Assembly: GCF_002019635.1 (NCBI RefSeq)
Contig: NZ_KV917371.1
Location: forward strand, 1,532,001-1,596,000
Reading direction: 5' to 3'
Length of the DNA stretch: 64,000 bases
Source of the DNA: Metabacillus halosaccharovorans
GTDB taxonomy: Bacteria > Bacillota > Bacilli > Bacillales > Bacillaceae
Shown here: one piece after another, positions 1-64,000 of the stretch
Layout: every line of letters begins with the position of its first letter
How positions within the stretch are numbered: the stretch's first letter is position 1
Translations under genes and position numbers: made by a program
The notes under the pieces: generated by a model
Seen by the model: the letters and a program-made list of their open reading frames with translations, nothing else
What the model was told of the DNA's origin: nothing
Database searches by the model: none

Positions 1-825
1 AATGCATTTTGCGTAGCAACCGCCTTCAATGTTAAACACTCCAGACGTTGACCATCCGTGCTCATCGTCACCTATGAGTCGTCGGTTAGGGTCAGCAGAT
101 AGTGTGGTTTTTCCTGTTCCGGACAAACCAAAAAATAAAGCAACATCTCCTTCAAATCCAACGTTTGCCGAACAATGCATAGGAAGAATGTTGTTTTCAG
201 GTAATAAAAGGTTCATCACAGAAAATACAGATTTTTTCATCTCTCCAGCGTATTCTGTGCCACCAATTAAAATTGTTCTCTTCTCAAAAGAGATAATAAT
301 AAAGGTTTCGGATTTTGTGCAATCTACTTCTGGGTCAGCTTTAAAATGAGGAGCTGACAAAATGGTAAAAGGTTGTTCATTTGTAATCATTTCTTCTCCA
401 TTATTAGGAATGAAGAGCTGACTGGCAAAAAGATTATGCCATGCAAATTCATTTATGACTTTTAATGGAAGTTGATATCGAATATCAGCTCCTGCAAAAC
501 CATCGAAAATAAATATTTCATCCCGTTCTTTTAAGTATGAAATCATTTTGCTATAAAGCTGATCAAATACTTCCGAAGAAATAGGTTGGTTTACTGTACC
601 CCAATTAATGATGTTTTTAGTAGTTGCTTCTTCTACAATAAATTTGTCCTGAGGAGATCTTCCGGTATATGCTCCAGTCGTCGCTCTTATTGCCCCTGTA
701 GAAGTAAGAACACCTTCTTTTTTTTCAAGTACTTTTTCAACAAGCTGTGACACAGATAAATTATGCTTCGCATTTTCCCCATTAACAAGCTGAATAAGCC
801 CATTTGTTAAATCAGTTACATTCAT
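1..825 (-). CDS. pckA: Phosphoenolpyruvate carboxykinase (ATP), 5' part
   Basis: Gluconeogenic enzyme that converts oxaloacetate and ATP to phosphoenolpyruvate, CO2 and ADP in the cytoplasm. The minus strand encodes the first 275 residues; the gene runs off the left edge. Translation matches B. subtilis PckA nearly throughout, including [12 protein letters not shown] near the N-terminus and the nucleotide-binding loop GLSGTGKTT near residue 237. I chose the ATG at 823-825 because AAGAAGGG sits about 7 nt upstream; the ATG six bases earlier is too close to it. The gene is divergent from metK, and a CcpN-like operator lies on its -10 region. The edge truncation is a window effect, not damage. 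Confidence 0.97.
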
Positions 826-869
826 CCCCATACCCTTCTTTCTGAAAAAGTGATTTCTCGTTATTCAAT

Positions 870-880
870 AGTATAACACA
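870..880 (-). promoter_or_regulatory. CcpN-like operator over the pckA -10 box
   Basis: The minus strand reads TGTGTTATACT, an exact fit to the CcpN consensus TRTGHYATAYW as I remember it. It contains a TATACT -10 hexamer (870-875); the -35 region is weak. In B. subtilis CcpN represses pckA and gapB during glycolytic growth, so the position fits known biology. The assignment rests on one short motif. Confidence 0.55.
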
Positions 881-1040
881 TTTATATTATTAGAACATAC
901 TAATTGTGAGAGCTTTATGAAAAAAACTGTACATACTATATTTTAAAACTAATTTCATATTTCATTATATGAGGGGAATACTATTCTTAAGATTTACTTA
1001 AAGCATAAGAAAATTCATATGGAATAACTGTCGATTTCTG

Positions 1041-1069
1041 TTGACACCATTAACTTAGTGCGCTATGAT
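1041..1069 (+). promoter_or_regulatory. Sigma-A promoter of metK leader
   Basis: Consensus -35 TTGACA (1041-1046) and -10 TATGAT (1064-1069) separated by 17 bp. Transcription would start near 1076, just ahead of the SAM riboswitch. Confidence 0.85.
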
Positions 1070-1086
1070 ATGACCTTGAACGGATT

Positions 1087-1399
1087 CTCTTATCCCGAGC
1101 TGGTGGAGGGACAGGCCCTATGAAACCCAGCAACCTGCTATCAAAGGAAAGCGGCGAATGCGCACTAATTATATAGTTACTAGTATTAGCAGTTTTTTGC
1201 CTGACCTAATAAAAACAAAACTCGTTTTGTTTTTATTAGGTCAAGAATGATGCTATGCATCATTCTAAGCAAGCGTAAGCTTGCTTAGGCAAAAAAGTCC
1301 CAATCTGTGGAACTATGTTTAAAAGGCGCACTCCCTGCGACATTTTCCGACGCAAAGGTGCTAACCTGAAGCAAGGCGAAAGCCCTTGATCGATAAGAG
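1087..1399 (+). promoter_or_regulatory. SAM-I (S-box) riboswitch with a greatly enlarged P3 arm
   Basis: SAM-binding leader RNA that turns off metK when S-adenosylmethionine is plentiful. P1 pairs CTCTTATC (1087-1094) with GATAAGAG (1392-1399). Conserved core blocks follow in order: GGTGGAGGGA, the GGCCC/TATGAAACCC region, GCAACC, then GGTGCTAA-CCTG and a P4 hairpin near 1372-1388. The usual S-box aptamer is about 100-120 nt; this one is 313 nt because about 200 nt of extra paired sequence sits in the P3 loop. The transcript ends in a conditional terminator at 1422-1452. GAAAGG (1401-1406) could pair with CCTTTC of the terminator's left arm, giving a candidate antiterminator. Confidence 0.95.
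1193..1296 (+). other. Four-way-junction insert inside riboswitch P3
   Basis: An outer 10-bp stem (1193-1202 with 1287-1296) encloses three hairpins placed almost end to end. They are a 19-nt perfect inverted repeat (1203-1221/1224-1242, two bases between arms), a 10-bp hairpin (1244-1253/1257-1266) and an 8-bp hairpin with a GTAA tetraloop (1267-1274/1279-1286). Only base 1243 is left unpaired at the junction. Weaker pairs continue the arm outward (ATAGTT 1173-1178 with AACTAT 1311-1316; TGCGC 1159-1163 with GCGCA 1326-1330). Function is unknown; it may be a structural P3 extension or an inserted repeat. Confidence 0.8.
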
Positions 1400-1421
1400 C
1401 GAAAGGCGATGAACGATAACA

Positions 1422-1452
1422 AACCTTTCCTCATAGGGGAAAGGTTTTTTTG
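1422..1452 (+). terminator. Conditional terminator of the metK riboswitch
   Basis: Nine-bp stem AACCTTTCC (1422-1430) with GGAAAGGTT (1438-1446), followed by a T tract. It lies 22 nt after aptamer P1, as in transcriptional S-box switches. Confidence 0.92.
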
Positions 1453-1622
1453 ATAACAGAAATAAGTATTTTCTTCATTAGAGTTTTACCAGGACAAGCA
1501 TTGTGGTAAAGGTACATAATACTTCTGTTCACAAATATGCCAACGTGATTTTCTAAAGGTCAAACTTTGGGAAGAGTTCCGGATCAACTGAATGAACAAA
1601 TATGAGGAGGAAGCTTTTAACT

Positions 1623-2819
1623 ATGTCTAAAAAACGTCTATTTACTTCTGAGTCTGTAACAGAAGGCCATCCAGATAAGATTTGTGACCAAATTTCAGAT
1701 TCAATTCTTGATGCAATAATCTCAAAGGATCCTAACGCACGTGTAGCGTGTGAAACTTCTGTTACAACAGGTTTAGTACTGGTTGCTGGAGAGATTACAA
1801 CAAGTACGTATGTTGATATTCCTAAGATTGTTCGTGAAACAATTAAAGATATCGGATATACTCGTGCAAAGTATGGCTTTGATGCAGAAACATGTGCTGT
1901 TTTAACTTCTATTGACGAGCAATCAGCAGATATTGCAATGGGTGTTGACCAAGCGCTTGAAGCTCGTGAAGGACAAATGTCTGATGAAGAAATTGAAGCA
2001 ATCGGTGCAGGTGACCAAGGGTTAATGTTTGGTTTTGCTTGTAACGAAACGAAGGAATTAATGCCACTTCCAATTTCTTTAGCTCATAAAATATCCCGCC
2101 GTTTAACAGAGGTACGTAAAGAAGAGATTCTTCCATATCTTCGTCCAGATGGTAAAACACAAGTAACGGTTGAATATGATGAAAATAACAAACCGGTTCG
2201 TATTGATACAATTGTTATTTCTACTCAACATCATCCGGAAGTTACGTTGGAACAAATTCAACGTAATCTTAAGGAATATGTTATCAATCCAGTTGTTCCT
2301 AAAGAATTAATTGATGAAAACACTAAATACTTTATTAATCCTACTGGTCGTTTCGTAATTGGTGGACCACAAGGTGATGCAGGTTTAACTGGTCGTAAAA
2401 TTATTGTTGATACTTATGGTGGATATGCTCGTCATGGTGGTGGAGCATTCTCAGGTAAGGATGCAACAAAAGTTGACCGCTCTGCTGCATATGCTGCTCG
2501 CTATGTTGCAAAGAATATTGTTGCTGCAGGATTAGCTGAAAAGTGTGAAGTTCAATTAGCGTATGCAATTGGGGTAGCACAACCTGTATCTATATCTATT
2601 GATACATTTGGAACAGGAAAAGTTTCAGAAGAAGTATTAGTAGAAGTTGTTCGCAGTAACTTTGATCTACGCCCTGCGGGAATCATTAAAATGCTTGACT
2701 TGAGACGTCCTATCTACAAGCAAACTGCTGCTTATGGACATTTTGGTCGAAATGACTTAGATCTTCCATGGGAAAGAACAGACAAAGCGGAAGCACTTAG
2801 TAATGCTGCGCTTAAGTAA
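1623..2819 (+). CDS. metK: S-adenosylmethionine synthetase
   Basis: Makes S-adenosylmethionine from methionine and ATP, releasing phosphate and pyrophosphate; a cytoplasmic tetramer in the known family. The 398-residue product is full length and nearly identical to B. subtilis MetK, with GHPDK near residue 16, GAGDQG in the middle and the P-loop-like GGGAFSGKD near residue 275. The frame is open from 1602, but the ATG at 1623 gives the [11 protein letters not shown] start of the family, with GGAGG 12 nt upstream. Expression is controlled by the SAM riboswitch in its leader, and a terminator follows at 2829. Confidence 0.98.
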
Positions 2820-2828
2820 TTGTTGATG

Positions 2829-2864
2829 AAAAGAATGGCCTGTATAGGGTCATTCTTTTTTTAT
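2829..2864 (+). terminator. metK terminator
   Basis: AGAATGGCC pairs with GGTCATTCT (one G-T pair), followed by seven T residues. Confidence 0.9.
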
Positions 2865-3011
2865 GCCAAAATCACGTTCTAAGATTTGGAAACAACCCTT
2901 TAATGGTGTATAGTGAACAGTGCGTATTGTTCAAAAAATCGCAATTCTTTTGTTGCAATTATTGATGAAGTCGATGATATAGTTAATATAGTAAAATGCA
3001 GGAGGATATTT

Positions 3012-3497
3012 ATGAAAGCGTTTCTTATCGGGATATCTTTAGTTATAGGAATGTCTATAAGTAGTGGCTGTCAAAGTCAATCTCAAGCAAATGAATCAGA
3101 TCAGAAAAGCATGAATACGACAAATGAAGTTTTGGCTCCGGAAGTTCAAATTATTGCTAATGAACAAGTTAAAAAAGGAAAGAGAGAAACGATTTCAGCT
3201 GTGGTTACTGTGGGTGATGAATTTGTGGATGATGCAGATGTTGAGTTTGAAATCAAACGTGATGAAGAATCTGAAAAAATAACAGCTAATTCTAAAGATA
3301 AGGGAAAATATACGATCTATTATACGTTTAAGTCGGATGGGCAATATGAAATTATTGCCCATACAAATGCAGAGGGGTACCATATTATGCCTTCGATGCA
3401 AATTCAAGTAGGTGATAGTGATACTGATTCCTCACCAAAACAGGATGAGAAAAGTGAAACATCGGAACATCATCATGATCATGAAGAGGAGCATTGA
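3012..3497 (+). CDS. YtkA/FixH-like lipoprotein with His-rich tail
   Basis: Predicted lipoprotein of 161 residues attached to the outer face of the membrane. A short hydrophobic signal ends in a lipobox-like ISSGC (Cys near residue 19). The middle, with EVQI..., an acidic DDADVEFEI stretch and KYTIYYTFKSDGQYEI, resembles the single beta-sandwich domain of YtkA. The C-terminus ends in His, Asp and Glu residues (HHHDHEEEH), suggesting metal binding. The start at 3012 follows GGAGGATATTT; an open frame continues upstream to 2913 but lacks a ribosome site. No partner gene is adjacent. The domain call is moderately sure; metal binding is inference. Confidence 0.75.
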   Translation: MKAFLIGISLVIGMSISSGCQSQSQANESDQKSMNTTNEVLAPEVQIIANEQVKKGKRETISAVVTVGDEFVDDADVEFEIKRDEESEKITANSKDKGKYTIYYTFKSDGQYEIIAHTNAEGYHIMPSMQIQVGDSDTDSSPKQDEKSETSEHHHDHEEEH

Positions 3498-3512
3498 TGC
3501 TCCTCTTTGTTT
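3484..3512. terminator. Hairpin overlapping lipoprotein stop codon
   Basis: AAGAGGAGCA (3484-3493) pairs with TGCTCCTCTT (3498-3507) around a TTGA loop. It includes the stop codon at 3495-3497 and lies between converging genes. The T run is short, so strength is uncertain. Confidence 0.6.
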
Positions 3513-4650
3513 AGGCATAACGTATATGTTTTTCTTCTAATGCATCTTCATATTCCTTCAATAAACCGTTAAATATATGAGCCCAAGTTTGGGTTAAGGC
3601 ATACTCCCGGGCAGCTTCTCCCATTTTGTTACGAAATGAATAATCTTCTAATAAATGAATAATGGCTTCTATAAATTGCTCTGTATTTTTAGGTTCACAT
3701 AAAAATCCGGTTTCCAACGGTTTAATAATGTTTTTTACTCCACCTGAGTTTGCCCCAATAACGGGTGTTCCGGAAGCAAATGCTTCTAAAACAACATTTC
3801 CGAATGTTTCAGTCGGGGATGGAAAAACAAACACATCAGAACATGAGTAGATTTCAGCGAGTTCTACACCATTCACATATCCCACAAATGTCAGGTTATC
3901 TTGAGCATTTTTCTGCATCTCTTCTTTTGCCGGTCCATCTCCAACAATTAACCAGTGAACATTTTCTTGGAAATGATTGGGAAGTTTCTTTGTGATCTCC
4001 ATTAATGTCTTAATATCTTTTTCCGGAGCTAATCTGCCTACATAAGATAGGATATATTTTTCTTTAATTTGATATTTCTTACGAATTTCTTCGTTCTGAT
4101 AGTTTGGATGAAATAGGTTACAATCAACACCTCTTCCCCAAATTCGAAGATTTGAAAAGCCTTTTCGTTTTAATTGTTCCAGTGTTTCGTTCGAAGGTAC
4201 AAATATCTTTCGCAGAGGTTTATGGAACCAATGCATGTATTTCCATAACACCTTCGATAAAAACTGAAAGTCATAATATTCTAAATATTGGTCAAAATCG
4301 GTATGATAAGATCCTACAATAGGAATGCCGAGCTTTTTAGCATAATGTAATCCGCAAAGACCAATGTTAAATGGAGTAGCCACATGAATTAAATCCGGTT
4401 GGAAGCGTTGTAGCTCAGCTTTAACATGCAGCATGTTTGGCAGTGCTAATCTGCATTCAGGATAAAGGAAGAAAGGTAAACTTGTGAAACGATGGATATG
4501 GCTAGAAAACATGCTTTCTTTTGTACTAACAGGTGCAAAAACTCTGTATTCATAGCCATGCTCTTCAAGATAATCTGTAAAACGCTTTAAGGTTCTTGCA
4601 ACCCCGTTAACATCAGGTGAAAAAGTATCAGTGAAAATAGCTATTCTCAA
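3511..4650 (-). CDS. GT4-family glycosyltransferase
   Basis: Retaining GT-B glycosyltransferase of 379 residues, likely adding a sugar to a lipid or cell-surface acceptor at the inner membrane face. The N-terminus RIAIFTDTFSPDVNGVARTL is typical of MgtA-like (GDP-mannose- or UDP-sugar-dependent) members. The C-terminal half has the GT4 donor-site E-x7-E motif in TETFGNVVLEAF. There is no membrane segment. It is the second gene of a minus-strand pair, 61 bp after a PAP2 phosphatase, which suggests joint work on glycolipid or lipid-carrier metabolism. The sugar and acceptor cannot be read from sequence. Confidence 0.85.
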   Translation of the reverse strand: MRIAIFTDTFSPDVNGVARTLKRFTDYLEEHGYEYRVFAPVSTKESMFSSHIHRFTSLPFFLYPECRLALPNMLHVKAELQRFQPDLIHVATPFNIGLCGLHYAKKLGIPIVGSYHTDFDQYLEYYDFQFLSKVLWKYMHWFHKPLRKIFVPSNETLEQLKRKGFSNLRIWGRGVDCNLFHPNYQNEEIRKKYQIKEKYILSYVGRLAPEKDIKTLMEITKKLPNHFQENVHWLIVGDGPAKEEMQKNAQDNLTFVGYVNGVELAEIYSCSDVFVFPSPTETFGNVVLEAFASGTPVIGANSGGVKNIIKPLETGFLCEPKNTEQFIEAIIHLLEDYSFRNKMGEAAREYALTQTWAHIFNGLLKEYEDALEEKHIRYA

Positions 4651-4711
4651 TGCAATCCCTCCAATTACATAAATGAAAGGTACCTAAATATGAGGCACTA
4701 TTTTTTACACG

Positions 4712-5263
4712 TTACAAAGGCAATATAAAGAACCTGGTTATGATTGTGTAGCTTAGAAATCCAACAGAACTACCAAATAAGCAGCCTACTAATACGTCAG
4801 AAGGATAGTGCAATCCCAGATACATTCTTGAAAGGCCGACACTGATGGCTATTGGTAAAAGAATGACTGTTAGCTGAGGCATAAATAAAATAAATGGAAT
4901 AATTACAGAAAAAATAGCTGTTGTATGTCCAGATGGAAAGGAATGATCTTCTAAAGGATTTGCAGGTACCTTTGTCTCAAGCAAAGCTAGATAGGGCCGT
5001 TTTCTTGGATATAACTTTTTCACCAGTGCAACCGGTAAATGGCTGAATAGAAGGGAGATTGCACATGTTATTCCAATGATTTGTAATAGGTCTTTTGTGA
5101 AAAAAACGAGAAATAAACAAACTGCAATGGTTGAAATAGCTCCACCTAGGTGTGTGATGTTTCGAAAATAAAAGTTCAGCATTTTTTGATCGAAATGACG
5201 ATTAACACTTCGAAACAGCCTGCATTCGAAATTGTACATGTTGGTCATCAGCTTTGTTTTCAT
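4712..5263 (-). CDS. PAP2-family membrane phosphatase
   Basis: Integral membrane lipid phosphatase of 183 residues, acting on lipid phosphates such as undecaprenyl pyrophosphate or phosphatidate. All three signature motifs are present: KLYPRKRP (K-x6-RP type), PSGHTTAIF, and SRMYLGLHYPSD with its catalytic His. Several hydrophobic segments surround them. It is the first gene of a minus-strand pair with the downstream glycosyltransferase. The substrate is not determined by sequence; recycling of a lipid carrier used by the neighbour is plausible. Confidence 0.87.
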   Translation of the reverse strand: MKTKLMTNMYNFECRLFRSVNRHFDQKMLNFYFRNITHLGGAISTIAVCLFLVFFTKDLLQIIGITCAISLLFSHLPVALVKKLYPRKRPYLALLETKVPANPLEDHSFPSGHTTAIFSVIIPFILFMPQLTVILLPIAISVGLSRMYLGLHYPSDVLVGCLFGSSVGFLSYTIITRFFILPL

Positions 5264-5612
5264 TTGGACGCTCCTTTATTTACCCCTTTTCTATTATTTT
5301 AGTAGAGAATTATTTAGTTAATAATAAGAAAATGTAAAAAATCCCTTCACATAATATTCACAAAATTAATGTTTGTTGATGAAAAGAGAAAATATTTAAA
5401 TGAAAAATACTTAGTTTAAAAAGTGGGAGAGTGGTATTTAAATATAGGGGATCATTAATAATAGCAACAGAGTAAGGAATTGAAGAAAAAATACCTATTC
5501 CTTACTCAGAAGAGTTTTTAATTTTTATACTTTAAGAAAGTTTAACTATAAAGGTTTAAAGTATAAGAAAAGACATCGACTTCCGCCATTCTTGGCGGTA
5601 AATCGTGTTTTT
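5264..5612. other. AT-rich intergenic stretch
   Basis: No coding potential was seen. It holds the likely promoter region of the minus-strand PAP2 gene (not resolved), an inverted repeat around 5527-5564 (ATACTTTAA and TTTAAAGTAT), and at the right end a hairpin that probably terminates ytoA. Confidence 0.6.
5572..5603 (-). terminator. Probable ytoA terminator
   Basis: CCGCCA (5583-5588) pairs with TGGCGG (5593-5598), extended by imperfect pairing outside. On the minus strand it is followed by GTCTTTTCTT, 15 bp after the ytoA stop. Confidence 0.6.
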
Positions 5613-6125
5613 CTAAGATTGTATTGCTTTGTAATATTGACCTTTTTCAACATATTCACGACGAATTCTTTCCATGTCTAACAGATCTTCTGATGTTAAT
5701 GTTCTTACAACCTTTGCAGGGCGACCTAGAGCAAGTGTGTAAGGAGGGATTTTTTTTCCGGGAGGGACAAGGCTGCCTGCTCCGATAAAGGCTCCTTCAC
5801 CAACTTCTGCACCATCCAAAATGATGGATCCCATTCCAATTAATGCTTTTTGGCGAATAATTGAACTATGTAGGATAACACTATGTCCAACGGTAACATC
5901 ATCCTCAAGGATAAGAGGTTTGTTTGGACTTTGATGAAGACAGCACAAATCTTGAACATTTACACGTTTTCCTATCACAGTAGGGGAAACATCGCCACGA
6001 ATAACTGTTTGAAACCAAATGCTGGATTCATCTCCAATCTCAACATCGCCTGTGATTGTAACGTAGTCAGCAATAAAAGCTGATTCAGAGATCTTTGGAC
6101 TTTTTTCTTTATAAGGATAGATCAT
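5613..6125 (-). CDS. ytoA: Gamma-carbonic-anhydrase-like hexapeptide-repeat protein
   Basis: Left-handed beta-helix protein of 170 residues that matches B. subtilis YtoA throughout. Hexapeptide repeats run from about residue 10 to 130 (for example TITGDVEIG, GVIRGDV-type and ALIGMGSIILDGAEVG). Candidate metal ligands are the His in LHQSP and the two in VTVGHSVILHS, as in gamma-carbonic anhydrases; activity on CO2 is not proven for this subfamily. The ATG at 6123-6125 is preferred because AAAGGA lies 9 nt upstream; the ATG at 6134 abuts that site. The gene is divergent from ytpA, leaving only 79 bp between the starts. Confidence 0.9.
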   Translation of the reverse strand: MIYPYKEKSPKISESAFIADYVTITGDVEIGDESSIWFQTVIRGDVSPTVIGKRVNVQDLCCLHQSPNKPLILEDDVTVGHSVILHSSIIRQKALIGMGSIILDGAEVGEGAFIGAGSLVPPGKKIPPYTLALGRPAKVVRTLTSEDLLDMERIRREYVEKGQYYKAIQS

Positions 6126-6204
6126 GTTTTTCATTCCTTTCAGTTGGGAATTCTTTATTTATTATATCAGTAGACAAAGAAGAAAGAGAAAGAAGGTAGT
6201 GGAA

Positions 6205-6999
6205 TTGTGGAAATGGAAAGCTGAGATTGAACCCGTAAAAGGGGTTATAGTGATCATTCATGGAGCAGCAGAACATCACGGTCGCTACAAATGGCTGGTA
6301 GAAATGTGGCGTTTATCAGGTTACCATGTGGTCATGGGAGATTTACCTGGTCAAGGAACTTCAACAAGAAGAAGAGGACATATCAAATCATTTGATGAAT
6401 ATATAAAAGAAGTGAATATATGGATAACTGAAGCGAAAAAGTTCGGGGTACCTTTATTTTTATTAGGGCACAGCATGGGTGGACTGGTAGTTATCAGGGC
6501 TCTGCAAGAAAAACATCATGAAATAAAAGCAGTTATTTTATCGTCTCCTTGCTTGGGCATTTTGTTTAAACCAAATAAAGCTATAGAACTGGCTTCAAAA
6601 GGATTAAATATGATCGCACCATCGTTTAAAGTTGATTCAAAATTAAGCGTAGAGATTGCCACACGTAATAAATCAGTACAGGAGTTAGATGAAAACGACT
6701 CTTTATATGTGACAAAGGTTTCAGTAAGATGGTATCGTGAGTTGATAAAAGCTATGGAAGAAGCTCAAAATCAGGTTGGCAAATTTCAACAAGTTCCCCT
6801 GCTTCTTATGCAAGGCGGAGAAGACAAAATTGTTGATAAATCACTAGTGAAAAAGTGGTTTAACAAAGTGGATTTACTGGAAAAAAATTATAAGGAATGG
6901 AAAGGGCTCTATCATGAAATCTTTAGTGAGCCTGAAAGAGATCTGGTATTTGAAACAGCTAAACGTTTTTTTGATACCCATTCAGAGTACGTGACTTAG
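6205..6999 (+). CDS. ytpA: Monoacylglycerol lipase/lysophospholipase-type hydrolase YtpA
   Basis: Alpha/beta-hydrolase of 264 residues. B. subtilis YtpA is reported to make the lysophospholipid antibiotic bacilysocin by phospholipid deacylation. Seen here are the oxyanion region VIIHGAAEHHGRY, the nucleophile elbow GHSMGG, a late Asp in GGEDKIVD and the His in GLYHEIF, forming the Ser-Asp-His triad. A TTG start at 6205 is chosen: AGAAGG is 8 nt upstream and the protein then begins LWKWKAE like YtpA's MWTWKA. The frame stays open to 6124, but that part would overlap ytoA. ytpB follows by 74 bp, as in B. subtilis. Confidence 0.9.
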   Translation: MWKWKAEIEPVKGVIVIIHGAAEHHGRYKWLVEMWRLSGYHVVMGDLPGQGTSTRRRGHIKSFDEYIKEVNIWITEAKKFGVPLFLLGHSMGGLVVIRALQEKHHEIKAVILSSPCLGILFKPNKAIELASKGLNMIAPSFKVDSKLSVEIATRNKSVQELDENDSLYVTKVSVRWYRELIKAMEEAQNQVGKFQQVPLLLMQGGEDKIVDKSLVKKWFNKVDLLEKNYKEWKGLYHEIFSEPERDLVFETAKRFFDTHSEYVT

Positions 7000-7073
7000 T
7001 GTGTAAACTTTGTCTTCTTCATGTGACAAGAGAGCTAATTGATAAAAAAAAGAAACAAGAGGTGACACTCCCT

Positions 7074-8165
7074 TTGACAGTACCACAGCATCCGATAAAA
7101 TTAATGACCAAAGTATATAGAGAGATCTTTCCCATTGTTCACTTTTATATTGGACAATGGAGAGTACAAGCAGAAAAAATACCAAATCAGGAATTGAGAA
7201 TTCAAGCCTTAAACAGTATTCAGGACAAAGAATTTCACTGTGAAGGTGGAGGCATTTTAGCCATGATATCAGGTCCACATAAACAACAATGTATCGAGTT
7301 TATTGTAGCATATCAAACAATAAGCGATTATTTAGATAATTTATGTGATCGAAGTACATCGTTAGATCCAGTTGATTTTCGTATGTTACACCAATCTATG
7401 CTTGATGCATTAACATGTGGTGAACCTTGCAAGGAGTACTACAAATATAGAGAAGATCAAGATGATGGTGGATATTTGAACCGTTTAGTACAAACATGTC
7501 AAAACGTTCTTTCTGAGTTAGAGCACTATCCGATGATATCAAAATATTTACTGGAGCTTTCACGCTATTATTGCGATCTGCAGGTACATAAGCATGTGAA
7601 AAAAGATGAGCGTGTTCCAAGACTTGAAAATTGGTTTGAGAATCATAAAAACAGTCTTCCTGAGATGGAATGGTATGAGTTTTCGGCATGTACAGGGTCA
7701 ACACTTGGCATCTTTTGCTTAGTTGCGTATGCTTTCCAAGAAAGTTTTGAGGAAAAACAAGCACAACAAATAAGAGATAGTTATTTTCCATATATTCAAG
7801 GTCTTCATATTTTACTCGATTATTTAATTGATCAAGAGGAAGATGAGCTGGGCGGTGACTTAAATTTTTGCAGTTACTATGATTCAGAAGCAACCATGAT
7901 GGAAAGGTTAGAGTATTTTGTAGAACAAGCAGATTATCAGTTAAGCGGTATTCCTCATGAAAATTTTCATAAATTAATTAATCGGGGTTTATTAGGTGTT
8001 TATTTATCAGACGATAAAGTGGCAACTCACAAAGAGCTTAATAAATTGGCAAAAAGGTTAATAAAAGTTGGAGGCATGACAAGTTTCTTTTTTTATTTTA
8101 ACGGAAGAGCCTATCGTACAATTCAAAAACTTTCTTGGAAAAAGCATTCACAAAAAGCAATGTAA
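7074..8165 (+). CDS. ytpB: Tetraprenyl-beta-curcumene synthase
   Basis: Large class IB terpene synthase that, in B. subtilis, cyclises all-trans C35 heptaprenyl diphosphate to tetraprenyl-beta-curcumene, the precursor of spore sesquarterpenes. The 363-residue product matches YtpB along its length, with Asp-rich segments SDYLDNLCDR near residue 85 and HILLDYLIDQEEDELGGD near residue 255. A TTG start at 7074 gives MTVPQHPIKLM, like the known protein, with GAGGTGA 8-9 nt upstream. It probably forms an operon with ytpA, and a shared hairpin separates it from converging ytqB. Confidence 0.92.
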   Translation: MTVPQHPIKLMTKVYREIFPIVHFYIGQWRVQAEKIPNQELRIQALNSIQDKEFHCEGGGILAMISGPHKQQCIEFIVAYQTISDYLDNLCDRSTSLDPVDFRMLHQSMLDALTCGEPCKEYYKYREDQDDGGYLNRLVQTCQNVLSELEHYPMISKYLLELSRYYCDLQVHKHVKKDERVPRLENWFENHKNSLPEMEWYEFSACTGSTLGIFCLVAYAFQESFEEKQAQQIRDSYFPYIQGLHILLDYLIDQEEDELGGDLNFCSYYDSEATMMERLEYFVEQADYQLSGIPHENFHKLINRGLLGVYLSDDKVATHKELNKLAKRLIKVGGMTSFFFYFNGRAYRTIQKLSWKKHSQKAM

Positions 8166-8168
8166 TGT

Positions 8169-8199
8169 AAAAGGCGCTCATTTGGAAAAAGCGCCTTTT
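8169..8199. terminator. Bidirectional terminator ytpB/ytqB
   Basis: Ten-bp stem AAAAGGCGCT (8169-8178) with AGCGCCTTTT (8190-8199), between converging genes. Confidence 0.9.
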
Positions 8200-8770
8200 A
8201 ACATTTCTCAATGGCAACGATATACGGTGGATGATTATTCTTGTTAATAAATTGATATTGTAGGACATGGGCGTCACGGGGATCAATTGTTTTGAGGAAT
8301 GTCATTAAAGCATCTCGTTCAATTTGTCCTTCCTCATGCCCGTGGTAAATAACAATGACAATGATTCCTTCAGGTTTTAACATGCTTAATAATTGTTGTA
8401 CAGCAGAAATGGTTGTATCAGGAACCGTTACAATGGTTTGGTCCCCTCCTGGTAAATATCCAAGGTTAAACATTGCAGCTGAAATGGTTCCTTTATGTTC
8501 GTCTGATATGACAGAGTTAATATGCTGATGACCTTGCCGGACAAGTGTAACTTGTTCCACGAGGTTCTCGGTCATTAATCGTTCACGGGTATTTATTATT
8601 GCTTGTTCTTGAATGTCAAAGCCAAATACTTTGCCTGTTTCTCCAACCAGCTTAGCTAGGAAAACCGTGTCATGTCCATTTCCGATCGTTGCATCTACTA
8701 CGATATCTCCTTTAGATACAGCTTTTTCTAATAGTTGTTTTGCAAATGGTAAAATTCGTTGAAGCTTCAT
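8198..8770 (-). CDS. mnmM: tRNA mnm5(s2)U-forming methyltransferase MnmM
   Basis: Class I SAM-dependent methyltransferase of 190 residues matching B. subtilis YtqB, which methylates the aminomethyl group on wobble uridine-34 of tRNAs (mnm5U pathway). Motif I is VVDATIGNGHDT (about residues 24-35), followed by an acidic residue in FGFDIQ and a FNLGYLPGGD segment typical of this family. Its ATG overlaps the ytqA stop codon by one base (TAATG), so the two are translationally coupled. Its own stop lies in the right arm of the shared terminator. Confidence 0.9.
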   Translation of the reverse strand: MKLQRILPFAKQLLEKAVSKGDIVVDATIGNGHDTVFLAKLVGETGKVFGFDIQEQAIINTRERLMTENLVEQVTLVRQGHQHINSVISDEHKGTISAAMFNLGYLPGGDQTIVTVPDTTISAVQQLLSMLKPEGIIVIVIYHGHEEGQIERDALMTFLKTIDPRDAHVLQYQFINKNNHPPYIVAIEKC

Positions 8771-9732
8771 TATAGTTGTACCTCAGCTTTTTGATAAAAC
8801 TTTCCTTGATAGCTATTACGACGTTTTAATTCTGCATCAATTGAATTTAAAACATCCCATTTATTCACACTCCACATCGGTCCAATCATTAAATCAATAG
8901 GACCGTCACCAGTTATTCGATGAACAATCATTTCAGGAGGGATGATTTCTAACTGATCACATACCAATTTGACATATTCCTCTTGTGTAAGAAATTCAAG
9001 CTTTCCTTTTTCATATTGTTTTACCATTGGCGTCCCTTTTAGTAAGTGTAAAAGGTGTATTTTTATCCCTTGTACATCTAATTGTGCTACAGTTCTAGCT
9101 GTTTCCATCATCATTTCTTCATTTTCAAGGGGCAATCCATTAATAATATGAGAGCAAATACGGATACCATGTTTACGTAATTTTTCGACTCCATCTACAT
9201 AGCATTGGAAGTCATGTGCCCGATTAATAAGAAGAGCTGTCCGTTCATGTATTGTTTGTAAACCAAGCTCTACCCATAAATATGTTCGTTCATTTAATTC
9301 TGCCAGGTATTCAACAACATCATCCGGTAAACAGTCTGGCCGGGTAGCAATTGAAAGACCGACAACATCTTCTTGATTTAAGACAGATTCAAACTTTTCT
9401 TTTAACACATGTAGGGGTGCATGAGTGTTTGTATAGGCTTGAAAGTAAGCCATATATTTCCCGTCTTTCCATTTTTTGTGCATTTTTTGTTTAATTGTAT
9501 GAAATTGAGTAACAAGATCATCAGCTCGATTCCCGGCAAAATCACCGGAGCCTGCAGCACTGCAAAACGTACACCCACCATGAGCAACCGTGCCATCACG
9601 ATTTGGGCAATCAAAGCCTCCATCTAAAGCAACCTTAAATACTTTATGTCCAAAATGGTTTCGTAAATGATAATTCCATGTATGATATCGCTTATTATCT
9701 GACGCGTATTCGAATACAGAGGATTGGTTCAA
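8770..9732 (-). CDS. ytqA: Radical SAM protein, TIGR01212 family (YtqA)
   Basis: Radical SAM iron-sulfur protein of 320 residues. The N-terminal CPNRDGTVAHGGCTFC contains a C-x9-C-x2-C cluster motif rather than the common C-x3-C-x2-C; this is the pattern of the YtqA/YhcC family. Two glycine-rich stretches (GLSIATRPDCLPDD, WVELGLQTIHE) fit the SAM barrel. The start is TTG at 9730-9732 with AAAGGAGG 8 nt upstream. It is co-transcribed with ytqB/mnmM, so a role in tRNA modification is a reasonable inference, but the reaction is unknown to me. Confidence 0.88.
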   Translation of the reverse strand: MNQSSVFEYASDNKRYHTWNYHLRNHFGHKVFKVALDGGFDCPNRDGTVAHGGCTFCSAAGSGDFAGNRADDLVTQFHTIKQKMHKKWKDGKYMAYFQAYTNTHAPLHVLKEKFESVLNQEDVVGLSIATRPDCLPDDVVEYLAELNERTYLWVELGLQTIHERTALLINRAHDFQCYVDGVEKLRKHGIRICSHIINGLPLENEEMMMETARTVAQLDVQGIKIHLLHLLKGTPMVKQYEKGKLEFLTQEEYVKLVCDQLEIIPPEMIVHRITGDGPIDLMIGPMWSVNKWDVLNSIDAELKRRNSYQGKFYQKAEVQL

Positions 9733-9912
9733 GTAAGATACCTCCTTTTAGGTCATTCCTAATTTTCCATTTAAACATTTTACCATGTCAGCATAAAGAA
9801 AAACAGAATGGCTCAATACTTACCAATTATTTAAGCACAATTTTTTTACTGTTTTGCGAACAATAGTATTGATGAAGCATTATTGACTTCATATCGTTTG
9901 GAGGAGAGACAT

Positions 9913-10185
9913 ATGGCAACAAGACAATCCGTTAACGAATATCTTCAACGCTGTACGGACGCAATCGAATATGCTCGTGAGCAATATAAAATCGGCTCAC
10001 AACAAGAACACTATAATGCATCTGAATATACAAAAGCACTGCAAGGATTAGAAAATGCAGTGAATGATATTAATCATCTGTCACTTAGTGCGAATGATCA
10101 ACAACAAGACCAGCTTTATCGTATGAGACTGCAGCTTCAGCAAGTACAAAATGAAATGATTTTAAAAGGAGATGCAGAACGATGA
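9913..10185 (+). CDS. ytzC: YtzC family small helical protein
   Basis: A 90-residue, charged, helix-rich protein resembling B. subtilis YtzC (DUF2524). It begins MATRQSVNEYLQRC and ends with a Gln-rich coiled-coil-like segment (DQLYRMRLQLQQVQNEM). Function is unknown. The ATG at 9913 follows GGAGGAGA closely. The stop codon overlaps the ATG of the next small gene (ATGA), which indicates an operon. Confidence 0.8.
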   Translation: MATRQSVNEYLQRCTDAIEYAREQYKIGSQQEHYNASEYTKALQGLENAVNDINHLSLSANDQQQDQLYRMRLQLQQVQNEMILKGDAER

Positions 10186-10352
10186 AAAAGCGTTCAAAAC
10201 AAAACAACCCTGAGCAAAAAACCAAAAATGGTGTGAATAATAATGATTTAGAACTAGGTCAGGATCTTGATCCAGTTATTCAAACAAAAGCAAAAAATGC
10301 CAAAAAAGGGCAACCGATTAAATCAAAACAAAGAGTAGAGAACAAGAAGTAG
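10182..10352 (+). CDS. Small basic protein, unknown function
   Basis: A 56-residue frame starting MKKRSKQNNPEQK and ending in Lys-rich sequence, with many Asn, Gln and Lys residues and no hydrophobic stretch. Its ATG overlaps the ytzC stop by four bases, AAAAGGAG lies upstream inside ytzC, and a strong terminator follows four bases after its stop; these are the reasons to regard it as real. Composition resembles small spore or intrinsically disordered proteins, but I do not recognise a family. Confidence 0.6.
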   Translation: MKKRSKQNNPEQKTKNGVNNNDLELGQDLDPVIQTKAKNAKKGQPIKSKQRVENKK

Positions 10353-10355
10353 GAG

Positions 10356-10378
10356 AGGGCCGAATTGGCCCTTTTTGT
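10356..10378 (+). terminator. Terminator of the ytzC operon
   Basis: AGGGCC (10356-10361) pairs with GGCCCT (10367-10372), followed by TTTTTG. Confidence 0.88.
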
Positions 10379-10387
10379 TTGTGTATT

Positions 10388-10588
10388 GAGATGATAGCGT
10401 AATCATTCATATAGGGAAGTGATCGAATGAAAGGAAAAAGTGGTTGAAAAACGAGGGGAAGTGGTTGAATCAGGTATTGAGAACATAGAGTTGGTTTAAA
10501 AAAATAAAATGATAGCGCAATCACGTGAATAAGTGATCGAATAAAAGGAAAAAGCGGTTGAATCATGAGGTGATAGTATGATATAGAC
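10388..10588. repeat. Degenerate ~20-nt phrase repeat, copy A
   Basis: A string of related phrases spaced mostly 20-29 nt apart: GATAGCGTAATCA, GTGATCGAAT, GTGGTTGAA, GTGGTTGAATCAGG, GTTGGTTT, GATAGCGCAATCA, GTGATCGAAT, GCGGTTGAATCA. The same phrases in the same order form the array at 19484-19862. It begins right after the ytzC operon terminator and runs to the acetyltransferase promoter region. Confidence 0.85.
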
Positions 10589-10609
10589 AAATTAGACAGG
10601 AGGAATGAG

Positions 10610-11095
10610 ATGACAATTGAGGTAAGATTATCAAAAGAAAGTGATTTTGAGCAATTACTCGAAATCGATAATAGAATTTGGAATTCAACTACAACACCTG
10701 CAATCATTAAGTGGAATTCAGTAAGTGAATATAAGCAAAGAAATCCGGAGGGAAGTCAGCTTGTTGCATTGGTGAACGGCCAAGTAGCCGGTTTTCTTGG
10801 GTTTCATTCACCTACACCTTTGAATACAAATCAACATGTATTGGAAATAGATATTGCAGTAGACATGCATTTTCAAGGTAGAGGAGTAGGAAGGAGTTTG
10901 CTTTTGAATGCGGAAAATATATTTAAAGAAAAAGGTATTAAAAAACTCTCGCTCCGTGTATTAGAAACCAATAGTGGTGCAATCCAATTTTATCAAAAAT
11001 GTGGGTTCAGCATGCAAGGTAAACTGATCAACGAGTTTTTTATTGATGGAAAGTATGTAAATGATCTATTGATGTACAAACTTTTAGAGTGGTAG
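10610..11095 (+). CDS. GNAT-family N-acetyltransferase
   Basis: A 161-residue acetyl-CoA-dependent acetyltransferase. The GNAT fold is recognised from the central IDIAVDMHFQGRGVGRSLL, whose Q-x-R-G-x-G-x type acetyl-CoA loop lies near residue 88, and from the C-terminal NSGAIQFYQKCGF motif. AGGAGG is 6 nt before the ATG. It stands alone between a repeat region and the yttB transporter. The substrate (small molecule, peptide or ribosomal protein) cannot be told. Confidence 0.88.
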   Translation: MTIEVRLSKESDFEQLLEIDNRIWNSTTTPAIIKWNSVSEYKQRNPEGSQLVALVNGQVAGFLGFHSPTPLNTNQHVLEIDIAVDMHFQGRGVGRSLLLNAENIFKEKGIKKLSLRVLETNSGAIQFYQKCGFSMQGKLINEFFIDGKYVNDLLMYKLLEW

Positions 11096-11234
11096 AAAAA
11101 TCTATATTTTCGCATTATTATAACATTATGAAATGGGGCATTTCTTCATTGCAAAACAAGGAAAAAGGGGCTAAAATTCTCTGAGGAATATTCACGTGTG
11201 AATTCGTGAAAATCATGTTAAAGGAGGAGGATTT

Positions 11235-12440
11235 ATGCCACGTTCTCTTTGGTTGCTTGTAATTGGAATGATGATTAATGTGACAGGTTCTTCATTTCTA
11301 TGGCCGTTAAATACGATATATATTCATGATCATCTTGGTAAGTCTTTGACGGTTGCGGGAATTGTTCTCATGTTAAACGCTGCAGCAAGTGTTGTTGGAA
11401 ATCTTCTTGGTGGGGTATTATTTGATAAGATCGGTGGTTATAAATCCATCCTTTTAGGAATTGTGATTACATTGATTTCTGTCGTTGCCCTTATGTTTAA
11501 CCATTCTTGGCCTGTATATATGTATTTATTAATTTTTATTGGATTGGGATCAGGAATTGTGTTCCCAGCTACATATGCATTAGCCGGAACGGTATGGCCG
11601 GAAGGTGGCAGAAAAGCATTTAATGCTATTTATGTTGCTCAAAATGCAGGTGTAGCAGCAGGAGCTTCCCTAGGTGGATTTGTTGCTTCTATCTCATTTG
11701 ATTATATATTTGTTGCTAACGCAGCACTTTATGCTGTTTTTTTCTTGCTTGCATTCTTCGGTTTCCGAAATATCGATGATTCATCAGTAAAACAAGTATC
11801 GATATTGGATCAAAATCCGACCATAAAAAATCGTGAAAAATTTGGGGCTTTGGTCGTTTTATGTATTGGATATTTACTCTGCTGGGTAGGTTATGTTCAG
11901 TGGCCTTCAACGATCTCATCCCATACCCAAACCTTGAATATTTCATTAAGTCAATATAGTTTACTTTGGACAATAAATGGTGTGTTGATTGTACTTGGTC
12001 AACCGCTTATTTCTCTGTTTGTAAAGCATTTTGCCAAAACATTAAAAAAGCAAATGGTTCTGGGCTTTATCGTGTTTATCATTTCATTTGCTGTTGCATC
12101 ATATGCAGAGCAATTTACAGCATTTCTTGTGGCAATGGTGATATTAACGATAGGAGAAATGTTAGTGTGGCCAGCTGTGCCAACGATTGCAAATGATTTA
12201 GCTCCTAGTGGCAGACAGGGCTTTTATCAAGGCTTTGTTAACAGTACTGCTACGGGAGGAAAAATGATTGGTCCTCTCCTTGGAGGAATTGTTGTGGATT
12301 ACTACAATATGAGCTTATTATTTATGATCATCATTAGCTTGTTAATAGTAGGGATCTTTACTACCTTGATCTATGATAAAAAATTGAATGCAAAGCTTGA
12401 AGGTAAAGGGTCTCAGGCCTCCGACGCTGTCGGGGTCTAA
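11235..12440 (+). CDS. yttB: Major facilitator superfamily exporter YttB
   Basis: A 401-residue, 12-helix MFS transporter that matches B. subtilis YttB closely at its N-terminus (LWLLVIGMMINVTGSSFLWPLNT). The loop after helix 2 carries GGVLFDKIGGYKS, an MFS motif A variant. It belongs to the multidrug-efflux-like group, but no substrate is known. A strong ribosome site (AGGAGGAGG) precedes the ATG, and the terminator overlaps its stop codon. No regulator is adjacent. Confidence 0.88.
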   Translation: MPRSLWLLVIGMMINVTGSSFLWPLNTIYIHDHLGKSLTVAGIVLMLNAAASVVGNLLGGVLFDKIGGYKSILLGIVITLISVVALMFNHSWPVYMYLLIFIGLGSGIVFPATYALAGTVWPEGGRKAFNAIYVAQNAGVAAGASLGGFVASISFDYIFVANAALYAVFFLLAFFGFRNIDDSSVKQVSILDQNPTIKNREKFGALVVLCIGYLLCWVGYVQWPSTISSHTQTLNISLSQYSLLWTINGVLIVLGQPLISLFVKHFAKTLKKQMVLGFIVFIISFAVASYAEQFTAFLVAMVILTIGEMLVWPAVPTIANDLAPSGRQGFYQGFVNSTATGGKMIGPLLGGIVVDYYNMSLLFMIIISLLIVGIFTTLIYDKKLNAKLEGKGSQASDAVGV

Positions 12441-12452
12441 GGCCTTTTTTTT
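12415..12452 (+). terminator. yttB terminator
   Basis: AGGCCT...AGGCCT flank an inner CCGAC/GTCGG stem, followed by a run of eight T residues. It overlaps the last codons and stop of yttB. Confidence 0.85.
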
Positions 12453-12541
12453 AGTTTCTTTATCTTGAAAGACAAATTAAGACTCTAAAAATAATTGTGG
12501 TGTGATACGATATAAGAAAATATTTGCTAGGGGAAGATACT

Positions 12542-13912
12542 ATGTTAGATCATCGTTTTCCATATGCGAAAGAAATAATTGAGACAGTAATAGAAAACGC
12601 TTACATTTGGGTTGTGATTGTTGATGCGGATGGAAAGATTATTTATATGAATGAAAACTACTGTCGATTTTGTGAAGTAACAAAAGAGGAAGTCGTTGGA
12701 AAGCATGTAACAGAAGTCATTGAAAACACACGAATGCACATTGTGGCTAAAACCGGAGATGAAGAAATAGCTGATCTTCAGTATATCCGCGGTAATTACA
12801 TGATAGCCAATCGAATTCCAATCTTCGCAGATGGTAAAATAGTTGGTGCTTTTGGAACAGTTATGTTTCGTGATACAAAGGAATGGAGTGAGATGAACTC
12901 CCATGTTCGGCATCACCTTTCATCCATTCAGTCTTTTATTGAACAGCAGGAAGTTACTGGAGCGAAATATACATTAAATGATATTCATTCAAATTCTGCT
13001 ACTATGTCTGAATTAAAAGAGAAGGTCAAATCGATTGCTGCTACAGATAGCTCAGTTTTAATCCGTGGGGAAAGTGGGACAGGAAAGGAATTGTTTGCAC
13101 ATAGCATTCATTTGTTAAGTCATCGAAGTGAAGGGCCGTTTGTTAAGGTGAACTGTGGAGCCATACCTGAGCAGTTGCTTGAGTCTGAATTATTTGGGTA
13201 TGAAGATGGTGCGTTTACTGGAGCTAAAAAAGGTGGGAAAAAGGGAAAGTTCCAGCAAGCAAATGGTGGTACAATTTTTTTGGATGAAATCGGTGATATG
13301 AGTCTTCATATGCAAGTTAAGTTATTGCGTGTTCTCCAAGAAAAAGAAGTAGAACCGATTGGAGGCAATAGGACAATACCCTTGGATGTTAGAGTTATAA
13401 CAGCTACGAACAGACCGTTAGAGGAACTCATGAAAACAAATGACTTTAGAAGTGATCTTTATTATCGAATCAGCGTTATTCCGCTGTTTATACCGCCTTT
13501 AAGGGATCGAATGGCAGATTTAGAAACACTTGTCCGTTATTTTATTAAAAAAGTTTCTTTAAGAACAGGTAAAAGAATTTCTATGATTCATGAAGACGTG
13601 ATGGAGACGCTTCATCAATATCATTGGCAAGGGAATATTCGTGAACTGGAAAATATTATTGAAGCAGCCATTCATTTAGCCAAAACAGATGTCATTACAC
13701 TGGAGGCAGTTCCTGAATATATTAAAAATCGGCCTAGCTATCATACTGATATGAAAGTCAACTCATTAAAGGAAATGTTAGCTCAAGCAGAAAAGAACAT
13801 TCTTATTCGGACAATACAAAAACATGCTGGTGATAAAAGAATGGCAGCAAAAGAATTGCAAATTAGTAAGTCAAGTATGTATGAAAAAATTCAAAAATAT
13901 GGCTTAACTTAG
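12542..13912 (+). CDS. Sigma-54-dependent activator with PAS domain
   Basis: A 456-residue enhancer-binding protein. Domain order is PAS sensor (about residues 10-115), AAA+ domain (about 140-370) and Fis-type helix-turn-helix at the C-terminus. The AAA+ part has Walker A GESGTGKE, the sigma-54 contact loop GAFTGA, Walker B GTIFLDEIGD and an arginine-rich second region of homology. There is no receiver domain, so the PAS domain probably senses a small ligand directly, as in RocR-type regulators. The start at 12542 has AGGGGAAG upstream. It lies next to a sigma-54 promoter and the 3-hydroxybutyrate genes, which it very likely activates. Confidence 0.93.
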   Translation: MLDHRFPYAKEIIETVIENAYIWVVIVDADGKIIYMNENYCRFCEVTKEEVVGKHVTEVIENTRMHIVAKTGDEEIADLQYIRGNYMIANRIPIFADGKIVGAFGTVMFRDTKEWSEMNSHVRHHLSSIQSFIEQQEVTGAKYTLNDIHSNSATMSELKEKVKSIAATDSSVLIRGESGTGKELFAHSIHLLSHRSEGPFVKVNCGAIPEQLLESELFGYEDGAFTGAKKGGKKGKFQQANGGTIFLDEIGDMSLHMQVKLLRVLQEKEVEPIGGNRTIPLDVRVITATNRPLEELMKTNDFRSDLYYRISVIPLFIPPLRDRMADLETLVRYFIKKVSLRTGKRISMIHEDVMETLHQYHWQGNIRELENIIEAAIHLAKTDVITLEAVPEYIKNRPSYHTDMKVNSLKEMLAQAEKNILIRTIQKHAGDKRMAAKELQISKSSMYEKIQKYGLT

Positions 13913-13914
13913 TA

Positions 13915-14031
13915 GTCCGAAAAAATGGAAAGCAGTCCGGAATTATGGACTGTTATTTTTTTAGTGTCATATAAATACGTAAAGTAGATGGACAAGTCTC
14001 ATATTAAGATTGAGTGTCCGAAAAGGTGGAA
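13915..14031. promoter_or_regulatory. Three candidate activator (UAS) sites
   Basis: Three 16-bp sequences share GTCCG-N6-TGGA(A/C): 13915-13930, 13935-13950 and 14016-14031. The middle one is the most symmetric, with CAGTCC pairing to GGACTG over 13933-13952, and could also act as a weak terminator of the activator gene because a T run follows. The first two are 20 bp apart (two helical turns). All lie 113-230 bp upstream of the expected sigma-54 start site, as expected for enhancer sites. Binding by the adjacent regulator is inference. Confidence 0.72.
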
Positions 14032-14128
14032 TGATTCTCGTGATATGTGAACCAAATTCGCAAGTTTAATCATAAGTGCATGTAAAGGGATATCGGTTTA
14101 AACATATTGTTTATTGAAATAGAGGTAT

Positions 14129-14144
14129 TGGCACACTTCTTGCT
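14129..14144 (+). promoter_or_regulatory. Sigma-54 (-24/-12) promoter
   Basis: TGGCAC-N5-TTGCT matches the sigma-54 consensus, with GG (14130-14131) and GC (14142-14143) exactly 12 bp apart. Transcription should start near 14155, ahead of the GntP permease. Confidence 0.9.
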
Positions 14145-14230
14145 GTTATATATGTGAAAGGAGGAAGTGACCATTTTCATTTTCATGATGAAAGGAAGGT
14201 TGTAAATAGGCGGACGTAAAAATGGAGAAA

Positions 14231-14244
14231 TGAAAGCGGTTACC
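14231..14244 (+). promoter_or_regulatory. cre-like CcpA site in permease leader
   Basis: TGAAAGCGGTTACC fits the catabolite-responsive element consensus except at one or two positions. It lies about 75 bp downstream of the predicted sigma-54 start, where CcpA could block elongation when glucose is present. This is a motif-only call. Confidence 0.5.
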
Positions 14245-14318
14245 AAAAGACGTAGCTAGATTACTAGTTTGAGAACAGGAAAATACAAACGAAAGCCTCA
14301 AACAAAGGGGGAAACGAA

Positions 14319-15638
14319 ATGTTAAGTATGATTGGGCTAGTCGGTGGTTTAGCACTCTTAATTTATTTGACTATGAAGGGTATGAACTTGTTAGTTGCAG
14401 GTCCGTTATGTGCTTTATTTGTAGCTATTTGTAGCGGGCTACCTTTATTTCCTCAATTAGTTGGTGAAGGGGAAGCTAACTTCGTAGGTAATTATATGAC
14501 AGGCTTTTCAGGTTTTATATCATCTTGGTACCTGATGTTTTTATTAGGAGCGATTTTTGGAAAGGTTATGGAGGATAGTGGTGCGGCAGATAGTGTTTCA
14601 AAATGGATTGTTAGTAAGATTGGGATGAAAAGAGCTGTTATGGCAATTGTCATTGCTTGTGCTGTTTTAACATACGGTGGTGTCAGCTTATTCGTTGTTG
14701 CCTTCTCCGTTTATCCAATGGCGGTTAGTTTATTTAGAGAAGCTAACTTACCTCGGCGTTTTATCCCTGCAGCTCTTGCTTTTGGGTCTGTTACATTTAC
14801 GATGACATCTGCCGGTTCACCCGAAATTCAAAACTGGATTCCAATTGAATACCTTGGTACATCACCGTACGCAGGTTGGGAAGTTAGTTTAATTGTAGCT
14901 GTATTTATGATCATTTTCGGGTATTGGTGGTTACGTCGAATGATCACAAAAGCTATTGCAAATGGTGAAACATTTGTTGCAAGAGAAAATGATCCAGTTA
15001 ATGAAGATAAAGTTTTGCCAAATCCGTTATTCGGTATAATCCCATTGGTTGTTGTGTTAATTATTTCTTTTGCTTTCCACGACTCTTTACAACAATCAGC
15101 CCTTATTATTGCTTTATTAGGTGGAGTTATTGCTACGTATTTATTAAATCGTACCTATTTCAAATCTTTTTGGAGTGCAGTTTCAGAAGGGACGTTGGGA
15201 GCTTTAATCGCTCTCGGGAATACGGCGGCAGTTGTTGGCTTTGGCGGAGTAGCAAAAGCAGTACCTGCTTTTGAAGTGGCTGTTAATGCGATGACAAGTA
15301 TACCGGGAAGTCCTCTCATCGGAGGTGCCATTGCTGTAAGTGTGATAGCGGGTATGACAGGTTCAGCATCAGGAGGTCAGGCTATTGCGTTGCCGTTGAT
15401 TTCACCACATTACATGGATATGGGTGTGAATCCTGAAGCGTTACACAGAGTTGTATCAATTTCTTCAGGGGCGCTTGATTCCCTTCCACATAATGGCTAT
15501 GTTGTAACAACTATTCGGGGAATTTGTGGGGAATCTCATAAAGATGCTTATAATCCGGTTGGTGCACTAACTGTCATTGTTCCATTATTAGGTGTTATTT
15601 TAGCCATTATATTATTTTCATTCGGACTTGGAATTTAG
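14319..15638 (+). CDS. GntP-family permease, probable 3-hydroxybutyrate importer
   Basis: A 439-residue membrane transporter of the gluconate:H+ symporter family, with about 12 hydrophobic segments and family features such as AFGSVTFTMTSAGSPEIQN and the late GMTGSASGG and SSGALDSLPHNG motifs. GGGGGAAA precedes the ATG. It is the first gene after the sigma-54 promoter and is followed 20 bp later by 3-hydroxybutyrate dehydrogenase. Import of 3-hydroxybutyrate (or a related short hydroxy acid) is inferred from that pairing, not from the transporter sequence. Confidence 0.85.
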   Translation: MLSMIGLVGGLALLIYLTMKGMNLLVAGPLCALFVAICSGLPLFPQLVGEGEANFVGNYMTGFSGFISSWYLMFLLGAIFGKVMEDSGAADSVSKWIVSKIGMKRAVMAIVIACAVLTYGGVSLFVVAFSVYPMAVSLFREANLPRRFIPAALAFGSVTFTMTSAGSPEIQNWIPIEYLGTSPYAGWEVSLIVAVFMIIFGYWWLRRMITKAIANGETFVARENDPVNEDKVLPNPLFGIIPLVVVLIISFAFHDSLQQSALIIALLGGVIATYLLNRTYFKSFWSAVSEGTLGALIALGNTAAVVGFGGVAKAVPAFEVAVNAMTSIPGSPLIGGAIAVSVIAGMTGSASGGQAIALPLISPHYMDMGVNPEALHRVVSISSGALDSLPHNGYVVTTIRGICGESHKDAYNPVGALTVIVPLLGVILAIILFSFGLGI

Positions 15639-15657
15639 GAACGGAGGTAGGGTGTAA

Positions 15658-16434
15658 ATGGTTCTGGCTCAAGTTGTGCTATTAACAGGAGCTGCCCGGG
15701 GGATAGGCTTTGAACTAGCAAAAGCCTTTGCAAAAGAAGGCGCAAAAGTAGTTTTAACAGACTTACATGAAGAACAGGTTCGTGCGAGTACAAAACGGCT
15801 GCAAGAAGAAGGATTGGATGTCAGTGGTTTACCTTGTGATGTCACAAACGAACAAAACATAATTGATGTTGTAAAAGAAACAGCCGCAAGATATGGAAGA
15901 ATTGATACACTTATAAATAATGCAGGGCTTCAACATGTTGCACTTATCGAAGATTTCCCAACTGAAAAATTTGAGCAACTTGTTGGTGTTATGCTAGTCG
16001 CACCTTTTGTTTTAACAAAGCATGTTTTTCCGTTCATGAAAAATCAACAGTTTGGGAGAGTTCTAAACATCGCCTCTATTAATGGTTTAATTGGCTTTGC
16101 AGGCAAAGCTGCTTATAATAGTGCAAAGCACGGTGTCATTGGTTTAACAAAAGTCGCAGCATTAGAGGGGGCTCCTTATGGTATTACAGTGAATGCCTTG
16201 TGTCCGGGATATGTCGACACACCTCTTGTTAGAAACCAGCTTCAAGATTTGGCAAATACAAGAAAATTACCATTAGAGAATGTATTAGAGGATGTATTAT
16301 ACCCTCTCATTCCTCAGAAACGATTGCTTGATCCTAAGGAAGTGGCAGATTACGCTATATTTTTAGCCAGTGAAAAGGCAAAAGGAGTGACAGGGCAGGC
16401 AGTTGTTTTAGATGGTGGATATACAGTCCAGTAA
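15658..16434 (+). CDS. D-3-hydroxybutyrate dehydrogenase
   Basis: A 258-residue short-chain dehydrogenase that oxidises 3-hydroxybutyrate to acetoacetate with NAD+. It has the cofactor loop TGAARGIG (about residues 10-17), NNAG, the catalytic Ser in the NIASING segment and YNSAKHG (Tyr-x3-Lys). LCPGYVDTPLV and the length fit BDH-type members. CGGAGGTAGG precedes the ATG. It is the second gene of the sigma-54 operon. No acetoacetate CoA-transferase or thiolase is adjacent, so downstream steps must be encoded elsewhere. Confidence 0.88.
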   Translation: MVLAQVVLLTGAARGIGFELAKAFAKEGAKVVLTDLHEEQVRASTKRLQEEGLDVSGLPCDVTNEQNIIDVVKETAARYGRIDTLINNAGLQHVALIEDFPTEKFEQLVGVMLVAPFVLTKHVFPFMKNQQFGRVLNIASINGLIGFAGKAAYNSAKHGVIGLTKVAALEGAPYGITVNALCPGYVDTPLVRNQLQDLANTRKLPLENVLEDVLYPLIPQKRLLDPKEVADYAIFLASEKAKGVTGQAVVLDGGYTVQ

Positions 16435-16519
16435 TATGAATAAAAAAGTTTTCATTATGAAGCTGACATATTACCCGCTACTTGCATATCCCGACAAATT
16501 TATATAAAATAAGCTTAAT

Positions 16520-16778
16520 ATGTATAGGAAATGAACGGTGAAAAGGAATAGTAGTTAGTAAAAATGTGTTCAGAGAGTTGACGGGTGGTGTGAGTCAATC
16601 AATTTTTGCTAATGAACTCACCTTTGAGTTACAAATGTGAACACCGCTTAAGGTAAAGTAATATTTGTCGTCGATCCACGTTACGGATGTCAAAGTGGGC
16701 ATAATAACACTATGCCAAAGTTGGGTGGTACCACGGGAATTAAGCCTCTCGTCCCTATTTGGGATGTGGGGTTTTTTT
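16520..16778 (+). promoter_or_regulatory. T-box leader of leuS (Leu, CUC specifier)
   Basis: tRNA-sensing leader. Stem I contains the AGTA box (near 16549-16553) and, on its 3' side, GAACTCACC with specifier CTC (16617-16619) for leucine. The conserved T-box GGGTGGTACCACGGG lies at 16723-16737; its TGGT would pair with ACCA of tRNA-Leu. A terminator follows at 16745-16778. A weak promoter (TTGCAT near 16482, TATAAAAT near 16503) lies upstream. Confidence 0.93.
16745..16778 (+). terminator. T-box conditional terminator
   Basis: CCTCTCGTCCC (16745-16755) pairs with GGGATGTGGGG (16761-16771) through GC and GT pairs, followed by seven T residues. Confidence 0.9.
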
Positions 16779-16807
16779 GATTTTTTGAATTGGTAGTTGA
16801 ATCTGAA

Positions 16808-16921
16808 GTCAGCCTTTCAGAGGTTATAAGCCACTACTGAATGGAAGGTGAAAAAACCTTCTATTCAGTAGCGTCTTATTGCCCTAGGTTGGCCAAAGTG
16901 CCTCCACCTTTATTTAAAGCT
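16808..16921. repeat. Hairpin repeat element in the leuS leader
   Basis: Extragenic element with a central 16-bp hairpin (16834-16849 with 16856-16871, one G-T pair) followed by GCGTCTTATTGCCCTAGG. The element at 39308-39430 upstream of trmB has the same 3' block and a hairpin of different sequence but the same geometry. It sits between the T-box terminator and the leuS start, so it is part of the full-length leuS mRNA. Confidence 0.75.
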
Positions 16922-16984
16922 TTGACCCGTTCAACCGGTTTAATATATATAATGAAAGAATGAGATTTAAGGAGGAAAATACAG

Positions 16985-19399
16985 ATGAGCTTCAATCATC
17001 AAGAGATTGAAAAAAAATGGCAAGATCATTGGCTACATAACAAGACATTTAAAACAACAGAGGATACAGACAAGCCGAAGTTTTACGCGCTTGACATGTT
17101 TCCATATCCATCTGGTGCAGGCCTTCATGTAGGTCACCCTGAAGGATATACAGCTACTGATATTTTATCCCGTATGAAACGCATGCAGGGCTACAATGTT
17201 CTTCACCCTATGGGATGGGATGCATTTGGATTGCCTGCTGAGCAATATGCGCTTGATACAGGAAATGATCCTGCAGAATTTACAAAACAAAATATTGATA
17301 ACTTCAGAAGACAAATTCAAGCACTTGGTTTTTCTTATGATTGGGACCGCGAAGTAAATACAACAGATCCTGAATACTATAAGTGGACACAATGGATCTT
17401 CTTGCAGCTTTATAAAAAAGGTCTTGCTTATGTAGATGAAGTGCCTGTAAACTGGTGCCCTGCTTTAGGAACAGTTTTAGCAAATGAAGAGGTTATTGAT
17501 GGAAAAAGTGAACGAGGAGGACACCCTGTTGAACGTCGTCCAATGAAGCAGTGGATGTTAAGAATTACAGCCTATGCTGATCGTTTATTAGAAGATTTAG
17601 AAGATGTTGATTGGCCGGAGAGCATTAAGGATATGCAACGTAACTGGATTGGTCGCTCTGAAGGGGCACATGTAACTTTCGAGATTGACGGTCATGATGA
17701 AACATTCACTGTTTTCACAACTCGCCCTGATACATTATTTGGTGCTACTTATGCAGTATTAGCTCCTGAACACAGCTTTATTGAAAAGATTACAACACAT
17801 GATCAAAAAGATACAGTTGAAGCTTATATTGATCAAGTAAAACATAAAAGTGATTTAGAACGTACTGAGCTTTCAAAAGAAAAAACAGGTGTATTCACTG
17901 GTGCATATGCGATTAATCCTGTAAACAGTGAAAAAATGCCGATCTGGATTGCTGATTATGTTCTTGTAACTTATGGTACAGGTGCAATCATGGCGGTACC
18001 TGCTCATGATGAGCGTGACTATGAATTTGCAGTAAAGTTTGATCTTCCGATTAAAGAAGTTGTTAGCGGTGGAGATGTAACGAAAGAAGCGTATACTGGT
18101 GACGGTGAACATGTAAACTCTGATTTCTTAAACGGACTAGGAAAGCAAGAAGCGATCGAAAAAGCAATTGCTTGGCTTGAAGAAAACAATAAAGGTGAGA
18201 AGAAGGTAACATACCGCCTCCGTGATTGGTTATTCAGCCGTCAACGTTATTGGGGTGAGCCGATTCCAATTATCCATTGGGAAGATGGCACAATGTCAGC
18301 TGTTCCTGAAGAAGAGCTTCCACTTGTTTTACCAAAAACAACAGAAATCAGACCATCTGGAACAGGTGAATCACCACTTGCGATTATTGAAGACTTCGTA
18401 AATGTTGTTGACCCTGAAACAGGTAAAAAAGGTCGTCGTGAAACTAATACAATGCCACAATGGGCAGGAAGCTGCTGGTATTACCTGCGTTATATCGATC
18501 CAAAAAACAGTGAAGCATTAGCAGATGATGAGAAGCTTAAGCAATGGCTGCCTGTGGATATTTATATCGGTGGAGCAGAGCATGCAGTTCTTCACTTACT
18601 ATACGCTCGTTTCTGGCATAAGTTTTTATATGATATTGGTGTTGTTCCAACAAAAGAACCATTCCAAAAGCTATTTAACCAAGGAATGATTCTTGGTGAG
18701 AACAATGAAAAAATGAGTAAATCAAAAGGAAATGTTGTAAATCCTGATGAAATCGTTGGCTCACATGGTGCCGATACACTTCGCTTATACGAAATGTTCA
18801 TGGGACCATTGGAAGCTTCTATTGCATGGTCAACAACAGGCCTTGATGGAGCAAGACGTTTCTTAGATCGTGTGTGGCGCTTGATTATCGAAGACAATGG
18901 AGAAGTAAGTCCAAAGATTGTGGATGAATCAAGTGATACACTTGAACGCGTCTATCACCAAACCGTTAAAAAAGTAACTGAAGACTTAGAAGGCTTACGA
19001 TTTAACACAGCCATTTCTCAGCTGATGGTGTTCATTAATGAAGCATACAAAACAACTGTCCTGCCAAAAGAATATGTAGAAGGTTTTGTGAAATTACTAT
19101 CTCCAATTGTTCCGCATTTAGCCGAAGAGCTATGGAGTAAGCTTGGTCATGACACAACCATTTCTTACGAAGCATGGCCAGCATTTGACGAAGCAAAACT
19201 AGTAGAAAACGAAGTGGAAATCGTCGTACAAGTAAACGGAAAAGTTCGCGCAAAACTTTTAGTTGCCAAAGATGTAACAAAAGATCAGTTGGAGCAAATT
19301 GCTCTTGAAGATGATCGTGTGAAAGATCAAATTGAAGGAAAAACAATTCGTAAAGTTATTGCAGTACCAGGCAAGCTGGTAAATATTGTTGCAAATTAA
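16985..19399 (+). CDS. leuS: Leucyl-tRNA synthetase
   Basis: Class I aminoacyl-tRNA synthetase of 804 residues that charges tRNA-Leu. It has the HIGH-type motif HVGH (about residues 48-51), the CP1 editing domain with [12 protein letters not shown] and HDERD, a zinc-region-like segment, and KMSKSKGN near residue 576. Length equals that of B. subtilis LeuS (804). AAGGAGG is 8 nt before the ATG. Expression is controlled by the upstream T-box. A factor-independent terminator follows at 19412. Confidence 0.99.
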
Positions 19400-19411
19400 T
19401 TATAGCTAGGT

Positions 19412-19443
19412 AAGCCGACTCTTGGAAAAGAGTCGGCTTTTAT
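19412..19443 (+). terminator. leuS terminator
   Basis: Eleven-bp perfect stem AAGCCGACTCT (19412-19422) with AGAGTCGGCTT (19429-19439), then TTTAT. Confidence 0.92.
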
Positions 19444-19483
19444 ATTGGGAGAAATATATACAGTATTGGTAGGGAATATGAAA

Positions 19484-19862
19484 TGATACCGTAATCATAC
19501 AAGAAAGTGATCGAATTAAAATAAAAGTTGGTTGAAAAAATCGAAATGTTACCGTAATCATACAAGAAAGTGATCGAATCGAAATAAAAGTTGGTTGAAA
19601 AACAAAGAAAAGTGGTTGAATCAGGTGGTGAGAGTAAGGAGTTGGTTGAAAAAATCGAAATGTTACCGTAATCATACAAGAAAGTGATCGAATCGAAATA
19701 AAAGTTGGTTGAAAAACAAAGAAAAGTGGTTGAATCAGGTGGTGAGAGTAAGGAGTTGGTTGAAAAAAGTGAAATGATACCGTAATCATACAAGAAAGTG
19801 ATCGAATTAAAATAAAAGTTGGTTAAAAAACAAGAAAATGTGCTTGAATCAGAAGGTGGGAG
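19484..19862. repeat. 114-bp tandem repeat built from ~20-nt phrases, copy B
   Basis: Period 114 bp: units start at 19527, 19641 and 19755. The first two are almost identical; a diverged unit and part of another flank them. Each 114-bp unit divides into five phrases of 21, 22, 20, 22 and 29 nt beginning GTTGGTTGAA, GTTACCGTAATCA, GTGATCGAAT, GTTGGTTGAA and GTGGTTGAATCAGG. The same phrases and order occur at 10388-10588. The region lies between the leuS terminator and ytwF and shows no credible gene. Confidence 0.92.
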
Positions 19863-19973
19863 TACACTATCTTCAATAATAGAGAACATATTATCGCCGA
19901 AGCTTCCCAAAACTAGCACCACCGCCCCTCACTTTGATATAATGCAACTATTAAATCTGAAAGGGTGTACAAG

Positions 19974-20294
19974 ATGTACGAAATGAAAGAAATAACAGCT
20001 GAAGAAGTGCAACGCAAGTTAGAAAATGGTGAGAACATTGAATTAATTGATGTTCGTGAAGATGATGAAGTAGAAGCTGGAATGATTCCACAAGCACGCC
20101 ATATTCGTATGAATGATATTCCGGAGCAGCTTGATGCGCTTGATAAGGACAAAGAAACGATTTTCATTTGCCGTTCTGGTGGACGCAGTGCAAATGTATG
20201 TGCTTATTTACAGGATAAAGGTTATGATGTTGTGAACATGGTAGGCGGAATGCTTGATTATAAAGGTAAAACAAAGCCAAAGAGTGAACTTTAA
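19974..20294 (+). CDS. ytwF: Rhodanese-like sulfurtransferase YtwF
   Basis: Single-domain rhodanese of 106 residues, like B. subtilis YtwF. The active-site loop is CRSGGRS, whose Cys carries persulfide sulfur; ELIDVREDDEVEAGMIPQARHI is the conserved N-terminal signature. I chose the ATG at 19974, with AAAGGG 8 nt upstream, over a GTG nine bases earlier that overlaps the ribosome site. Sulfur donor and acceptor are unknown. A bidirectional terminator follows. Confidence 0.9.
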   Translation: MYEMKEITAEEVQRKLENGENIELIDVREDDEVEAGMIPQARHIRMNDIPEQLDALDKDKETIFICRSGGRSANVCAYLQDKGYDVVNMVGGMLDYKGKTKPKSEL

Positions 20295-20302
20295 GTTCAA
20301 AA

Positions 20303-20340
20303 ATAAACGTGCTTGTCCAAAAGACGAGCACGTTTATCTT
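20303..20340. terminator. Bidirectional terminator ytwF/cse60
   Basis: ATAAACGTGCTTGTC (20303-20317) pairs with GACGAGCACGTTTAT (20323-20337) with one G-T pair; it lies between converging genes. Confidence 0.9.
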
Positions 20341-20522
20341 TTTTCATGATAAATAATGAGGGCTGAGTAACAATAAATTTGCTCACCATCTTCATCCGTA
20401 GAAAAAGCAACATTGTATTTAATATCTCTTATTTGATTTTCCTCAAGCTCCTCTAAAAATTCATTGATTTCTTCTTCTAAGTCTTTTTCATGTTCTTCAT
20501 CAAATAATGCAACCTTTAACAT
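20334..20522 (-). CDS. cse60: Sporulation protein Cse60 family
   Basis: A 62-residue acidic protein beginning MLKVALFDEEHEKDLEEEINEFL and ending QIYCYSALIIYHEKR. The layout (short beta strand, acidic helix, DIKYNVAF strand, IYCYSA strand) fits Cse60/YteV, a small protein made under sigma-E in the B. subtilis mother cell. The recognition is from memory of the family; its biochemical function is not known. AAAGGATG lies 9 nt upstream of the ATG. I could not pick out a convincing sigma-E promoter. Confidence 0.7.
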   Translation of the reverse strand: MLKVALFDEEHEKDLEEEINEFLEELEENQIRDIKYNVAFSTDEDGEQIYCYSALIIYHEKR

Positions 20523-20632
20523 ATGTTGTCACATCCTTTTGAAAATACTAGTTACCTACACTATATTAGGCTTCATCCTTGTGTATACCTAGTTTTTGAA
20601 AAAGAAAAGTCAAAGACAATCAAATATCATTA

Positions 20633-21904
20633 TTATCTGACGGAATTAGCGTGTAAAGCTGCATTTGTTCCGGCCAGACGACCTGTTACAAGAGCAGATG
20701 TAATATTATAACCACCTGTATATCCGTGTATATCTAGAATTTCTCCGCAAAAATATAAGCCATCTATTAATTTTGAGGCCATTTCTTTTGGATGGATTTC
20801 CTTAACAGATACACCGCCACCGGTTACAAATGCTTTTTCAATTGACAATGTTCCATGAACCTGAAACTGAAATTGTTTGCAATCTTTCACAAATAAGCGA
20901 AGTTTTTCATTTGAAAGATTATCATAAGTAATGAGTGGATCTATCTCATTTTTCTCTAATAAAAATAATAAATATCGCTCAGGTAATAATCCTTTAAGGA
21001 CATTTTTGATTGCTTTTTTAGCATCCGATTTTAAATCTTTAACAATTGATTGGAACAGCTGCTCTTCATTTGTGTCAGGTATAGCATCAATGCTGACAGT
21101 GATTGCATTTGTTTTGTATTTTTTCATCGCCTTCACAACATATTGACTACATCTAAGGACAGCAGGACCTGATATACCGAAATGGGTAAAAATCATATCC
21201 ATTTTATGAGTGATGATCGCTTTTCCCTTTGGATTTAGCACGCTTAATGCAACATCGCGGAGAGAAAGTCCTTGAAGTGTTTTCTCTTGGATAAATGGTT
21301 CATTTGAAGTAATAGGAACCTCTGTTGGAAACAGCTCCGTAATCGTATGACCTGCTTTTTCCGCCCAAGCGTACCCGTCACCTGTGCTTCCGGTGTGTGG
21401 CACACTCTTGCCTCCAACAGCAAGCACAATAGATTTAGTTAAAAGGGTTTCACCGTTAATTAATTCAACACTTTGTACCTGATTTTCATGATAATGAACA
21501 TCTCTAACTGGTTCGTTTGTTCTCACTTCGACATTTAGTCGTTTTAATTCACTAATTAAGGCATCAACGACTGATTGGGCCTTGTCTGTGACAGGAAACA
21601 TACGACCATGATCTTCTTCTTTTAATTGAATACCTAAGTTTTCAAAGAATAAAATAATATCCTCATTACTAAATTCAGAGAATGCACTATAGAGGAAGCG
21701 TCCATTACCTGGTATGTGCTTGATGATTTCATCAATCGGCAGCCGGTTTGTCACATTACAACGGCCACCTCCTGAGATTGCTAATTTTCTACCTAATTTG
21801 TTTCCTTTATCTATGAGGAGAACCTTTGCCTTTTTCTCACCTGCTGCAATTGCAGCCATCAAACCTGAAGGACCTCCGCCAATTACGACTACATCATATG
21901 TCAT
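20633..21904 (-). CDS. ytfP: HI0933-type FAD-dependent oxidoreductase YtfP
   Basis: Flavoprotein of 423 residues in the NAD(P)/FAD-dependent oxidoreductase (HI0933/YhiN) family. It has the N-terminal dinucleotide loop [34 protein letters not shown], and the C-terminal [17 protein letters not shown] motif that closes the FAD site. It matches B. subtilis YtfP in place and family. The substrate is unknown. It is divergent from ytgP. Confidence 0.9.
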
Positions 21905-22090
21905 TAATTTTTCACACCTTTATTTCTTCGTCTGCTTTAATATTATAGCTAAAGCTCTAGAAAGTAAAAACAAGATACGTTACTTTTTGTATAGAAGTTA
22001 TGAAACCATACAATGATGTGGTATACAAGAAGGTTTATGGTAAAATAGAAAAGTTGAATCTTCATAGAGAAGAATGGTGAATAAGAAAAT

Positions 22091-23725
22091 ATGTCAAATA
22101 AATTATTAAGAGGTACCTTTGTCTTAACACTAGGAACCTATATATCAAGAATATTGGGAATGATTTATTTAATTCCATTTGCGGCGATGGTCGGAACAAA
22201 TGGTGGGGGATTATTTCAAACTGGGTATGCCCAGTACACAATTTTCCTTAGTATAGCGACAGCGGGATTTCCAGCGGCTGTTTCCAAATTTGTATCGAAA
22301 TATAATGCAGTTGGTGACTATGAAACAAGCAGGAGAATGTTCAAAGCAGGTATTTTCGTCATGCTTGCAACAGGATTTATTGCTTTTGCCATTTTGTATA
22401 TGCTTGCACCTCAATTTGCGATCATGTCTCTTGCGGAAAACGAGCTTAACGGAATCACAGTTGAGGACGCAACACTTGTGATTCGGATGGTAAGTATCGC
22501 TCTTATTGTTGTTCCTTTAATGAGTTTAATTAGAGGATTCTTTCAAGGACATCAGTCAATGGGGCCAACAGCTGTATCGCAGGTTGTGGAACAATTAGTT
22601 AGGATCGTGTTTCTTTTAGCTTCAACATACTTAATAATGAATGTGCTAAATGGAGGGCTTGTTTTAGCAGTTGGCTATGCGACTTTTGCAGCCTTTGTTG
22701 GCGCAATTGGTGGATTAATCGTTCTGTTTATTTATTGGATTCGTCGAAAACATACACTTTTAGCCATGAAAGAAAATGTTGTGGAGACAGTATCTATGCC
22801 TTTAGGAAAAATGTTTAGAGAGGTATTTAGATATGCAGGTCCGTTTGTTTTTGTAGGCCTGGCCATCCCGATTTATAATTATATTGATACCGTTACGTTT
22901 AACAGAGCGATGCTACAAGTGGGAAATGACCAATCATACACAATGGATATGTATTCTGTACTGCTTTTGTATGTACCAAAACTTGTCATGATACCTGTTT
23001 CATTGGCTACCGCTTTTGGATTAACGTTAATTCCAACGATTACAGAGTCTTTTACGAATAATAACCGTACACTCCTGCATAAGCAAATTGATCAAACTTT
23101 GCAATTAATTATGCTGCTTGTTTTACCTGCGGTTGTAGGTCTTTCTATCTTAGCAGGACCCGCTTACAATGTATTTTATGCAGGTACTTCAGAAGAAGTT
23201 GGGAAGCAAATCTTAATGTGGTACGCACCAGTAGCATTGCTGTTTTCACTTTTTACAGTTAATGCTGCGATTCTGCAAGGATTAAATAAACAAAAACTTG
23301 CTGTCATTAGTTTAGTTATTGGAATTATTGTGAAGTTAGCTTTAAATACAACATTAATCGAGCTTTACGAAGGAGTAGGTTCGATCCTGGCAACAGCTGC
23401 AGGATATCTAGTTTCATTAATTTACGGGTTTGCGATGATTAAACGTCATTCAGGATATTCATTTAGGCTGTTAGTAAAAAGAACGGTTCTGATCTCTATG
23501 TTATGTATGTTTATGGGGTTAGCTGTTTCAGTTATACAATCCATATTAGGCATTTTTATCAACTATGCTGATGGAAGAACGAATGCGGTAATTGTAACGT
23601 GTGTTTCAGTAGCAATTGGAGGAGCAATTTACATATACTTAGCATACCGTTCACACCTCCTGGAAAAAATAATGGGCAACCGACTTAATCGTTTCTTACC
23701 GAAAAGGAGAAATCATGAGAATTGA
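22091..23725 (+). CDS. murJ: Lipid II flippase MurJ (YtgP)
   Basis: Polytopic membrane protein of 544 residues in the MOP flippase superfamily. B. subtilis YtgP is the functional MurJ, moving lipid II across the membrane for peptidoglycan synthesis. About 14 hydrophobic segments are visible, with the typical N-terminal LLRGTFVLTLGTYISRILG and PSL-type FPAAVSKFVSKY. The start follows GAAGAATGG weakly. The end overlaps the next gene, ytzG, by 11 bp, so the two are co-transcribed. Confidence 0.92.
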   Translation: MSNKLLRGTFVLTLGTYISRILGMIYLIPFAAMVGTNGGGLFQTGYAQYTIFLSIATAGFPAAVSKFVSKYNAVGDYETSRRMFKAGIFVMLATGFIAFAILYMLAPQFAIMSLAENELNGITVEDATLVIRMVSIALIVVPLMSLIRGFFQGHQSMGPTAVSQVVEQLVRIVFLLASTYLIMNVLNGGLVLAVGYATFAAFVGAIGGLIVLFIYWIRRKHTLLAMKENVVETVSMPLGKMFREVFRYAGPFVFVGLAIPIYNYIDTVTFNRAMLQVGNDQSYTMDMYSVLLLYVPKLVMIPVSLATAFGLTLIPTITESFTNNNRTLLHKQIDQTLQLIMLLVLPAVVGLSILAGPAYNVFYAGTSEEVGKQILMWYAPVALLFSLFTVNAAILQGLNKQKLAVISLVIGIIVKLALNTTLIELYEGVGSILATAAGYLVSLIYGFAMIKRHSGYSFRLLVKRTVLISMLCMFMGLAVSVIQSILGIFINYADGRTNAVIVTCVSVAIGGAIYIYLAYRSHLLEKIMGNRLNRFLPKRRNHEN

Positions 23726-24443
23726 CAAATTATTATCTAACATAGGCTTTGGGAGTCGAAAAGAAGTAAAGCAATTACTCAAAAAAGGAGTCGTAAAAAT
23801 AGATGGGCGGCCTGTAAAAGATCCAAAAACACATGTTGACCCTGATCAACAAGAAGTTATGGTAAATGAAGAGGTAGTTGAGTACAAAGAGTTTGTTTAT
23901 TTGCTCATGAATAAACCTGCAGGCTATTTATCAGCAACAGAAGATGAATACCAAGAAACAGTCATTGACCTATTGGAAATGGAGGATGCCGTCCTTCAAC
24001 CATTTCCAGTCGGCCGACTTGATAAAGATACAGAAGGATTACTGTTATTAACGAATGATGGACAACTTTCTCATCAACTTCTTTCACCGAAAAAACATGT
24101 TCCGAAAACCTATTACGCTGTCATTCTTGGTGAAGTAACAAATGATGATATCGCTGCATTTAAAAAAGGCGTAGAATTAGATGACGGGTATGTAACGAAG
24201 CCAGCTAATCTTGAGATTATATCGTCAGGAAATCAATCGACCATCCATGTGACAATCACAGAAGGGAAATTCCATCAAGTAAAAAGAATGTTTGAATCAG
24301 TAGGAAAAAAAGTTACGTATCTTAAAAGAATTTCGATGGGGCCAATTGTTCTGGATGAAGAAGAACTAAAAACAGGTGAATATAGAGAGCTAACTGAGGA
24401 AGAGGTTCAGATACTAAGAGAGGCAAAACCTATTGAACTATAG
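23715..24443 (+). CDS. ytzG: RsuA-family 16S rRNA pseudouridine synthase
   Basis: Pseudouridine synthase of 242 residues. An N-terminal S4 RNA-binding domain (MRIDKLLSNIGFGSRKEVKQ) is followed by the catalytic domain with PVGRLDKDTEGLLLLTND, whose Asp is the conserved catalytic residue, and GKFHQVKRMFE near the C-terminus. By family it should modify a uridine in small-subunit rRNA; B. subtilis YtzG is its counterpart. AAAAGGAG lies 7 nt before the ATG, inside the end of murJ. Confidence 0.92.
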   Translation: MRIDKLLSNIGFGSRKEVKQLLKKGVVKIDGRPVKDPKTHVDPDQQEVMVNEEVVEYKEFVYLLMNKPAGYLSATEDEYQETVIDLLEMEDAVLQPFPVGRLDKDTEGLLLLTNDGQLSHQLLSPKKHVPKTYYAVILGEVTNDDIAAFKKGVELDDGYVTKPANLEIISSGNQSTIHVTITEGKFHQVKRMFESVGKKVTYLKRISMGPIVLDEEELKTGEYRELTEEEVQILREAKPIEL

Positions 24444-24456
24444 TTAGCAAAAAAAG

Positions 24457-24486
24457 AGGAACCTTTTAACAGAAAGGTTCCTTTAT
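24457..24486 (+). terminator. murJ-ytzG terminator
   Basis: AGGAACCTTT (24457-24466) pairs with AAAGGTTCCT (24473-24482), then TTAT. Confidence 0.85.
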
Positions 24487-24518
24487 ATGTATAGGGATCT
24501 AATTTTTACACTTAAAAT

Positions 24519-24740
24519 TTAAGAAGACATCTTAACCTTTTTCTTTGTAGTGGCCCATTTACCTCTTGTTGGGCTGTGAACCAAATCGTTATATGCTAAC
24601 ACATTTAAGTCCCGCTGTATTGTTCTGGGTGTAATTCCAAATTCATCAACGAGTTGCTGTGTCGTCACAGTTCCCCGCTCATTTATAAACATGTAGACTG
24701 ATTTAATTCTGGTTAGCATACGGTTTGTTGAAGGTTTCAA
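24519..24740 (-). CDS. ytzE: Small DeoR-type regulator YtzE
   Basis: A 73-residue protein that is essentially only a DeoR-type helix-turn-helix: TTQQLVDEFGITPRTIQRDLNVLAYNDL. It lacks the sugar-phosphate-binding domain of full DeoR proteins, as does B. subtilis YtzE, so this is not a truncation. A TTG start at 24740 with AAGGAG 8 nt upstream gives LKPSTNRMLTRIKSVYMF, matching the known protein; the frame stays open to 24803 without a good ribosome site. Targets are unknown. Confidence 0.85.
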   Translation of the reverse strand: MKPSTNRMLTRIKSVYMFINERGTVTTQQLVDEFGITPRTIQRDLNVLAYNDLVHSPTRGKWATTKKKVKMSS

Positions 24741-25071
24741 AAAACCACTCCTTATCGTTTGATCGCACTGGCTATGCCTACTACAACCTTTCGATGACTG
24801 CAACTTCAGATGTCACTTCATACATATTTAGTTTTTGCGGTTAAACGTTACAACAATATTTTACACGATTTCGACAGAAATAATCCATAGAAAAGATTCA
24901 ATTTACACAATATTTACATATTAGTATGTTAAAAAGCTTGCACGCGCGTACTTAACACACTAAATCTATATGATTATTGTTCTGAATAGTATGACAATAA
25001 AATGAAAAAACTTCAAGTTTTTTGAATCTTTCTTAAGTTATTTTCGTATAAAAATTAAGGAGGAAAAGCAG
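24741..25071. other. Divergent intergenic region ytzE/ythP
   Basis: AT-rich, no credible gene. It should hold the promoters of ytzE (minus) and ythPQ (plus), but none is clear. A near-perfect inverted repeat AAAAAACTTCAAGTTTTTT lies at about 25005-25023. Confidence 0.5.
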
Positions 25072-25776
25072 ATGAGTATCTTAACTGTGAAGATTGAAGA
25101 AGCTGGTTATGATGAAAAGGCACCGGTGATTAAAGATATTGAATTTATCCTGAACAAAGGTGAAATGATTGGACTAATCGGACCAAATGGTGCTGGTAAG
25201 AGTACAACCATTAAGACATTACTAGGTGTTATGGAATATGTAAAAGGAACAGTAACAAAGCAAGATCAAAGCGTATATGCTTATATACCGGAAAAACCAA
25301 TTTTTTATGATCATTTGACATTATGGGAACATCTTGATTTAATCGCTTCCATCAATAGGATAGATGATAACGTATTAAATGAACGTGCTCATACATATTT
25401 GAAAACATTTAAAATGGAAAAGGTAAAACATGAAATGCCTGCTACTTTTTCTAAAGGGATGCAGCAGAAAGTGATGATCATCCAAGCATTGATTCTAAGG
25501 CCTGATTTTTATATTGTAGATGAGCCTTTTATCGGCCTTGATCCCAGTGCGATTAAGAAGTTTTTAATGATTATAGAAGAAGAAAGAAAACGAGGTGCAG
25601 GTGTATTAATGTGTACACATGTTCTTGATACAGCTGAAAAAATTTGTGATCGTTTTTTGCTTGTGTCAGAAGGGAAAATTGTTGCAAGAGGGACAGTTGA
25701 TGATATAAGAGAAAAGACAGGTTTAGAGAATGGATCATTATTAGATTGCTTTTATCTAATCGAAGAAGGTCTTTAA
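25072..25776 (+). CDS. ythP: ABC transporter ATPase YthP
   Basis: ATP-binding subunit (234 residues) of an ABC exporter. Walker A is GPNGAGKST (about residues 37-45), the signature is FSKGMQQKV, Walker B is FYIVDEP and the switch His lies in CTHVLDTAEK. AAGGAGGAAAA precedes the ATG. It ends one base before the permease gene ythQ starts, so the pair forms a single transporter. B. subtilis ythPQ are equivalents; the cargo is unknown. Confidence 0.92.
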   Translation: MSILTVKIEEAGYDEKAPVIKDIEFILNKGEMIGLIGPNGAGKSTTIKTLLGVMEYVKGTVTKQDQSVYAYIPEKPIFYDHLTLWEHLDLIASINRIDDNVLNERAHTYLKTFKMEKVKHEMPATFSKGMQQKVMIIQALILRPDFYIVDEPFIGLDPSAIKKFLMIIEEERKRGAGVLMCTHVLDTAEKICDRFLLVSEGKIVARGTVDDIREKTGLENGSLLDCFYLIEEGL

Positions 25777-25777
25777 G

Positions 25778-26938
25778 ATGAGCGGTGTCAAGATATGGTG
25801 GTTACGTGCAAAGCGAGATGGGCTTTATCAATTAAATATTTTACGGTCTGTTTTCGACTGGACCGTCATTGTATATCTTTTCATTCCTGCATTAATACTA
25901 GCTGGAATTGCCTATAAATCTTGGTGGGTTTCCATGCCGAGTTGGCTTTCTCCTTTTCCATACGAGCTATTTTTTCTGGTTTGTTTTTTCTTTAGCTGGC
26001 AAGGGGGAATCCGAACGTTTATGGAAGAGGCAGATCAACTTGCTCTCCTTCAGTTTCCTAAAAGCATTTATACAATAAGATATATAGGTGTAATCTATTC
26101 GTGGGGATTGCTTATAGGAAAATGGATAGTGATCTCTTTATGGCTATATCCTTTACTAAATCATTTTCCGGAGCTAGATGCAGTTTATTTTTATTTATAC
26201 GTGATATTCTTTATATGTTTAAATGTGCTTCTTACAACGTATAAGCAAATCATTTATCGTTATGGATTATTGAAAAGAATTCTTATTCATTGCATTGTGT
26301 TTATCATGATTGCTGTATTGGTTTATTTCACTCTATTCAACTTGATCAACTGGTTAATCACCATTATTTCATTCATTTTTATTCTTTATGCCATTTGGCA
26401 AGTGAAAATCTATCAATCTCAATTAGGAACTTTCTATACCGATGTTGAGAAAGAACAGCGAATTAAGGTTAAATATATCTCCTTATTTTTTGCTATTAAC
26501 CCTGAAGTTTATATGCCAAAAGCAAAGAAACAGAAGAAACGTTCATGGGTATTATGGAGAAACTCTACTAGAATATTTCAAGAGCGTACACCGGAAAATG
26601 GCGTTACTGAGCTTTTTATAAAAGCTTCCCTTCGTGATAAATCGAATATATTTCGTTATCTGCAACTTCTCTCTGTTACTACAGTTATTATTTTTGCTGT
26701 GCCCATATGGTTTAAATGGCTGGTGTTTATCGCATTTTACTTTTTCTTTAGTATGTGGATTGGGATGTTATTTCAAGAATTAGTAAAACAAAATCCATAC
26801 CTGTCAATTGATTATGGCAAAGAAGATTATATGTTTAAAGCTAAGAAAAAATGTGAAAATCGATTCGTCTATCCCGCTCTGATTGTTGTGTTCCTTGTAA
26901 CATGTTTATCTACCACCATTTCCAGTATGTTTTTCTAG
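25778..26938 (+). CDS. ythQ: ABC transporter permease YthQ
   Basis: Membrane subunit (386 residues) partnering YthP, with hydrophobic segments clustered at about residues 25-75, 105-215 and 290-385 and a charged cytoplasmic part in the middle (KKQKKRSWVLWRN). EcsB-like permeases have this layout. It starts immediately after ythP. No terminator was clear behind it; the next gene starts 131 bp later. Confidence 0.88.
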   Translation: MSGVKIWWLRAKRDGLYQLNILRSVFDWTVIVYLFIPALILAGIAYKSWWVSMPSWLSPFPYELFFLVCFFFSWQGGIRTFMEEADQLALLQFPKSIYTIRYIGVIYSWGLLIGKWIVISLWLYPLLNHFPELDAVYFYLYVIFFICLNVLLTTYKQIIYRYGLLKRILIHCIVFIMIAVLVYFTLFNLINWLITIISFIFILYAIWQVKIYQSQLGTFYTDVEKEQRIKVKYISLFFAINPEVYMPKAKKQKKRSWVLWRNSTRIFQERTPENGVTELFIKASLRDKSNIFRYLQLLSVTTVIIFAVPIWFKWLVFIAFYFFFSMWIGMLFQELVKQNPYLSIDYGKEDYMFKAKKKCENRFVYPALIVVFLVTCLSTTISSMFF

Positions 26939-27069
26939 TCTCTTTCTTCGTAATTGTCTTCAAGGTGTGCTAGGCTATAATCTATAGACAAAAAGTTTAT
27001 TTGTTTACATACTAAATATCAAATATTTGTATACAATGTAAGGAATGGAACTATCGGAGGGAATATGTA

Positions 27070-27816
27070 TTGATTATTTTAAAGAGTAAACGTGAAATTG
27101 AACTAATGCACAAAGCTGGTCAGCTATTAGCAGATTGTCACAAAGAAATTGCTAAGTTGATAAAGCCGGGTATAACAACGTTGGAAATCGATGCTTTTGT
27201 TGAAAACTACCTGAAAAAGCATGGAGCAACTCCAGAGCAAAAAGGGTACAAAGGTTATGAATATGCAACATGTGCATCCATTAACGATGAAATATGTCAT
27301 GGATTTCCGAGAAAAACTCCTTTAAAGAGCGGAGATATTGTGACCATTGATATGGTTGTGAACCTTAATGGTGCACTGGCAGACTCTGCGTGGTCATATG
27401 CAGTTGGCGACATATCGCCTGAAGCAAGGAGGTTATTGCAAGTAACAGAAGAAGCTTTAAGTAAAGGGATCGAACAATCAGTTGTAGGAAATCGCCTGGG
27501 TGATATTGGACATGCGATTCAATCGTTTGTTGAAGCTGAAGGTTTTTCGGTTGTAAGAGACTTTACCGGTCATGGAATTGGCAGAACTATTCACGAACCG
27601 CCAACAATCCTTCACTATGGAGACGCTAATAAAGGGCAAAGGCTTAAAGAAGGCATGGTCATAACAATAGAACCAATGGTAAACATCGGTGCATGGAAAT
27701 CCAAAATGGACAGTAACGGCTGGACTGCCAGAACAATAGATGGAAAACTCTCTGCACAATATGAACATACAATTGCGATTACGAAAGAAGGACCATTTAT
27801 TTTAACAAAACAGTGA
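27070..27816 (+). CDS. Methionine aminopeptidase, type I
   Basis: Removes N-terminal methionine from new proteins. The 248-residue pita-bread fold protein shows the metal ligands: Asp in VTIDMVVN, Asp in GALADSAWS, His in GHGIGRTIHE, Glu in TIEPMV and Glu in YEHTIAI. The start is TTG at 27070 with GGAGGG 8 nt upstream; an ATG at 27065 meets a stop at once. The housekeeping map gene normally lies in the ribosomal protein region, so this is probably a second copy comparable to YflG. Confidence 0.92.
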   Translation: MIILKSKREIELMHKAGQLLADCHKEIAKLIKPGITTLEIDAFVENYLKKHGATPEQKGYKGYEYATCASINDEICHGFPRKTPLKSGDIVTIDMVVNLNGALADSAWSYAVGDISPEARRLLQVTEEALSKGIEQSVVGNRLGDIGHAIQSFVEAEGFSVVRDFTGHGIGRTIHEPPTILHYGDANKGQRLKEGMVITIEPMVNIGAWKSKMDSNGWTARTIDGKLSAQYEHTIAITKEGPFILTKQ

Positions 27817-27824
27817 TTTTTTCT

Positions 27825-27871
27825 AAAAGGAAAGGGCCAGATCGGATAATACGATCTGGCCCTTTCCTTTT
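27825..27871. terminator. Bidirectional terminator map-like/pbuO
   Basis: Perfect 20-bp stem (27825-27844 with 27852-27871) around a 7-nt loop, with A and T tracts on both sides. Confidence 0.95.
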
Positions 27872-29175
27872 TAATGTCCCCCAATAAAAGCGAGTTGGAT
27901 AAAAAATAAAACCGCAAAGATATAGACAAATATATGAACTTCTTTCCATTTTCCTTTAGCTATTTTCATTAAAGGATATGAAATGAATCCAAGGGCAATA
28001 CCTGTTGCAATACTGGAAGTCAGCGGCATGCTTAATACGACCAGGAATGCAGGAAATGCTTCATCAAGCTCTTTCCAATTGATTTCTGAGATTGCACCCA
28101 TCATTAAGCTCCCAACAATGATTAAAGCAGGGGCTGTAATAGCTGAAAGATTAGACACAGCTCCAATTAAAGGGCTAAAGAAAAGGGTAAGTCCAAACAA
28201 GATGGATACTGTTAAGGTTGTTAAACCAGTACGACCTCCGGCTGCAACTCCTGAAGATGATTCAATATACGCGCTAGTAGGGCTTGTTCCGAACATAGCT
28301 CCAACTGTTGTGGCAGCAGAATCAGCTAAAAGAGCGGTTCTTGCACGAGGAAGTTCATTCCCTTTCATTAAACCGGCTTGTTGGGCAACACCAATCATTG
28401 TGCCTGTCGTATCAAATATTGTTACGAGTAAGAAGGAAAAAACAACAGCATATAAACCATGTGAGATCACGTCTGTTAAAGCTGTAAAAGGATTTGTAAC
28501 AATAAGACCTTCCGGTAAGCTGGGGAATGATACAAAACCTTGTTCAAATGAAAGCTGCCCGGTGAAGAAAGCAATGACTGCTGTGATGACCATACCAATA
28601 AACAATGCTCCATGAACATTTAAACTCATCAATACCAATGTAACAGCAAGTCCGATTAAGGCTAATACAACGGATGGTGAGTGTAGGTCTCCTAATGCAA
28701 CTAAATTGTTAGGATCTGACGTAACAATACCAGTTAATCGCAGTCCAATAAAGGCAATAAAAAGACCGATACCAGCTGTAATTCCGTGTTTTAAATTATT
28801 AGGAATTGCTTCAATCAGTTTTTTGCGAAATGGTGTTAAAGACAAGATGACAAAGATAATACCTGCCACAAAAACAGCTGAAAATGCAGTCGTGTATGTA
28901 ATGTTTTCATTAGCACCAACGACAGAATAAGCAAAGTATGCATTTAATCCCATTCCGGGAGCAATAGCGATTGGATAGTTTGCAGACAGGGCCATCCATA
29001 AAGTTCCGACAATCGTTGCAATAATTGTTGCTGTAAAGACTTGGTCAAAAGGAACTCCGGCGTCTGCCAATACAATCGGGTTGACAACAACAATATAAAC
29101 CATTGTTAAAAAAGTAGTAATTCCTGCAATAATCTCAGTTCGTGCGTTCGTTTTGTTTTCTGATAACTTAAACAT
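27871..29175 (-). CDS. pbuO: Guanine/hypoxanthine permease PbuO
   Basis: NCS2-type (AzgA-like) purine:H+ symporter of 434 residues with about 12-13 membrane segments, matching B. subtilis PbuO (YtiP). Family markers are APGMGLNAYFAYSVV, FDTTGTMIGVAQQAGL and GTSPTSAYIESSSGVAAGGRTGL. I chose the ATG at 29173-29175 (MFKLSENKTNARTEIIAGI) with GGAGG just upstream; the frame is open to 29199, but that would cover the operator. PurR-type boxes overlap the promoter. Confidence 0.93.
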   Translation of the reverse strand: MFKLSENKTNARTEIIAGITTFLTMVYIVVVNPIVLADAGVPFDQVFTATIIATIVGTLWMALSANYPIAIAPGMGLNAYFAYSVVGANENITYTTAFSAVFVAGIIFVILSLTPFRKKLIEAIPNNLKHGITAGIGLFIAFIGLRLTGIVTSDPNNLVALGDLHSPSVVLALIGLAVTLVLMSLNVHGALFIGMVITAVIAFFTGQLSFEQGFVSFPSLPEGLIVTNPFTALTDVISHGLYAVVFSFLLVTIFDTTGTMIGVAQQAGLMKGNELPRARTALLADSAATTVGAMFGTSPTSAYIESSSGVAAGGRTGLTTLTVSILFGLTLFFSPLIGAVSNLSAITAPALIIVGSLMMGAISEINWKELDEAFPAFLVVLSMPLTSSIATGIALGFISYPLMKIAKGKWKEVHIFVYIFAVLFFIQLAFIGGH

Positions 29176-29188
29176 ATGTACCTCCGGG

Positions 29189-29245
29189 TTTACGAACATT
29201 TTTCAAAACATCTTATATATTATTCGTTTTTTGTCTATATTGCAA
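29189..29245 (-). promoter_or_regulatory. pbuO promoter with paired PurR boxes
   Basis: On the minus strand, -35 TTGCAA (29240-29245) and -10 TAATAT (29217-29222) are 17 bp apart. Two inverted PurBox-like 12-mers flank and overlap the -10: TTTACGAACATT (29189-29200) and, inverted, ATTATTCGTTTT (29219-29230), 18 bp apart. B. subtilis PurR uses inverted CGAA...TTCG boxes at similar spacing, and pbuO belongs to its regulon there. One box has A instead of G next to TTCG. Confidence 0.6.
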
Positions 29246-29389
29246 TAGTTTTCTCTTCTTTTTGCATTTCTATGATATTTAAGTGAAAATAGATAGAAAC
29301 TACTCATGAGATGGTTTTATTCACCTAGGAGTGCACACACATGTTAGTATGTTAGTAGAACATTTATATCATTTGCAGGAGGTTAACAA

Positions 29390-30790
29390 ATGGATTGGAA
29401 GAAAGAAGTAGAAAATCGAAAAGATGATCTCATAAAAGATACACAAGCATTTCTGAGAATAAAAAGCGTACTTGATGAAGAAACAAAATCAGCAGAAGCT
29501 CCATTTGGTGATGGAATTAACGAAGCTTTCTTGCATTTGCTCGAACTTGGTGAAGCATCAGGATTTACAGTGAAGAATGTGGATGGATATGCCGGTCATA
29601 TTGAGTTATCAGGTACTTCAGAAGAAATTGTCGGGATATTATGTCATGTAGATGTAGTACCTGAAGGTGATGGATGGACAAGTGATCCATATCATGCAGA
29701 AATCCGTGACGGTAAAATTTTTGCAAGAGGAGCAATGGATGATAAAGGACCGACAATAGCTGCCTTCTACGCAATGAAAATAGTGAAAGAACTTAACTTA
29801 CCCTTAACGAAGAATGTCCGGATGATTATTGGTACAGATGAAGAAAGTGAATGGCGTTGTGTTGATCATTATTTTAAACATGAAAAAATGCCTGAGCTTG
29901 GATTTGCCCCTGATGCAGATTTTCCTATAATCCACGCTGAAAAAGGTATTATTGACTTAACAATAAAACAACAACAAGTTGAAAAAGAACAGCGAACGTC
30001 GGAATTAACTCTTGGATCTTTTCAGTCCGGAAGAAGATATAATATGGTTCCTGATTATGCGGAAGCAGTATTAAAAGGGGAAGAGAATCTGGCAAAGGTT
30101 GAAATATTATTTGCCGAATTCTTAAGTGACAATGAAGTGAAAGGGCAACATCATCTTGAAGCTGACTCATTAAAACTTTCAATTGAAGGTGTTTCTGCTC
30201 ATGCAATGGAACCGAATAATGGGAAAAACGCTGGAATTATATTAGCGGCATTTTTACATAAGTTGGAACTTGATCAAAAAGCACATCATTTTGTGAGCAC
30301 GATTGTAGATAAATTTGAAAGTGACACTCGAGGAAATAAACTAAACATAGCGTTTAAAGATGAGATTAGTGGTGAGCTAACGTTAAATGTTGGGATCATC
30401 TCTTATCAGGAAGAAAGACTTGGACAAATCGGAATAAATATTCGTTATCCGGTGACAGGTAATTCTGAACAAATAAAAGAAAAAATGTTACAGATAATTG
30501 GTTTTGAGCTGCAATCATTTGATGATTCTAAGCCTCATCATGTTGAGAAAAATCATCCACTCATTCAAGCACTCCAAAAAGTATATGAAGAGCAAACAGG
30601 TGATCACGCTGAATTAATTGCAATAGGCGGAGGAACATATGCAAGGTCATTAGAGGCAGGAGTTGCTTTTGGACCTTTATTTCCGGGTCGACCGGATGTC
30701 GCCCATCAAAAGGATGAATACATTGAGATTGAAGATCTTTTAAAAGCAACAGCGATTTATGCTCAAGCTATTTATGAATTAGCAAAATAA
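29390..30790 (+). CDS. pepV: M20-family dipeptidase PepV
   Basis: Cytoplasmic zinc dipeptidase of 466 residues (B. subtilis YtjP). Metal-site motifs are GILCHVDVVPEGDGW, GAMDDKGPT and GTDEESEWRC with the catalytic Glu pair; the final ligand His is in RPDVAHQKDE. The lid/dimer domain occupies roughly residues 185-380, as in PepV. GCAGGAGG lies before the ATG. It likely recycles peptides for amino acids; YtkP, a cysteine-synthase-like protein, converges behind it. Confidence 0.93.
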   Translation: MDWKKEVENRKDDLIKDTQAFLRIKSVLDEETKSAEAPFGDGINEAFLHLLELGEASGFTVKNVDGYAGHIELSGTSEEIVGILCHVDVVPEGDGWTSDPYHAEIRDGKIFARGAMDDKGPTIAAFYAMKIVKELNLPLTKNVRMIIGTDEESEWRCVDHYFKHEKMPELGFAPDADFPIIHAEKGIIDLTIKQQQVEKEQRTSELTLGSFQSGRRYNMVPDYAEAVLKGEENLAKVEILFAEFLSDNEVKGQHHLEADSLKLSIEGVSAHAMEPNNGKNAGIILAAFLHKLELDQKAHHFVSTIVDKFESDTRGNKLNIAFKDEISGELTLNVGIISYQEERLGQIGINIRYPVTGNSEQIKEKMLQIIGFELQSFDDSKPHHVEKNHPLIQALQKVYEEQTGDHAELIAIGGGTYARSLEAGVAFGPLFPGRPDVAHQKDEYIEIEDLLKATAIYAQAIYELAK

Positions 30791-30795
30791 GAGAA

Positions 30796-30830
30796 AGAAA
30801 AAAGATGATTTTTATGATCATCTTTTTTCT
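30796..30830. terminator. Bidirectional terminator pepV/ytkP
   Basis: Fourteen-bp perfect stem (30796-30809 with 30817-30830), A-rich on the left and T-rich on the right. Confidence 0.9.
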
Positions 30831-30841
30831 TGGAAATTTAA

Positions 30842-31768
30842 TTAAACAAACACATCACTAGACAAATAACGTTCGCCTGTATCACATGTAATACAAACAA
30901 TAACATCCTCAGGAGTTAAGCGCTTGGCAACTTCAATTGCTGCGAAGCAAGCTGCACCTGATGATGGACCGACTAATAATCCTTCCTCACTTGCCAGTCT
31001 TCTAGTGATATCGTACGCTTGTTTATCTTCAATTTTAAATATTTCATCATAAACCTGTTGATTTAAAATAGGAGGGATAAAACCGGGGCTTGTCCCAACT
31101 AATTTATGATTTCCGGGTTTTCCTCCAGAAAGGACAGGGGATCCTGCTGGTTCAACTACATGAACCGTTAAATTTTTATAATGTTCCTTTAGTGCTTCAC
31201 CTGTGCCTGTAATCGTCCCACCGGTTCCTGCTGTTGCAACAAAAGCTGAAAGCGGCTTTCCAATCTCGTCCATTGCTTCTATAATTTCTCTTGCAGTTGT
31301 ATGTCTATGTGCATCAGGGTTAGCAGGGTTATCGAATTGCATCGGTATAAAAGAATTTGGTATTTCCTTTGCTAGTTGTTCCGCCTTTTTAATTGAACCG
31401 GGCATTCTTTCGGCACCAGGTGTTAAGACAACCTCTGCTCCATAAGCTTTTAGTAAATTAATTCGCTCCTTAGTCATTGTATCAGGCATGACAAGTATAG
31501 CTTTATATCCACGTGCTGCTGCGTTCATAGCAATTCCAATTCCTGTATTGCCGCTGGTTGGTTCAATAATGGTTGAGTTAGGTTTTAATAAACCTTTACG
31601 TTCAGCTTCTACAATCATATTGAAAGCAGCCCGATCCTTTACACTTCCACTTGGATTGAAAAACTCCAACTTTAAGTAAATGGCTGCCCCTCCCTTTGGA
31701 TTCACTTTATTTAATTTTACCAATGGGGTATTCCCTATAAGTTCAGACATATTTTGAACAACTTTCAC
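30842..31768 (-). CDS. ytkP: Cysteine synthase family protein YtkP
   Basis: PLP-dependent beta-replacement enzyme of about 308 residues. The PLP lysine is in PSGSVKDRAA, the substrate loop is PTSGNTGIG, the phosphate loop is GTGGTITGTG, and the C-terminal PSSGAA is present. It belongs to the CysK/CysM fold; B. subtilis YtkP is an uncharacterised paralogue of CysK, so O-acetylserine sulfhydrylase activity is likely but unproven. Start is uncertain: GTG at 31777 abuts the AAAGGA ribosome site, so GTG at 31768 is preferred. It stands alone. Confidence 0.87.
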   Translation of the reverse strand: MKVVQNMSELIGNTPLVKLNKVNPKGGAAIYLKLEFFNPSGSVKDRAAFNMIVEAERKGLLKPNSTIIEPTSGNTGIGIAMNAAARGYKAILVMPDTMTKERINLLKAYGAEVVLTPGAERMPGSIKKAEQLAKEIPNSFIPMQFDNPANPDAHRHTTAREIIEAMDEIGKPLSAFVATAGTGGTITGTGEALKEHYKNLTVHVVEPAGSPVLSGGKPGNHKLVGTSPGFIPPILNQQVYDEIFKIEDKQAYDITRRLASEEGLLVGPSSGAACFAAIEVAKRLTPEDVIVCITCDTGERYLSSDVFV

Positions 31769-32018
31769 GTCAATCACTTTCCTTTCGGTAGTATCTCAGT
31801 TATGTGTTTGTGATTTAATGGTTAAGAGGATTGATAAAATTATAACGTAACTGAAAAAAATATCACAATAATAGGTTTAGCTTATATGAAATGATTAAAC
31901 TATATCCTTTTAATAGGAGACATTGTGGGATAGAATAAAGAAATATACTCAGTCTGAATCGTTGGCAAATAATGAAATAGCAAACTTAGTGCATATTAAA
32001 TCTTCTTGGAGGGCTACA

Positions 32019-32585
32019 ATGAAGAAACATTATTTTCTCGCGGTACCTATTGAAGAAAAGCAAAGAATGATACTTCAAAACTGGATACATAATCATAAAT
32101 CATCACTACCTTTTAAGTCATGGGTTCATCCTGAAGATTATCATATTACCCTTGCTTTTTTAGGAGATATTGAACAACATAGCAATTTAATTGAGTTAAC
32201 AAAAAGAGTTAATGAAACATTGAAAAATGATCAACAGTTTGAGATTTCGCTAAAAGGGATTGATGTTTTTGGCAAAGCAGAATCACCAAGAATCCTTTGG
32301 GCAGGTGTAGAGCATTCTGCATCACTAAATTATTTGCAAACACGAATTGTAAAGGCGTGTGAAGAAACAGGTTTTCAACTTGACCGTAAACCATTTCGTC
32401 CTCATATCACACTGGCTAGAAAATGGAATTCTGTCCAACCCTTTATAAAATTTGCAAGGCTGGACGAAGTGTTTAATGATCAACCATCACCAAGCCTTGT
32501 ATCGTCAATACATTTATATCAAACAAACCTTGATCAAATTCCTAAATATGAAGCGATTAATATCTTTCCTTTAAAACGGAAATAA
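32019..32585 (+). CDS. thpR: RNA 2',3'-cyclic phosphodiesterase (ThpR/YtlP)
   Basis: Two-histidine (2H) phosphoesterase of 188 residues that opens 2',3'-cyclic phosphates to 2'-phosphates. Both H-x-T-L motifs are seen: DYHITLAFLGD (about residues 43-53) and RPHITLARKW (about 126-135). The ATG at 32019 has TGGAGGG 7 nt upstream; the frame extends upstream without a ribosome site. The physiological RNA target is unknown for the family. Confidence 0.92.
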   Translation: MKKHYFLAVPIEEKQRMILQNWIHNHKSSLPFKSWVHPEDYHITLAFLGDIEQHSNLIELTKRVNETLKNDQQFEISLKGIDVFGKAESPRILWAGVEHSASLNYLQTRIVKACEETGFQLDRKPFRPHITLARKWNSVQPFIKFARLDEVFNDQPSPSLVSSIHLYQTNLDQIPKYEAINIFPLKRK

Positions 32586-32628
32586 GGTTATCCTTTGAAA
32601 CTGCTGTTTTGGGGGGAGAGAGGCAGAA

Positions 32629-33018
32629 ATGTTGAAATATGTTTATTTTATTCTACAAATTGCTCTTTTATATATAATTTTTTTTATAGGTGAATGGATT
32701 CAACTGATTACCCACATGCCAATACCAGGAAGTATTATTGGAATGATCATATTGTTTTTAGCGCTAATCTTTAAGGTTATCAGACGGGAATGGATTTCTT
32801 TGGGAAGTAATTTCCTTTTAAACAATCTTCCACTTCTCTTTGTTCCTGCTACCGTAGGGATCATTGATTATCTTGAATTATTTAGTGGCTATGGATTTCT
32901 CAGCTTGATCATCTCTTTTGTCAGTACAATGGTTGTTTTCATTGCTTCATCAATCATAAGTGAAAAGTTGTTGAAAAATGAGAAGAGGCTCTTAAACAAT
33001 AAGGAGTTACATTTATGA
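32629..33018 (+). CDS. lrgA: LrgA/CidA-family holin-like protein
   Basis: Small membrane protein of 129 residues with four hydrophobic segments and the family motif MPIPGSIIGMIILFLAL. It is thought to form or modulate membrane pores controlling murein hydrolase release or pyruvate uptake. GGGGGAGAGAGG lies upstream. The stop overlaps the lrgB start (ATGA). No LytSR-type regulator is adjacent. Confidence 0.9.
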   Translation: MLKYVYFILQIALLYIIFFIGEWIQLITHMPIPGSIIGMIILFLALIFKVIRREWISLGSNFLLNNLPLLFVPATVGIIDYLELFSGYGFLSLIISFVSTMVVFIASSIISEKLLKNEKRLLNNKELHL

Positions 33019-33704
33019 GTTGGATCATATATGCTGTCGGATTTATTTTTCTAACAGTTCTCGTTTTTTTCTTAATGAAAAAACTTTACCAGCGTTTTTC
33101 ATATCCTGTTTTTGTTCCAATATTTACAACAAGCCTGCTCATTGTTTGTTTTTTATTGCTTTTTAATATTTCTTATCATACATATATGAGTGGAGGAGAA
33201 TGGATTGCAAAACTTTTAGGACCTGCTGTAGTGGCATTAGCCATTCCATTGTTTGATCACCGTGAGATGTTAAAAAAATATTTTTTTACTATCGTGTTCA
33301 GTGTTTGTATTGGGGCTATTATCGGCATTTCCAGTGGACTGGCATTAGGGGTTATTTTTCAGTTAGATCAAAATCTGCTCCTTTCGATTGCACCAAAATC
33401 AGTTACCACACCGATAGCAATGGATATTAGTGAGCTGAGTGGAGGAACTCCAACACTGACCGCAGTGTATGTGATGATAGCGGGGATTTCTGGTGCAATG
33501 TTTGGACATTTTGGCATGAACCTCTTTAAGGTGAAAAACCCAATAGCAAAGGGAATTGGATTTGGCACCGCATCACATGGGATTGGTACAGCAAAAGCTT
33601 TAGAAATAGGTAGTTTAGAAGGGGCAATTAGCTCAATATCTATGACATTAAGTGCGATCATGACCAGCATCTTTTGTCCGATCATTATATCTATTATTTT
33701 TTAG
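33015..33704 (+). CDS. lrgB: LrgB-family membrane protein
   Basis: Partner of LrgA: 229 residues, about 7-8 membrane segments. Family motifs are LGPAVVALAIPLF, PKSVTTPIAMDISELSGG and GTASHGIGTAKALEIG. It overlaps lrgA by four bases, so the two are translated together. The sequence continues into ytlQ with little space, suggesting one transcript. Confidence 0.92.
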   Translation: MSWIIYAVGFIFLTVLVFFLMKKLYQRFSYPVFVPIFTTSLLIVCFLLLFNISYHTYMSGGEWIAKLLGPAVVALAIPLFDHREMLKKYFFTIVFSVCIGAIIGISSGLALGVIFQLDQNLLLSIAPKSVTTPIAMDISELSGGTPTLTAVYVMIAGISGAMFGHFGMNLFKVKNPIAKGIGFGTASHGIGTAKALEIGSLEGAISSISMTLSAIMTSIFCPIIISIIF

Positions 33705-33733
33705 GTCATGTTTTAAGAGGAGTTGGAAAGCAT

Positions 33734-34687
33734 TTGGCGCAAATTATTAAACTTTATGACTATATTTCACGCTATGAAATAGATGCTTATCGGTATCCTA
33801 GTCAGTTTATACGGTTAAAACGTCAGCAATGGAACAAGGTTTCACATGCGTGGGAACATAACATGTTTCACACTGTCATGAAGGTAAGTGAACAACCAAT
33901 TAATACAGTGGAAGAACCGAAGGGAAGATTCATTGAAAAAATTAAAAATCGATTGTCGAAGCACGAAGAGCCACCAAAGGAAGCTAAGCCATTAATTAGG
34001 GATGCTGTTTTGGATGATGATGAATTGCAATTTGCATTTACCACCGTTCCTAGAACAAAGGAAGATTTAAAGCACTTATTTTTAGATTATATTTTTCGAT
34101 TTCAAGTTCGCTGGGCAAGTTCAACAATACGCGAGAAGTCGTCTGTAGACCTGGCAATATATCGAGATCAATTATTACAATACTTTGCTAAACGACTCCC
34201 GGATCATTATTTGTTCCTTTATCGACCGATTTTTAAATTAAAAAATGCACCTGTAGAATTAGACATCATTTTAATTGGTACAACAGAGATATACTGTATC
34301 ACGATTGTTGAACAACAAAACGATACAGTTTTTATAGGCTCAAAAGAAAATTTCTGGCTTGCTCGTAAAGGGGAGGATCAAAAAAAATTCCTCAATCCGC
34401 TGCTTAGCTTAAATCGAACAGGTACGATTGTTCAAAAGCTGATTACGTCAAACAACATTGATCTTTCTGTCAAAAAAATGGTGATCAGTCGAAATGGATA
34501 TATCGACTATCCCTTTGTTCCATATGATATTTCAATCTTAGATAAAAGATCATATAACGAGTGGTTCCAGCGGCTGAGACAGACTTCTGCTCCATTAAAA
34601 CATACACAATTAAAAGGAGCCCAAGTACTTCTTTCACACTGCGTAACAAACTCCTATTATCGTAAGGAGTGGAATGACACTCCTTAG
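33734..34687 (+). CDS. ytlQ: NERD-like domain protein YtlQ
   Basis: A 317-residue protein without membrane segments. The central part (about residues 155-245: VELDIILIGTTEIYCITIVEQ, then FWLARKGEDQKKFLNPLLSLNRT) resembles the nuclease-related NERD domain of YtlQ, though the usual Asp/Lys nuclease residues are only loosely recognisable. The start is uncertain: the frame opens at TTG 33674 inside lrgB, while TTG 33734 has AGAGGAG about 11 nt upstream and gives LAQIIKLYDYISRYEID. Function is unknown. Confidence 0.72.
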   Translation: MAQIIKLYDYISRYEIDAYRYPSQFIRLKRQQWNKVSHAWEHNMFHTVMKVSEQPINTVEEPKGRFIEKIKNRLSKHEEPPKEAKPLIRDAVLDDDELQFAFTTVPRTKEDLKHLFLDYIFRFQVRWASSTIREKSSVDLAIYRDQLLQYFAKRLPDHYLFLYRPIFKLKNAPVELDIILIGTTEIYCITIVEQQNDTVFIGSKENFWLARKGEDQKKFLNPLLSLNRTGTIVQKLITSNNIDLSVKKMVISRNGYIDYPFVPYDISILDKRSYNEWFQRLRQTSAPLKHTQLKGAQVLLSHCVTNSYYRKEWNDTP

Positions 34688-34760
34688 ATGAAGTTAGATA
34701 TAAGACATGAACACATACATAAACGAGTACATAAACTAAGATAAAGATGGAGTTATAAGG

Positions 34761-35687
34761 ATGAATGGATTATTTTTTATTATTAATCAACATTCAGGGT
34801 TTGGTAGGGGTGAAAAGGCGTGGAAAAAAGTAAAAAAAGAACTCGAGAAGAAAAAAATATCGTTCCGTTCTTTTTATACAGACTATCATGGACATGCTGA
34901 AGTACTTGCCAGACAAATTGCCACCATTCAAGACTATCATTTAAAAACAATTATTGGTGTTGGTGGTAACGGTACAATGAATGAAATTGTAAACGGTTTA
35001 AGTGGTTTTACCAAAGTGAAAATAGCCTTTCTCTATACAGGAAGAACAACACAACGGTCTCATTCCAGATTATCCTCTAACCCATCAAAAGCTATAAAGA
35101 ATATCCTTAAGATGTTGAGCAGACCTGTCAATAAGGTAGATCTTGTTGAATATCAACTTGAAGGAAAAGGTGTAAAAAGAAAGTATTTTAACAAGCTTGG
35201 AATGGGTCTCACAACAAAGGTGATTGAACAAGAAAACTTGCTAAAAAAAGAATTAATGAAGCCCATTTTATTTCGCATCAGGTTTATGACAGGCTTTATA
35301 AAGGTAATATGGGGTTATCAGCCAATTTCCATTATGATGAAGACTGATAAACAAGAAATGGTACAGCATGATAATGTTTGGTTACTATCTGTATCAAACC
35401 AACCATATCAATGGGCAGGAATTAAAATAGCTCCAAAAGCCAAAGAAAATGATGGAATGTTAACAATAACAATGATTAAAAATATATCTCTTTTTCAGCT
35501 AGTTGTCTTTCTTGTATTTAAACAAATGAGTCATCATGTAAAACAGAATGCTTTCTCTGAATTCACTTGTGAGAAAATAATGATTTCTACGAATGCTGTT
35601 CAAACTATTGAGGCCGACGGTGAGCTAATTGGTGAAAGTCCGGTGACAGTCGTTGTGAAAAAGTCTCATAGTGAATTAGTCATATAA
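34761..35687 (+). CDS. ytlR: Diacylglycerol kinase-family protein YtlR
   Basis: Lipid or sphingosine kinase-like protein of 308 residues. The N-terminal nucleotide-binding fold carries GVGGNGTMNEIVNGL (about residues 70-84), where the usual GGDGT motif reads GGNGT. The C-terminal beta domain with WLLSVSNQPYQWAGIKIAPKAKENDGML and VQTIEADGELIGESPV follows the DAG-kinase pattern. The Asp-to-Asn change may alter activity, or may be normal in this subgroup. It follows ytlQ by 73 bp and precedes amyX. Confidence 0.85.
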   Translation: MNGLFFIINQHSGFGRGEKAWKKVKKELEKKKISFRSFYTDYHGHAEVLARQIATIQDYHLKTIIGVGGNGTMNEIVNGLSGFTKVKIAFLYTGRTTQRSHSRLSSNPSKAIKNILKMLSRPVNKVDLVEYQLEGKGVKRKYFNKLGMGLTTKVIEQENLLKKELMKPILFRIRFMTGFIKVIWGYQPISIMMKTDKQEMVQHDNVWLLSVSNQPYQWAGIKIAPKAKENDGMLTITMIKNISLFQLVVFLVFKQMSHHVKQNAFSEFTCEKIMISTNAVQTIEADGELIGESPVTVVVKKSHSELVI

Positions 35688-35716
35688 ATTTAAACTCTCA
35701 TTTGGGGGTGCTCATC

Positions 35717-37843
35717 TTGCTTAATATTAATAGGCCATTTGAAGCTTTCTTAGATAAAATAGATGAAGTGACAATTCTTATTCCGAAGGATCGGGATGGA
35801 GAAAAGAAGAATTTCTCACTTATGTTAAACAAAGGGACTGAACCCCTTTTCATTATAGATCGAATGGATATTGGAACACATAGTAAATATATTTGTAAAC
35901 TTCCTTGTGAGTTTCAGTTTGGGAAAACGTATATGATTACCGATGAGCAAGGGACAGAAACAGATCTTCAAATAGGTTCTGTTATACGGACGTTCGAGTT
36001 TGATGAAAAATTTGCTTATCCTGCATCAGATTTAGGAGCAAATTATTCAAAAGAACGTACAGACTGGAAAGTATGGGCACCAACAGCTACACATATGAAA
36101 CTACGTCTTTATCTTCAAAATGAACAAGTATTTGAAACCTATCAAATGACCAGAGAAGAAAAAGGAACATGGTCTATTTCCTTAGAGGGAGATTATGATG
36201 GATATTATTACACCTATCTTGCCTGTATAAATTTATTGTGGAATGAAGCAGTAGATCCTTATACTAAGGCAGTTTCTATTAATGGAAAATATGGTGTAAT
36301 TATTGATGAACAAAAAACAAATGTACCCAAAAATAATCTTCCTCATTTAAAAAGCAAAACAGATGCCATTATATACGAAGCCCATATCCGTGATTTCTCA
36401 ATCCATGAAAACAGCGGTCTTGTTCATAAGGGAAAATATGAAGCTTGGCTTGAAACTCTAACAAATAACAGCCAAGGTGATCCTACAGGAATTAGTTATT
36501 TGAAGGAATTAGGGGTCACACATATCGAACTCTTGCCGGTAAATGATTTTGAAGAGGTGGATGAAAAAAAACCGCAAGATTCCTATAATTGGGGCTATAA
36601 TCCACTTCATTTTTTTGCTCCCGAAGGTAGTTACTCAAAATATCCGGAGGATCCGTATAAAAGAATTATTGAACTAAAATCAGTCGTTCAATCTCTTCAT
36701 AAGCAAGGCTTGAGAGTAATTCTTGATGTTGTATTTAATCATGTTTATTCAAAAGAAAATTCATCATTTGAAAAATTATTACCTGGTTATTATTTCAGAT
36801 ATGATGAAAATGGAATGCCTTCAAATGGAACTGGCGTGGGAAATGATCTTGCATCCGAACGCTATATGGTAAGAAAATTTATTGTTGATTGTGTCACATA
36901 TTGGATGAAAGAGTTTGATATTGATGGTTTCCGGTTTGACTTAATGGGAATTCATGATATAGAAACAATGAATCAAGTTGAAGCAGCTGTTCTAACATTA
37001 AAGCCGGATGCATTCCTGCTGGGAGAAGGTTGGGATTTAAATACTCCTCTACCATTGGAACAAAAAACAATCATTAAAAATGCACACAAAGTACCCAATA
37101 TCAGTTTTTTCAATGATCAGTTTCGTGATGTGATAAAAGGAAGTACATTCAGTCTGAACGACACTGGATTTGTGTACGAAAATATGGGTAAATTTGATCA
37201 AACAAAGCTTCTGATTAGTGGTTCAACAACAATATTTGCTAATCCCGAACAATCCATTAACTATGTTGAATCACATGACAATCATACAATGTGGGATCGA
37301 TTCTTCTTATTTTCTGAAACAGAAGAAAAGGAGATAAAGCAAGCAAGGCACCGGTTGGCAACAGGTATTGTCATATTATCACAGGGAGTCCCTTTTCTAC
37401 ATGCCGGTCAGGAGTTTTTCCGGACGAAAAAAGGTGTGGAGAATAGTTATAATTCCCCTGATCATATCAATTGCCTTAACTGGAGCGACCGCTCAAGTTA
37501 TAAAGATAATATTGAGTATATTAAAGGATTAATAAAGCTAAGAAAACAGCATGGTGGTTTTCGTCTCACAACAAAAAAACATATTGAGAAGCATTTATCC
37601 TTTAGTACTAATCAACAGCTGCTTTCTTATCACCTGAGAGATATTGGAGTATTCGGTCCTTGGGAGCAAATATATGTTGTACATCATGTTCAATTAAATC
37701 TTTCCCATGATTTAAGACTTCCGGGCGGTGGGGAATGGATGCAAATTGTAAGTCCGACACATATCTTTTTGGATTCACCAACTGCAGTGAAAAATGAAAT
37801 CAAGGTGAATGAAATAGGAACGTATGTTTTTTGTAAAAACTAG
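35717..37843 (+). CDS. amyX: Type I pullulanase AmyX
   Basis: Intracellular debranching enzyme of 708 residues that hydrolyses alpha-1,6 bonds in pullulan, glycogen or starch fragments. An N-terminal beta domain and CBM48-like part (WKVWAPTATHMKLRLY) precede the GH13 barrel. Type I signature YNWGYNPLHF, region II GFRFDLMG (nucleophile Asp), acid/base Glu in LLGEGWD and Asp in VESHDNHT are all intact. No signal peptide is seen. The TTG at 35717 is chosen because GGGGGTG is 8 nt upstream and the protein then starts like B. subtilis AmyX. Confidence 0.95.
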   Translation: MLNINRPFEAFLDKIDEVTILIPKDRDGEKKNFSLMLNKGTEPLFIIDRMDIGTHSKYICKLPCEFQFGKTYMITDEQGTETDLQIGSVIRTFEFDEKFAYPASDLGANYSKERTDWKVWAPTATHMKLRLYLQNEQVFETYQMTREEKGTWSISLEGDYDGYYYTYLACINLLWNEAVDPYTKAVSINGKYGVIIDEQKTNVPKNNLPHLKSKTDAIIYEAHIRDFSIHENSGLVHKGKYEAWLETLTNNSQGDPTGISYLKELGVTHIELLPVNDFEEVDEKKPQDSYNWGYNPLHFFAPEGSYSKYPEDPYKRIIELKSVVQSLHKQGLRVILDVVFNHVYSKENSSFEKLLPGYYFRYDENGMPSNGTGVGNDLASERYMVRKFIVDCVTYWMKEFDIDGFRFDLMGIHDIETMNQVEAAVLTLKPDAFLLGEGWDLNTPLPLEQKTIIKNAHKVPNISFFNDQFRDVIKGSTFSLNDTGFVYENMGKFDQTKLLISGSTTIFANPEQSINYVESHDNHTMWDRFFLFSETEEKEIKQARHRLATGIVILSQGVPFLHAGQEFFRTKKGVENSYNSPDHINCLNWSDRSSYKDNIEYIKGLIKLRKQHGGFRLTTKKHIEKHLSFSTNQQLLSYHLRDIGVFGPWEQIYVVHHVQLNLSHDLRLPGGGEWMQIVSPTHIFLDSPTAVKNEIKVNEIGTYVFCKN

Positions 37844-38053
37844 GATTTTAGTTTTGCTTGACTAGTCTTATCATAAGGGGATAAAATTTAATAGGATGGC
37901 TATAGTGCAATATTTTATATAATTACTAATAGCTATCCTTTTTATGTGAATAAACATTAAACTAAGCATAGGATTGACTGTACTTATACCTGAAAAGGAA
38001 AACGTTAAAAACATGCTAATCTTAAATGATAAATTATATTATGAAATGTTGGG

Positions 38054-38863
38054 TTGAAATTGAAGGTGAACTGGTTGGAACAAGTATTAGGTAGTGAGTG
38101 GAAGATTACACCTGCTGGAGGAGCAACAGGAGATGCATACTTTGCAACAAATGACGAGCAGGAGCTTTTCTTAAAGCGAAACAGTTCTCCGTTTTTAGCT
38201 GTTCTTTCTGCTGAAGGCATCGTTCCAAAATTAATATGGACAAAGCGGATGGAAAATGGTGATGTAATTACAGCACAACACCGAATTGGCCGTGAGCTTA
38301 AACCGAAAGATATGAATGGTCAAAATGTTGCTGAGCTATTAAGAAAAATTCATCGTTCTAAAGAACTGCTTGATATGCTCAAGCGCTTAGGAAAGCAACC
38401 GCTCACTCCTAATTCCATTGTGGAAGATATAAAGGAAGCAGTTGCTTTTGAAGGGATAAACCTTTCAATCATAAATGAAGCACTTGAATTATTAACCAAA
38501 CAGCTGCCGAATGTACAATGTGATGAACAAGTTGTTTGTCATTGCGATGTCAATCATAATAATTGGCTTTTGTCTGACGAAAACCAACTATATTTAATTG
38601 ATTGGGATGGTGCAATGATTGCCGATCCGGCTATTGATGTCGGCATATTGTTATATTGGTATATTGATGAAGCTGATTGGAGAGAGTGGCTTTTATCGTA
38701 TGGACTTATATTGGATGAACATTTAAAAACAAGAATTTACTGGTATGTGCTATTACAAGCACTTACTTCATTTTTATGGTATTATGCGAAAAATAATGAA
38801 AAAGAAAAACAGAATTGGATTGAGCATATTCACATCATAATGAGAAAGATCATGACATGTTAA
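38054..38863 (+). CDS. ytmP: Aminoglycoside phosphotransferase-fold protein YtmP
   Basis: Kinase-like protein of 269 residues in the APH/choline kinase fold. Motifs are the phosphate-binding GGATGDAYFA, a lysine in LFLKRNSSPF, the catalytic loop HCDVNHNNWL and the metal site LIDWDGA. It matches B. subtilis YtmP very closely; a substrate is not known to me. The TTG start at 38054 (LKLKVNWLE) is chosen by homology, as the ribosome site is weak. It converges with ytzH and overlaps its end by four bases. Confidence 0.88.
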   Translation: MKLKVNWLEQVLGSEWKITPAGGATGDAYFATNDEQELFLKRNSSPFLAVLSAEGIVPKLIWTKRMENGDVITAQHRIGRELKPKDMNGQNVAELLRKIHRSKELLDMLKRLGKQPLTPNSIVEDIKEAVAFEGINLSIINEALELLTKQLPNVQCDEQVVCHCDVNHNNWLLSDENQLYLIDWDGAMIADPAIDVGILLYWYIDEADWREWLLSYGLILDEHLKTRIYWYVLLQALTSFLWYYAKNNEKEKQNWIEHIHIIMRKIMTC

Positions 38864-39138
38864 GAATAAGTGTCAATATCTTGAATCCACTGAGACAATT
38901 GTTGTTGATGTGATTCAATATGCTGATCCAGAGCTGTTGAATTTTTACCAGCTTGACTGTAAGAATAAATATCTTCCAGTAAGGTTTTCGCTTGTTGGTT
39001 TGTATTTCCGTTAACCATCAACGATTTAATGACTCTTTCAAGTTGTTCACATTCTGCAACTGTTCCACAGCATTCACTTTGATGATCTGATAAAATATCT
39101 TTTAATAAATTCACTTGGTCATGGTATTGGATTGGCAA
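38860..39138 (-). CDS. ytzH: YtzH family protein
   Basis: A 92-residue helical protein like B. subtilis YtzH, with two adjacent cysteines in HQSECCGTVAECEQLERVIKSL. Function is unknown. A TTG start at 39138 with AAGGAG 8 nt upstream gives LPIQYHDQVNLLKDIL, close to the known protein; the frame also opens at 39147. It overlaps the 3' end of ytmP on the opposite strand. Confidence 0.82.
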   Translation of the reverse strand: MPIQYHDQVNLLKDILSDHQSECCGTVAECEQLERVIKSLMVNGNTNQQAKTLLEDIYSYSQAGKNSTALDQHIESHQQQLSQWIQDIDTYS

Positions 39139-39280
39139 AATAAACACTCCTTTTCATTGGCCATATACATATAATGTGTGACTTTAGAACAAAAATATTC
39201 AAGAATAGACCAAGTAAGGATGAGAGAAGAAAGGGAAACACCCTTAATTCAAATCATTCTTTTTCTTTGTACTATAAGAA

Positions 39281-39430
39281 AGTATAAAATTTTATACTGA
39301 GTTTTAGTGTCCAGCTCCAGCGGCTAGCCCCTCTAGGGTCTAGCCACAAATGAATTGAAGACAAAGAACGTCTTCTATTCATTTGCGTCTTATTTGCCCT
39401 AGGCTGATCAAGGCGCTTGCGCTTGTTTCT
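39281..39430. repeat. Hairpin repeat element upstream of trmB
   Basis: It begins with the perfect palindrome AGTATAAAATTTTATACT (39281-39298), then GTGTCCAGCTCCAGC, a region with CTAGCCCCTCTAGGG, a 15-bp hairpin with one mismatch (39348-39362 with 39370-39384) and GCGTCTTATTTGCCCTAGG. The last block and hairpin geometry are shared with the element before leuS (16808-16921). Similar 'GTGTCCAGCTCCAGC' elements are common in Bacillus genomes by my recollection. Confidence 0.8.
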
Positions 39431-39531
39431 AAAAGATGTCTTAAATATTGGTAAGAACGAAATAATCCTTGCGGACAAGGTTTTATTCATGGTATCTTTT
39501 AAAACGATATTAAATCGATAGAGGTGTCTAC

Positions 39532-40188
39532 ATGCGTTTACGTCACAAACCTTGGGCCGGTGATTTTATTGCCGAGCAATCAGAATATGCTATTTCAAAT
39601 CCTGAACAATATAAAGGAAAATGGCATGAGGTCTTTGGAAATGATAATCCAATTCATATAGAAGTTGGAACAGGTAAAGGGCAATTTTTAGCTGGAATGT
39701 CCCAACAGAATTCTGATATTAATTATATAGGTATTGAATTATTCGATAGTGTCATTGTGGCAGCTATTCAAAAAGCTGTGGATTTACAGAGCCGTAACTT
39801 AAAATTTCTTAATGTAAATGCTAAAGATTTAGCAGAGTATTTTGCACCTGGTGAAATTGATCGAGTTTATTTGAATTTTTCAGATCCTTGGCCAAAATCG
39901 CGTCATGCAAAAAGAAGACTCACATATAAAAGTTTTTTGGCATTGTATGAAGAAATTCTTGTAAAAGGTGGAGAAATTCATTTTAAAACAGATAATCAAG
40001 GTTTATTTGAATATTCTTTAATAAGCTTCTCTGAATATGGATTACAATTAAAGTTTGTCAGTCTAGACCTCCATAATAGCGAGTATGAGGGTAATGTCAT
40101 GACAGAGTATGAAGAGAAATTTTCAGAAAAAGGTCAGAGGATCTACCGTGTTGAAGCAAAATATATGAACGAAGCTATTCGAGATTAA
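39532..40188 (+). CDS. trmB: tRNA (guanine-46-N7)-methyltransferase
   Basis: SAM-dependent enzyme of 218 residues forming m7G46 in the tRNA variable loop. Motif I is [11 protein letters not shown] (about residues 43-53), the acidic residue is in YIGIELF, and the family signature [18 protein letters not shown] and THFKTD-like IHFKTDN are present. GAGGTG lies just before the ATG. A repeat element lies between ytzH and its promoter region, and a strong terminator follows. Confidence 0.96.
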
Positions 40189-40200
40189 AATAAGATGATG

Positions 40201-40233
40201 AAAATACCACGGAGATTTGTGGTATTTTTTTAT
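40201..40233 (+). terminator. trmB terminator
   Basis: Ten-bp stem AAAATACCAC (40201-40210) with GTGGTATTTT (40219-40228), followed by a T tract. Confidence 0.9.
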
Positions 40234-40387
40234 TTCTTCAAACAGACAATGCAGCCTCACAAATACCCTTGATCCTACATATAAATAAATGAATTGCTGA
40301 GTTAATTGCCTATATTGGTTAGAACTATCTATGTTTGCCCAAGGTGATTTTCCTTACTAAATTGTGATCATACAGGGGTGTTTGAAA

Positions 40388-41008
40388 ATGAAAAAAGCAA
40401 AAGAATTATTAAATCTTCCTATTATCAATATTACGGAAGGAAGTCAGGTAGGCTTTGTTAAAGATCTGGTTATTGATCCAAGTGAATTGTCTGTAGAATT
40501 TTTTATTGTTGGCCAGGGGGATTGGCAAGTGGGAGTGAATGCTCTTCGGTATGAGAATGTCATCGGTGTCGGAGAGTTTGCTGTCATTGTAGAAGGAGAT
40601 CAACCTTTATTGGACTTAAGAGACATACCTTTATTATATAAAAAAGGTAACTTAAATGGAGCTCAAGTTGTGACAACAGGAGGAGACTTTGCAGGAAGTA
40701 TCGTAGATTATTACTTCAATGAAGAAAATGGTCAATTAGAGACCTTACTCATAAATTCTTCTAACCAGGAATTGTTTTTCCCAATCGAAAACGTTATTTC
40801 CCTTGGTAGAGAGTTTATAATGGTTAATGGATCAATATCGGATATGATCCCAAGAATGGAAGGCAATGAACAGCAGGGAGCTGCTTTACAAAGACGGGAA
40901 GGACAACAGAACATTAAGAAAGAGGCTCTAAAGGTCATGTTAAGCGAATTAATGAAAAAAGACCTTTCCAAAGAAATCAATAACCCCCAAAAAACGGAGG
41001 AAGAGTAA
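40388..41008 (+). CDS. PRC-barrel domain protein (YrrD-like)
   Basis: A 206-residue soluble protein with two PRC-barrel-like halves: LLNLPIINITEGSQVGFVKDLVID (about residues 7-30) and GAQVVTTGGDFAGSIVDYYF (about 85-104), followed by a charged Glu/Lys tail. It resembles B. subtilis YrrD, whose role is unknown; PRC barrels often mediate protein contacts in RNA processing or photosynthetic centres. AGGGGTG lies 8 nt before the ATG at 40388. It stands alone. Confidence 0.78.
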   Translation: MKKAKELLNLPIINITEGSQVGFVKDLVIDPSELSVEFFIVGQGDWQVGVNALRYENVIGVGEFAVIVEGDQPLLDLRDIPLLYKKGNLNGAQVVTTGGDFAGSIVDYYFNEENGQLETLLINSSNQELFFPIENVISLGREFIMVNGSISDMIPRMEGNEQQGAALQRREGQQNIKKEALKVMLSELMKKDLSKEINNPQKTEEE

Positions 41009-41150
41009 AGAATCGTTATTTTTACTTAATCATGTGACCAGGTCATCATCGACTTTGGTCTTTTATTGTTTTTGGAGAATGTTGTATCAAGTATGTCAAG
41101 TTTTCTTTAAAAACAGTTCATATGGTAAAATTATTTAGGGAGGGATTGAA

Positions 41151-41999
41151 ATGGAAACACTTCAAATAGGGAAGACAATCATTACATGGCTAAATGGCGG
41201 AGTAACCCATATGGATGGAGGAGCAATGTTCGGGGTAGTTCCAAAACCATTATGGTCAAAAAAATATGCTGTAAATGAAAAAAACCAAATCGAACTCCGG
41301 ACAGATCCATTGCTTATCCAAAAAAACGGTCTGAATATTTTACTGGAAACAGGAATAGGATCCGGTAAACTGACCGAAAAGCAAATGCGAAACTATGGGG
41401 TAGAAGAAGAATCGTCAGTTGAAGAATCCTTAAAAAAATTAGGATTGACGACTGAGGATATTCATTATGTATTAATGACTCACATGCATTTTGATCATGC
41501 CTGCGGATTAACGAAGTGGGAAAATGGCAGTTTAACATCTGTTTTTCCTAAAGCGAAAATTATGACGTCATCTATTGAGTGGAAAGAGATGCAACATCCG
41601 AATATAAGATCTGCTAATACATATTGGAAACAAAATTGGGAAGCTGTTAAAGATCAAGTAACCACATTTGATTCAACGATTTCAATACTGGACGGTTTAG
41701 AAATGCATCATACTGGTGGACATAGCGATGGACATAGCATCGTCATTCTCCAGGATGGAGGAGAAACACTTGTCCACATGGCTGATTTAATGCCGACACA
41801 TGCCCATGAAAATCCATTATGGGTACTTGCCTACGATGATTATCCTATGACATCTATCGAAAATAAGCAGAAGTGGATAGAATTTGGAAAACAACGCCAA
41901 GCATGGTTTACATTCTATCATGATGCTGTTTATCGGGGCATAAAATGGAATGGAAAAGGTGAAATTGTCGATAAGCTTGATCGAATAAAGAATAAATGA
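41151..41999 (+). CDS. ytnP: Metallo-beta-lactamase-fold lactonase YtnP
   Basis: A 282-residue MBL-fold hydrolase nearly collinear with B. subtilis YtnP, which breaks N-acyl-homoserine lactones and interferes with Streptomyces signalling. The zinc-binding motif HMHFDHACG (H-x-H-x-D-H), the His in [10 protein letters not shown], the Asp in [12 protein letters not shown] and a late His (TFYHDA) are in place. GGGAGGGATT precedes the ATG. No signal peptide is seen, so it acts inside the cell. Confidence 0.93.
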
Positions 42000-42001
42000 T
42001 A

Positions 42002-42027
42002 GGGGCATAAATCAATTAAATGCCCCA
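42002..42027. terminator. Possible weak hairpin between ytnP and ytzB
   Basis: GGGGCAT (42002-42008) can pair with ATGCCCC (42020-42026) between converging genes. It has no strong T tract. Confidence 0.4.
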
Positions 42028-42036
42028 GTATTCTTA

Positions 42037-42348
42037 TTAATGAATCCGATCAACATGCACGATTGTTCCTGTCTTTGTATCAACGAAAGCTTCATATTGC
42101 TCGAGATGATGATCTACTGACCTTGAAATACCTGCTTTGTAAACATCATAGGATAGATGCTCATTAGAAAAAGTTTCAGGAACTGTATATATCCATGATC
42201 CATCGATAGGCCCTTTTTCTTTAAAAGCTTTTTTTACAATTTCAAGCGCTTTATCAGAAGATATATTGTGAGGCATTATTTGATCTTTCATAAAATAGGT
42301 TCCAACAATACCTATACCTAATCCCAATAAAAAGTACCTTGCCTTCAT
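42037..42348 (-). CDS. ytzB: PepSY-type membrane-anchored protein YtzB
   Basis: A 103-residue protein with one N-terminal membrane segment (FLLGLGIGIVGTYFM) and an outward-facing PepSY-like domain (SSDKALEIVKKAFKEKG ... YEAFVDTKTGTIVHVDR). It is comparable to B. subtilis YtzB. PepSY domains are proposed to inhibit or guide secreted peptidases. I prefer the ATG at 42348, 11 nt after AAAGGGG; a TTG at 42357 is too close to that site. Confidence 0.75.
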   Translation of the reverse strand: MKARYFLLGLGIGIVGTYFMKDQIMPHNISSDKALEIVKKAFKEKGPIDGSWIYTVPETFSNEHLSYDVYKAGISRSVDHHLEQYEAFVDTKTGTIVHVDRIH

Positions 42349-42567
42349 AATTTTCAACACCCCTTTAGTTTTATGTATACATCACTAGTACAACGGGTAT
42401 TCATATTCCTTCTCTTATTAGTATACAAAAACCTTAGGTACATGTTAAGGAAGAATAAAAGAAGAGAAACATTTATAATAGGATATAAAGTTTTTATTTA
42501 CATAAAGGCTTTTTTCTAAATTATTTTTTAAGAAGTTTATGCTATATAACACTATTTAAAAACGATA

Positions 42568-42698
42568 GTGGAATGGAGCGGAAGCCACTTGACTCCTGCG
42601 GGAAGTAGAGGGAAGGCTTAGACCCCACAGGTGAAGCCGAGGAGGCTCAGCTTCCTCCCCGCGGAAAGCGAGTGGCTGGAGCGCAATGGAACGAACTA
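42568..42698. repeat. GC-rich palindromic Bacillus-type repeat
   Basis: About 130 bp, clearly richer in GC than its surroundings. GCCACTTGACTCCTGCGGG near the left pairs with CCCGCGG...GAGTGGC near the right, and GAAGCCGAGGAGGCTCAGCTTC forms an inner hairpin. Blocks ACTCCTGCGGG, CGAGGAGGCTCA, CGGAAAGCGAG and CTGGAGCGCAATGGAACG recur at 58392-58522 and 58664-58701. It lies between ytzB and ytoP. Confidence 0.85.
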
Positions 42699-42786
42699 TT
42701 TTCTATCTTTAAGTATTAAAGAGCACAAATTCTGAAATTATTTGCAGCGTTATATAAAAAGCTATTTGGCTGAAAAGAGGGATTAT

Positions 42787-43860
42787 ATGAACCAAGAAAC
42801 ATTAGAATTATTTAAAACATTAACAGAACTGCCCGGAGCACCTGGAAATGAGCACCAAGTAAGATCATTTATGAGAACGCAACTTGAACCAATATCAGAT
42901 GAAATTGTTCAAGACAAATTAGGTAGTATATTTGGTGTCAGACGTGGAAAAGAAAACGAACCGACAATCATGGTTGCCGGCCATATGGATGAAGTAGGTT
43001 TTATGGTAACGGCCATTACAGAAAATGGTATGCTTCGATTTCAACCACTTGGAGGTTGGTGGAGTCAAGTTCTTTTAGCTCAAAGAGTACAAATTATCAC
43101 CGACAACGGTCCAATCATCGGAGTTGTTGGTTCGATTCCTCCTCATCTTCTAAGTGAAGGCCAAAGAAATAAGCCGATGGACATAAAAAATATGTTGATT
43201 GATATTGGTGCAGATGACCGCGGAGATGCGAAAAAATTCGGAATTAAGCCAGGGCAGCAAATTGTACCTATTTGTCCGTTCACTCCTATGGCAAATCCTA
43301 AGAAAATCTTGGCAAAAGCATGGGATAATCGTTATGGATGCGGTTTAGCGATAGAGCTTCTTAAAGAATTAAAAGGTGAGGTTCTTCCTCACACATTATA
43401 CTCAGGAGCCACTGTACAGGAAGAAGTTGGCCTGCGAGGAGCACAAACAGCTGCAACGATGATTAATCCTGACTTGTTTTTTGCACTTGATGCAGGACCG
43501 GCTAATGATATGAGTGGAGATAAAAAGGAATTCGGTCATCTCGGAAAAGGTGCTGTTCTCCGCATACTAGATCGCTCAATGGTCACTCATCGTGGAATGA
43601 GAGAATTTGTACTTGATATGGCAGAAACTCATAACATTCCCTATCAATACTTTGTGTCCCAAGGAGGAACAGATGCTGGTCGGGTCCATGTTTCAAACAG
43701 TGGAGTGCCATCAACAGTAATTGGAGTAAGCTCACGATATATTCATACTTCAGGGTCAATTTTACATGTAGATGATTATGCGGCGGCAAAAGAACTTCTC
43801 ATAAAGCTTGTTAAATCATGTGATACAACTACAGTTCAATCGATAAAACGTAATTCGTAA
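42787..43860 (+). CDS. ytoP: M42-family aminopeptidase YtoP
   Basis: Cobalt/zinc-dependent aminopeptidase of 357 residues that forms large tetrahedral shells in this family. Metal ligands appear in [10 protein letters not shown] (His), AWDNRYG (Asp), [11 protein letters not shown] (catalytic Glu pair) and FALDAGPA (Asp), with a late His in SRYIHTSG. I chose the ATG at 42787 ([12 protein letters not shown]) because it aligns with B. subtilis YtoP; the frame opens at 42742 but has no ribosome site there. The next gene starts 22 bp later. Confidence 0.92.
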
Positions 43861-43881
43861 TTTCATAAGGGAGATGCAACA

Positions 43882-44397
43882 GTGAAAATTGCAATAGGAA
43901 CAAAAAATCCTACCAAAGTTAAAGCGGTGAATGATGCATTTGCTTCATTCATAGAAGCTGAATTTATCTCAACAAATGTGCTTTCCAATGTTTCGGCACA
44001 GCCACTTACAGATTTGGAAACATTAACAGGTGCAATCAATCGGGCAAAGAATGCGTTGGAAGCTGAAAGAGCCGATCTTGGAGTTGGTTTAGAAGGCGGG
44101 CTCATAAAAACTGATTCTGGCTATTTCTTATGTAATTGGGGAGCCATTTATGTAAAAGATCAACAGCCTATTATTGCAGGTGGAGCAAGGATAGTAGTAC
44201 CTGATGAAATAGGAGAGCTTGTTTTCGCTGGTCGTGAATTAGGTGATGTGATGGATATATATGCAAGGAAAAAGAATGTTCGTCACAATGAAGGAGCTAT
44301 TGGCATTTTTACAAATGGAGTTGTGGATCGGACCACAATGTTTAAAGAGCTTTCCAATCTTTTGATTGGTCAGTATTTATATAAACAAAATGTGTAA
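43882..44397 (+). CDS. DUF84-family inosine/xanthosine triphosphatase
   Basis: House-cleaning NTPase of 171 residues related to YjjX and Maf/Ham1-fold enzymes, hydrolysing ITP or XTP to keep deaminated purines out of nucleic acids. The N-terminus KIAIGTKNPTKVKAVNDAF, the central GVGLEGGL and RHNEGAIGIFTNG are family features. It starts with GTG at 43882, with AAGGGAG 8 nt upstream. It likely shares a transcript with ytoP and ends at a strong bidirectional terminator. Confidence 0.86.
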   Translation: MKIAIGTKNPTKVKAVNDAFASFIEAEFISTNVLSNVSAQPLTDLETLTGAINRAKNALEAERADLGVGLEGGLIKTDSGYFLCNWGAIYVKDQQPIIAGGARIVVPDEIGELVFAGRELGDVMDIYARKKNVRHNEGAIGIFTNGVVDRTTMFKELSNLLIGQYLYKQNV

Positions 44398-44407
44398 TGA
44401 AAAGTAA

Positions 44408-44447
44408 AAAAAACCCTTCAGTTGTATGATCAACTGAGGGGTTTTTA
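44408..44447. terminator. Bidirectional terminator NTPase/phaC
   Basis: AAAAACCCTTCAGTTG pairs with CAACTGAGGGGTTTTT (one G-T pair), with A and T tracts on each side, between converging genes. Confidence 0.93.
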
Positions 44448-44448
44448 C

Positions 44449-45507
44449 TTATATTGGTTCTGAGCGTTGAGGCAACCAATTAGCCAAATAGGAAGGCAGA
44501 TCTCTATCATTTGCTCTAGTTGTATGTCCACCATCTTCCAATAAAAATGTCTTATCTTTACTTGAAACAAAATCAATAACACGCATATTTTGTTCCTTTA
44601 AGACAAGACGATCATGTTCAGTGGAGATGACCAATAGATTTGCATGGATATTTTTTAATTCTGCTTTTTTTCCATGAATGATTAACCCGCCGTCAATTAA
44701 TTTGTTTTTCTTCCCTAATTCATTCATTAATTCTTTCATAGCTGCACCTGAAAAAGGAATATGCCCATCTGTCCATGTTTTTAATCTTTTCCATTTTTCA
44801 ACATAATTCTCATCATGAGCTTTATTTAGTAACGAAAGATATGGGCTAAAATATATCGGATTTGTCACCATTCTCATTCCGGCTTTCATGGAATCGCCGG
44901 AAATTAAACCAACAGCATCTAAAAGTCCATTAATGTTTAGTTTATCCTCTTTACTTGCTTGAGCTAGTTTATCAAAAAAAGGAACGACCTCAAAATCGAT
45001 CGGAGAAACATTTAAAATGAGGTTGCGGATAGGCTCCTCAGCAATCGTTGCGTACATTGTAGCTAATGTACCGCCAAGACAATATCCTATAATGGTTAAT
45101 TCATCTGCTTTAGAATGTCGAAGTGCCCTTTTTACTCCTTTTTGGATGTAATCTACAACATAGTCACTTGCAGATATATCTTTGTCTTCATATCCGGGAA
45201 TACCAAAGTCCATTAAATAGACTTCAAATCCATTTCGTGTGAAATTTTCGATGACACTATTTCCAGGTGCCATATCTAAAATAAACGGCTGATTAACAAG
45301 AGAATATACGAGAAAAAGAGGGACATTATATTTTTTTTCTGCAGGGGCGTAATACCATAAAGTAGCTTTGTTTTTTTTCCAAATCGCTTCCTTGGGAGTA
45401 GCACCAATCTTTGGAGTCGGGCGGTTCCAAGCGTTTAAAAAACCCTTCCATCTTTTTAATTCTGTTTCAAGGTCATACTTCGGGCCGGAATTATGCTGTT
45501 TATTCAT
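44449..45507 (-). CDS. phaC: Class IV polyhydroxyalkanoate synthase, PhaC subunit
   Basis: Polymerises (R)-3-hydroxyacyl-CoA into PHA storage granules. The 352-residue length is that of class III/IV PhaC. The lipase-like box is GYCLGGT with catalytic Cys at residue 143; Asp in STEHDRLV (about 299) and His in DGGHTT (about 328) complete the triad. GGGGGAAT precedes the ATG. PhaR lies one base upstream in the same operon, which makes this class IV. In B. megaterium a phaB gene lies between phaR and phaC; here they are adjacent. Confidence 0.93.
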   Translation of the reverse strand: MNKQHNSGPKYDLETELKRWKGFLNAWNRPTPKIGATPKEAIWKKNKATLWYYAPAEKKYNVPLFLVYSLVNQPFILDMAPGNSVIENFTRNGFEVYLMDFGIPGYEDKDISASDYVVDYIQKGVKRALRHSKADELTIIGYCLGGTLATMYATIAEEPIRNLILNVSPIDFEVVPFFDKLAQASKEDKLNINGLLDAVGLISGDSMKAGMRMVTNPIYFSPYLSLLNKAHDENYVEKWKRLKTWTDGHIPFSGAAMKELMNELGKKNKLIDGGLIIHGKKAELKNIHANLLVISTEHDRLVLKEQNMRVIDFVSSKDKTFLLEDGGHTTRANDRDLPSYLANWLPQRSEPI

Positions 45508-45508
45508 A

Positions 45509-46081
45509 TTAATTCCCCCATTTATTTGCCTGTTTTTCTTGAAGCCGGTTCAATAGCTTTTTGTTTATTTCCTTTAAATCCACTTGACCCGGTGGCTTCA
45601 TTAGTTCTCTTTGTAACTCCTCTTTTAGTGTATTCGTATTTGATAAAGATCCTTGTTTGTGCGCTGCTAATCTTTCCTTATAAGTTATCACTCTATTTTT
45701 AATTGTCGTTTCTAACCCTTCTAGTGGAGTTGGGATGTCTTTAACATCCTTTAAGATCATCATTTTAAGTTCTTTTACTAAACTTAAAACCTCATGTAGC
45801 TCCTCCTCTACGTTATCCAGCTTATCTTCGGATTGAACAATTAATTTTCCTAACCGTCCTACATCCCTTTTGGTAGGGAAATTTAATTGTGAAGACAGTT
45901 GCTCTACATAGTCATGTATGGCTTCAATTAAGTGTGCAAGTACGTGACCAGCTGTATTGGCAGTAACAGCTAGTTCTTCTTTATTCAATTGATCTTGAAT
46001 ATATTTATTCACTTTACCCTCTAGTTGGAAACCCAGCTTTTTTAAGAGTGAAAACAATTCTGGTTTTTCAATGTTTGACAT
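45509..46081 (-). CDS. phaR: PHA synthase subunit PhaR
   Basis: A 190-residue helical, coiled-coil-rich protein, the partner subunit needed for class IV PhaC activity. The segment FPTKRDVGRLGKLIVQSEDKLDNVEEEL is typical of PhaR/PhaE-type proteins, where it contacts PhaC. It has no DNA-binding motif, so it is not the unrelated Gram-negative regulator also called PhaR. GGAGGATTAAATAGG lies upstream. It is the first gene of phaRC; no phaP, phaQ or phaB is nearby. Confidence 0.85.
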   Translation of the reverse strand: MSNIEKPELFSLLKKLGFQLEGKVNKYIQDQLNKEELAVTANTAGHVLAHLIEAIHDYVEQLSSQLNFPTKRDVGRLGKLIVQSEDKLDNVEEELHEVLSLVKELKMMILKDVKDIPTPLEGLETTIKNRVITYKERLAAHKQGSLSNTNTLKEELQRELMKPPGQVDLKEINKKLLNRLQEKQANKWGN

Positions 46082-46312
46082 ATCCTATTTAATCCTCCAA
46101 TCTAACGTTCTCCGTATTCGTTTTATAAAAACTTTTATACTCTATTTTAGATAGCAATGATATAAAAGGTGCATAAAATAATGAGTTTGCCTTAGCCTGA
46201 TTTAAAAATAGATAACTAATTTAATAAAAAATAGTTTTGTAACCGTAACCTGAAAGTAGAGTTGCGAATAAACTATCTCGTTTACTTAAATATGTAGAGG
46301 AGGGATAAAGTT

Positions 46313-46549
46313 ATGACTGAACAACAATTTCTGGATTTACTAGATGATCATGATGCACATCGAAACATACAACCATACTATGAACAATTGATGTCTTCAC
46401 AGGTGTTGAGGTCTATGGATGTAGAACTAGTAGATGCGTTTTTATCGCATTTTGAATTAAGTGAGGATATGACCTTTGAAGAGTTTATGGGTTTGTACAA
46501 AATATTTGAAGCAGTCTATGAGAAAGATAAATTTCCTATTATCTATTAA
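46313..46549 (+). CDS. Small acidic protein, unknown
   Basis: A 78-residue, strongly acidic, helix-rich protein (MTEQQFLDLLDDHDAH at the start, EDMTFEEFMGLYKIFEAVYE near the end) with no Cys and no membrane segment. A strong ribosome site (GAGGAGGGAT) precedes its ATG, which supports it being real. I do not recognise the family. It is 116 bp upstream of the R2-like oxidase on the same strand and may be co-transcribed; it is divergent from phaRC. Confidence 0.7.
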   Translation: MTEQQFLDLLDDHDAHRNIQPYYEQLMSSQVLRSMDVELVDAFLSHFELSEDMTFEEFMGLYKIFEAVYEKDKFPIIY

Positions 46550-46665
46550 CCAGACCAGAGTTTTATGGCTTATTAATTCTTAACATGTTTCTTTTAAAAC
46601 AAGAGCGGTTGTCTATACACAATTGTATATCCCTCATACCATAGTGTAAAAGGAGGGTATTATCT

Positions 46666-47532
46666 ATGAGAAAGAAACTCATTACAACGAGTACACGAGG
46701 AATAAGGGAAACGGCCTTCCCGTATCAGTTATATCAAAAGGCAAAAAAATTCGGAGCATGGAATCCTCAAGACATAGATTTTACGCAAGACAAAGAGGAT
46801 TGGAAAAACCTTTCTACGAGACATCGCGATTGGATTATAAAATTACTTGCTCAGTTTCAAGGCGGAGAAGAGGCCGTTACACATGATTTACTACCGCTTC
46901 TTAAAATCGCTTCTATTGAAGGTAGAATAGAGGAGGAATTGTTTTTAACAACATTTCTCTATGATGAAGCAAAGCATACAGAACTTTTTAGAAAAGTTTT
47001 AGATGAGTTGGATGAAAGAGATGATTTAACACATCTGCATTCAAAAACATATCGAAAGTTTTTTTATGAAATCCTCCCTGATACAATGGAACAACTGTGG
47101 AATCATCCTACTCCGGAAGCACTTGCTGATGCAGCTACTGTATATAATATGTTTTCTGAAGGAGTATTAGCGGAAACAGGGTATAAAGTTTTCTCAGATG
47201 GATTAAATAAAATGGGGATCATGCCCGGATTATTAAAAGGTATAGAATATTTAAAAAAAGACGAATCAAGACATATTGCGTATGGGACGTATTTGCTTCA
47301 ACGATTAATTAGTGAGCATCCTCAGCTTTTTGATCGGGTAATCAAAAAAATGCAAGAATTGGCCCCTCTGGCTCTAGCTTTAAACGAGGAAGGAATGGCC
47401 TTTGAAGAGGATGAAAAAGGAAAAACAGCTACCAAAGAACTAATGAATTTCTCTAAGAAACAATTAATGACGCGAATTGAAATTCTTTCAAGAGCTAAAA
47501 CAAAAAGTATCGATGAATTATATCCGTATTAA
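46666..47532 (+). CDS. R2-like ligand-binding oxidase (R2lox)
   Basis: Ferritin-superfamily Mn/Fe protein of 288 residues, related to ribonucleotide reductase R2 but not part of one. Predicted metal ligands by alignment to Geobacillus kaustophilus R2lox are Glu68, Glu101, His104, Glu165, Glu200 and His203, in FQGGEEAV, DEAKHTE, FSEGVLAE and DESRHIAY. Val71 and Tyr160 match the residues that form the Val-Tyr ether cross-link. R2lox binds a fatty acid and performs two-electron oxidations; its natural substrate is unknown. AAGGAGGG precedes the ATG. No NrdE partner is present. Confidence 0.92.
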   Translation: MRKKLITTSTRGIRETAFPYQLYQKAKKFGAWNPQDIDFTQDKEDWKNLSTRHRDWIIKLLAQFQGGEEAVTHDLLPLLKIASIEGRIEEELFLTTFLYDEAKHTELFRKVLDELDERDDLTHLHSKTYRKFFYEILPDTMEQLWNHPTPEALADAATVYNMFSEGVLAETGYKVFSDGLNKMGIMPGLLKGIEYLKKDESRHIAYGTYLLQRLISEHPQLFDRVIKKMQELAPLALALNEEGMAFEEDEKGKTATKELMNFSKKQLMTRIEILSRAKTKSIDELYPY

Positions 47533-47540
47533 GGTAGAGA

Positions 47541-47566
47541 GGCTAGGAGATGTTCCTAGTCTTTTA
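47541..47566 (+). terminator. R2lox terminator
   Basis: GGCTAGGA (47541-47548) pairs with TCCTAGTC (47554-47561, one G-T pair), followed by TTTTAT. Confidence 0.65.
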
Positions 47567-47770
47567 TGTTGTATGTATTTCTCCTACTAAGTAAACAATA
47601 TATTCCATAACGATGACTTTTTACCTTCCTTTAACATATCATTTTTCAAAAGCACCTACACTTGTCAAATAGAAAAAAATAAAGGTAGAATTAAATAGGT
47701 CCTTTTTTCCTATCTTGGATGAAGGTTAAATCCTGAGGAGATTAAGTCTTTTCATTAGAGGAGGATTTAT

Positions 47771-48268
47771 ATGAGAATATTTTCTTGCTTTTTAAGTGGA
47801 ATTGTCTTATTTATTCTAACAGGCTGTATGCCATCAAGTGAAGAAATAAAGAAAGAAACGATAGAAAGTGGAGAACAAGCTTTTTTAAGTAAGAAACAAA
47901 AGTCAAATGAAACATCAAACCTGTTTTCCTACTATCTTCCAGAAGATTTTCAAGTGAAAGAAATGAAAAAAGCTAATGTTCTGCTTGAAAAGGGGAACCA
48001 AAGCTTTATTCTTTTTGTTAATCAAAATGAAGACGAAAGCAGTAAGGTTTCCTATGAAACACTAGCGGAACAATATAAAGAACCTTTCATATCGGAAACA
48101 TTTGAAAGAGATAATGAGTTTGGATATATATTTGTAGTCAAGATTGATAAAAACTTGTATGAAGTAACCGTTGGTTTAGGTGGAACAAAGCTTACGACAG
48201 AATCGGAAGCACATAATCTCCACGATGATGTACAAGTAATGATGGAAATTGTGAAATCTGTTCAATAG
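47771..48268 (+). CDS. Predicted lipoprotein, unknown function
   Basis: A 165-residue lipoprotein: signal MRIFSCFLSGIVLFILTGC with lipobox LTGC (Cys19). The rest is charged and soluble, with a beta-rich stretch (SFILFVNQNEDESS, FGYIFVVKIDKNLYEVTVGLGG). I do not recognise the family, though it looks like small stress or sporulation lipoproteins in the genus. GAGGAGG precedes the ATG, and a terminator follows its stop, so it is a single-gene unit. Confidence 0.78.
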   Translation: MRIFSCFLSGIVLFILTGCMPSSEEIKKETIESGEQAFLSKKQKSNETSNLFSYYLPEDFQVKEMKKANVLLEKGNQSFILFVNQNEDESSKVSYETLAEQYKEPFISETFERDNEFGYIFVVKIDKNLYEVTVGLGGTKLTTESEAHNLHDDVQVMMEIVKSVQ

Positions 48269-48273
48269 GAAAG

Positions 48274-48304
48274 AAACTCCCCTGGTCACCACGGGAGTTT
48301 TTGT
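48274..48304 (+). terminator. Lipoprotein gene terminator
   Basis: AAACTCCC (48274-48281) pairs with GGGAGTTT (48293-48300), with inner TGGT/ACCA pairing, then a T tract. Confidence 0.88.
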
Positions 48305-48420
48305 ATGTTAGGATCAAAAACACATTTTTGCAAGGTGGCTAAGTGGAATCAAAAGAGGATATCATATAAACTAGAATATGTAACAAAAGTAAGGTTGCAT
48401 GAATAAAGGAGGACATAACA

Positions 48421-48738
48421 ATGAAACAGCTACAATCCATTGATGAATATAAAAAGATCACAAAAGAAGAAAAGGTTATTCTGATGTTTTCTGCTGATTG
48501 GTGCCCGGACTGTCGAGTAATCGAACCTATTCTACCAGAGATAGAGCAGGAAAATAGCGAATTTACTTTTTATTATGTAGATCGTGACGAGTACATTGAT
48601 TTATGTGCGGAGCTGAATGTGTTTGGAATTCCAAGCTTTGTTGCATTTCATGAAGGAAAAGAAGTAGGTCGTTTTGTTAATAAAGACCGTAAATCAAAAG
48701 AACAAATTCAGGAGTTTATTGATAGTATTTCAATATAA
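48421..48738 (+). CDS. ytpP: Thioredoxin-like protein YtpP
   Basis: Thioredoxin-fold protein of 105 residues matching B. subtilis YtpP. The active site is WCPDC instead of the usual WCGPC, and cis-Pro is in FGIPSF. The changed dipeptide alters redox potential in this subfamily. GGAGGA precedes the ATG. It is 36 bp upstream of ytpQ, forming the ytpPQ operon. Its thiol partner is not known. Confidence 0.92.
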   Translation: MKQLQSIDEYKKITKEEKVILMFSADWCPDCRVIEPILPEIEQENSEFTFYYVDRDEYIDLCAELNVFGIPSFVAFHEGKEVGRFVNKDRKSKEQIQEFIDSISI

Positions 48739-48773
48739 AGAGATGTGAAAGTGTATAGAAAGGAGGGGTAGAG

Positions 48774-49577
48774 ATGAAAATGACATCAAGAAAATTAGTC
48801 GAAATACTAAAAAACCAACTTTCTAATCAAGGCTTGAAGTTTCATTTTGATCGTGAAAAAGACACACTGCGAATAGAAGACAATGAAACAAAAAAAGGTG
48901 TTACGTTATCAATGCCAGGCATTATAGCCAAATGGGAGACAAAAAACCAAAATGCGATAGATGAAGTTGTTTATTATGTTGAAGAAGCTCTACATGCAAT
49001 GAAAAATCAGCAGGAGCTAACAGGTAAGGAAAAATCAATTTTTCCGGTTATCCGCTCAACTTCCTTTCCAACTGAAAGCAATGAAGGCATTGCATTAGTG
49101 TATACAGACCACACAGCTGAGACACGAATCTATTACGCTCTTGACCTAGGTAATACGTATAGGCTGATTGATGAAAAAATGATGCAAAGGGAAAATTGGA
49201 ATATGGAGCAAATCAAAGAAATTGCATCATTTAATATAAGGTCATTAAAGACAAGTGTGAAAGAAGATCATGTCGCAGGAAATGTTTTTTATTTCTTTAA
49301 TGCTAATGATGGTTACGATGCAAGCCGTATATTAAATGAAAGTCTTCTCCATTCATATAAAGAAAGAATGGTTGGAAAAATGGCGGTTGCTGTTCCACAC
49401 CAGGATGTCCTCATTATTGTTGACATTCAAAACGATACAGGATATGACATTTTAGCTCAATTAACGATGAGCTTTTTCGCAAGCGGAAGAGTTCCTATTA
49501 CGGCTTTGTCATTCTTATATGAAAACAATGAGTTGGAGCCAATCTTCATTTTAGGGAAAAACAAGCCCAAGCATTGA
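48774..49577 (+). CDS. ytpQ: DUF1444 protein YtpQ
   Basis: A 267-residue soluble protein of the DUF1444 family, like B. subtilis YtpQ, with no membrane segment or catalytic motif that I can name. Conserved-looking parts are [13 protein letters not shown] and [32 protein letters not shown] precedes the ATG. It is transcribed with ytpP and ends at a hairpin terminator at 49671-49721. In B. subtilis ytpR follows; here it is absent. Confidence 0.88.
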
Positions 49578-49670
49578 TTTAATTAGTATGAACGTAATGT
49601 AACCATTAATAGAGGGCTTTATTGACACCCATAAAAAAACAATTGAATCGTAACATGTACATAGAAATGA

Positions 49671-49721
49671 AAAAGGAGGCGCCGTGCAATATGAAACAAT
49701 TGCATTGGTACCTCTTTTTTT
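49671..49721 (+). terminator. ytpPQ terminator
   Basis: The left arm 49671-49690 (AAAAGGAGGCGCCGTGCAAT) pairs with 49699-49720 through TGCAAT/ATTGCA, CC/GG, GAGG/CCTC and A/T pairs, with an 8-nt loop and T tract. It fills most of the 305-bp gap before sftA. Confidence 0.75.
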
Positions 49722-49882
49722 ATTATCACAATGGTGAAACAAAATTTTCTTTTACACTTATACCTACAAATTCAGACATTTATTGATACAATAGAAGAGA
49801 TATTTTTTAGTTCTTAACTAAAATAAATGGCTCCTTGATTATGAGATGAGCCATATTTTGATTATATTGAAAGAGTGATAAT

Positions 49883-52423
49883 ATGAGTTGGTTTAAAAAA
49901 ATGATTTCACTATTGTTCGGAGATGAAGAAGAAACGGAGACAGATGCGATCGAGCATCAGCCAAAATCCCATCAAGAGCATCAATCAGTAAAAAATGTTC
50001 TTAGCGATCCCAAAACAACTGATGGGGAAAACCGTCAGCAGATTAAAGCGGAGGCAAGAGTTTCCTATCAATATCCAAAAGGGAATTTTCGATTTCCTAT
50101 TATTCCTGATGAAAGACATATCAAAAGAGTTGAACGTCCAAGAAGAAAAGATAATCAAGAAAACAATCAAAGGAAGCAGCCTGAGAAAAAAACACAAGAT
50201 TATAAGAGCTTCGACCGATACAAACAGGCACAGGAATCTGCAGTTGAAAAGAAAGAAATAGTATATGCAAATAAAAGGCCGTTTCATCCAACAGCTATTC
50301 CATCACCTGTTTATGGGTTTCAGCCTAGAGATGAGAGGATAAAGAAACGGCCAATTCACCTCGAAAACCATAGGAATAATCAAGAACAACAGCTTGCAGG
50401 TGAAACAAAAGAATCCGGAGAAGAAAAGATCACTTCAATAGAACTTGAAGAATCATATGAAACAAACCATGTAGTGGAACATGTACATAGAGATGAAGAG
50501 CAGCCTGCTCATCTTTCGGATGATCAACTTACTGCAGTTGATGAAGATGAGGATGAGGATACATTAACTTTCGAGGTTGATAGTAAAGAAATAAACGCTG
50601 AAATTCATCTTGAGGAAGAAGATCTTGTAGATGAGGCTCTAACGATTGTAAAAACAGAGTATCAAAAACAATTACATGATGATCAAGTAAATTTAAAAGA
50701 AATAACTAAGCATGAAGAACAGGCTGAGTACCGATATGAAGAAAATGAAACTATCATTGAACTAGAAGAATCTCCACAAGAAGGTGAACAGCATGATGAG
50801 AATATACACGCTGAAAACACGATACTTGTAGAGCAATCGCCATCAACTGAGGTAGATCAGACAGAAAGTATGAAACAGGAGAAACTAGATAGTACAAACC
50901 ATAGTCATAGTGAAAACACACCTAGACGTAAGTCAGCTCCATTTAATGTGATGATGTTAGGGAGAGATAAGCAGAAATTAAGAGAGAAGAGTCAGGAACA
51001 TGGCTATCAATTTCCATCACTTAACTACTTAAATGTAGCGGATAGAGAAGTAATCGAAGATCATACTTGGCTGGAATCTCAAAAAGATCTTTTGAATGTC
51101 ACATTAAAAAACTTTAATGTGAGAGCCAGTGTTGTAAATGTTACACAAGGACCTTCTGTAACACGATTTGAAGTACATCCTGAGCCCGGAGTAAAGGTAA
51201 ACAAGATAACAAATTTGAGTGATGATATTAAATTAAGCTTATCTGCTAAAGACATAAGAATTGAGGCGCCAATTCCGGGGAAAAATACAATAGGAATTGA
51301 GGTCCCTAATAAAGTAAGTAAGATGGTTTACTTAAGAGAAATCTTAAGAAGTACTGAGTTTCGTTCAAATCCTTCACCGATGACTGCAGTATTAGGTTTA
51401 GATATTGCCGGACAACCGGCTGTTACAGATTTAAAGAAGATGCCACATGGTTTGATAGCAGGGGCAACAGGATCAGGGAAAAGTGTGTGTATCAATACGA
51501 TTCTTATTAGCTTGTTATATAAGGCTTCCCCACATGAAGTGAAATTAATGCTAATTGACCCAAAAATGGTTGAATTAGCACCTTATAATGAAATCCCTCA
51601 TCTTGTAAGTCCGGTGATTACAGATGTAAAAGCTGCAACAGCTGCATTAAAATGGGCTGTTGAGGAAATGGAAAGACGCTATGAATTATTTGCACACTCC
51701 GGTACCAGGGAAATTACAAGATATAATCAGCTCGTCAAAGAGCACAAACAAGGTGAGCATTTACCATATTTAGTCATTATCATAGATGAGTTAGCTGATT
51801 TAATGATGGTTGCTCCAAATGATGTTGAGGAAGCGATTTGTCGGATTGCACAAAAAGCACGGGCATGTGGTATTCATCTTATCGTTGCAACTCAAAGACC
51901 ATCTGTTGATGTTATTACAGGATTAATTAAAGCAAATATTCCAACAAGAATTGCCTTTTCTGTATCATCACAGGTTGATTCAAGAACAATCATTGATGTT
52001 AATGGAGCAGAGAAATTATTAGGTAAAGGTGATATGCTGTTTTTGGAAAATGGTTCATCAAAAGCAGTTAGACTTCAAGGTACCTTTGTATCAGATGAAG
52101 AAATTGAGCGAGTTGTGAAACATGTGAAGCTTCAATCAAAGCCTGATTATTTATTTCATCAAGATGAATTGGTAAAAAAAGCGACCATTCAATCAGAAGA
52201 GGATGAACTATTCCTTGAGGCCTGCGAGTTTGTCGTAAATCAGGGTGGTGCATCAACATCCAGTCTGCAAAGAAGATTTAGAATTGGATACAATCGTGCC
52301 GCCAGATTAATCGATATGATGGAAGAACAAGGAATTATCTCCGAAAATCGAGGAAGTAAGCCAAGAGATGTGTTAATCTCTGAAGAAGAGTTAGATGCAA
52401 TCCACGAAACCCACGTACTATAA
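49883..52423 (+). CDS. sftA: DNA translocase SftA
   Basis: FtsK/SpoIIIE-type DNA pump (846 residues) that clears chromosome DNA from the closing division septum. An N-terminal Glu/Lys-rich, low-complexity linker (about residues 20-360) replaces the membrane domain, so the protein is soluble as in B. subtilis SftA. The motor has Walker A GATGSGKSV and Walker B VIIIDELADLMM, and the C-terminal winged-helix gamma domain (FVVNQGGASTSSLQRRFRIGYNRA) reads SRS/KOPS-like sequences. The ribosome site is weak (AAAGAGTG). Confidence 0.95.
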   Translation: MSWFKKMISLLFGDEEETETDAIEHQPKSHQEHQSVKNVLSDPKTTDGENRQQIKAEARVSYQYPKGNFRFPIIPDERHIKRVERPRRKDNQENNQRKQPEKKTQDYKSFDRYKQAQESAVEKKEIVYANKRPFHPTAIPSPVYGFQPRDERIKKRPIHLENHRNNQEQQLAGETKESGEEKITSIELEESYETNHVVEHVHRDEEQPAHLSDDQLTAVDEDEDEDTLTFEVDSKEINAEIHLEEEDLVDEALTIVKTEYQKQLHDDQVNLKEITKHEEQAEYRYEENETIIELEESPQEGEQHDENIHAENTILVEQSPSTEVDQTESMKQEKLDSTNHSHSENTPRRKSAPFNVMMLGRDKQKLREKSQEHGYQFPSLNYLNVADREVIEDHTWLESQKDLLNVTLKNFNVRASVVNVTQGPSVTRFEVHPEPGVKVNKITNLSDDIKLSLSAKDIRIEAPIPGKNTIGIEVPNKVSKMVYLREILRSTEFRSNPSPMTAVLGLDIAGQPAVTDLKKMPHGLIAGATGSGKSVCINTILISLLYKASPHEVKLMLIDPKMVELAPYNEIPHLVSPVITDVKAATAALKWAVEEMERRYELFAHSGTREITRYNQLVKEHKQGEHLPYLVIIIDELADLMMVAPNDVEEAICRIAQKARACGIHLIVATQRPSVDVITGLIKANIPTRIAFSVSSQVDSRTIIDVNGAEKLLGKGDMLFLENGSSKAVRLQGTFVSDEEIERVVKHVKLQSKPDYLFHQDELVKKATIQSEEDELFLEACEFVVNQGGASTSSLQRRFRIGYNRAARLIDMMEEQGIISENRGSKPRDVLISEEELDAIHETHVL

Positions 52424-52465
52424 AAAAATATGATAAGATACGATTAAAAAGGTAAGGTTTTTTGT

Positions 52466-53122
52466 ATGGATAATATTGTTTATCTACAAGCTCTTCGTGA
52501 AGAAAAAGAAAATCAACTCACAACTTTTATATGTGACCATTTAAAGGCGGTCCAGACACATGTTGACCGCCATGTAAACATAAGGGAGAAAGTAAAAGCA
52601 AAACATATTTTAACCAAAAAGCTTTGGAATGAGAAATCAGCGGTTTTAACTTTATCTCAAGAGTTATTATTTAAAGACTGGTTTACGTTTGATTATTTAA
52701 CGATAAAAGGCTTGACCAACTATCAAACTTATATTAAATACGGGAACCGTATGAAGCACCCACTGGATTCTGTCGTACATGCTTTATTTATGGCTAGTGT
52801 ACTTGAACCATTTAAAGTAATAAAATATGATAAACCACATATACATGCAAAGAAATTACTAACGAATGAAGTCTGTACAATAAAGCTGGATGAAGGAATT
52901 CCTGACTTACAGGATAATGAATGGGTCTTTTTACGCTCAATTCCTGTATTTGATGATTTATTTTTAATAAGTGATATGTTTATTCAACATGATAATATGA
53001 TGATGGATGAATTACATAAACACTTCGAAAAAAGTACTGATAGTTGGCGTACATTTTTAAAGAAATATTCCATAAAATATAGTTGGAATTGTACGAAGGT
53101 GAAATTGAGTTCAAAAGAGTAA
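52466..53122 (+). CDS. Uncharacterised 218-residue protein between sftA and murC
   Basis: A soluble 218-residue protein with a charged helical N-terminal half and the segment DNEWVFLRSIPVFDDLFLISDMFI in the second half. I do not recognise the family. It starts 43 bp after sftA with AAGGT about 9 nt upstream, so co-transcription with sftA is likely. No catalytic motif, membrane segment or HTH is visible. A housekeeping role near division is only a positional guess. Confidence 0.78.
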   Translation: MDNIVYLQALREEKENQLTTFICDHLKAVQTHVDRHVNIREKVKAKHILTKKLWNEKSAVLTLSQELLFKDWFTFDYLTIKGLTNYQTYIKYGNRMKHPLDSVVHALFMASVLEPFKVIKYDKPHIHAKKLLTNEVCTIKLDEGIPDLQDNEWVFLRSIPVFDDLFLISDMFIQHDNMMMDELHKHFEKSTDSWRTFLKKYSIKYSWNCTKVKLSSKE

Positions 53123-53307
53123 TTCGATTTTTCATAGTCATTACGGATGGCTAATGGTATAATATAATTTTGTAGGCTGATTACATATTAGGAAAAAAAA
53201 CAAGAATTGTTTGTATTTCTAAGAGACGTTTACTATACAACGGGTTGCAAATCAAGATAAGCGTCATATACTGTCAATCAGATAGACGTTTGTTGGAGGT
53301 TCTAATT

Positions 53308-54606
53308 ATGACTGTTTATCATTTTGTTGGAATTAAAGGGACTGGAATGAGTGCCCTTGCACAGATTTTACATGATATGAACTATGAAGTTCAGGGCTCT
53401 GATATAGAGAAAAAAGTATTTACACAGAAAGCACTTGAAGCACGAAATATTAAAATTTTACCCTTCTCAAAAGAAAACATTAGAGAAGGTTTAACGATTA
53501 TTGCAGGAAATGCGTATCCGGATACACATGAAGAAATTGTTGAAGCAAAAACACAAGGCTTACCAGTCATTCGGTACCATCGCTTTTTGGGAGAATTTCT
53601 TCAAAAATATATTAGTGTGGGTATAACGGGTGTACATGGAAAAACATCGACAACCGGATTGCTTTCACATGTAATTAAAGGCGCTGAACCTACCTCGTTT
53701 TTAATAGGTGATGGTACAGGTAGTGGAGTTCCTGAAAGCAAGTATTTTATTTTCGAAGCATGTGAATATCGCAGACATTTCTTATCTTACCAGCCGGATT
53801 ATGCGATCATGACAAATATCGATTTTGATCATCCTGATTATTTTACAAGCATTGAAGATGTTTTCAGTGCATTTCAGGAAATGGCTCTTCAGGTGAAGAA
53901 AGGGATCATCGCATGTGGGGATGACGAGCAGCTGCAGCAAATTCAGGCAAAAGTACCAGTTGTTTATTATGGATTTAATGAAGATAATGATTTTCAAGCT
54001 AGAAATATCGTGAAATCAACTGAGGGTACAGCATTTGATGTATTTGTTCGTAATACATTCTATGCATCTTTCAACATTACCTCTTACGGAGATCATAGTG
54101 TATTAAATGCATTATCAGTTATTGCACTATGTCACTATGAAGGAATTGATGTTGAAATTATTCAACAAAGACTTCAAACGTTTGAAGGTGTAAAAAGACG
54201 TTTTAATGAAAAACGAATTGGAAACCAAATTTTAATTGATGATTATGCACATCATCCAACTGAAATTAACGCAACGATTGATGCTGCTAAACAAAAATAT
54301 CCTGATCGTGATATTGTCGCGGTTTTCCAGCCGCATACATTTACAAGAACACAATCCTTTTTAGATGAGTTTGCGGATAGCTTGCAAAGAGCAGACTACG
54401 TCTACTTATGTGATATTTTCGGTTCTGCACGTGAAAATGTTGGAAAGTTATCAATTGATAATTTGCTTGAGAAAATTGAAAATTCAAGTCTTATTAAAGA
54501 AGATGGTACTGCTGTTCTTAAAGCACATGAACATGCTGTATTGGTTTTCATGGGTGCTGGTGATATTCAAAAATATCAAGAAGCTTATGAAAACGTCTTA
54601 GCATAA
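53308..54606 (+). CDS. murC: UDP-N-acetylmuramate-L-alanine ligase
   Basis: Cytoplasmic peptidoglycan enzyme of 432 residues that joins L-alanine to UDP-MurNAc using ATP. The N-terminal dinucleotide-like loop is [14 protein letters not shown], the ATP site is [13 protein letters not shown]-like (seen as [11 protein letters not shown]), and [10 protein letters not shown] is the Mur ligase family motif. The ATG at 53308 has TGGAGG upstream and gives the MTVYHF start of the family; the frame is open from 53245 without support. It ends at a strong terminator. Confidence 0.96.
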
Positions 54607-54610
54607 AGTA

Positions 54611-54648
54611 TATAAAAACAGCTGACATTTATGTCAGCTGTTTTTATA
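54611..54648. terminator. Bidirectional terminator murC/FHA regulator
   Basis: Eighteen-bp perfect stem (54611-54628 with 54631-54648), A/T-tailed on both sides, between converging genes. Confidence 0.93.
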
Positions 54649-54662
54649 TACATGAATTTCTT

Positions 54663-55361
54663 TTACCTGCTAACAATGGGTATCCTATCCTCTTTCATGG
54701 TTAGTGTGTAACCTCTGCCCCTGATCGTGTTGATTTTAATTGAACTCGGTAATTTTTTTCTAAGCCTATAAATAAGTGCATTCACTTCTTCATTCCCAAC
54801 CAAGTATTCGTTACTAACCGTTATTTGTCTTTCCGGCCACACATATTCAATAATTTCTTCTCTCGATATAAACGTTTTTCTTTGTAAAAGAATATCTATG
54901 AACTTGAATTCTTTCTCAGTTAGGGAAATAGTGTCGTTTTGAATGTGCAATGTTTGCTTAAGAAAGTCAAGTTTAGGCTCAGGTTTCGCCAGATTGTCTA
55001 TGTTTAGGACTGATAGCTCAGAGGTTTGCTCAAAATCTCTAAGTGAAAATGATAAAACAACTAAATTTTTAGCAAATGAAATTTTATCGTTGGTTTTGAG
55101 TTGAACGGGTTTAAAAGGATTTAATTTTTTATCATTAAGGTAAGTGCCGTGTTTGCTAGCCAAATCCTTAATATAAATATTGTTCGACTGAAGGAAAATG
55201 GTGAAATGCTTCCTGGAAACAAAAATATTATTAAAAGATATATCAGGTGTCAAAGTACTTGATTTCCTACCAAAGGTTGTTTCTGGTTTATGTAAGGAAA
55301 TAATATCCCCTGATTCAAAATATGGTGCTTGTTGAACAACAAGATAAGAATAAATGTCCAT
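54663..55361 (-). CDS. FHA-domain winged-helix transcription regulator
   Basis: A 232-residue protein pairing an N-terminal FHA phosphothreonine-binding domain (about residues 15-110: TFGRKSS, VSRKHFTIF, SKHGTYLND) with a C-terminal OmpR/PhoB-type winged helix (about 135-222: SLTEKEFKFIDILLQRK, RLRKKLPSSIKINTIRGRGYTL). It has no receiver domain. Such a protein could respond to a Ser/Thr kinase such as PrkC. It is divergent from an ABC exporter, 125 bp away, which it probably controls. FHA Arg, Ser and His residues that contact phosphate look intact. Confidence 0.9.
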   Translation of the reverse strand: MDIYSYLVVQQAPYFESGDIISLHKPETTFGRKSSTLTPDISFNNIFVSRKHFTIFLQSNNIYIKDLASKHGTYLNDKKLNPFKPVQLKTNDKISFAKNLVVLSFSLRDFEQTSELSVLNIDNLAKPEPKLDFLKQTLHIQNDTISLTEKEFKFIDILLQRKTFISREEIIEYVWPERQITVSNEYLVGNEEVNALIYRLRKKLPSSIKINTIRGRGYTLTMKEDRIPIVSR

Positions 55362-55486
55362 TTTTCTAATTACTCCTATTTATTAGATTCCTATCATTCA
55401 CTTATTATCCTATAACTATTGTCTATCGGCAATTGAATCTTTACTATAAAAATGTGGAAGAAGCAATTTAGGAAGCAGGTGTTATC

Positions 55487-56413
55487 ATGCAAGAGCAAGA
55501 TATACTATTAAAAGTATCAAATGTATCGAAAAAAATAGGAAAAACATCGATAATTAATGATGTTAGCTTTGAATTGTGTAATGGTGAAATCCTCGGTTTA
55601 TTGGGGCCAAATGGTTCTGGTAAGACAACAATCCTAAAAATGCTTGTTGGACTATTAAAACCAACGAAAGGATCTATAACAATTCACGAGTTTGATCTGC
55701 AGAAAGACTTTGAAAGAGCTATTTCAAATGTAGGAGCAATTATCGAAAACCCGATCATGTATGACTTTCTTTCAGGTTATGAGAACCTTGTCCAATTATT
55801 TAGAATGACAGACCAATTTTCCTACGAGAGAATAGATGAAATGATAGAGTTATTAAGAATGGACGAGTACATAAATGACAAGGTCCATACTTATTCATTA
55901 GGAATGAGGCAAAGATTAGGCTTGGCACAGGCTTTACTCCACCGTCCTTCAATCCTTTTGTTAGATGAGCCAACAAATGGCTTAGATCCTGAAGGAATGA
56001 AAAGTCTAAGAGATACCCTGAGAAGACTCGCAGACAAAGAAGGCGTATCAATCATTATATCAAGTCATATTCTTTCTGAAATTGAACTTATTTGTGACAG
56101 CGTGCTTGTGATGAATGATGGAAGATGTATTGAGCGTTCACAATTAAGAGATTGGCAAAACAATCAAATTGAAAAACAAACCTTTCAATTCAGAATATTA
56201 AATGTAGATTCACTTAAAACATACTTAATAGATGAATATAGAGGAAAAGATATTGTTTTTCAATCTAATGGATTCTCAATTGAGGTAGAGCTTGAAGAAG
56301 TGGCAAGATTAAATAAACTGTTAGTAGGTAGGGGATTTGATGTAGTGGGCATCGAGAGAATAGATAACCCAATAGAGCAGATATTTCTAAAGAAGTTAGG
56401 AAGGGGGGAATAG
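55487..56413 (+). CDS. ABC exporter ATPase (BcrA type)
   Basis: ATP-binding subunit of 308 residues. Walker A is GPNGSGKTT (about residues 38-46), the signature is YSLGMRQRLGLAQ and Walker B is ILLLDEPTNGLDPEG. The C-terminal extension (about residues 225-308) is typical of drug or lantibiotic self-protection exporters such as BcrA. GGAAGCAGG lies near the ATG. The permease follows two bases after its stop. Divergent transcription from the FHA regulator suggests a sensor-controlled resistance or export unit; cargo is unknown. Confidence 0.92.
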   Translation: MQEQDILLKVSNVSKKIGKTSIINDVSFELCNGEILGLLGPNGSGKTTILKMLVGLLKPTKGSITIHEFDLQKDFERAISNVGAIIENPIMYDFLSGYENLVQLFRMTDQFSYERIDEMIELLRMDEYINDKVHTYSLGMRQRLGLAQALLHRPSILLLDEPTNGLDPEGMKSLRDTLRRLADKEGVSIIISSHILSEIELICDSVLVMNDGRCIERSQLRDWQNNQIEKQTFQFRILNVDSLKTYLIDEYRGKDIVFQSNGFSIEVELEEVARLNKLLVGRGFDVVGIERIDNPIEQIFLKKLGRGE

Positions 56414-56415
56414 CC

Positions 56416-57180
56416 ATGAATATCCTTTACCAGCTTATCCGTAATGAAAATCAAAAGTTATATAAGCGCATGAGGATGTGGATCTTCCTTGGGTTGATCA
56501 TGGTTGCAAATATCCTGATGGGTCTCTTTTTCCATTTTTTATTTAAGGATACTGAATTTTCTTTTTGGGATTATGTTCAAGTGAGTTCGTATGTACTGCT
56601 TGTTATTCAATTAATAAGTATTATCATAGCGGGGGAGATTGTTTCTAGTGAGTTTGAAAGAGGTACGATTAAATTTTTGTTAATCAGACCTGTTAAACGT
56701 GTAAATATATTAGTTTCCAAATATATAACTGTTCAATCCAATGTATTTTTACTTGGAATGTTTCAATTATTTTTATCGATCATAATTGGCCTCATCTTTT
56801 ATGGTGATACACTTTTTGTACTTGATCAAAGAGTACTTGTTGGATTAGGCAGTTACTTATTTCAGTTGATAGAAATTGGAATCATCACCTCAATAGCTTT
56901 TGGTTTGTCAGCTATAACGAGAAATAGTGTCATTTCAATTGCACTGCCTATTTTCTTGGTTTTTACTTCAAGTGCACTTATGACACTATTTCAACATTAT
57001 CATGTTGATGCAGCAAAGTATTTATTGTTTGCTAACACAAATTTAATGCCTTACTTTTTTGGAGAGCCAATGTTTGAGGGAATGACCTTACTTTTTTCAA
57101 TTGTCATTATTATGATTCATATGATGTCATTCTTTCTACTTGCTGGTTATTTATTTACAAAGAAAGATGTGCATGTTTAA
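56416..57180 (+). CDS. ABC-2 type permease
   Basis: Membrane subunit of 254 residues with six hydrophobic segments (first at about 23-42) and the ABC-2 motif IIAGEIVSSEFERGTIKFLLIRPV. It partners the BcrA-type ATPase. GGGGGAATA precedes its ATG within the end of the ATPase gene. A terminator follows at 57184. Confidence 0.9.
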   Translation: MNILYQLIRNENQKLYKRMRMWIFLGLIMVANILMGLFFHFLFKDTEFSFWDYVQVSSYVLLVIQLISIIIAGEIVSSEFERGTIKFLLIRPVKRVNILVSKYITVQSNVFLLGMFQLFLSIIIGLIFYGDTLFVLDQRVLVGLGSYLFQLIEIGIITSIAFGLSAITRNSVISIALPIFLVFTSSALMTLFQHYHVDAAKYLLFANTNLMPYFFGEPMFEGMTLLFSIVIIMIHMMSFFLLAGYLFTKKDVHV

Positions 57181-57183
57181 TAC

Positions 57184-57221
57184 ATAAAAAGACGGTAGAA
57201 GCAGCTCTACCGTCTTTTTTA
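57184..57221. terminator. Bidirectional terminator ABC permease/ampS
   Basis: AAAAAGACGGTAGA pairs with TCTACCGTCTTTTT around a short loop, T-tailed on both strands. Confidence 0.92.
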
Positions 57222-57226
57222 GAATA

Positions 57227-58342
57227 CTATTTTAAATTTTCAGGATTAAGAGGCTCTAGTTCAGGAATGACAAAACGTCCATCTTTTCGTATAAGAACAT
57301 CATCAAAATAAATCTCGCCACCGCCATATTCCGGGCGCTGAATCATAACCATATCCCAATGGATATTGGAGTTATTTTCATTATAAGCATCATCATAAGC
57401 TTGACCAGGGGTGAAGTGGAAGCTGCCGTCAATCTTCTCATCAAACAAAATATCCTGCATTGGATGCTGGATGAATGGATTCACTCCTATTGCAAATTCA
57501 CCTATATACCTTGCACCTTCATCTGTATCGAAGATTTTATTGATTCTTTCTGTATTGTTTGCAGTTGCTTCTACAATTTTTCCATCTTTAAAAGTAAGTT
57601 GTACATTTTCAAATGTAAAGCCATTATATGGCGATGGAGTATTATATGAAATTTTCCCATTAACTGAATCACGAACAGGCGCTGTGTAGACTTCTCCATC
57701 CGGAATATTCATTTGTCCAGAGCATTTAATTGCCGGAATGTCTTTAATTGAAAATGTTAAATCTGTATCATTTCCAGTTAAACGCACTTTGTCTGTTTTA
57801 TTCATAAGCTCAACTAAAGCATCCATTGCTTTGTCCATTTTGCTGTAGTCAAGATTACATACATTAAAATAGAAGTCTTCAAATTGTTCAGTACTCATTT
57901 TGGCTAATTGAGCCATAGAAGAAGTTGGGTATCTTAACACAACCCATCTTGTTTTAGGTACACGAATGTCCCGATGAACCTTTTGGCCGATCGTTTGACC
58001 TTGCAACTTCATTTTATCATCTGGGATATCGGCAAATTCATTAATGTTATGACCAGATCTTAAACCTATGTACGCATCCATTTTACCCATTACTTCAGCT
58101 TCGAAGTCAGCCATCATTTCATATTGTTCTTGGATTCCGCCCATCATGAGGGCACGGTCTACCTGATGATCTTTTAAGGATACAAATGGATATCCTCCAG
58201 CCTTATAGGCTTCTTTAACAAGAGCAACAACCAACTCTCTTTGTAGGCCGAAATTCTCAATCAGAACCTTTTCACCTTTTTGTAATTTTATCGAATAATT
58301 TATAAGGTTTTTTGCTAAAGTATCAATTCTTGAATCTTTCAT
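57227..58342 (-). CDS. ampS: M29-family aminopeptidase AmpS
   Basis: Metal-dependent aminopeptidase, 371 residues by the chosen start. It matches B. subtilis AmpS almost throughout. Metal-site residues typical of M29 enzymes are visible in GEFAIGVNPFIQHPMQDILFDEKIDGSFHF (Glu, His, Glu, His) and SNIHWDMV (His, Asp). The ATG at 58340-58342 has GGAGG 7 nt upstream and gives MKDSRIDTLAKNLINYS; the frame is open from 58369. Upstream lies a GC-rich repeat element. Confidence 0.92.
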   Translation of the reverse strand: MKDSRIDTLAKNLINYSIKLQKGEKVLIENFGLQRELVVALVKEAYKAGGYPFVSLKDHQVDRALMMGGIQEQYEMMADFEAEVMGKMDAYIGLRSGHNINEFADIPDDKMKLQGQTIGQKVHRDIRVPKTRWVVLRYPTSSMAQLAKMSTEQFEDFYFNVCNLDYSKMDKAMDALVELMNKTDKVRLTGNDTDLTFSIKDIPAIKCSGQMNIPDGEVYTAPVRDSVNGKISYNTPSPYNGFTFENVQLTFKDGKIVEATANNTERINKIFDTDEGARYIGEFAIGVNPFIQHPMQDILFDEKIDGSFHFTPGQAYDDAYNENNSNIHWDMVMIQRPEYGGGEIYFDDVLIRKDGRFVIPELEPLNPENLK

Positions 58343-58391
58343 ATATATCCTCCTTTTCTGCTTAAACAAGCCTGGTAATTAGTGTTGTGCA

Positions 58392-58522
58392 TGGTTGATT
58401 GCAGCTCCAGGATGCTCGCTTTCCGTGGGGCGTGCGGTGAGCCCCCTCGTCGCACAGCGCCTGCGGGTCTCACCTGTCACGCTGCTCCCACAGGAGTCTC
58501 GCATATCCGTTTCAATCAACCA
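58392..58522. repeat. GC-rich repeat with 10-bp terminal inverted repeats
   Basis: 131 bp bounded by TGGTTGATTG (58392-58401) and its inverse CAATCAACCA (58513-58522). Inside, read on the minus strand, are GACTCCTGTGGGA, GACAGGTGAGACCCGCAGG, CGAGGGGGCTCACC and CCACGGAAAGCGAG, the same blocks as in the repeat at 42568-42698. It lies upstream of ampS. Confidence 0.88.
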
Positions 58523-58663
58523 AACAGTTTATTGATAGAACTTTTAGTAAACAAAATTATGTTCAAAAAGCTTCCTTTTATATTGTACCCGATTCTATTG
58601 AAACATTGGTGTTTCATCAATACAAAAGGTTGTTTTTTAGAACACTAATTAATTAAGATGAAA

Positions 58664-58701
58664 GTGGAAAGCAAGTGTCTGGAGCGCAATGGAACGGACC
58701 T
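58664..58701. repeat. Truncated copy of the GC-rich repeat
   Basis: GTGGAAAGCAAGTGTCTGG and GAGCGCAATGGAACGGAC match the right end of the 42568-42698 element (CGGAAAGCGAGTGGCTGGAGCGCAATGGAACG). The left part is missing. Confidence 0.75.
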
Positions 58702-58810
58702 GTCTTTACTTTTTATCTGCCTTAAAATATAACAAAGTATGCAGAAATAACCAACCAATTAAAATCAATGTCTAAAAAGAAGGAGATTTTAGCTATTATG
58801 TAAAATTTAT

Positions 58811-58835
58811 GTTTATAATAGAAAAGATAGGGTAT
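58811..58835 (+). promoter_or_regulatory. Sigma-B-type promoter of ytxGH-brxC
   Basis: GTTTAT (58811-58816) and GGGTAT (58830-58835) separated by 13 bp match the sigma-B consensus (GTTTAA-N13-15-GGGTAT). They lie 36 bp before the ytxG start. The B. subtilis ytx operon is a general stress operon, which supports the call. Confidence 0.8.
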
Positions 58836-58870
58836 GGAATATAACAAGGAAAATATGGGAGGTGTATGAT

Positions 58871-59305
58871 TTGATTATCATTTTATACTTAAGCGTAGCA
58901 TTAATAGCCATTGCATTTACAATATTAGTGGTATATGTATCGAAAACATTAAAAGCTTTACAAGCTACGCTCACAAATGTTGCAGGAACTTTATCAGGTC
59001 TTGAGAATCAAATGGCAGGAATAACGACCGAAACAACAGAATTATTACATAAAACAAATGCACTTGCGGAAGATATTCAACACAAGTCTGAAAAGTTGAA
59101 TAATGTTGTCGAATCAGTAAAAGATGTAGGGGATACCATTCAACAACTTAATGTAACAGTCAAGAAGGTAACAACTACAGCGTCAACAAATCTTGAGCAA
59201 AATCAGGAAAAAATTAATCAAGTTGTTCAATGGAGTAATGCTGCGATGGAAATATGGGCAAAATGGAAACAGAAGAGTGAAAAAAAACAACAATTGAATG
59301 GTTAG
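58871..59305 (+). CDS. ytxG: YtxG (DUF948) general stress membrane protein
   Basis: A 144-residue protein with one N-terminal membrane segment ([23 protein letters not shown]) and a long helical, coiled-coil-like tail facing the cytoplasm or surface. It matches B. subtilis YtxG. A TTG start at 58871 is chosen because GGGAGG is 8 nt upstream; a GTG at 58862 overlaps that site. It is the first gene of a stress operon; function is unknown. Confidence 0.88.
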
Positions 59306-59335
59306 ATGCACAAATAATTTGAGGAGGTTGAAATC

Positions 59336-59830
59336 ATGGCTAAAAATAGCAATGGAAAAGACTTTATTATCGGTTCACTAATCGGAGGACTTGTTGGTGC
59401 AGCAACTGCATTGTTTTTGGCTCCTAAATCCGGAAAAGAAATGAGAAGCAATTTAGGTCAACAAGCATCAGTAATGAAGGAACGCACAGGCAAAATGACC
59501 AATGATGCGTTAGAAAAAGGTTCAGAATTTGCAGCAGTTGCAAAGGATAAAACATCCTCTCTTACACAAGTAGTAACAGGACAGTCTTCACAAATTATGG
59601 ACAAAGTCCGTTCGATAACAAATTCATCGAACTCAAGTGAACAATCAGATGTTGTAGAAAAAGAGATAACAAATGCTTTAGAACAATTAACAGAAGAATC
59701 AACTGAAGTAAAGAATCAAGATAAAACTGAAACACCTTCAGAATCTGATGCAGAAACAAAAAATAGCCATGTTCAAGAAGAATCTCCTAAAGAAGAGGGT
59801 TTTGAAACTACGGTAAAATCTAATAGTTAA
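59336..59830 (+). CDS. ytxH: YtxH general stress protein
   Basis: A 164-residue protein of the YtxH family. The N-terminus has a glycine-rich hydrophobic segment (FIIGSLIGGLVGAATALFLAPKSGKEMR), the family hallmark, followed by a helical, Lys/Glu/Ser-rich tail of low complexity. It is probably membrane-associated. GAGGAGG lies before the ATG. It is second in the ytxG-ytxH-brxC operon. Confidence 0.92.
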   Translation: MAKNSNGKDFIIGSLIGGLVGAATALFLAPKSGKEMRSNLGQQASVMKERTGKMTNDALEKGSEFAAVAKDKTSSLTQVVTGQSSQIMDKVRSITNSSNSSEQSDVVEKEITNALEQLTEESTEVKNQDKTETPSESDAETKNSHVQEESPKEEGFETTVKSNS

Positions 59831-59891
59831 TATTGAACATGAATATTACTTAGATAAAAATGAATAATTGACTAGGTGTAGAGGTGATAGA

Positions 59892-60221
59892 ATGAGTAAC
59901 CAGATAATTGAGTCAATTGAACAATTTGAGGGACTATTACAAAAACATGATGAGTTTTTATTTGTTAAGAATAGTTTAACATGTCCTATAAGCCAAGCAG
60001 CATTTGATGAATACCAGGAATTTACTGAAATTCATAAAGATTATCCCAGCTATCATTTACATGTTCAAGAAGCTCGTGATCTCTCCAATTATATTGCGGA
60101 AACATACGGTGTAAAACATGAATCTCCACAAGCATTAGTTTTTCGGGGAAATGAAGTTGTTTGGAATGCTTCCCACTGGAAAATTACATATGATGCTTTA
60201 AAACAGGAAATTGTAGGGTGA
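59892..60221 (+). CDS. brxC: Monothiol bacilliredoxin BrxC (YtxJ)
   Basis: Thioredoxin-fold protein of 109 residues with active site TCPIS (single Cys), as in B. subtilis YtxJ/BrxC, which takes part in removing bacillithiol from proteins after oxidative stress. cis-Pro is in ESPQALVF. The ATG at 59892 has GAGGTGATAG upstream; the open frame from 59868 lacks a site. Third in the stress operon, ending at a 20-bp terminator stem. Confidence 0.92.
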   Translation: MSNQIIESIEQFEGLLQKHDEFLFVKNSLTCPISQAAFDEYQEFTEIHKDYPSYHLHVQEARDLSNYIAETYGVKHESPQALVFRGNEVVWNASHWKITYDALKQEIVG

Positions 60222-60267
60222 AAGAAAAGAGGATTATGCCTTGTTATGGCATAATCCTCTTTTCTTT
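60221..60267. terminator. Bidirectional terminator brxC/FtsA-like
   Basis: Perfect 20-bp stem (60221-60240 with 60248-60267) around a 7-nt loop, A/T-tailed. It overlaps the stop codons of both converging genes. Confidence 0.95.
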
Positions 60268-62410
60268 ATATCCATTGAATCTCGAGCTCATCTCCAGGAT
60301 TCAAGGGTTCTTGAAAAGATACTTCCCTGCTGTTTTTTAATAACTTAAATTGATTGCTGCTTGAATGAGGTATGTCAATCTCAACGGCAGTAAAAAGGTC
60401 TTGAAAAATAAAGGGTTCTACCTTTCTTCTTTTCGTTTCTACAAATTCTCCATTATATAGAACATCACGATCGGTTAGCTTTATTCCATCTCGATAAAAT
60501 TCTTGTAGTGTTTTTTCTAGTACAATTGATTGTCCATTAAAAATAATCGGCATTGTTTGTGATTGTTGGATGTTGGCTTCTAAGATAAATTCTTTCAATA
60601 ATGGCTCTTTCATAGGTTTGAGAACGAGAATATCGCCATCTTCAAGTTTTGAATCTCTTGAGGCTTCCAATCCGTTTTTAAAGAGTTTCCCTGAACATGC
60701 TGGAACTGGTAAGACTTTATCATCTATCATTATTGAAAACGGTTTTACCTTGTCTAATTCATATTTTAAACCAATGGAATATAGACCTTCTTCAACAGTT
60801 TCCGGTATTGAACACAATAAATGGTCACGATCAGACAAAAGCACATTTTGGCTAGCTTTCTTGTTGTTAAGCAAAATAGAAGCTGTTAATTTATAGTCCT
60901 GTCCATTCACATGAAATGATTTTGTAGGAATATCATCTAAAATAGAACTGACTGTAACAACAGGATCCTCTCCATCTTTTCCTTTTTCCACTGTAATTGT
61001 ATCACCATGTGTAATCGGATCCTTAATGGAACAGATCATGCCGTTTCTCTTTATAATTGGTGCTGTGCCATGCCCACCAGGTATGGTAATCGCTTTATTG
61101 TTTACAGTTACCATTAAGGCCATTCCGGGTTTTCCATACAGTTTCGTTAATTGTACGCCAGAAGACAATAAACTATCAGCTACTGTTAAAGATTTCATAT
61201 GGAATAGCCGAACAGTACGCTCATTAACGGTTACACTTATATATTGAATGGGATTTTGTTTGGATGAAACGGCAATTCCAATCGGAGTGACTAGTTCGGG
61301 ACCTTTTTGAACATGCTCTTCTAGCTTAAGCTGAGGTATAGCATCAATTCCTCTGATCGCCACCCGATTTTCAGGTAACTCTAGTAATGCTGCCAACCTT
61401 TTTGGAAGTTCCGGAGTTAGACTGCCTCCTCCTACAAGCATAATCGCTTTAGGAGATACGCCATTATTCAAACGGATGATCTCATCCCTGATTGATGCAG
61501 CAAGCTTATCAATTGCAGGGGAGATTTTTTTCAAAATATCTTCTTTTGAAAGTTCAGTTTCGAATCCTAAAATATCTGTAACTGTTATCTTATTCTCAGA
61601 TTCCAGTTGTCGCTTAGCTTCTTCAGCTTTTGGGAAATCAAGTAAAAATTCGTCTGATACAGCTTCTGTAATTTCATCACCTGCTATAGGAACCATTCCA
61701 TATGAAATGATCGTTCCCATATCAGTAATAGCTATATCAGATGTTCCTGCTCCAATGTCAACAAGAGCAACATTCAATCTCCTCATTGACGTGGGAATTA
61801 AAACATTAATGGCGGCAATTGGTTCTAATGTTAATGCTTCCATTTCAAGTTCGGCGCGATTAAGTGCAGCAAGCAAAGATTCAACCACAACTTTTGGAAG
61901 AAAGGTGGCGATAATCTCCACCGATACTTCCTCACCTTGTTGATCAATTAAACTACCAATCTCTTCACCATCAAGATCATAATGTAGAACAGAATATCCT
62001 ACACAATCATAATGATGGGCACGCTCATTTTCATGTTTTTTAGCAAGTTGTTGCTGAGCAATTTGTACAGCCATGAGTTCCAGATGAAGAATGTCTTCTT
62101 TTTGGATCATAGGTTTGCCGGTTATTTCAATAGAAGCAGTTGCTCTTTCTGTTTTTAATGCACGACCTGCTGCAGCAACACATACTTTATGAAGAGGTCC
62201 GTGTATTTTTTCAAGTTCTTTTTTTACAGAAGAGATGACATTTGCGACAGACAAAACATCATGAATTTGTCCGTCTAACATAGATCGTTTTGTGTGTTCC
62301 TTTACTACAGTATCAACAATAAGATAAGAATCGTTTTCTTCTTTTAAGATTAAGCCGACCACAGATCTAGTTCCTATATCAAGTGCAAATGCTAGGTCAT
62401 TAGGGGTCAT
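60266..62410 (-). CDS. FtsA-like actin-fold ATPase with long C-terminal beta-rich extension
   Basis: A 714-residue protein. Residues about 1-390 are an FtsA/PilM-type actin-fold ATPase: phosphate-1 ALDIGTRSVVGL, an SHS2/1C-like insert, phosphate-2 LVDIGAGTSDIAI and adenosine motif LVGGGSLTPELPKRLA. The remaining ~320 residues are beta-rich with repeated small modules that include FxVNGQ and 'DGDILVLKP'-type ends, perhaps ubiquitin-like or beta-grasp repeats. The usual FtsA C-terminal amphipathic helix is not evident. AAGAAGGTG precedes the ATG. It is a single-gene unit, divergent from aroA. It is not the main ftsA, which lies with ftsZ in Bacillus; the role is unknown. Confidence 0.85.
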   Translation of the reverse strand: MTPNDLAFALDIGTRSVVGLILKEENDSYLIVDTVVKEHTKRSMLDGQIHDVLSVANVISSVKKELEKIHGPLHKVCVAAAGRALKTERATASIEITGKPMIQKEDILHLELMAVQIAQQQLAKKHENERAHHYDCVGYSVLHYDLDGEEIGSLIDQQGEEVSVEIIATFLPKVVVESLLAALNRAELEMEALTLEPIAAINVLIPTSMRRLNVALVDIGAGTSDIAITDMGTIISYGMVPIAGDEITEAVSDEFLLDFPKAEEAKRQLESENKITVTDILGFETELSKEDILKKISPAIDKLAASIRDEIIRLNNGVSPKAIMLVGGGSLTPELPKRLAALLELPENRVAIRGIDAIPQLKLEEHVQKGPELVTPIGIAVSSKQNPIQYISVTVNERTVRLFHMKSLTVADSLLSSGVQLTKLYGKPGMALMVTVNNKAITIPGGHGTAPIIKRNGMICSIKDPITHGDTITVEKGKDGEDPVVTVSSILDDIPTKSFHVNGQDYKLTASILLNNKKASQNVLLSDRDHLLCSIPETVEEGLYSIGLKYELDKVKPFSIMIDDKVLPVPACSGKLFKNGLEASRDSKLEDGDILVLKPMKEPLLKEFILEANIQQSQTMPIIFNGQSIVLEKTLQEFYRDGIKLTDRDVLYNGEFVETKRRKVEPFIFQDLFTAVEIDIPHSSSNQFKLLKNSREVSFQEPLNPGDELEIQWI

Positions 62411-62545
62411 GTTTGTACACCTTCTTTAAGCAGATGGTCATCATCATTTACAAATAAACGACAAATAAAATAATAATACAATTCCATTGTGTTTGTTCGC
62501 TTTATCGCATAAAAGCTTAAAAGCGTTTAAATGTTAAAGTTTTTA

Positions 62546-62574
62546 ATGACAATCACAATTATATGGTTTATAAT
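62546..62574 (+). promoter_or_regulatory. Probable sigma-A promoter of aroA
   Basis: ATGACA (62546-62551) and a perfect TATAAT (62569-62574) are 17 bp apart, about 120 bp before the aroA start. Confidence 0.7.
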
Positions 62575-62696
62575 TACAACTAATTAAAGAAAATGTACCA
62601 CACTTTTAGTGAATGATAAAGAAATCTTACCCTAGTTTTCATACTAGTAAGAGAATCGAATTTCTAATCAATTTTAAATGCGAAAGGATGAGAGAG

Positions 62697-63773
62697 ATGA
62701 GTAATGCAGAATTAGAAGCATTAAGAGCGAGAGCTGAGGAAATTAACTTACAAATCTTAAAGTTAATTAACGAGAGAGGTAGAGTTGTTCAAGAGATTGG
62801 TAAGGCTAAAGAAGCACAAGGTGTCAATCGTTATGATCCTGTTCGCGAGCGAAAAATGCTAAATAGTATTAAAGAATATAACGATGGACCATTTTTAGAC
62901 TCAACCTTACAACATATTTTCAAAGAAATCTTTAAGGCTGGTTTAGAGCTTCAAGAAGATGATCATAGTAAAGCATTGCTAGTTTCACGTAAGAAAAAGC
63001 CGGAAGATACAGTTATTGAAGTGAATGGTGTTAGGATTGGGGATGGAAGCCAATCATTTATAATAGGTCCTTGTGCTGTTGAGAGCTATGAGCAGGTAGC
63101 TGCAGTTGCAGAACAAGCCGTTAAACAAGGGATTAAAATCATGCGTGGGGGTGCCTTCAAACCGCGTACCAGTCCATATGACTTCCAAGGCTTAGGAGTA
63201 GAAGGCCTTAAGATACTAAGAAAAGTTGGAGACGAATACGGTTTAGCTATTATTAGTGAAATTGTAAATCCAGCAGATATTGAATTAGCATTAGATTATG
63301 TTGATATTATTCAAATTGGTGCACGTAACATGCAAAACTTCGAATTGCTAAAAGCAGCGGGTGCTGTTCGTAAACCTGTTCTTTTAAAACGTGGTCTTGC
63401 AGCTACAATTGATGAATTCGTAAACGCAGCAGAATATATCATTGCACAAGGAAATGATCAAATCATTCTATGTGAGCGTGGAATCCGTACGTACGAGCGT
63501 GCAACTAGAAATACGTTGGATATTTCAGCAGTTCCTATTTTAAAACAAGAAACACACTTACCGGTATTTGTTGATGTTACCCATTCAACAGGTCGAAGAG
63601 ATCTATTAGTTCCTACTGCAAAAGCAGCACTAGCAATCGGAGCTGACGGTGTAATGGCCGAAGTACACCCGGACCCGGCTGTCGCTCTATCTGACTCTGC
63701 ACAACAAATGGACTTCGACCAATTCGATCAATTCATGACTGAATTAAAGCCTTTAGTTAAAGTAAATGTATAA
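62697..63773 (+). CDS. aroA: Bifunctional chorismate mutase / DAHP synthase
   Basis: A 358-residue fusion starting the shikimate pathway. Residues about 1-85 are an AroQ-type chorismate mutase ([32 protein letters not shown]), which gives feedback control; residues about 100-358 are DAHP synthase (type I-beta) joining phosphoenolpyruvate and erythrose-4-phosphate, with [22 protein letters not shown] and [12 protein letters not shown]. It matches B. subtilis AroA. The ATG at 62697 gives [10 protein letters not shown]; the frame is open from 62613. ccpA would normally follow outside the window. Confidence 0.96.
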
Positions 63774-63818
63774 GAATTTAGAAAAGATTTTTGATTGTAA
63801 TTAAAAAGGTACTTGAAC

Positions 63819-63902
63819 AAAGAGGTTGACTTAAGATAGGAATTTCAATTCTTCTTTTTAGAGGAACAATTCCTATTATATAAAGTCACCCTCTTTTTTT
63901 GT
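63819..63902 (+). terminator. Long hairpin terminator after aroA
   Basis: Outer arms AAAGAGGTTGACTT (63819-63832) and AAGTCACCCTCTTT (63883-63896) pair with one mismatch, and inner ATAGGAATT/AATTCCTAT pairs, followed by T-rich sequence. Confidence 0.8.
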
Positions 63903-64000
63903 TTTTTATTCATAAAAATGAAAAAGTTAGGCAAAATAATAATAAGTAAAACCTCAAAAACTGAATAAAAGTGTGAAAATCGAACAAATATGTGAAAACA
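63903..64000. other. Right-edge AT-rich intergenic sequence
   Basis: No gene seen. The last 45 bases contain short similar phrases (GTGTGAAAATCGAACAAATA, TGTGAAAACA) about 20 nt apart, cut by the window edge. Confidence 0.5.

Follow-up and report, generated by a model that had tools for sequence, protein, structure and literature searches.

A four-way-junction domain in the P3 arm of SAM-I riboswitches before metK, metI and yitJ in Metabacillus

The window, by which we mean the whole stretch of 64,000 nt of Metabacillus halosaccharovorans DNA analysed here, carries the metK gene preceded by a SAM-I (S-box) riboswitch at positions 1087-1399, whose response to SAM is predicted from its sequence. 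The features of this locus are the following.

1041-1069, plus strand: sigma-70-type promoter-like site for the metK leader, TTGACA-17 nt-TATGAT (consensus scan, 11/12 matches)
1087-1399, plus strand: SAM-I (S-box) aptamer including the P3 insert (P1 arms, partial Rfam SAM match, full-model match of the leader L015)
1087-1094, plus strand: 5' strand of P1 (inverted repeat, pairs with 1392-1399)
1392-1399, plus strand: 3' strand of P1 (pairs with 1087-1094)
1421-1447, plus strand: intrinsic terminator of the expression platform (base-pair probability 0.955)
1623-2819, plus strand: metK, methionine adenosyltransferase (NCBIfam TIGR01034, 631 bits; the listed open reading frame starts at 1602)

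The closing helix P1 is complementary over 8/8 bp, the conserved P2/J core and the base of P3 can be read directly off the window sequence, and the expression platform consists of the terminator with metK downstream, its antiterminator pairing being read by eye and not computed. The Rfam SAM model (RF00162) aligned to positions 1087-1191 of this leader only, with 34.4 bits against a cut-off of 44.4. The sister metK leader L015 (L-numbers designate single loci), whose core letters are identical and whose P3 arm has 179 nt, matched the full model with 57.2 bits. When the same model was applied to 17 related leaders, the ten which passed all had a P3 of at most 179 nt and the seven which failed all had a P3 of at least 186 nt. 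Since success follows the length of P3, and since L015 is matched in full, we concluded that the core in the window is normal and that the miss follows the length of the insert, not changes in the core. Together with the complete P1 and the core letters, this bears out the initial annotation, which had described the S-box core as intact. We also noticed that all 8 nt of the conserved CCCUAUGA of the aptamer (1116-1123) are complementary to the terminator on its loop side (1431-1438), which may be due to chance or to an alternative pairing. A gathering-level Rfam search of the whole window gave a single match, a T-box leader (RF00230, 146.8 bits) at 16529-16759 on the plus strand.

The P3 arm had been credited with about 200 extra nt, and our measurements agree: it has about 220 nt in the window, against 47-108 nt in ten of the 21 genomes of our genus set (the window's genome being G000); the metK P3 measures 179-246 nt in ten genomes of the set and 142 nt in one. 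Inside this arm lies a cloverleaf made of the following parts.

1193-1296, plus strand: cloverleaf (four-way junction) domain within the P3 arm (fold z -12.2, covariation, model matches)
1193-1202, plus strand: outer stem, 5' strand, U6GCCU, 10 bp (pairs with 1287-1296)
1203-1242, plus strand: hairpin 1, 18 bp, loop CUCG (arms 1203-1220 and 1225-1242)
1244-1266, plus strand: hairpin 2, 10 bp, loop UAU (arms 1244-1253 and 1257-1266)
1267-1286, plus strand: hairpin 3, 8 bp, core GCAAGC-GUAA-GCUUGC, loop GUAA (arms 1267-1274 and 1279-1286)
1287-1296, plus strand: outer stem, 3' strand (pairs with 1193-1202)

A1243, between hairpins 1 and 2, is the one unpaired base of the junction, and hairpin 1 becomes 19 bp long if 1202 pairs with 1243 instead. 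The junction which we obtained by rereading and refolding the sequence thus occupies exactly 1193-1296, with stems of 10, 18-19, 10 and 8 bp and one unpaired base, as it had first been drawn. The fold of this 104-nt element has an energy of -55.4 kcal/mol, to be compared with a mean of -17.65 (sd 3.09) for shuffled sequences; none of 200 dinucleotide shuffles was as low. In transcripts ending at 1300, 1400, 1455 and 1625, computed with no SAM in the model, the mean pairing probability of the cloverleaf helices is 0.88-0.98, and that of P1 drops from 0.98 to 0.13 across those lengths as the terminator forms. On paper, the cloverleaf is predicted by this modelling to fold independently of the state of the switch. 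On the minus strand, positions 1314-1296 read as a hairpin resembling a terminator, with a T-run behind it which comes from the A-run of the outer stem.

Other Rfam families matched the window leader only with scores far short of gathering level; for the metI and yitJ loci of the same genome, which are described below, the result was RF00162 plus one sub-threshold microRNA match and nothing else; and a tRNA scan of window positions 900-1700 found none. On these scans we rejected a tRNA-like or other known RNA identity. The GNRA loop reported for hairpin 3 is present in the window as GUAA but varies among relatives (GUAA in 4/8, AUAA in 1/8 and GACA in 3/8 aligned metK rows), and since it is not kept we rejected the docking of a GNRA tetraloop as a conserved feature of the domain.

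All four helices are kept in the metK leaders of seven of the 21 genomes (G000, G002, G003, G005, G006, G016 and G019). The cloverleaf is absent or eroded in the other 14, namely absent in ten and eroded in four: in G015 both hairpin 1 and the outer stem's 5' strand are gone, the copies of G012 (L018, a segment of 234 nt with a P3 of about 223 nt) and G020 are rearranged, and that of G014 is a remnant. In a tree built from metK and pckA, eight carriers, including the eroded G015 and G020, fall in one clade (97/99), and two pairs of sisters (100/100 each) join the carrier G016 to the non-carrier G010 and the rearranged G012 to the non-carrier G008; according to pairwise alignments, the metK leaders of each pair are near-identical outside the insert. 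This absence or erosion in 14/21 genomes, together with the differences between sisters, means that the metK copy is dispensable there. The history of the insert is either one gain followed by several losses, or a matter of transfers. Between G006 and G016, 10/19 unpaired letters of the insert differ, a divergence of the order of that of the metK third positions (150/397), which speaks against G016 having received its copy recently from the main clade. Of 59 members of the family outside the genus set, 14 read directly and the rest judged by match spans, none showed a metK P3 longer than 125 nt. The metK P3 of G024 (L031/L149), from another genus of the family, has 125 nt and no match to the cloverleaf model; it may be that P3 has grown more than once.

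The S-boxes of the window's genome were also surveyed. Ten were found, and two besides the metK one have a giant P3, both on contig G000:C2: one of 274 nt at about 2040 kb, followed by a gene for a MetI-type enzyme (620 bits with PRK08247), and one of 281 nt at about 2119 kb, followed by a gene for a bifunctional homocysteine methyltransferase/methylenetetrahydrofolate reductase of the YitJ type (500 bits with PRK08645); both scores exceed their cut-offs. Five others have a P3 of 17-50 nt, and the remaining two, L136 and L139, were judged short by eye, their end motif being unmatched. The metI and yitJ leaders pass RF00162 (53.4 and 46.5 bits) with alignments which stop inside P3; in two loci, L170 (1802-1941, minus strand) and L192 (1503-1600, plus strand), Rfam misplaces the true 3' half of the metI/yitJ aptamers. 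A covariance-model search, which had been proposed for metK leaders, did find metK copies, and went beyond that proposal in finding the same architecture at metI and yitJ.

Two models were used, R1 built from seven metK inserts and R2 from 15 metI/yitJ domains, each of which matches its own training rows by construction. In direct searches, R2 matched seven of the 21 metK leaders with E-values from 2e-16 to 2e-9, and these are exactly the leaders with four helices; its match to L015 was weak (E 0.013). Conversely, R1 matched 14 of 26 metI/yitJ leaders at E <1e-6, including the yitJ leader of the window's genome (60.0 bits), and missed the other 12, among them that genome's own metI leader; scanned over the genus, it found 11 metI or yitJ leaders at full length, with a best E of 5.8e-15. 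Since R1 misses 12/26, the homology of the metK copies to those of metI and yitJ rests on the architecture and on hairpin 3. We folded eight of the 11 long metK arms (without L015, L017 and L019), 16 metI-type arms (without L185, L187 and L188) and ten yitJ arms, and the junction appeared in the minimum-energy folds of 7/8, 12/16 and 8/10 of them, respectively, the exception in metK being L018, which forms a different multiloop. The order of the branches is constant, the three hairpins having 58-69 nt, 17-23 nt and 12-22 nt; hairpin 1 keeps this length in 26 of the 27 arms with the usual junction order, and the window is the exception with 40 nt.

By eye, the outer stem is U-rich on its 5' side and A-rich on its 3' side in all three genes, and the core of hairpin 3, GCAAGC-N4-GCUUGC, is found in most metK copies and in 5/5 yitJ and 2/6 metI copies aligned. 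Other traits, also seen by eye, belong to metI and yitJ only: AGCAC/GUGCU at the junction, GGCUUG...CAAGCC in hairpin 2, a similar lower P3, and, in hairpin 1, a 3x3 internal loop together with an apical loop of 9 nt near GCGNNNUUG. The metK copies lack this apical loop and differ from metI/yitJ in the sequences of hairpin 1 and of the lower P3. In a tree of 28 copies, one branch sets off all ten yitJ copies and another all six metK copies, metI falling between them, with the caution that long branches meet in this tree; since the copies group by gene, their descent appears to have followed the gene, without homogenisation inside each genome. One could then suppose that the metK cloverleaf arose separately from that of metI and yitJ, long P3 arms tending to branch in this genus. 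The differing hairpin 1 and lower P3, the 12/26 leaders missed by R1 and the long branch leading to metK (with the caution that long branches call for) would fit this idea. However, R1 and R2 match in both directions with no comparable R2 match elsewhere in the 21 genomes, the long-short-short order is the same, and the core of hairpin 3 (in metK, yitJ and some metI copies) and the U-rich/A-rich outer stem recur between genes, so that we hold a separate origin to be rather unlikely.

By sequence, the insert of the window is a single copy in its genome, without a second match, and blastn of positions 1150-1330 against plasmid and phage collections gave no match. Scanned over the genus at E <=0.1, R2 returned 60 rows in 19/21 genomes, of which 35 are places in sense orientation (three of them at E 0.017-0.026), the other 25 being the same palindromes read in antisense. 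All 35 sense places are S-box leaders: 28 loci which we checked, six metK leaders, and one place in G020 which is an S-box leader with an eroded P3. That check covered 30 loci, two of which proved to be antisense duplicates; in the 28 others, the S-box core lies 50-161 nt upstream and the gene downstream is metI (16) or yitJ (12). The genome-wide searches scored 11-150 candidates per genome and are non-exhaustive: the R2 scan missed the metK copy of G003, which has 58 bits in a direct search. At E <=0.001 with 42 candidates scored per genome, R2 gave no match in the 59 members of the family outside the genus set, and at E <=1e-4 with 11 candidates per genome none in a sample of 298 other genomes from the order, which includes at least ten of the same family. 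Five R1 matches fell away from known S-boxes. The strongest candidate outside S-boxes is L163 (G007:C448:7593-7682, E 6.7e-4), and the four others have E-values of 0.08-0.75; at three of the five places, L163, L164 and L165, no S-box was recognised and a direct R2 search gave no match.

The single copy by sequence, the lack of a match among plasmids and phages, and the 35/35 sense R2 places in S-box leaders led us to reject a dispersed mobile or palindromic repeat (MITE/REP-like). They also speak against the simple inserted repeat which was one of the roles first listed for the element; the scaffold, the second sensor and the RNase or protein site of the same list stay candidates, the list having been drawn up before the metI and yitJ copies were seen.

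We then come to the question of whether the pairing is maintained. In 11 metK P3 arms, 94.9% of the cells of 80 pairs are paired and double-sided changes occur in 14/80 pairs; all five measures exceed those of all 500 shuffles and of every slid control. The cloverleaf accounts for ten of these 14 pairs, of which hairpin 1 holds nine, and there are none in the outer stem or in hairpin 2. In the metI and yitJ domains (15 chosen ones, aligned with MAFFT), 14/47 pairs are double-changed, over 54 cells, with 98.7% paired, and the shuffles came level in 0/500 cases on four of five measures and in 5/500 on the fifth. When 28 copies of the three genes are taken together (matches at E <=1e-11 from 28 chosen loci), double changes affect 36/47 pairs and 204 cells, with 0/500 shuffles as high, in an alignment which was fitted to the structure. 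Hairpins 2 and 3 hardly vary within metK and are invariant in the metI and yitJ alignment; being nearly invariant within a gene, they give little covariation there. A sequence kept in relatives with its pairing lost had been named as the sign of a junction existing on paper only; we found the opposite, compensatory changes which keep the pairing. Hence a paper artefact is rejected, by the covariation in metK, in metI with yitJ, and in all three together.

Some of the changes bear marks of events at the DNA level. Hairpin 1 has 62-64 nt in the six other intact metK copies and is shorter by about 12 nt per arm in the window: compared with G019, 12 nt are gone from each arm, and yet the arms are perfectly paired again. 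Hairpin 2 has a UAU loop in G000 and G005, and the reverse complement AUA in G019. A study of template switching during replication describes such footprints (PMC8794818), and in view of these traces some of the covariation may be of mutational origin. In L010 (G005), the left arm of hairpin 1 lacks two single bases and the right arm is unchanged, which looks like an uncorrected stage of arm divergence.

We compared the rates of change of paired and unpaired letters of the insert between genomes. Between G000 and G006, 3/88 stem letters differ against 7/15 unpaired ones (Fisher p 3e-5), with 144/398 differences at metK third positions; between G006 and G002, the figures are 0/108 against 5/20 (p 6e-5), with 14/398 at third positions; G000-G003 gives 6/88 against 5/16 (p 0.012) and G000-G019 gives 3/88 against 3/16 (p 0.045). 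The closest pair, G000-G005, is reversed (4/88 in stems, 0/16 unpaired, 27/398 at third positions), and comparisons which involve the rearranged copies of G020 and G012 give a high stem divergence (17/61, 24/89). The paired columns of the insert are thus mostly slow-evolving, with G000-G005 as an exception. Among variant pairs, counted as types and not as independent events, G-U exceeds A-C on the sense strand in the metK inserts (16 against 6, p 0.026) and in the 28 copies (26 against 6, p 0.0003). This excess points to selection on the sense RNA, and it disfavours a purely antisense or DNA-level element despite the footprints of template switching. Template switching explains the joint changes of the arms; it does not by itself explain the low divergence of the stems or the excess of G-U.

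These data bear directly on whether the domain is a mere passenger, a palindrome tolerated at the tip of P3, which avoids SAM, and kept paired by template switching and by the need to spare P3. Its presence or absence between sister species with near-identical flanks, the symmetric shortening of the arms in G000 and the inversion of the loop between G000/G005 and G019 are what a passenger would leave. Against this stand the conservation of the stem sequence itself, far below the divergence of metK third positions in most pairs (not in G000-G005), the excess of G-U over A-C, and the occurrence in three genes, always in the P3 of an S-box, with no firm copy elsewhere. We therefore regard a passenger as improbable.

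The reading which we prefer, and which we consider probable, is that of a peripheral domain, specific to the genus and folding on its own, which three SAM-I riboswitches share and whose role is putatively accessory. The core P1-P4 and the terminator at 1421-1447 would work as a SAM-I transcription-termination switch. The cloverleaf would fold by itself as soon as it is transcribed and join the two strands of P3 across about 220 nt, which would keep the RNA of the insert out of the exchange between P1, antiterminator and terminator and leave the control by SAM to the core. The domain may in addition act as an accessory platform for a putative partner. We call it accessory since in many genomes single loci are without it while the riboswitch core stays. 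Judging from the sequences, the unpaired motifs kept in metI and yitJ and the restriction to switches of methionine/SAM genes would favour some recognition, and the frequent loss and the variable metK loops would favour an accessory or passive role.

Recognition could take the form of a processing or docking site, hairpin 1 being cut by RNase III or bound by a protein so as to tune the stability of leaders and mRNAs of the methionine regulon. The steady length of hairpin 1 (58-69 nt in 26/27 arms), its roughly 26-27 consensus pairs with an internal loop in the relatives, and the internal loop and apical-loop motif common to metI and yitJ would suit such a site. In Staphylococcus aureus, the met leader RNA is slightly stabilised in an RNase III mutant, and RNase III is cited as targeting riboswitches, according to PMC3771891; this effect on a met leader makes a processing site plausible. 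However, hairpin 1 is cut down to 18 bp in the window and lost in G015, and a processing or docking site seems to us unlikely.

Alternatively, the domain could be a second sensor, which would bind a metabolite, a tRNA or a small RNA and thereby alter P3, so that metK, metI and yitJ would answer two signals. Three of the ten S-boxes found in the genome of the window have the domain, each of the three before a methionine/SAM gene, the unpaired motifs of metI and yitJ are conserved, and there is a precedent in a Xanthomonas SAM-I riboswitch which is reported to sense uncharged initiator tRNA through its expression platform (PMC7270179). The metK loops, however, vary and lack the apical loop of metI/yitJ, the predicted fold is the same at all leader lengths, and losses are many, which makes a sensor quite improbable. 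It can still be envisaged, as a bold proposal which we deem somewhat unlikely, that the whole is a composite riboswitch, in which a functional RNA domain nested in P3 makes the metK, metI and yitJ switches depend on a further input, be it a protein, an RNase, a tRNA or a metabolite. If this were true, one aptamer would sit inside an arm of another.

The locus shares with RF00162 the P1-P4 core and its letters, the intrinsic terminator and the metK/metI/yitJ context; it differs by a P3 of 220, 274 and 281 nt (metK, metI and yitJ) with a nested four-way junction and by a metK leader below the cut-off of the model. The SAM-I variant which senses spermidine (PMC10853860) has the same architecture, and a member before metK was studied; its changes concern J1/2 and the internal loop of the core P3, whereas here the insert is large and distal. 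J1/2 of the window resembles that of other Bacillaceae metK leaders: CCGAG is identical in 19 other leaders of the genus (L010-L028), and the similar CCUGAG is found in L050 (Metabacillus fastidiosus) and in the metK leader of B. subtilis (L064). The Xanthomonas riboswitch (PMC7270179) resembles ours as a SAM-I with an additional RNA function, putative here, but carries it in the expression platform, while the change in the window is in P3. A search of open-licence papers for SAM-I P3 inserts, mostly at the level of titles and listings, found no such domain described.

In some riboswitch aptamers the peripheral stems vary and grow without touching the ligand pocket; here, unlike such variable stems, a covarying multi-branch domain is shared by three S-boxes. 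SAM-I is among the best-studied riboswitches, and its P3 arm is usually regarded as passive. A conserved P3 domain at three switches of methionine/SAM genes means that the arms of an aptamer can carry whole conserved domains. As metK S-boxes with a long P3 escape the standard covariance model at its own cut-off, such leaders may be under-annotated. Finally, the sister species with and without the domain constitute a natural experiment on its function.
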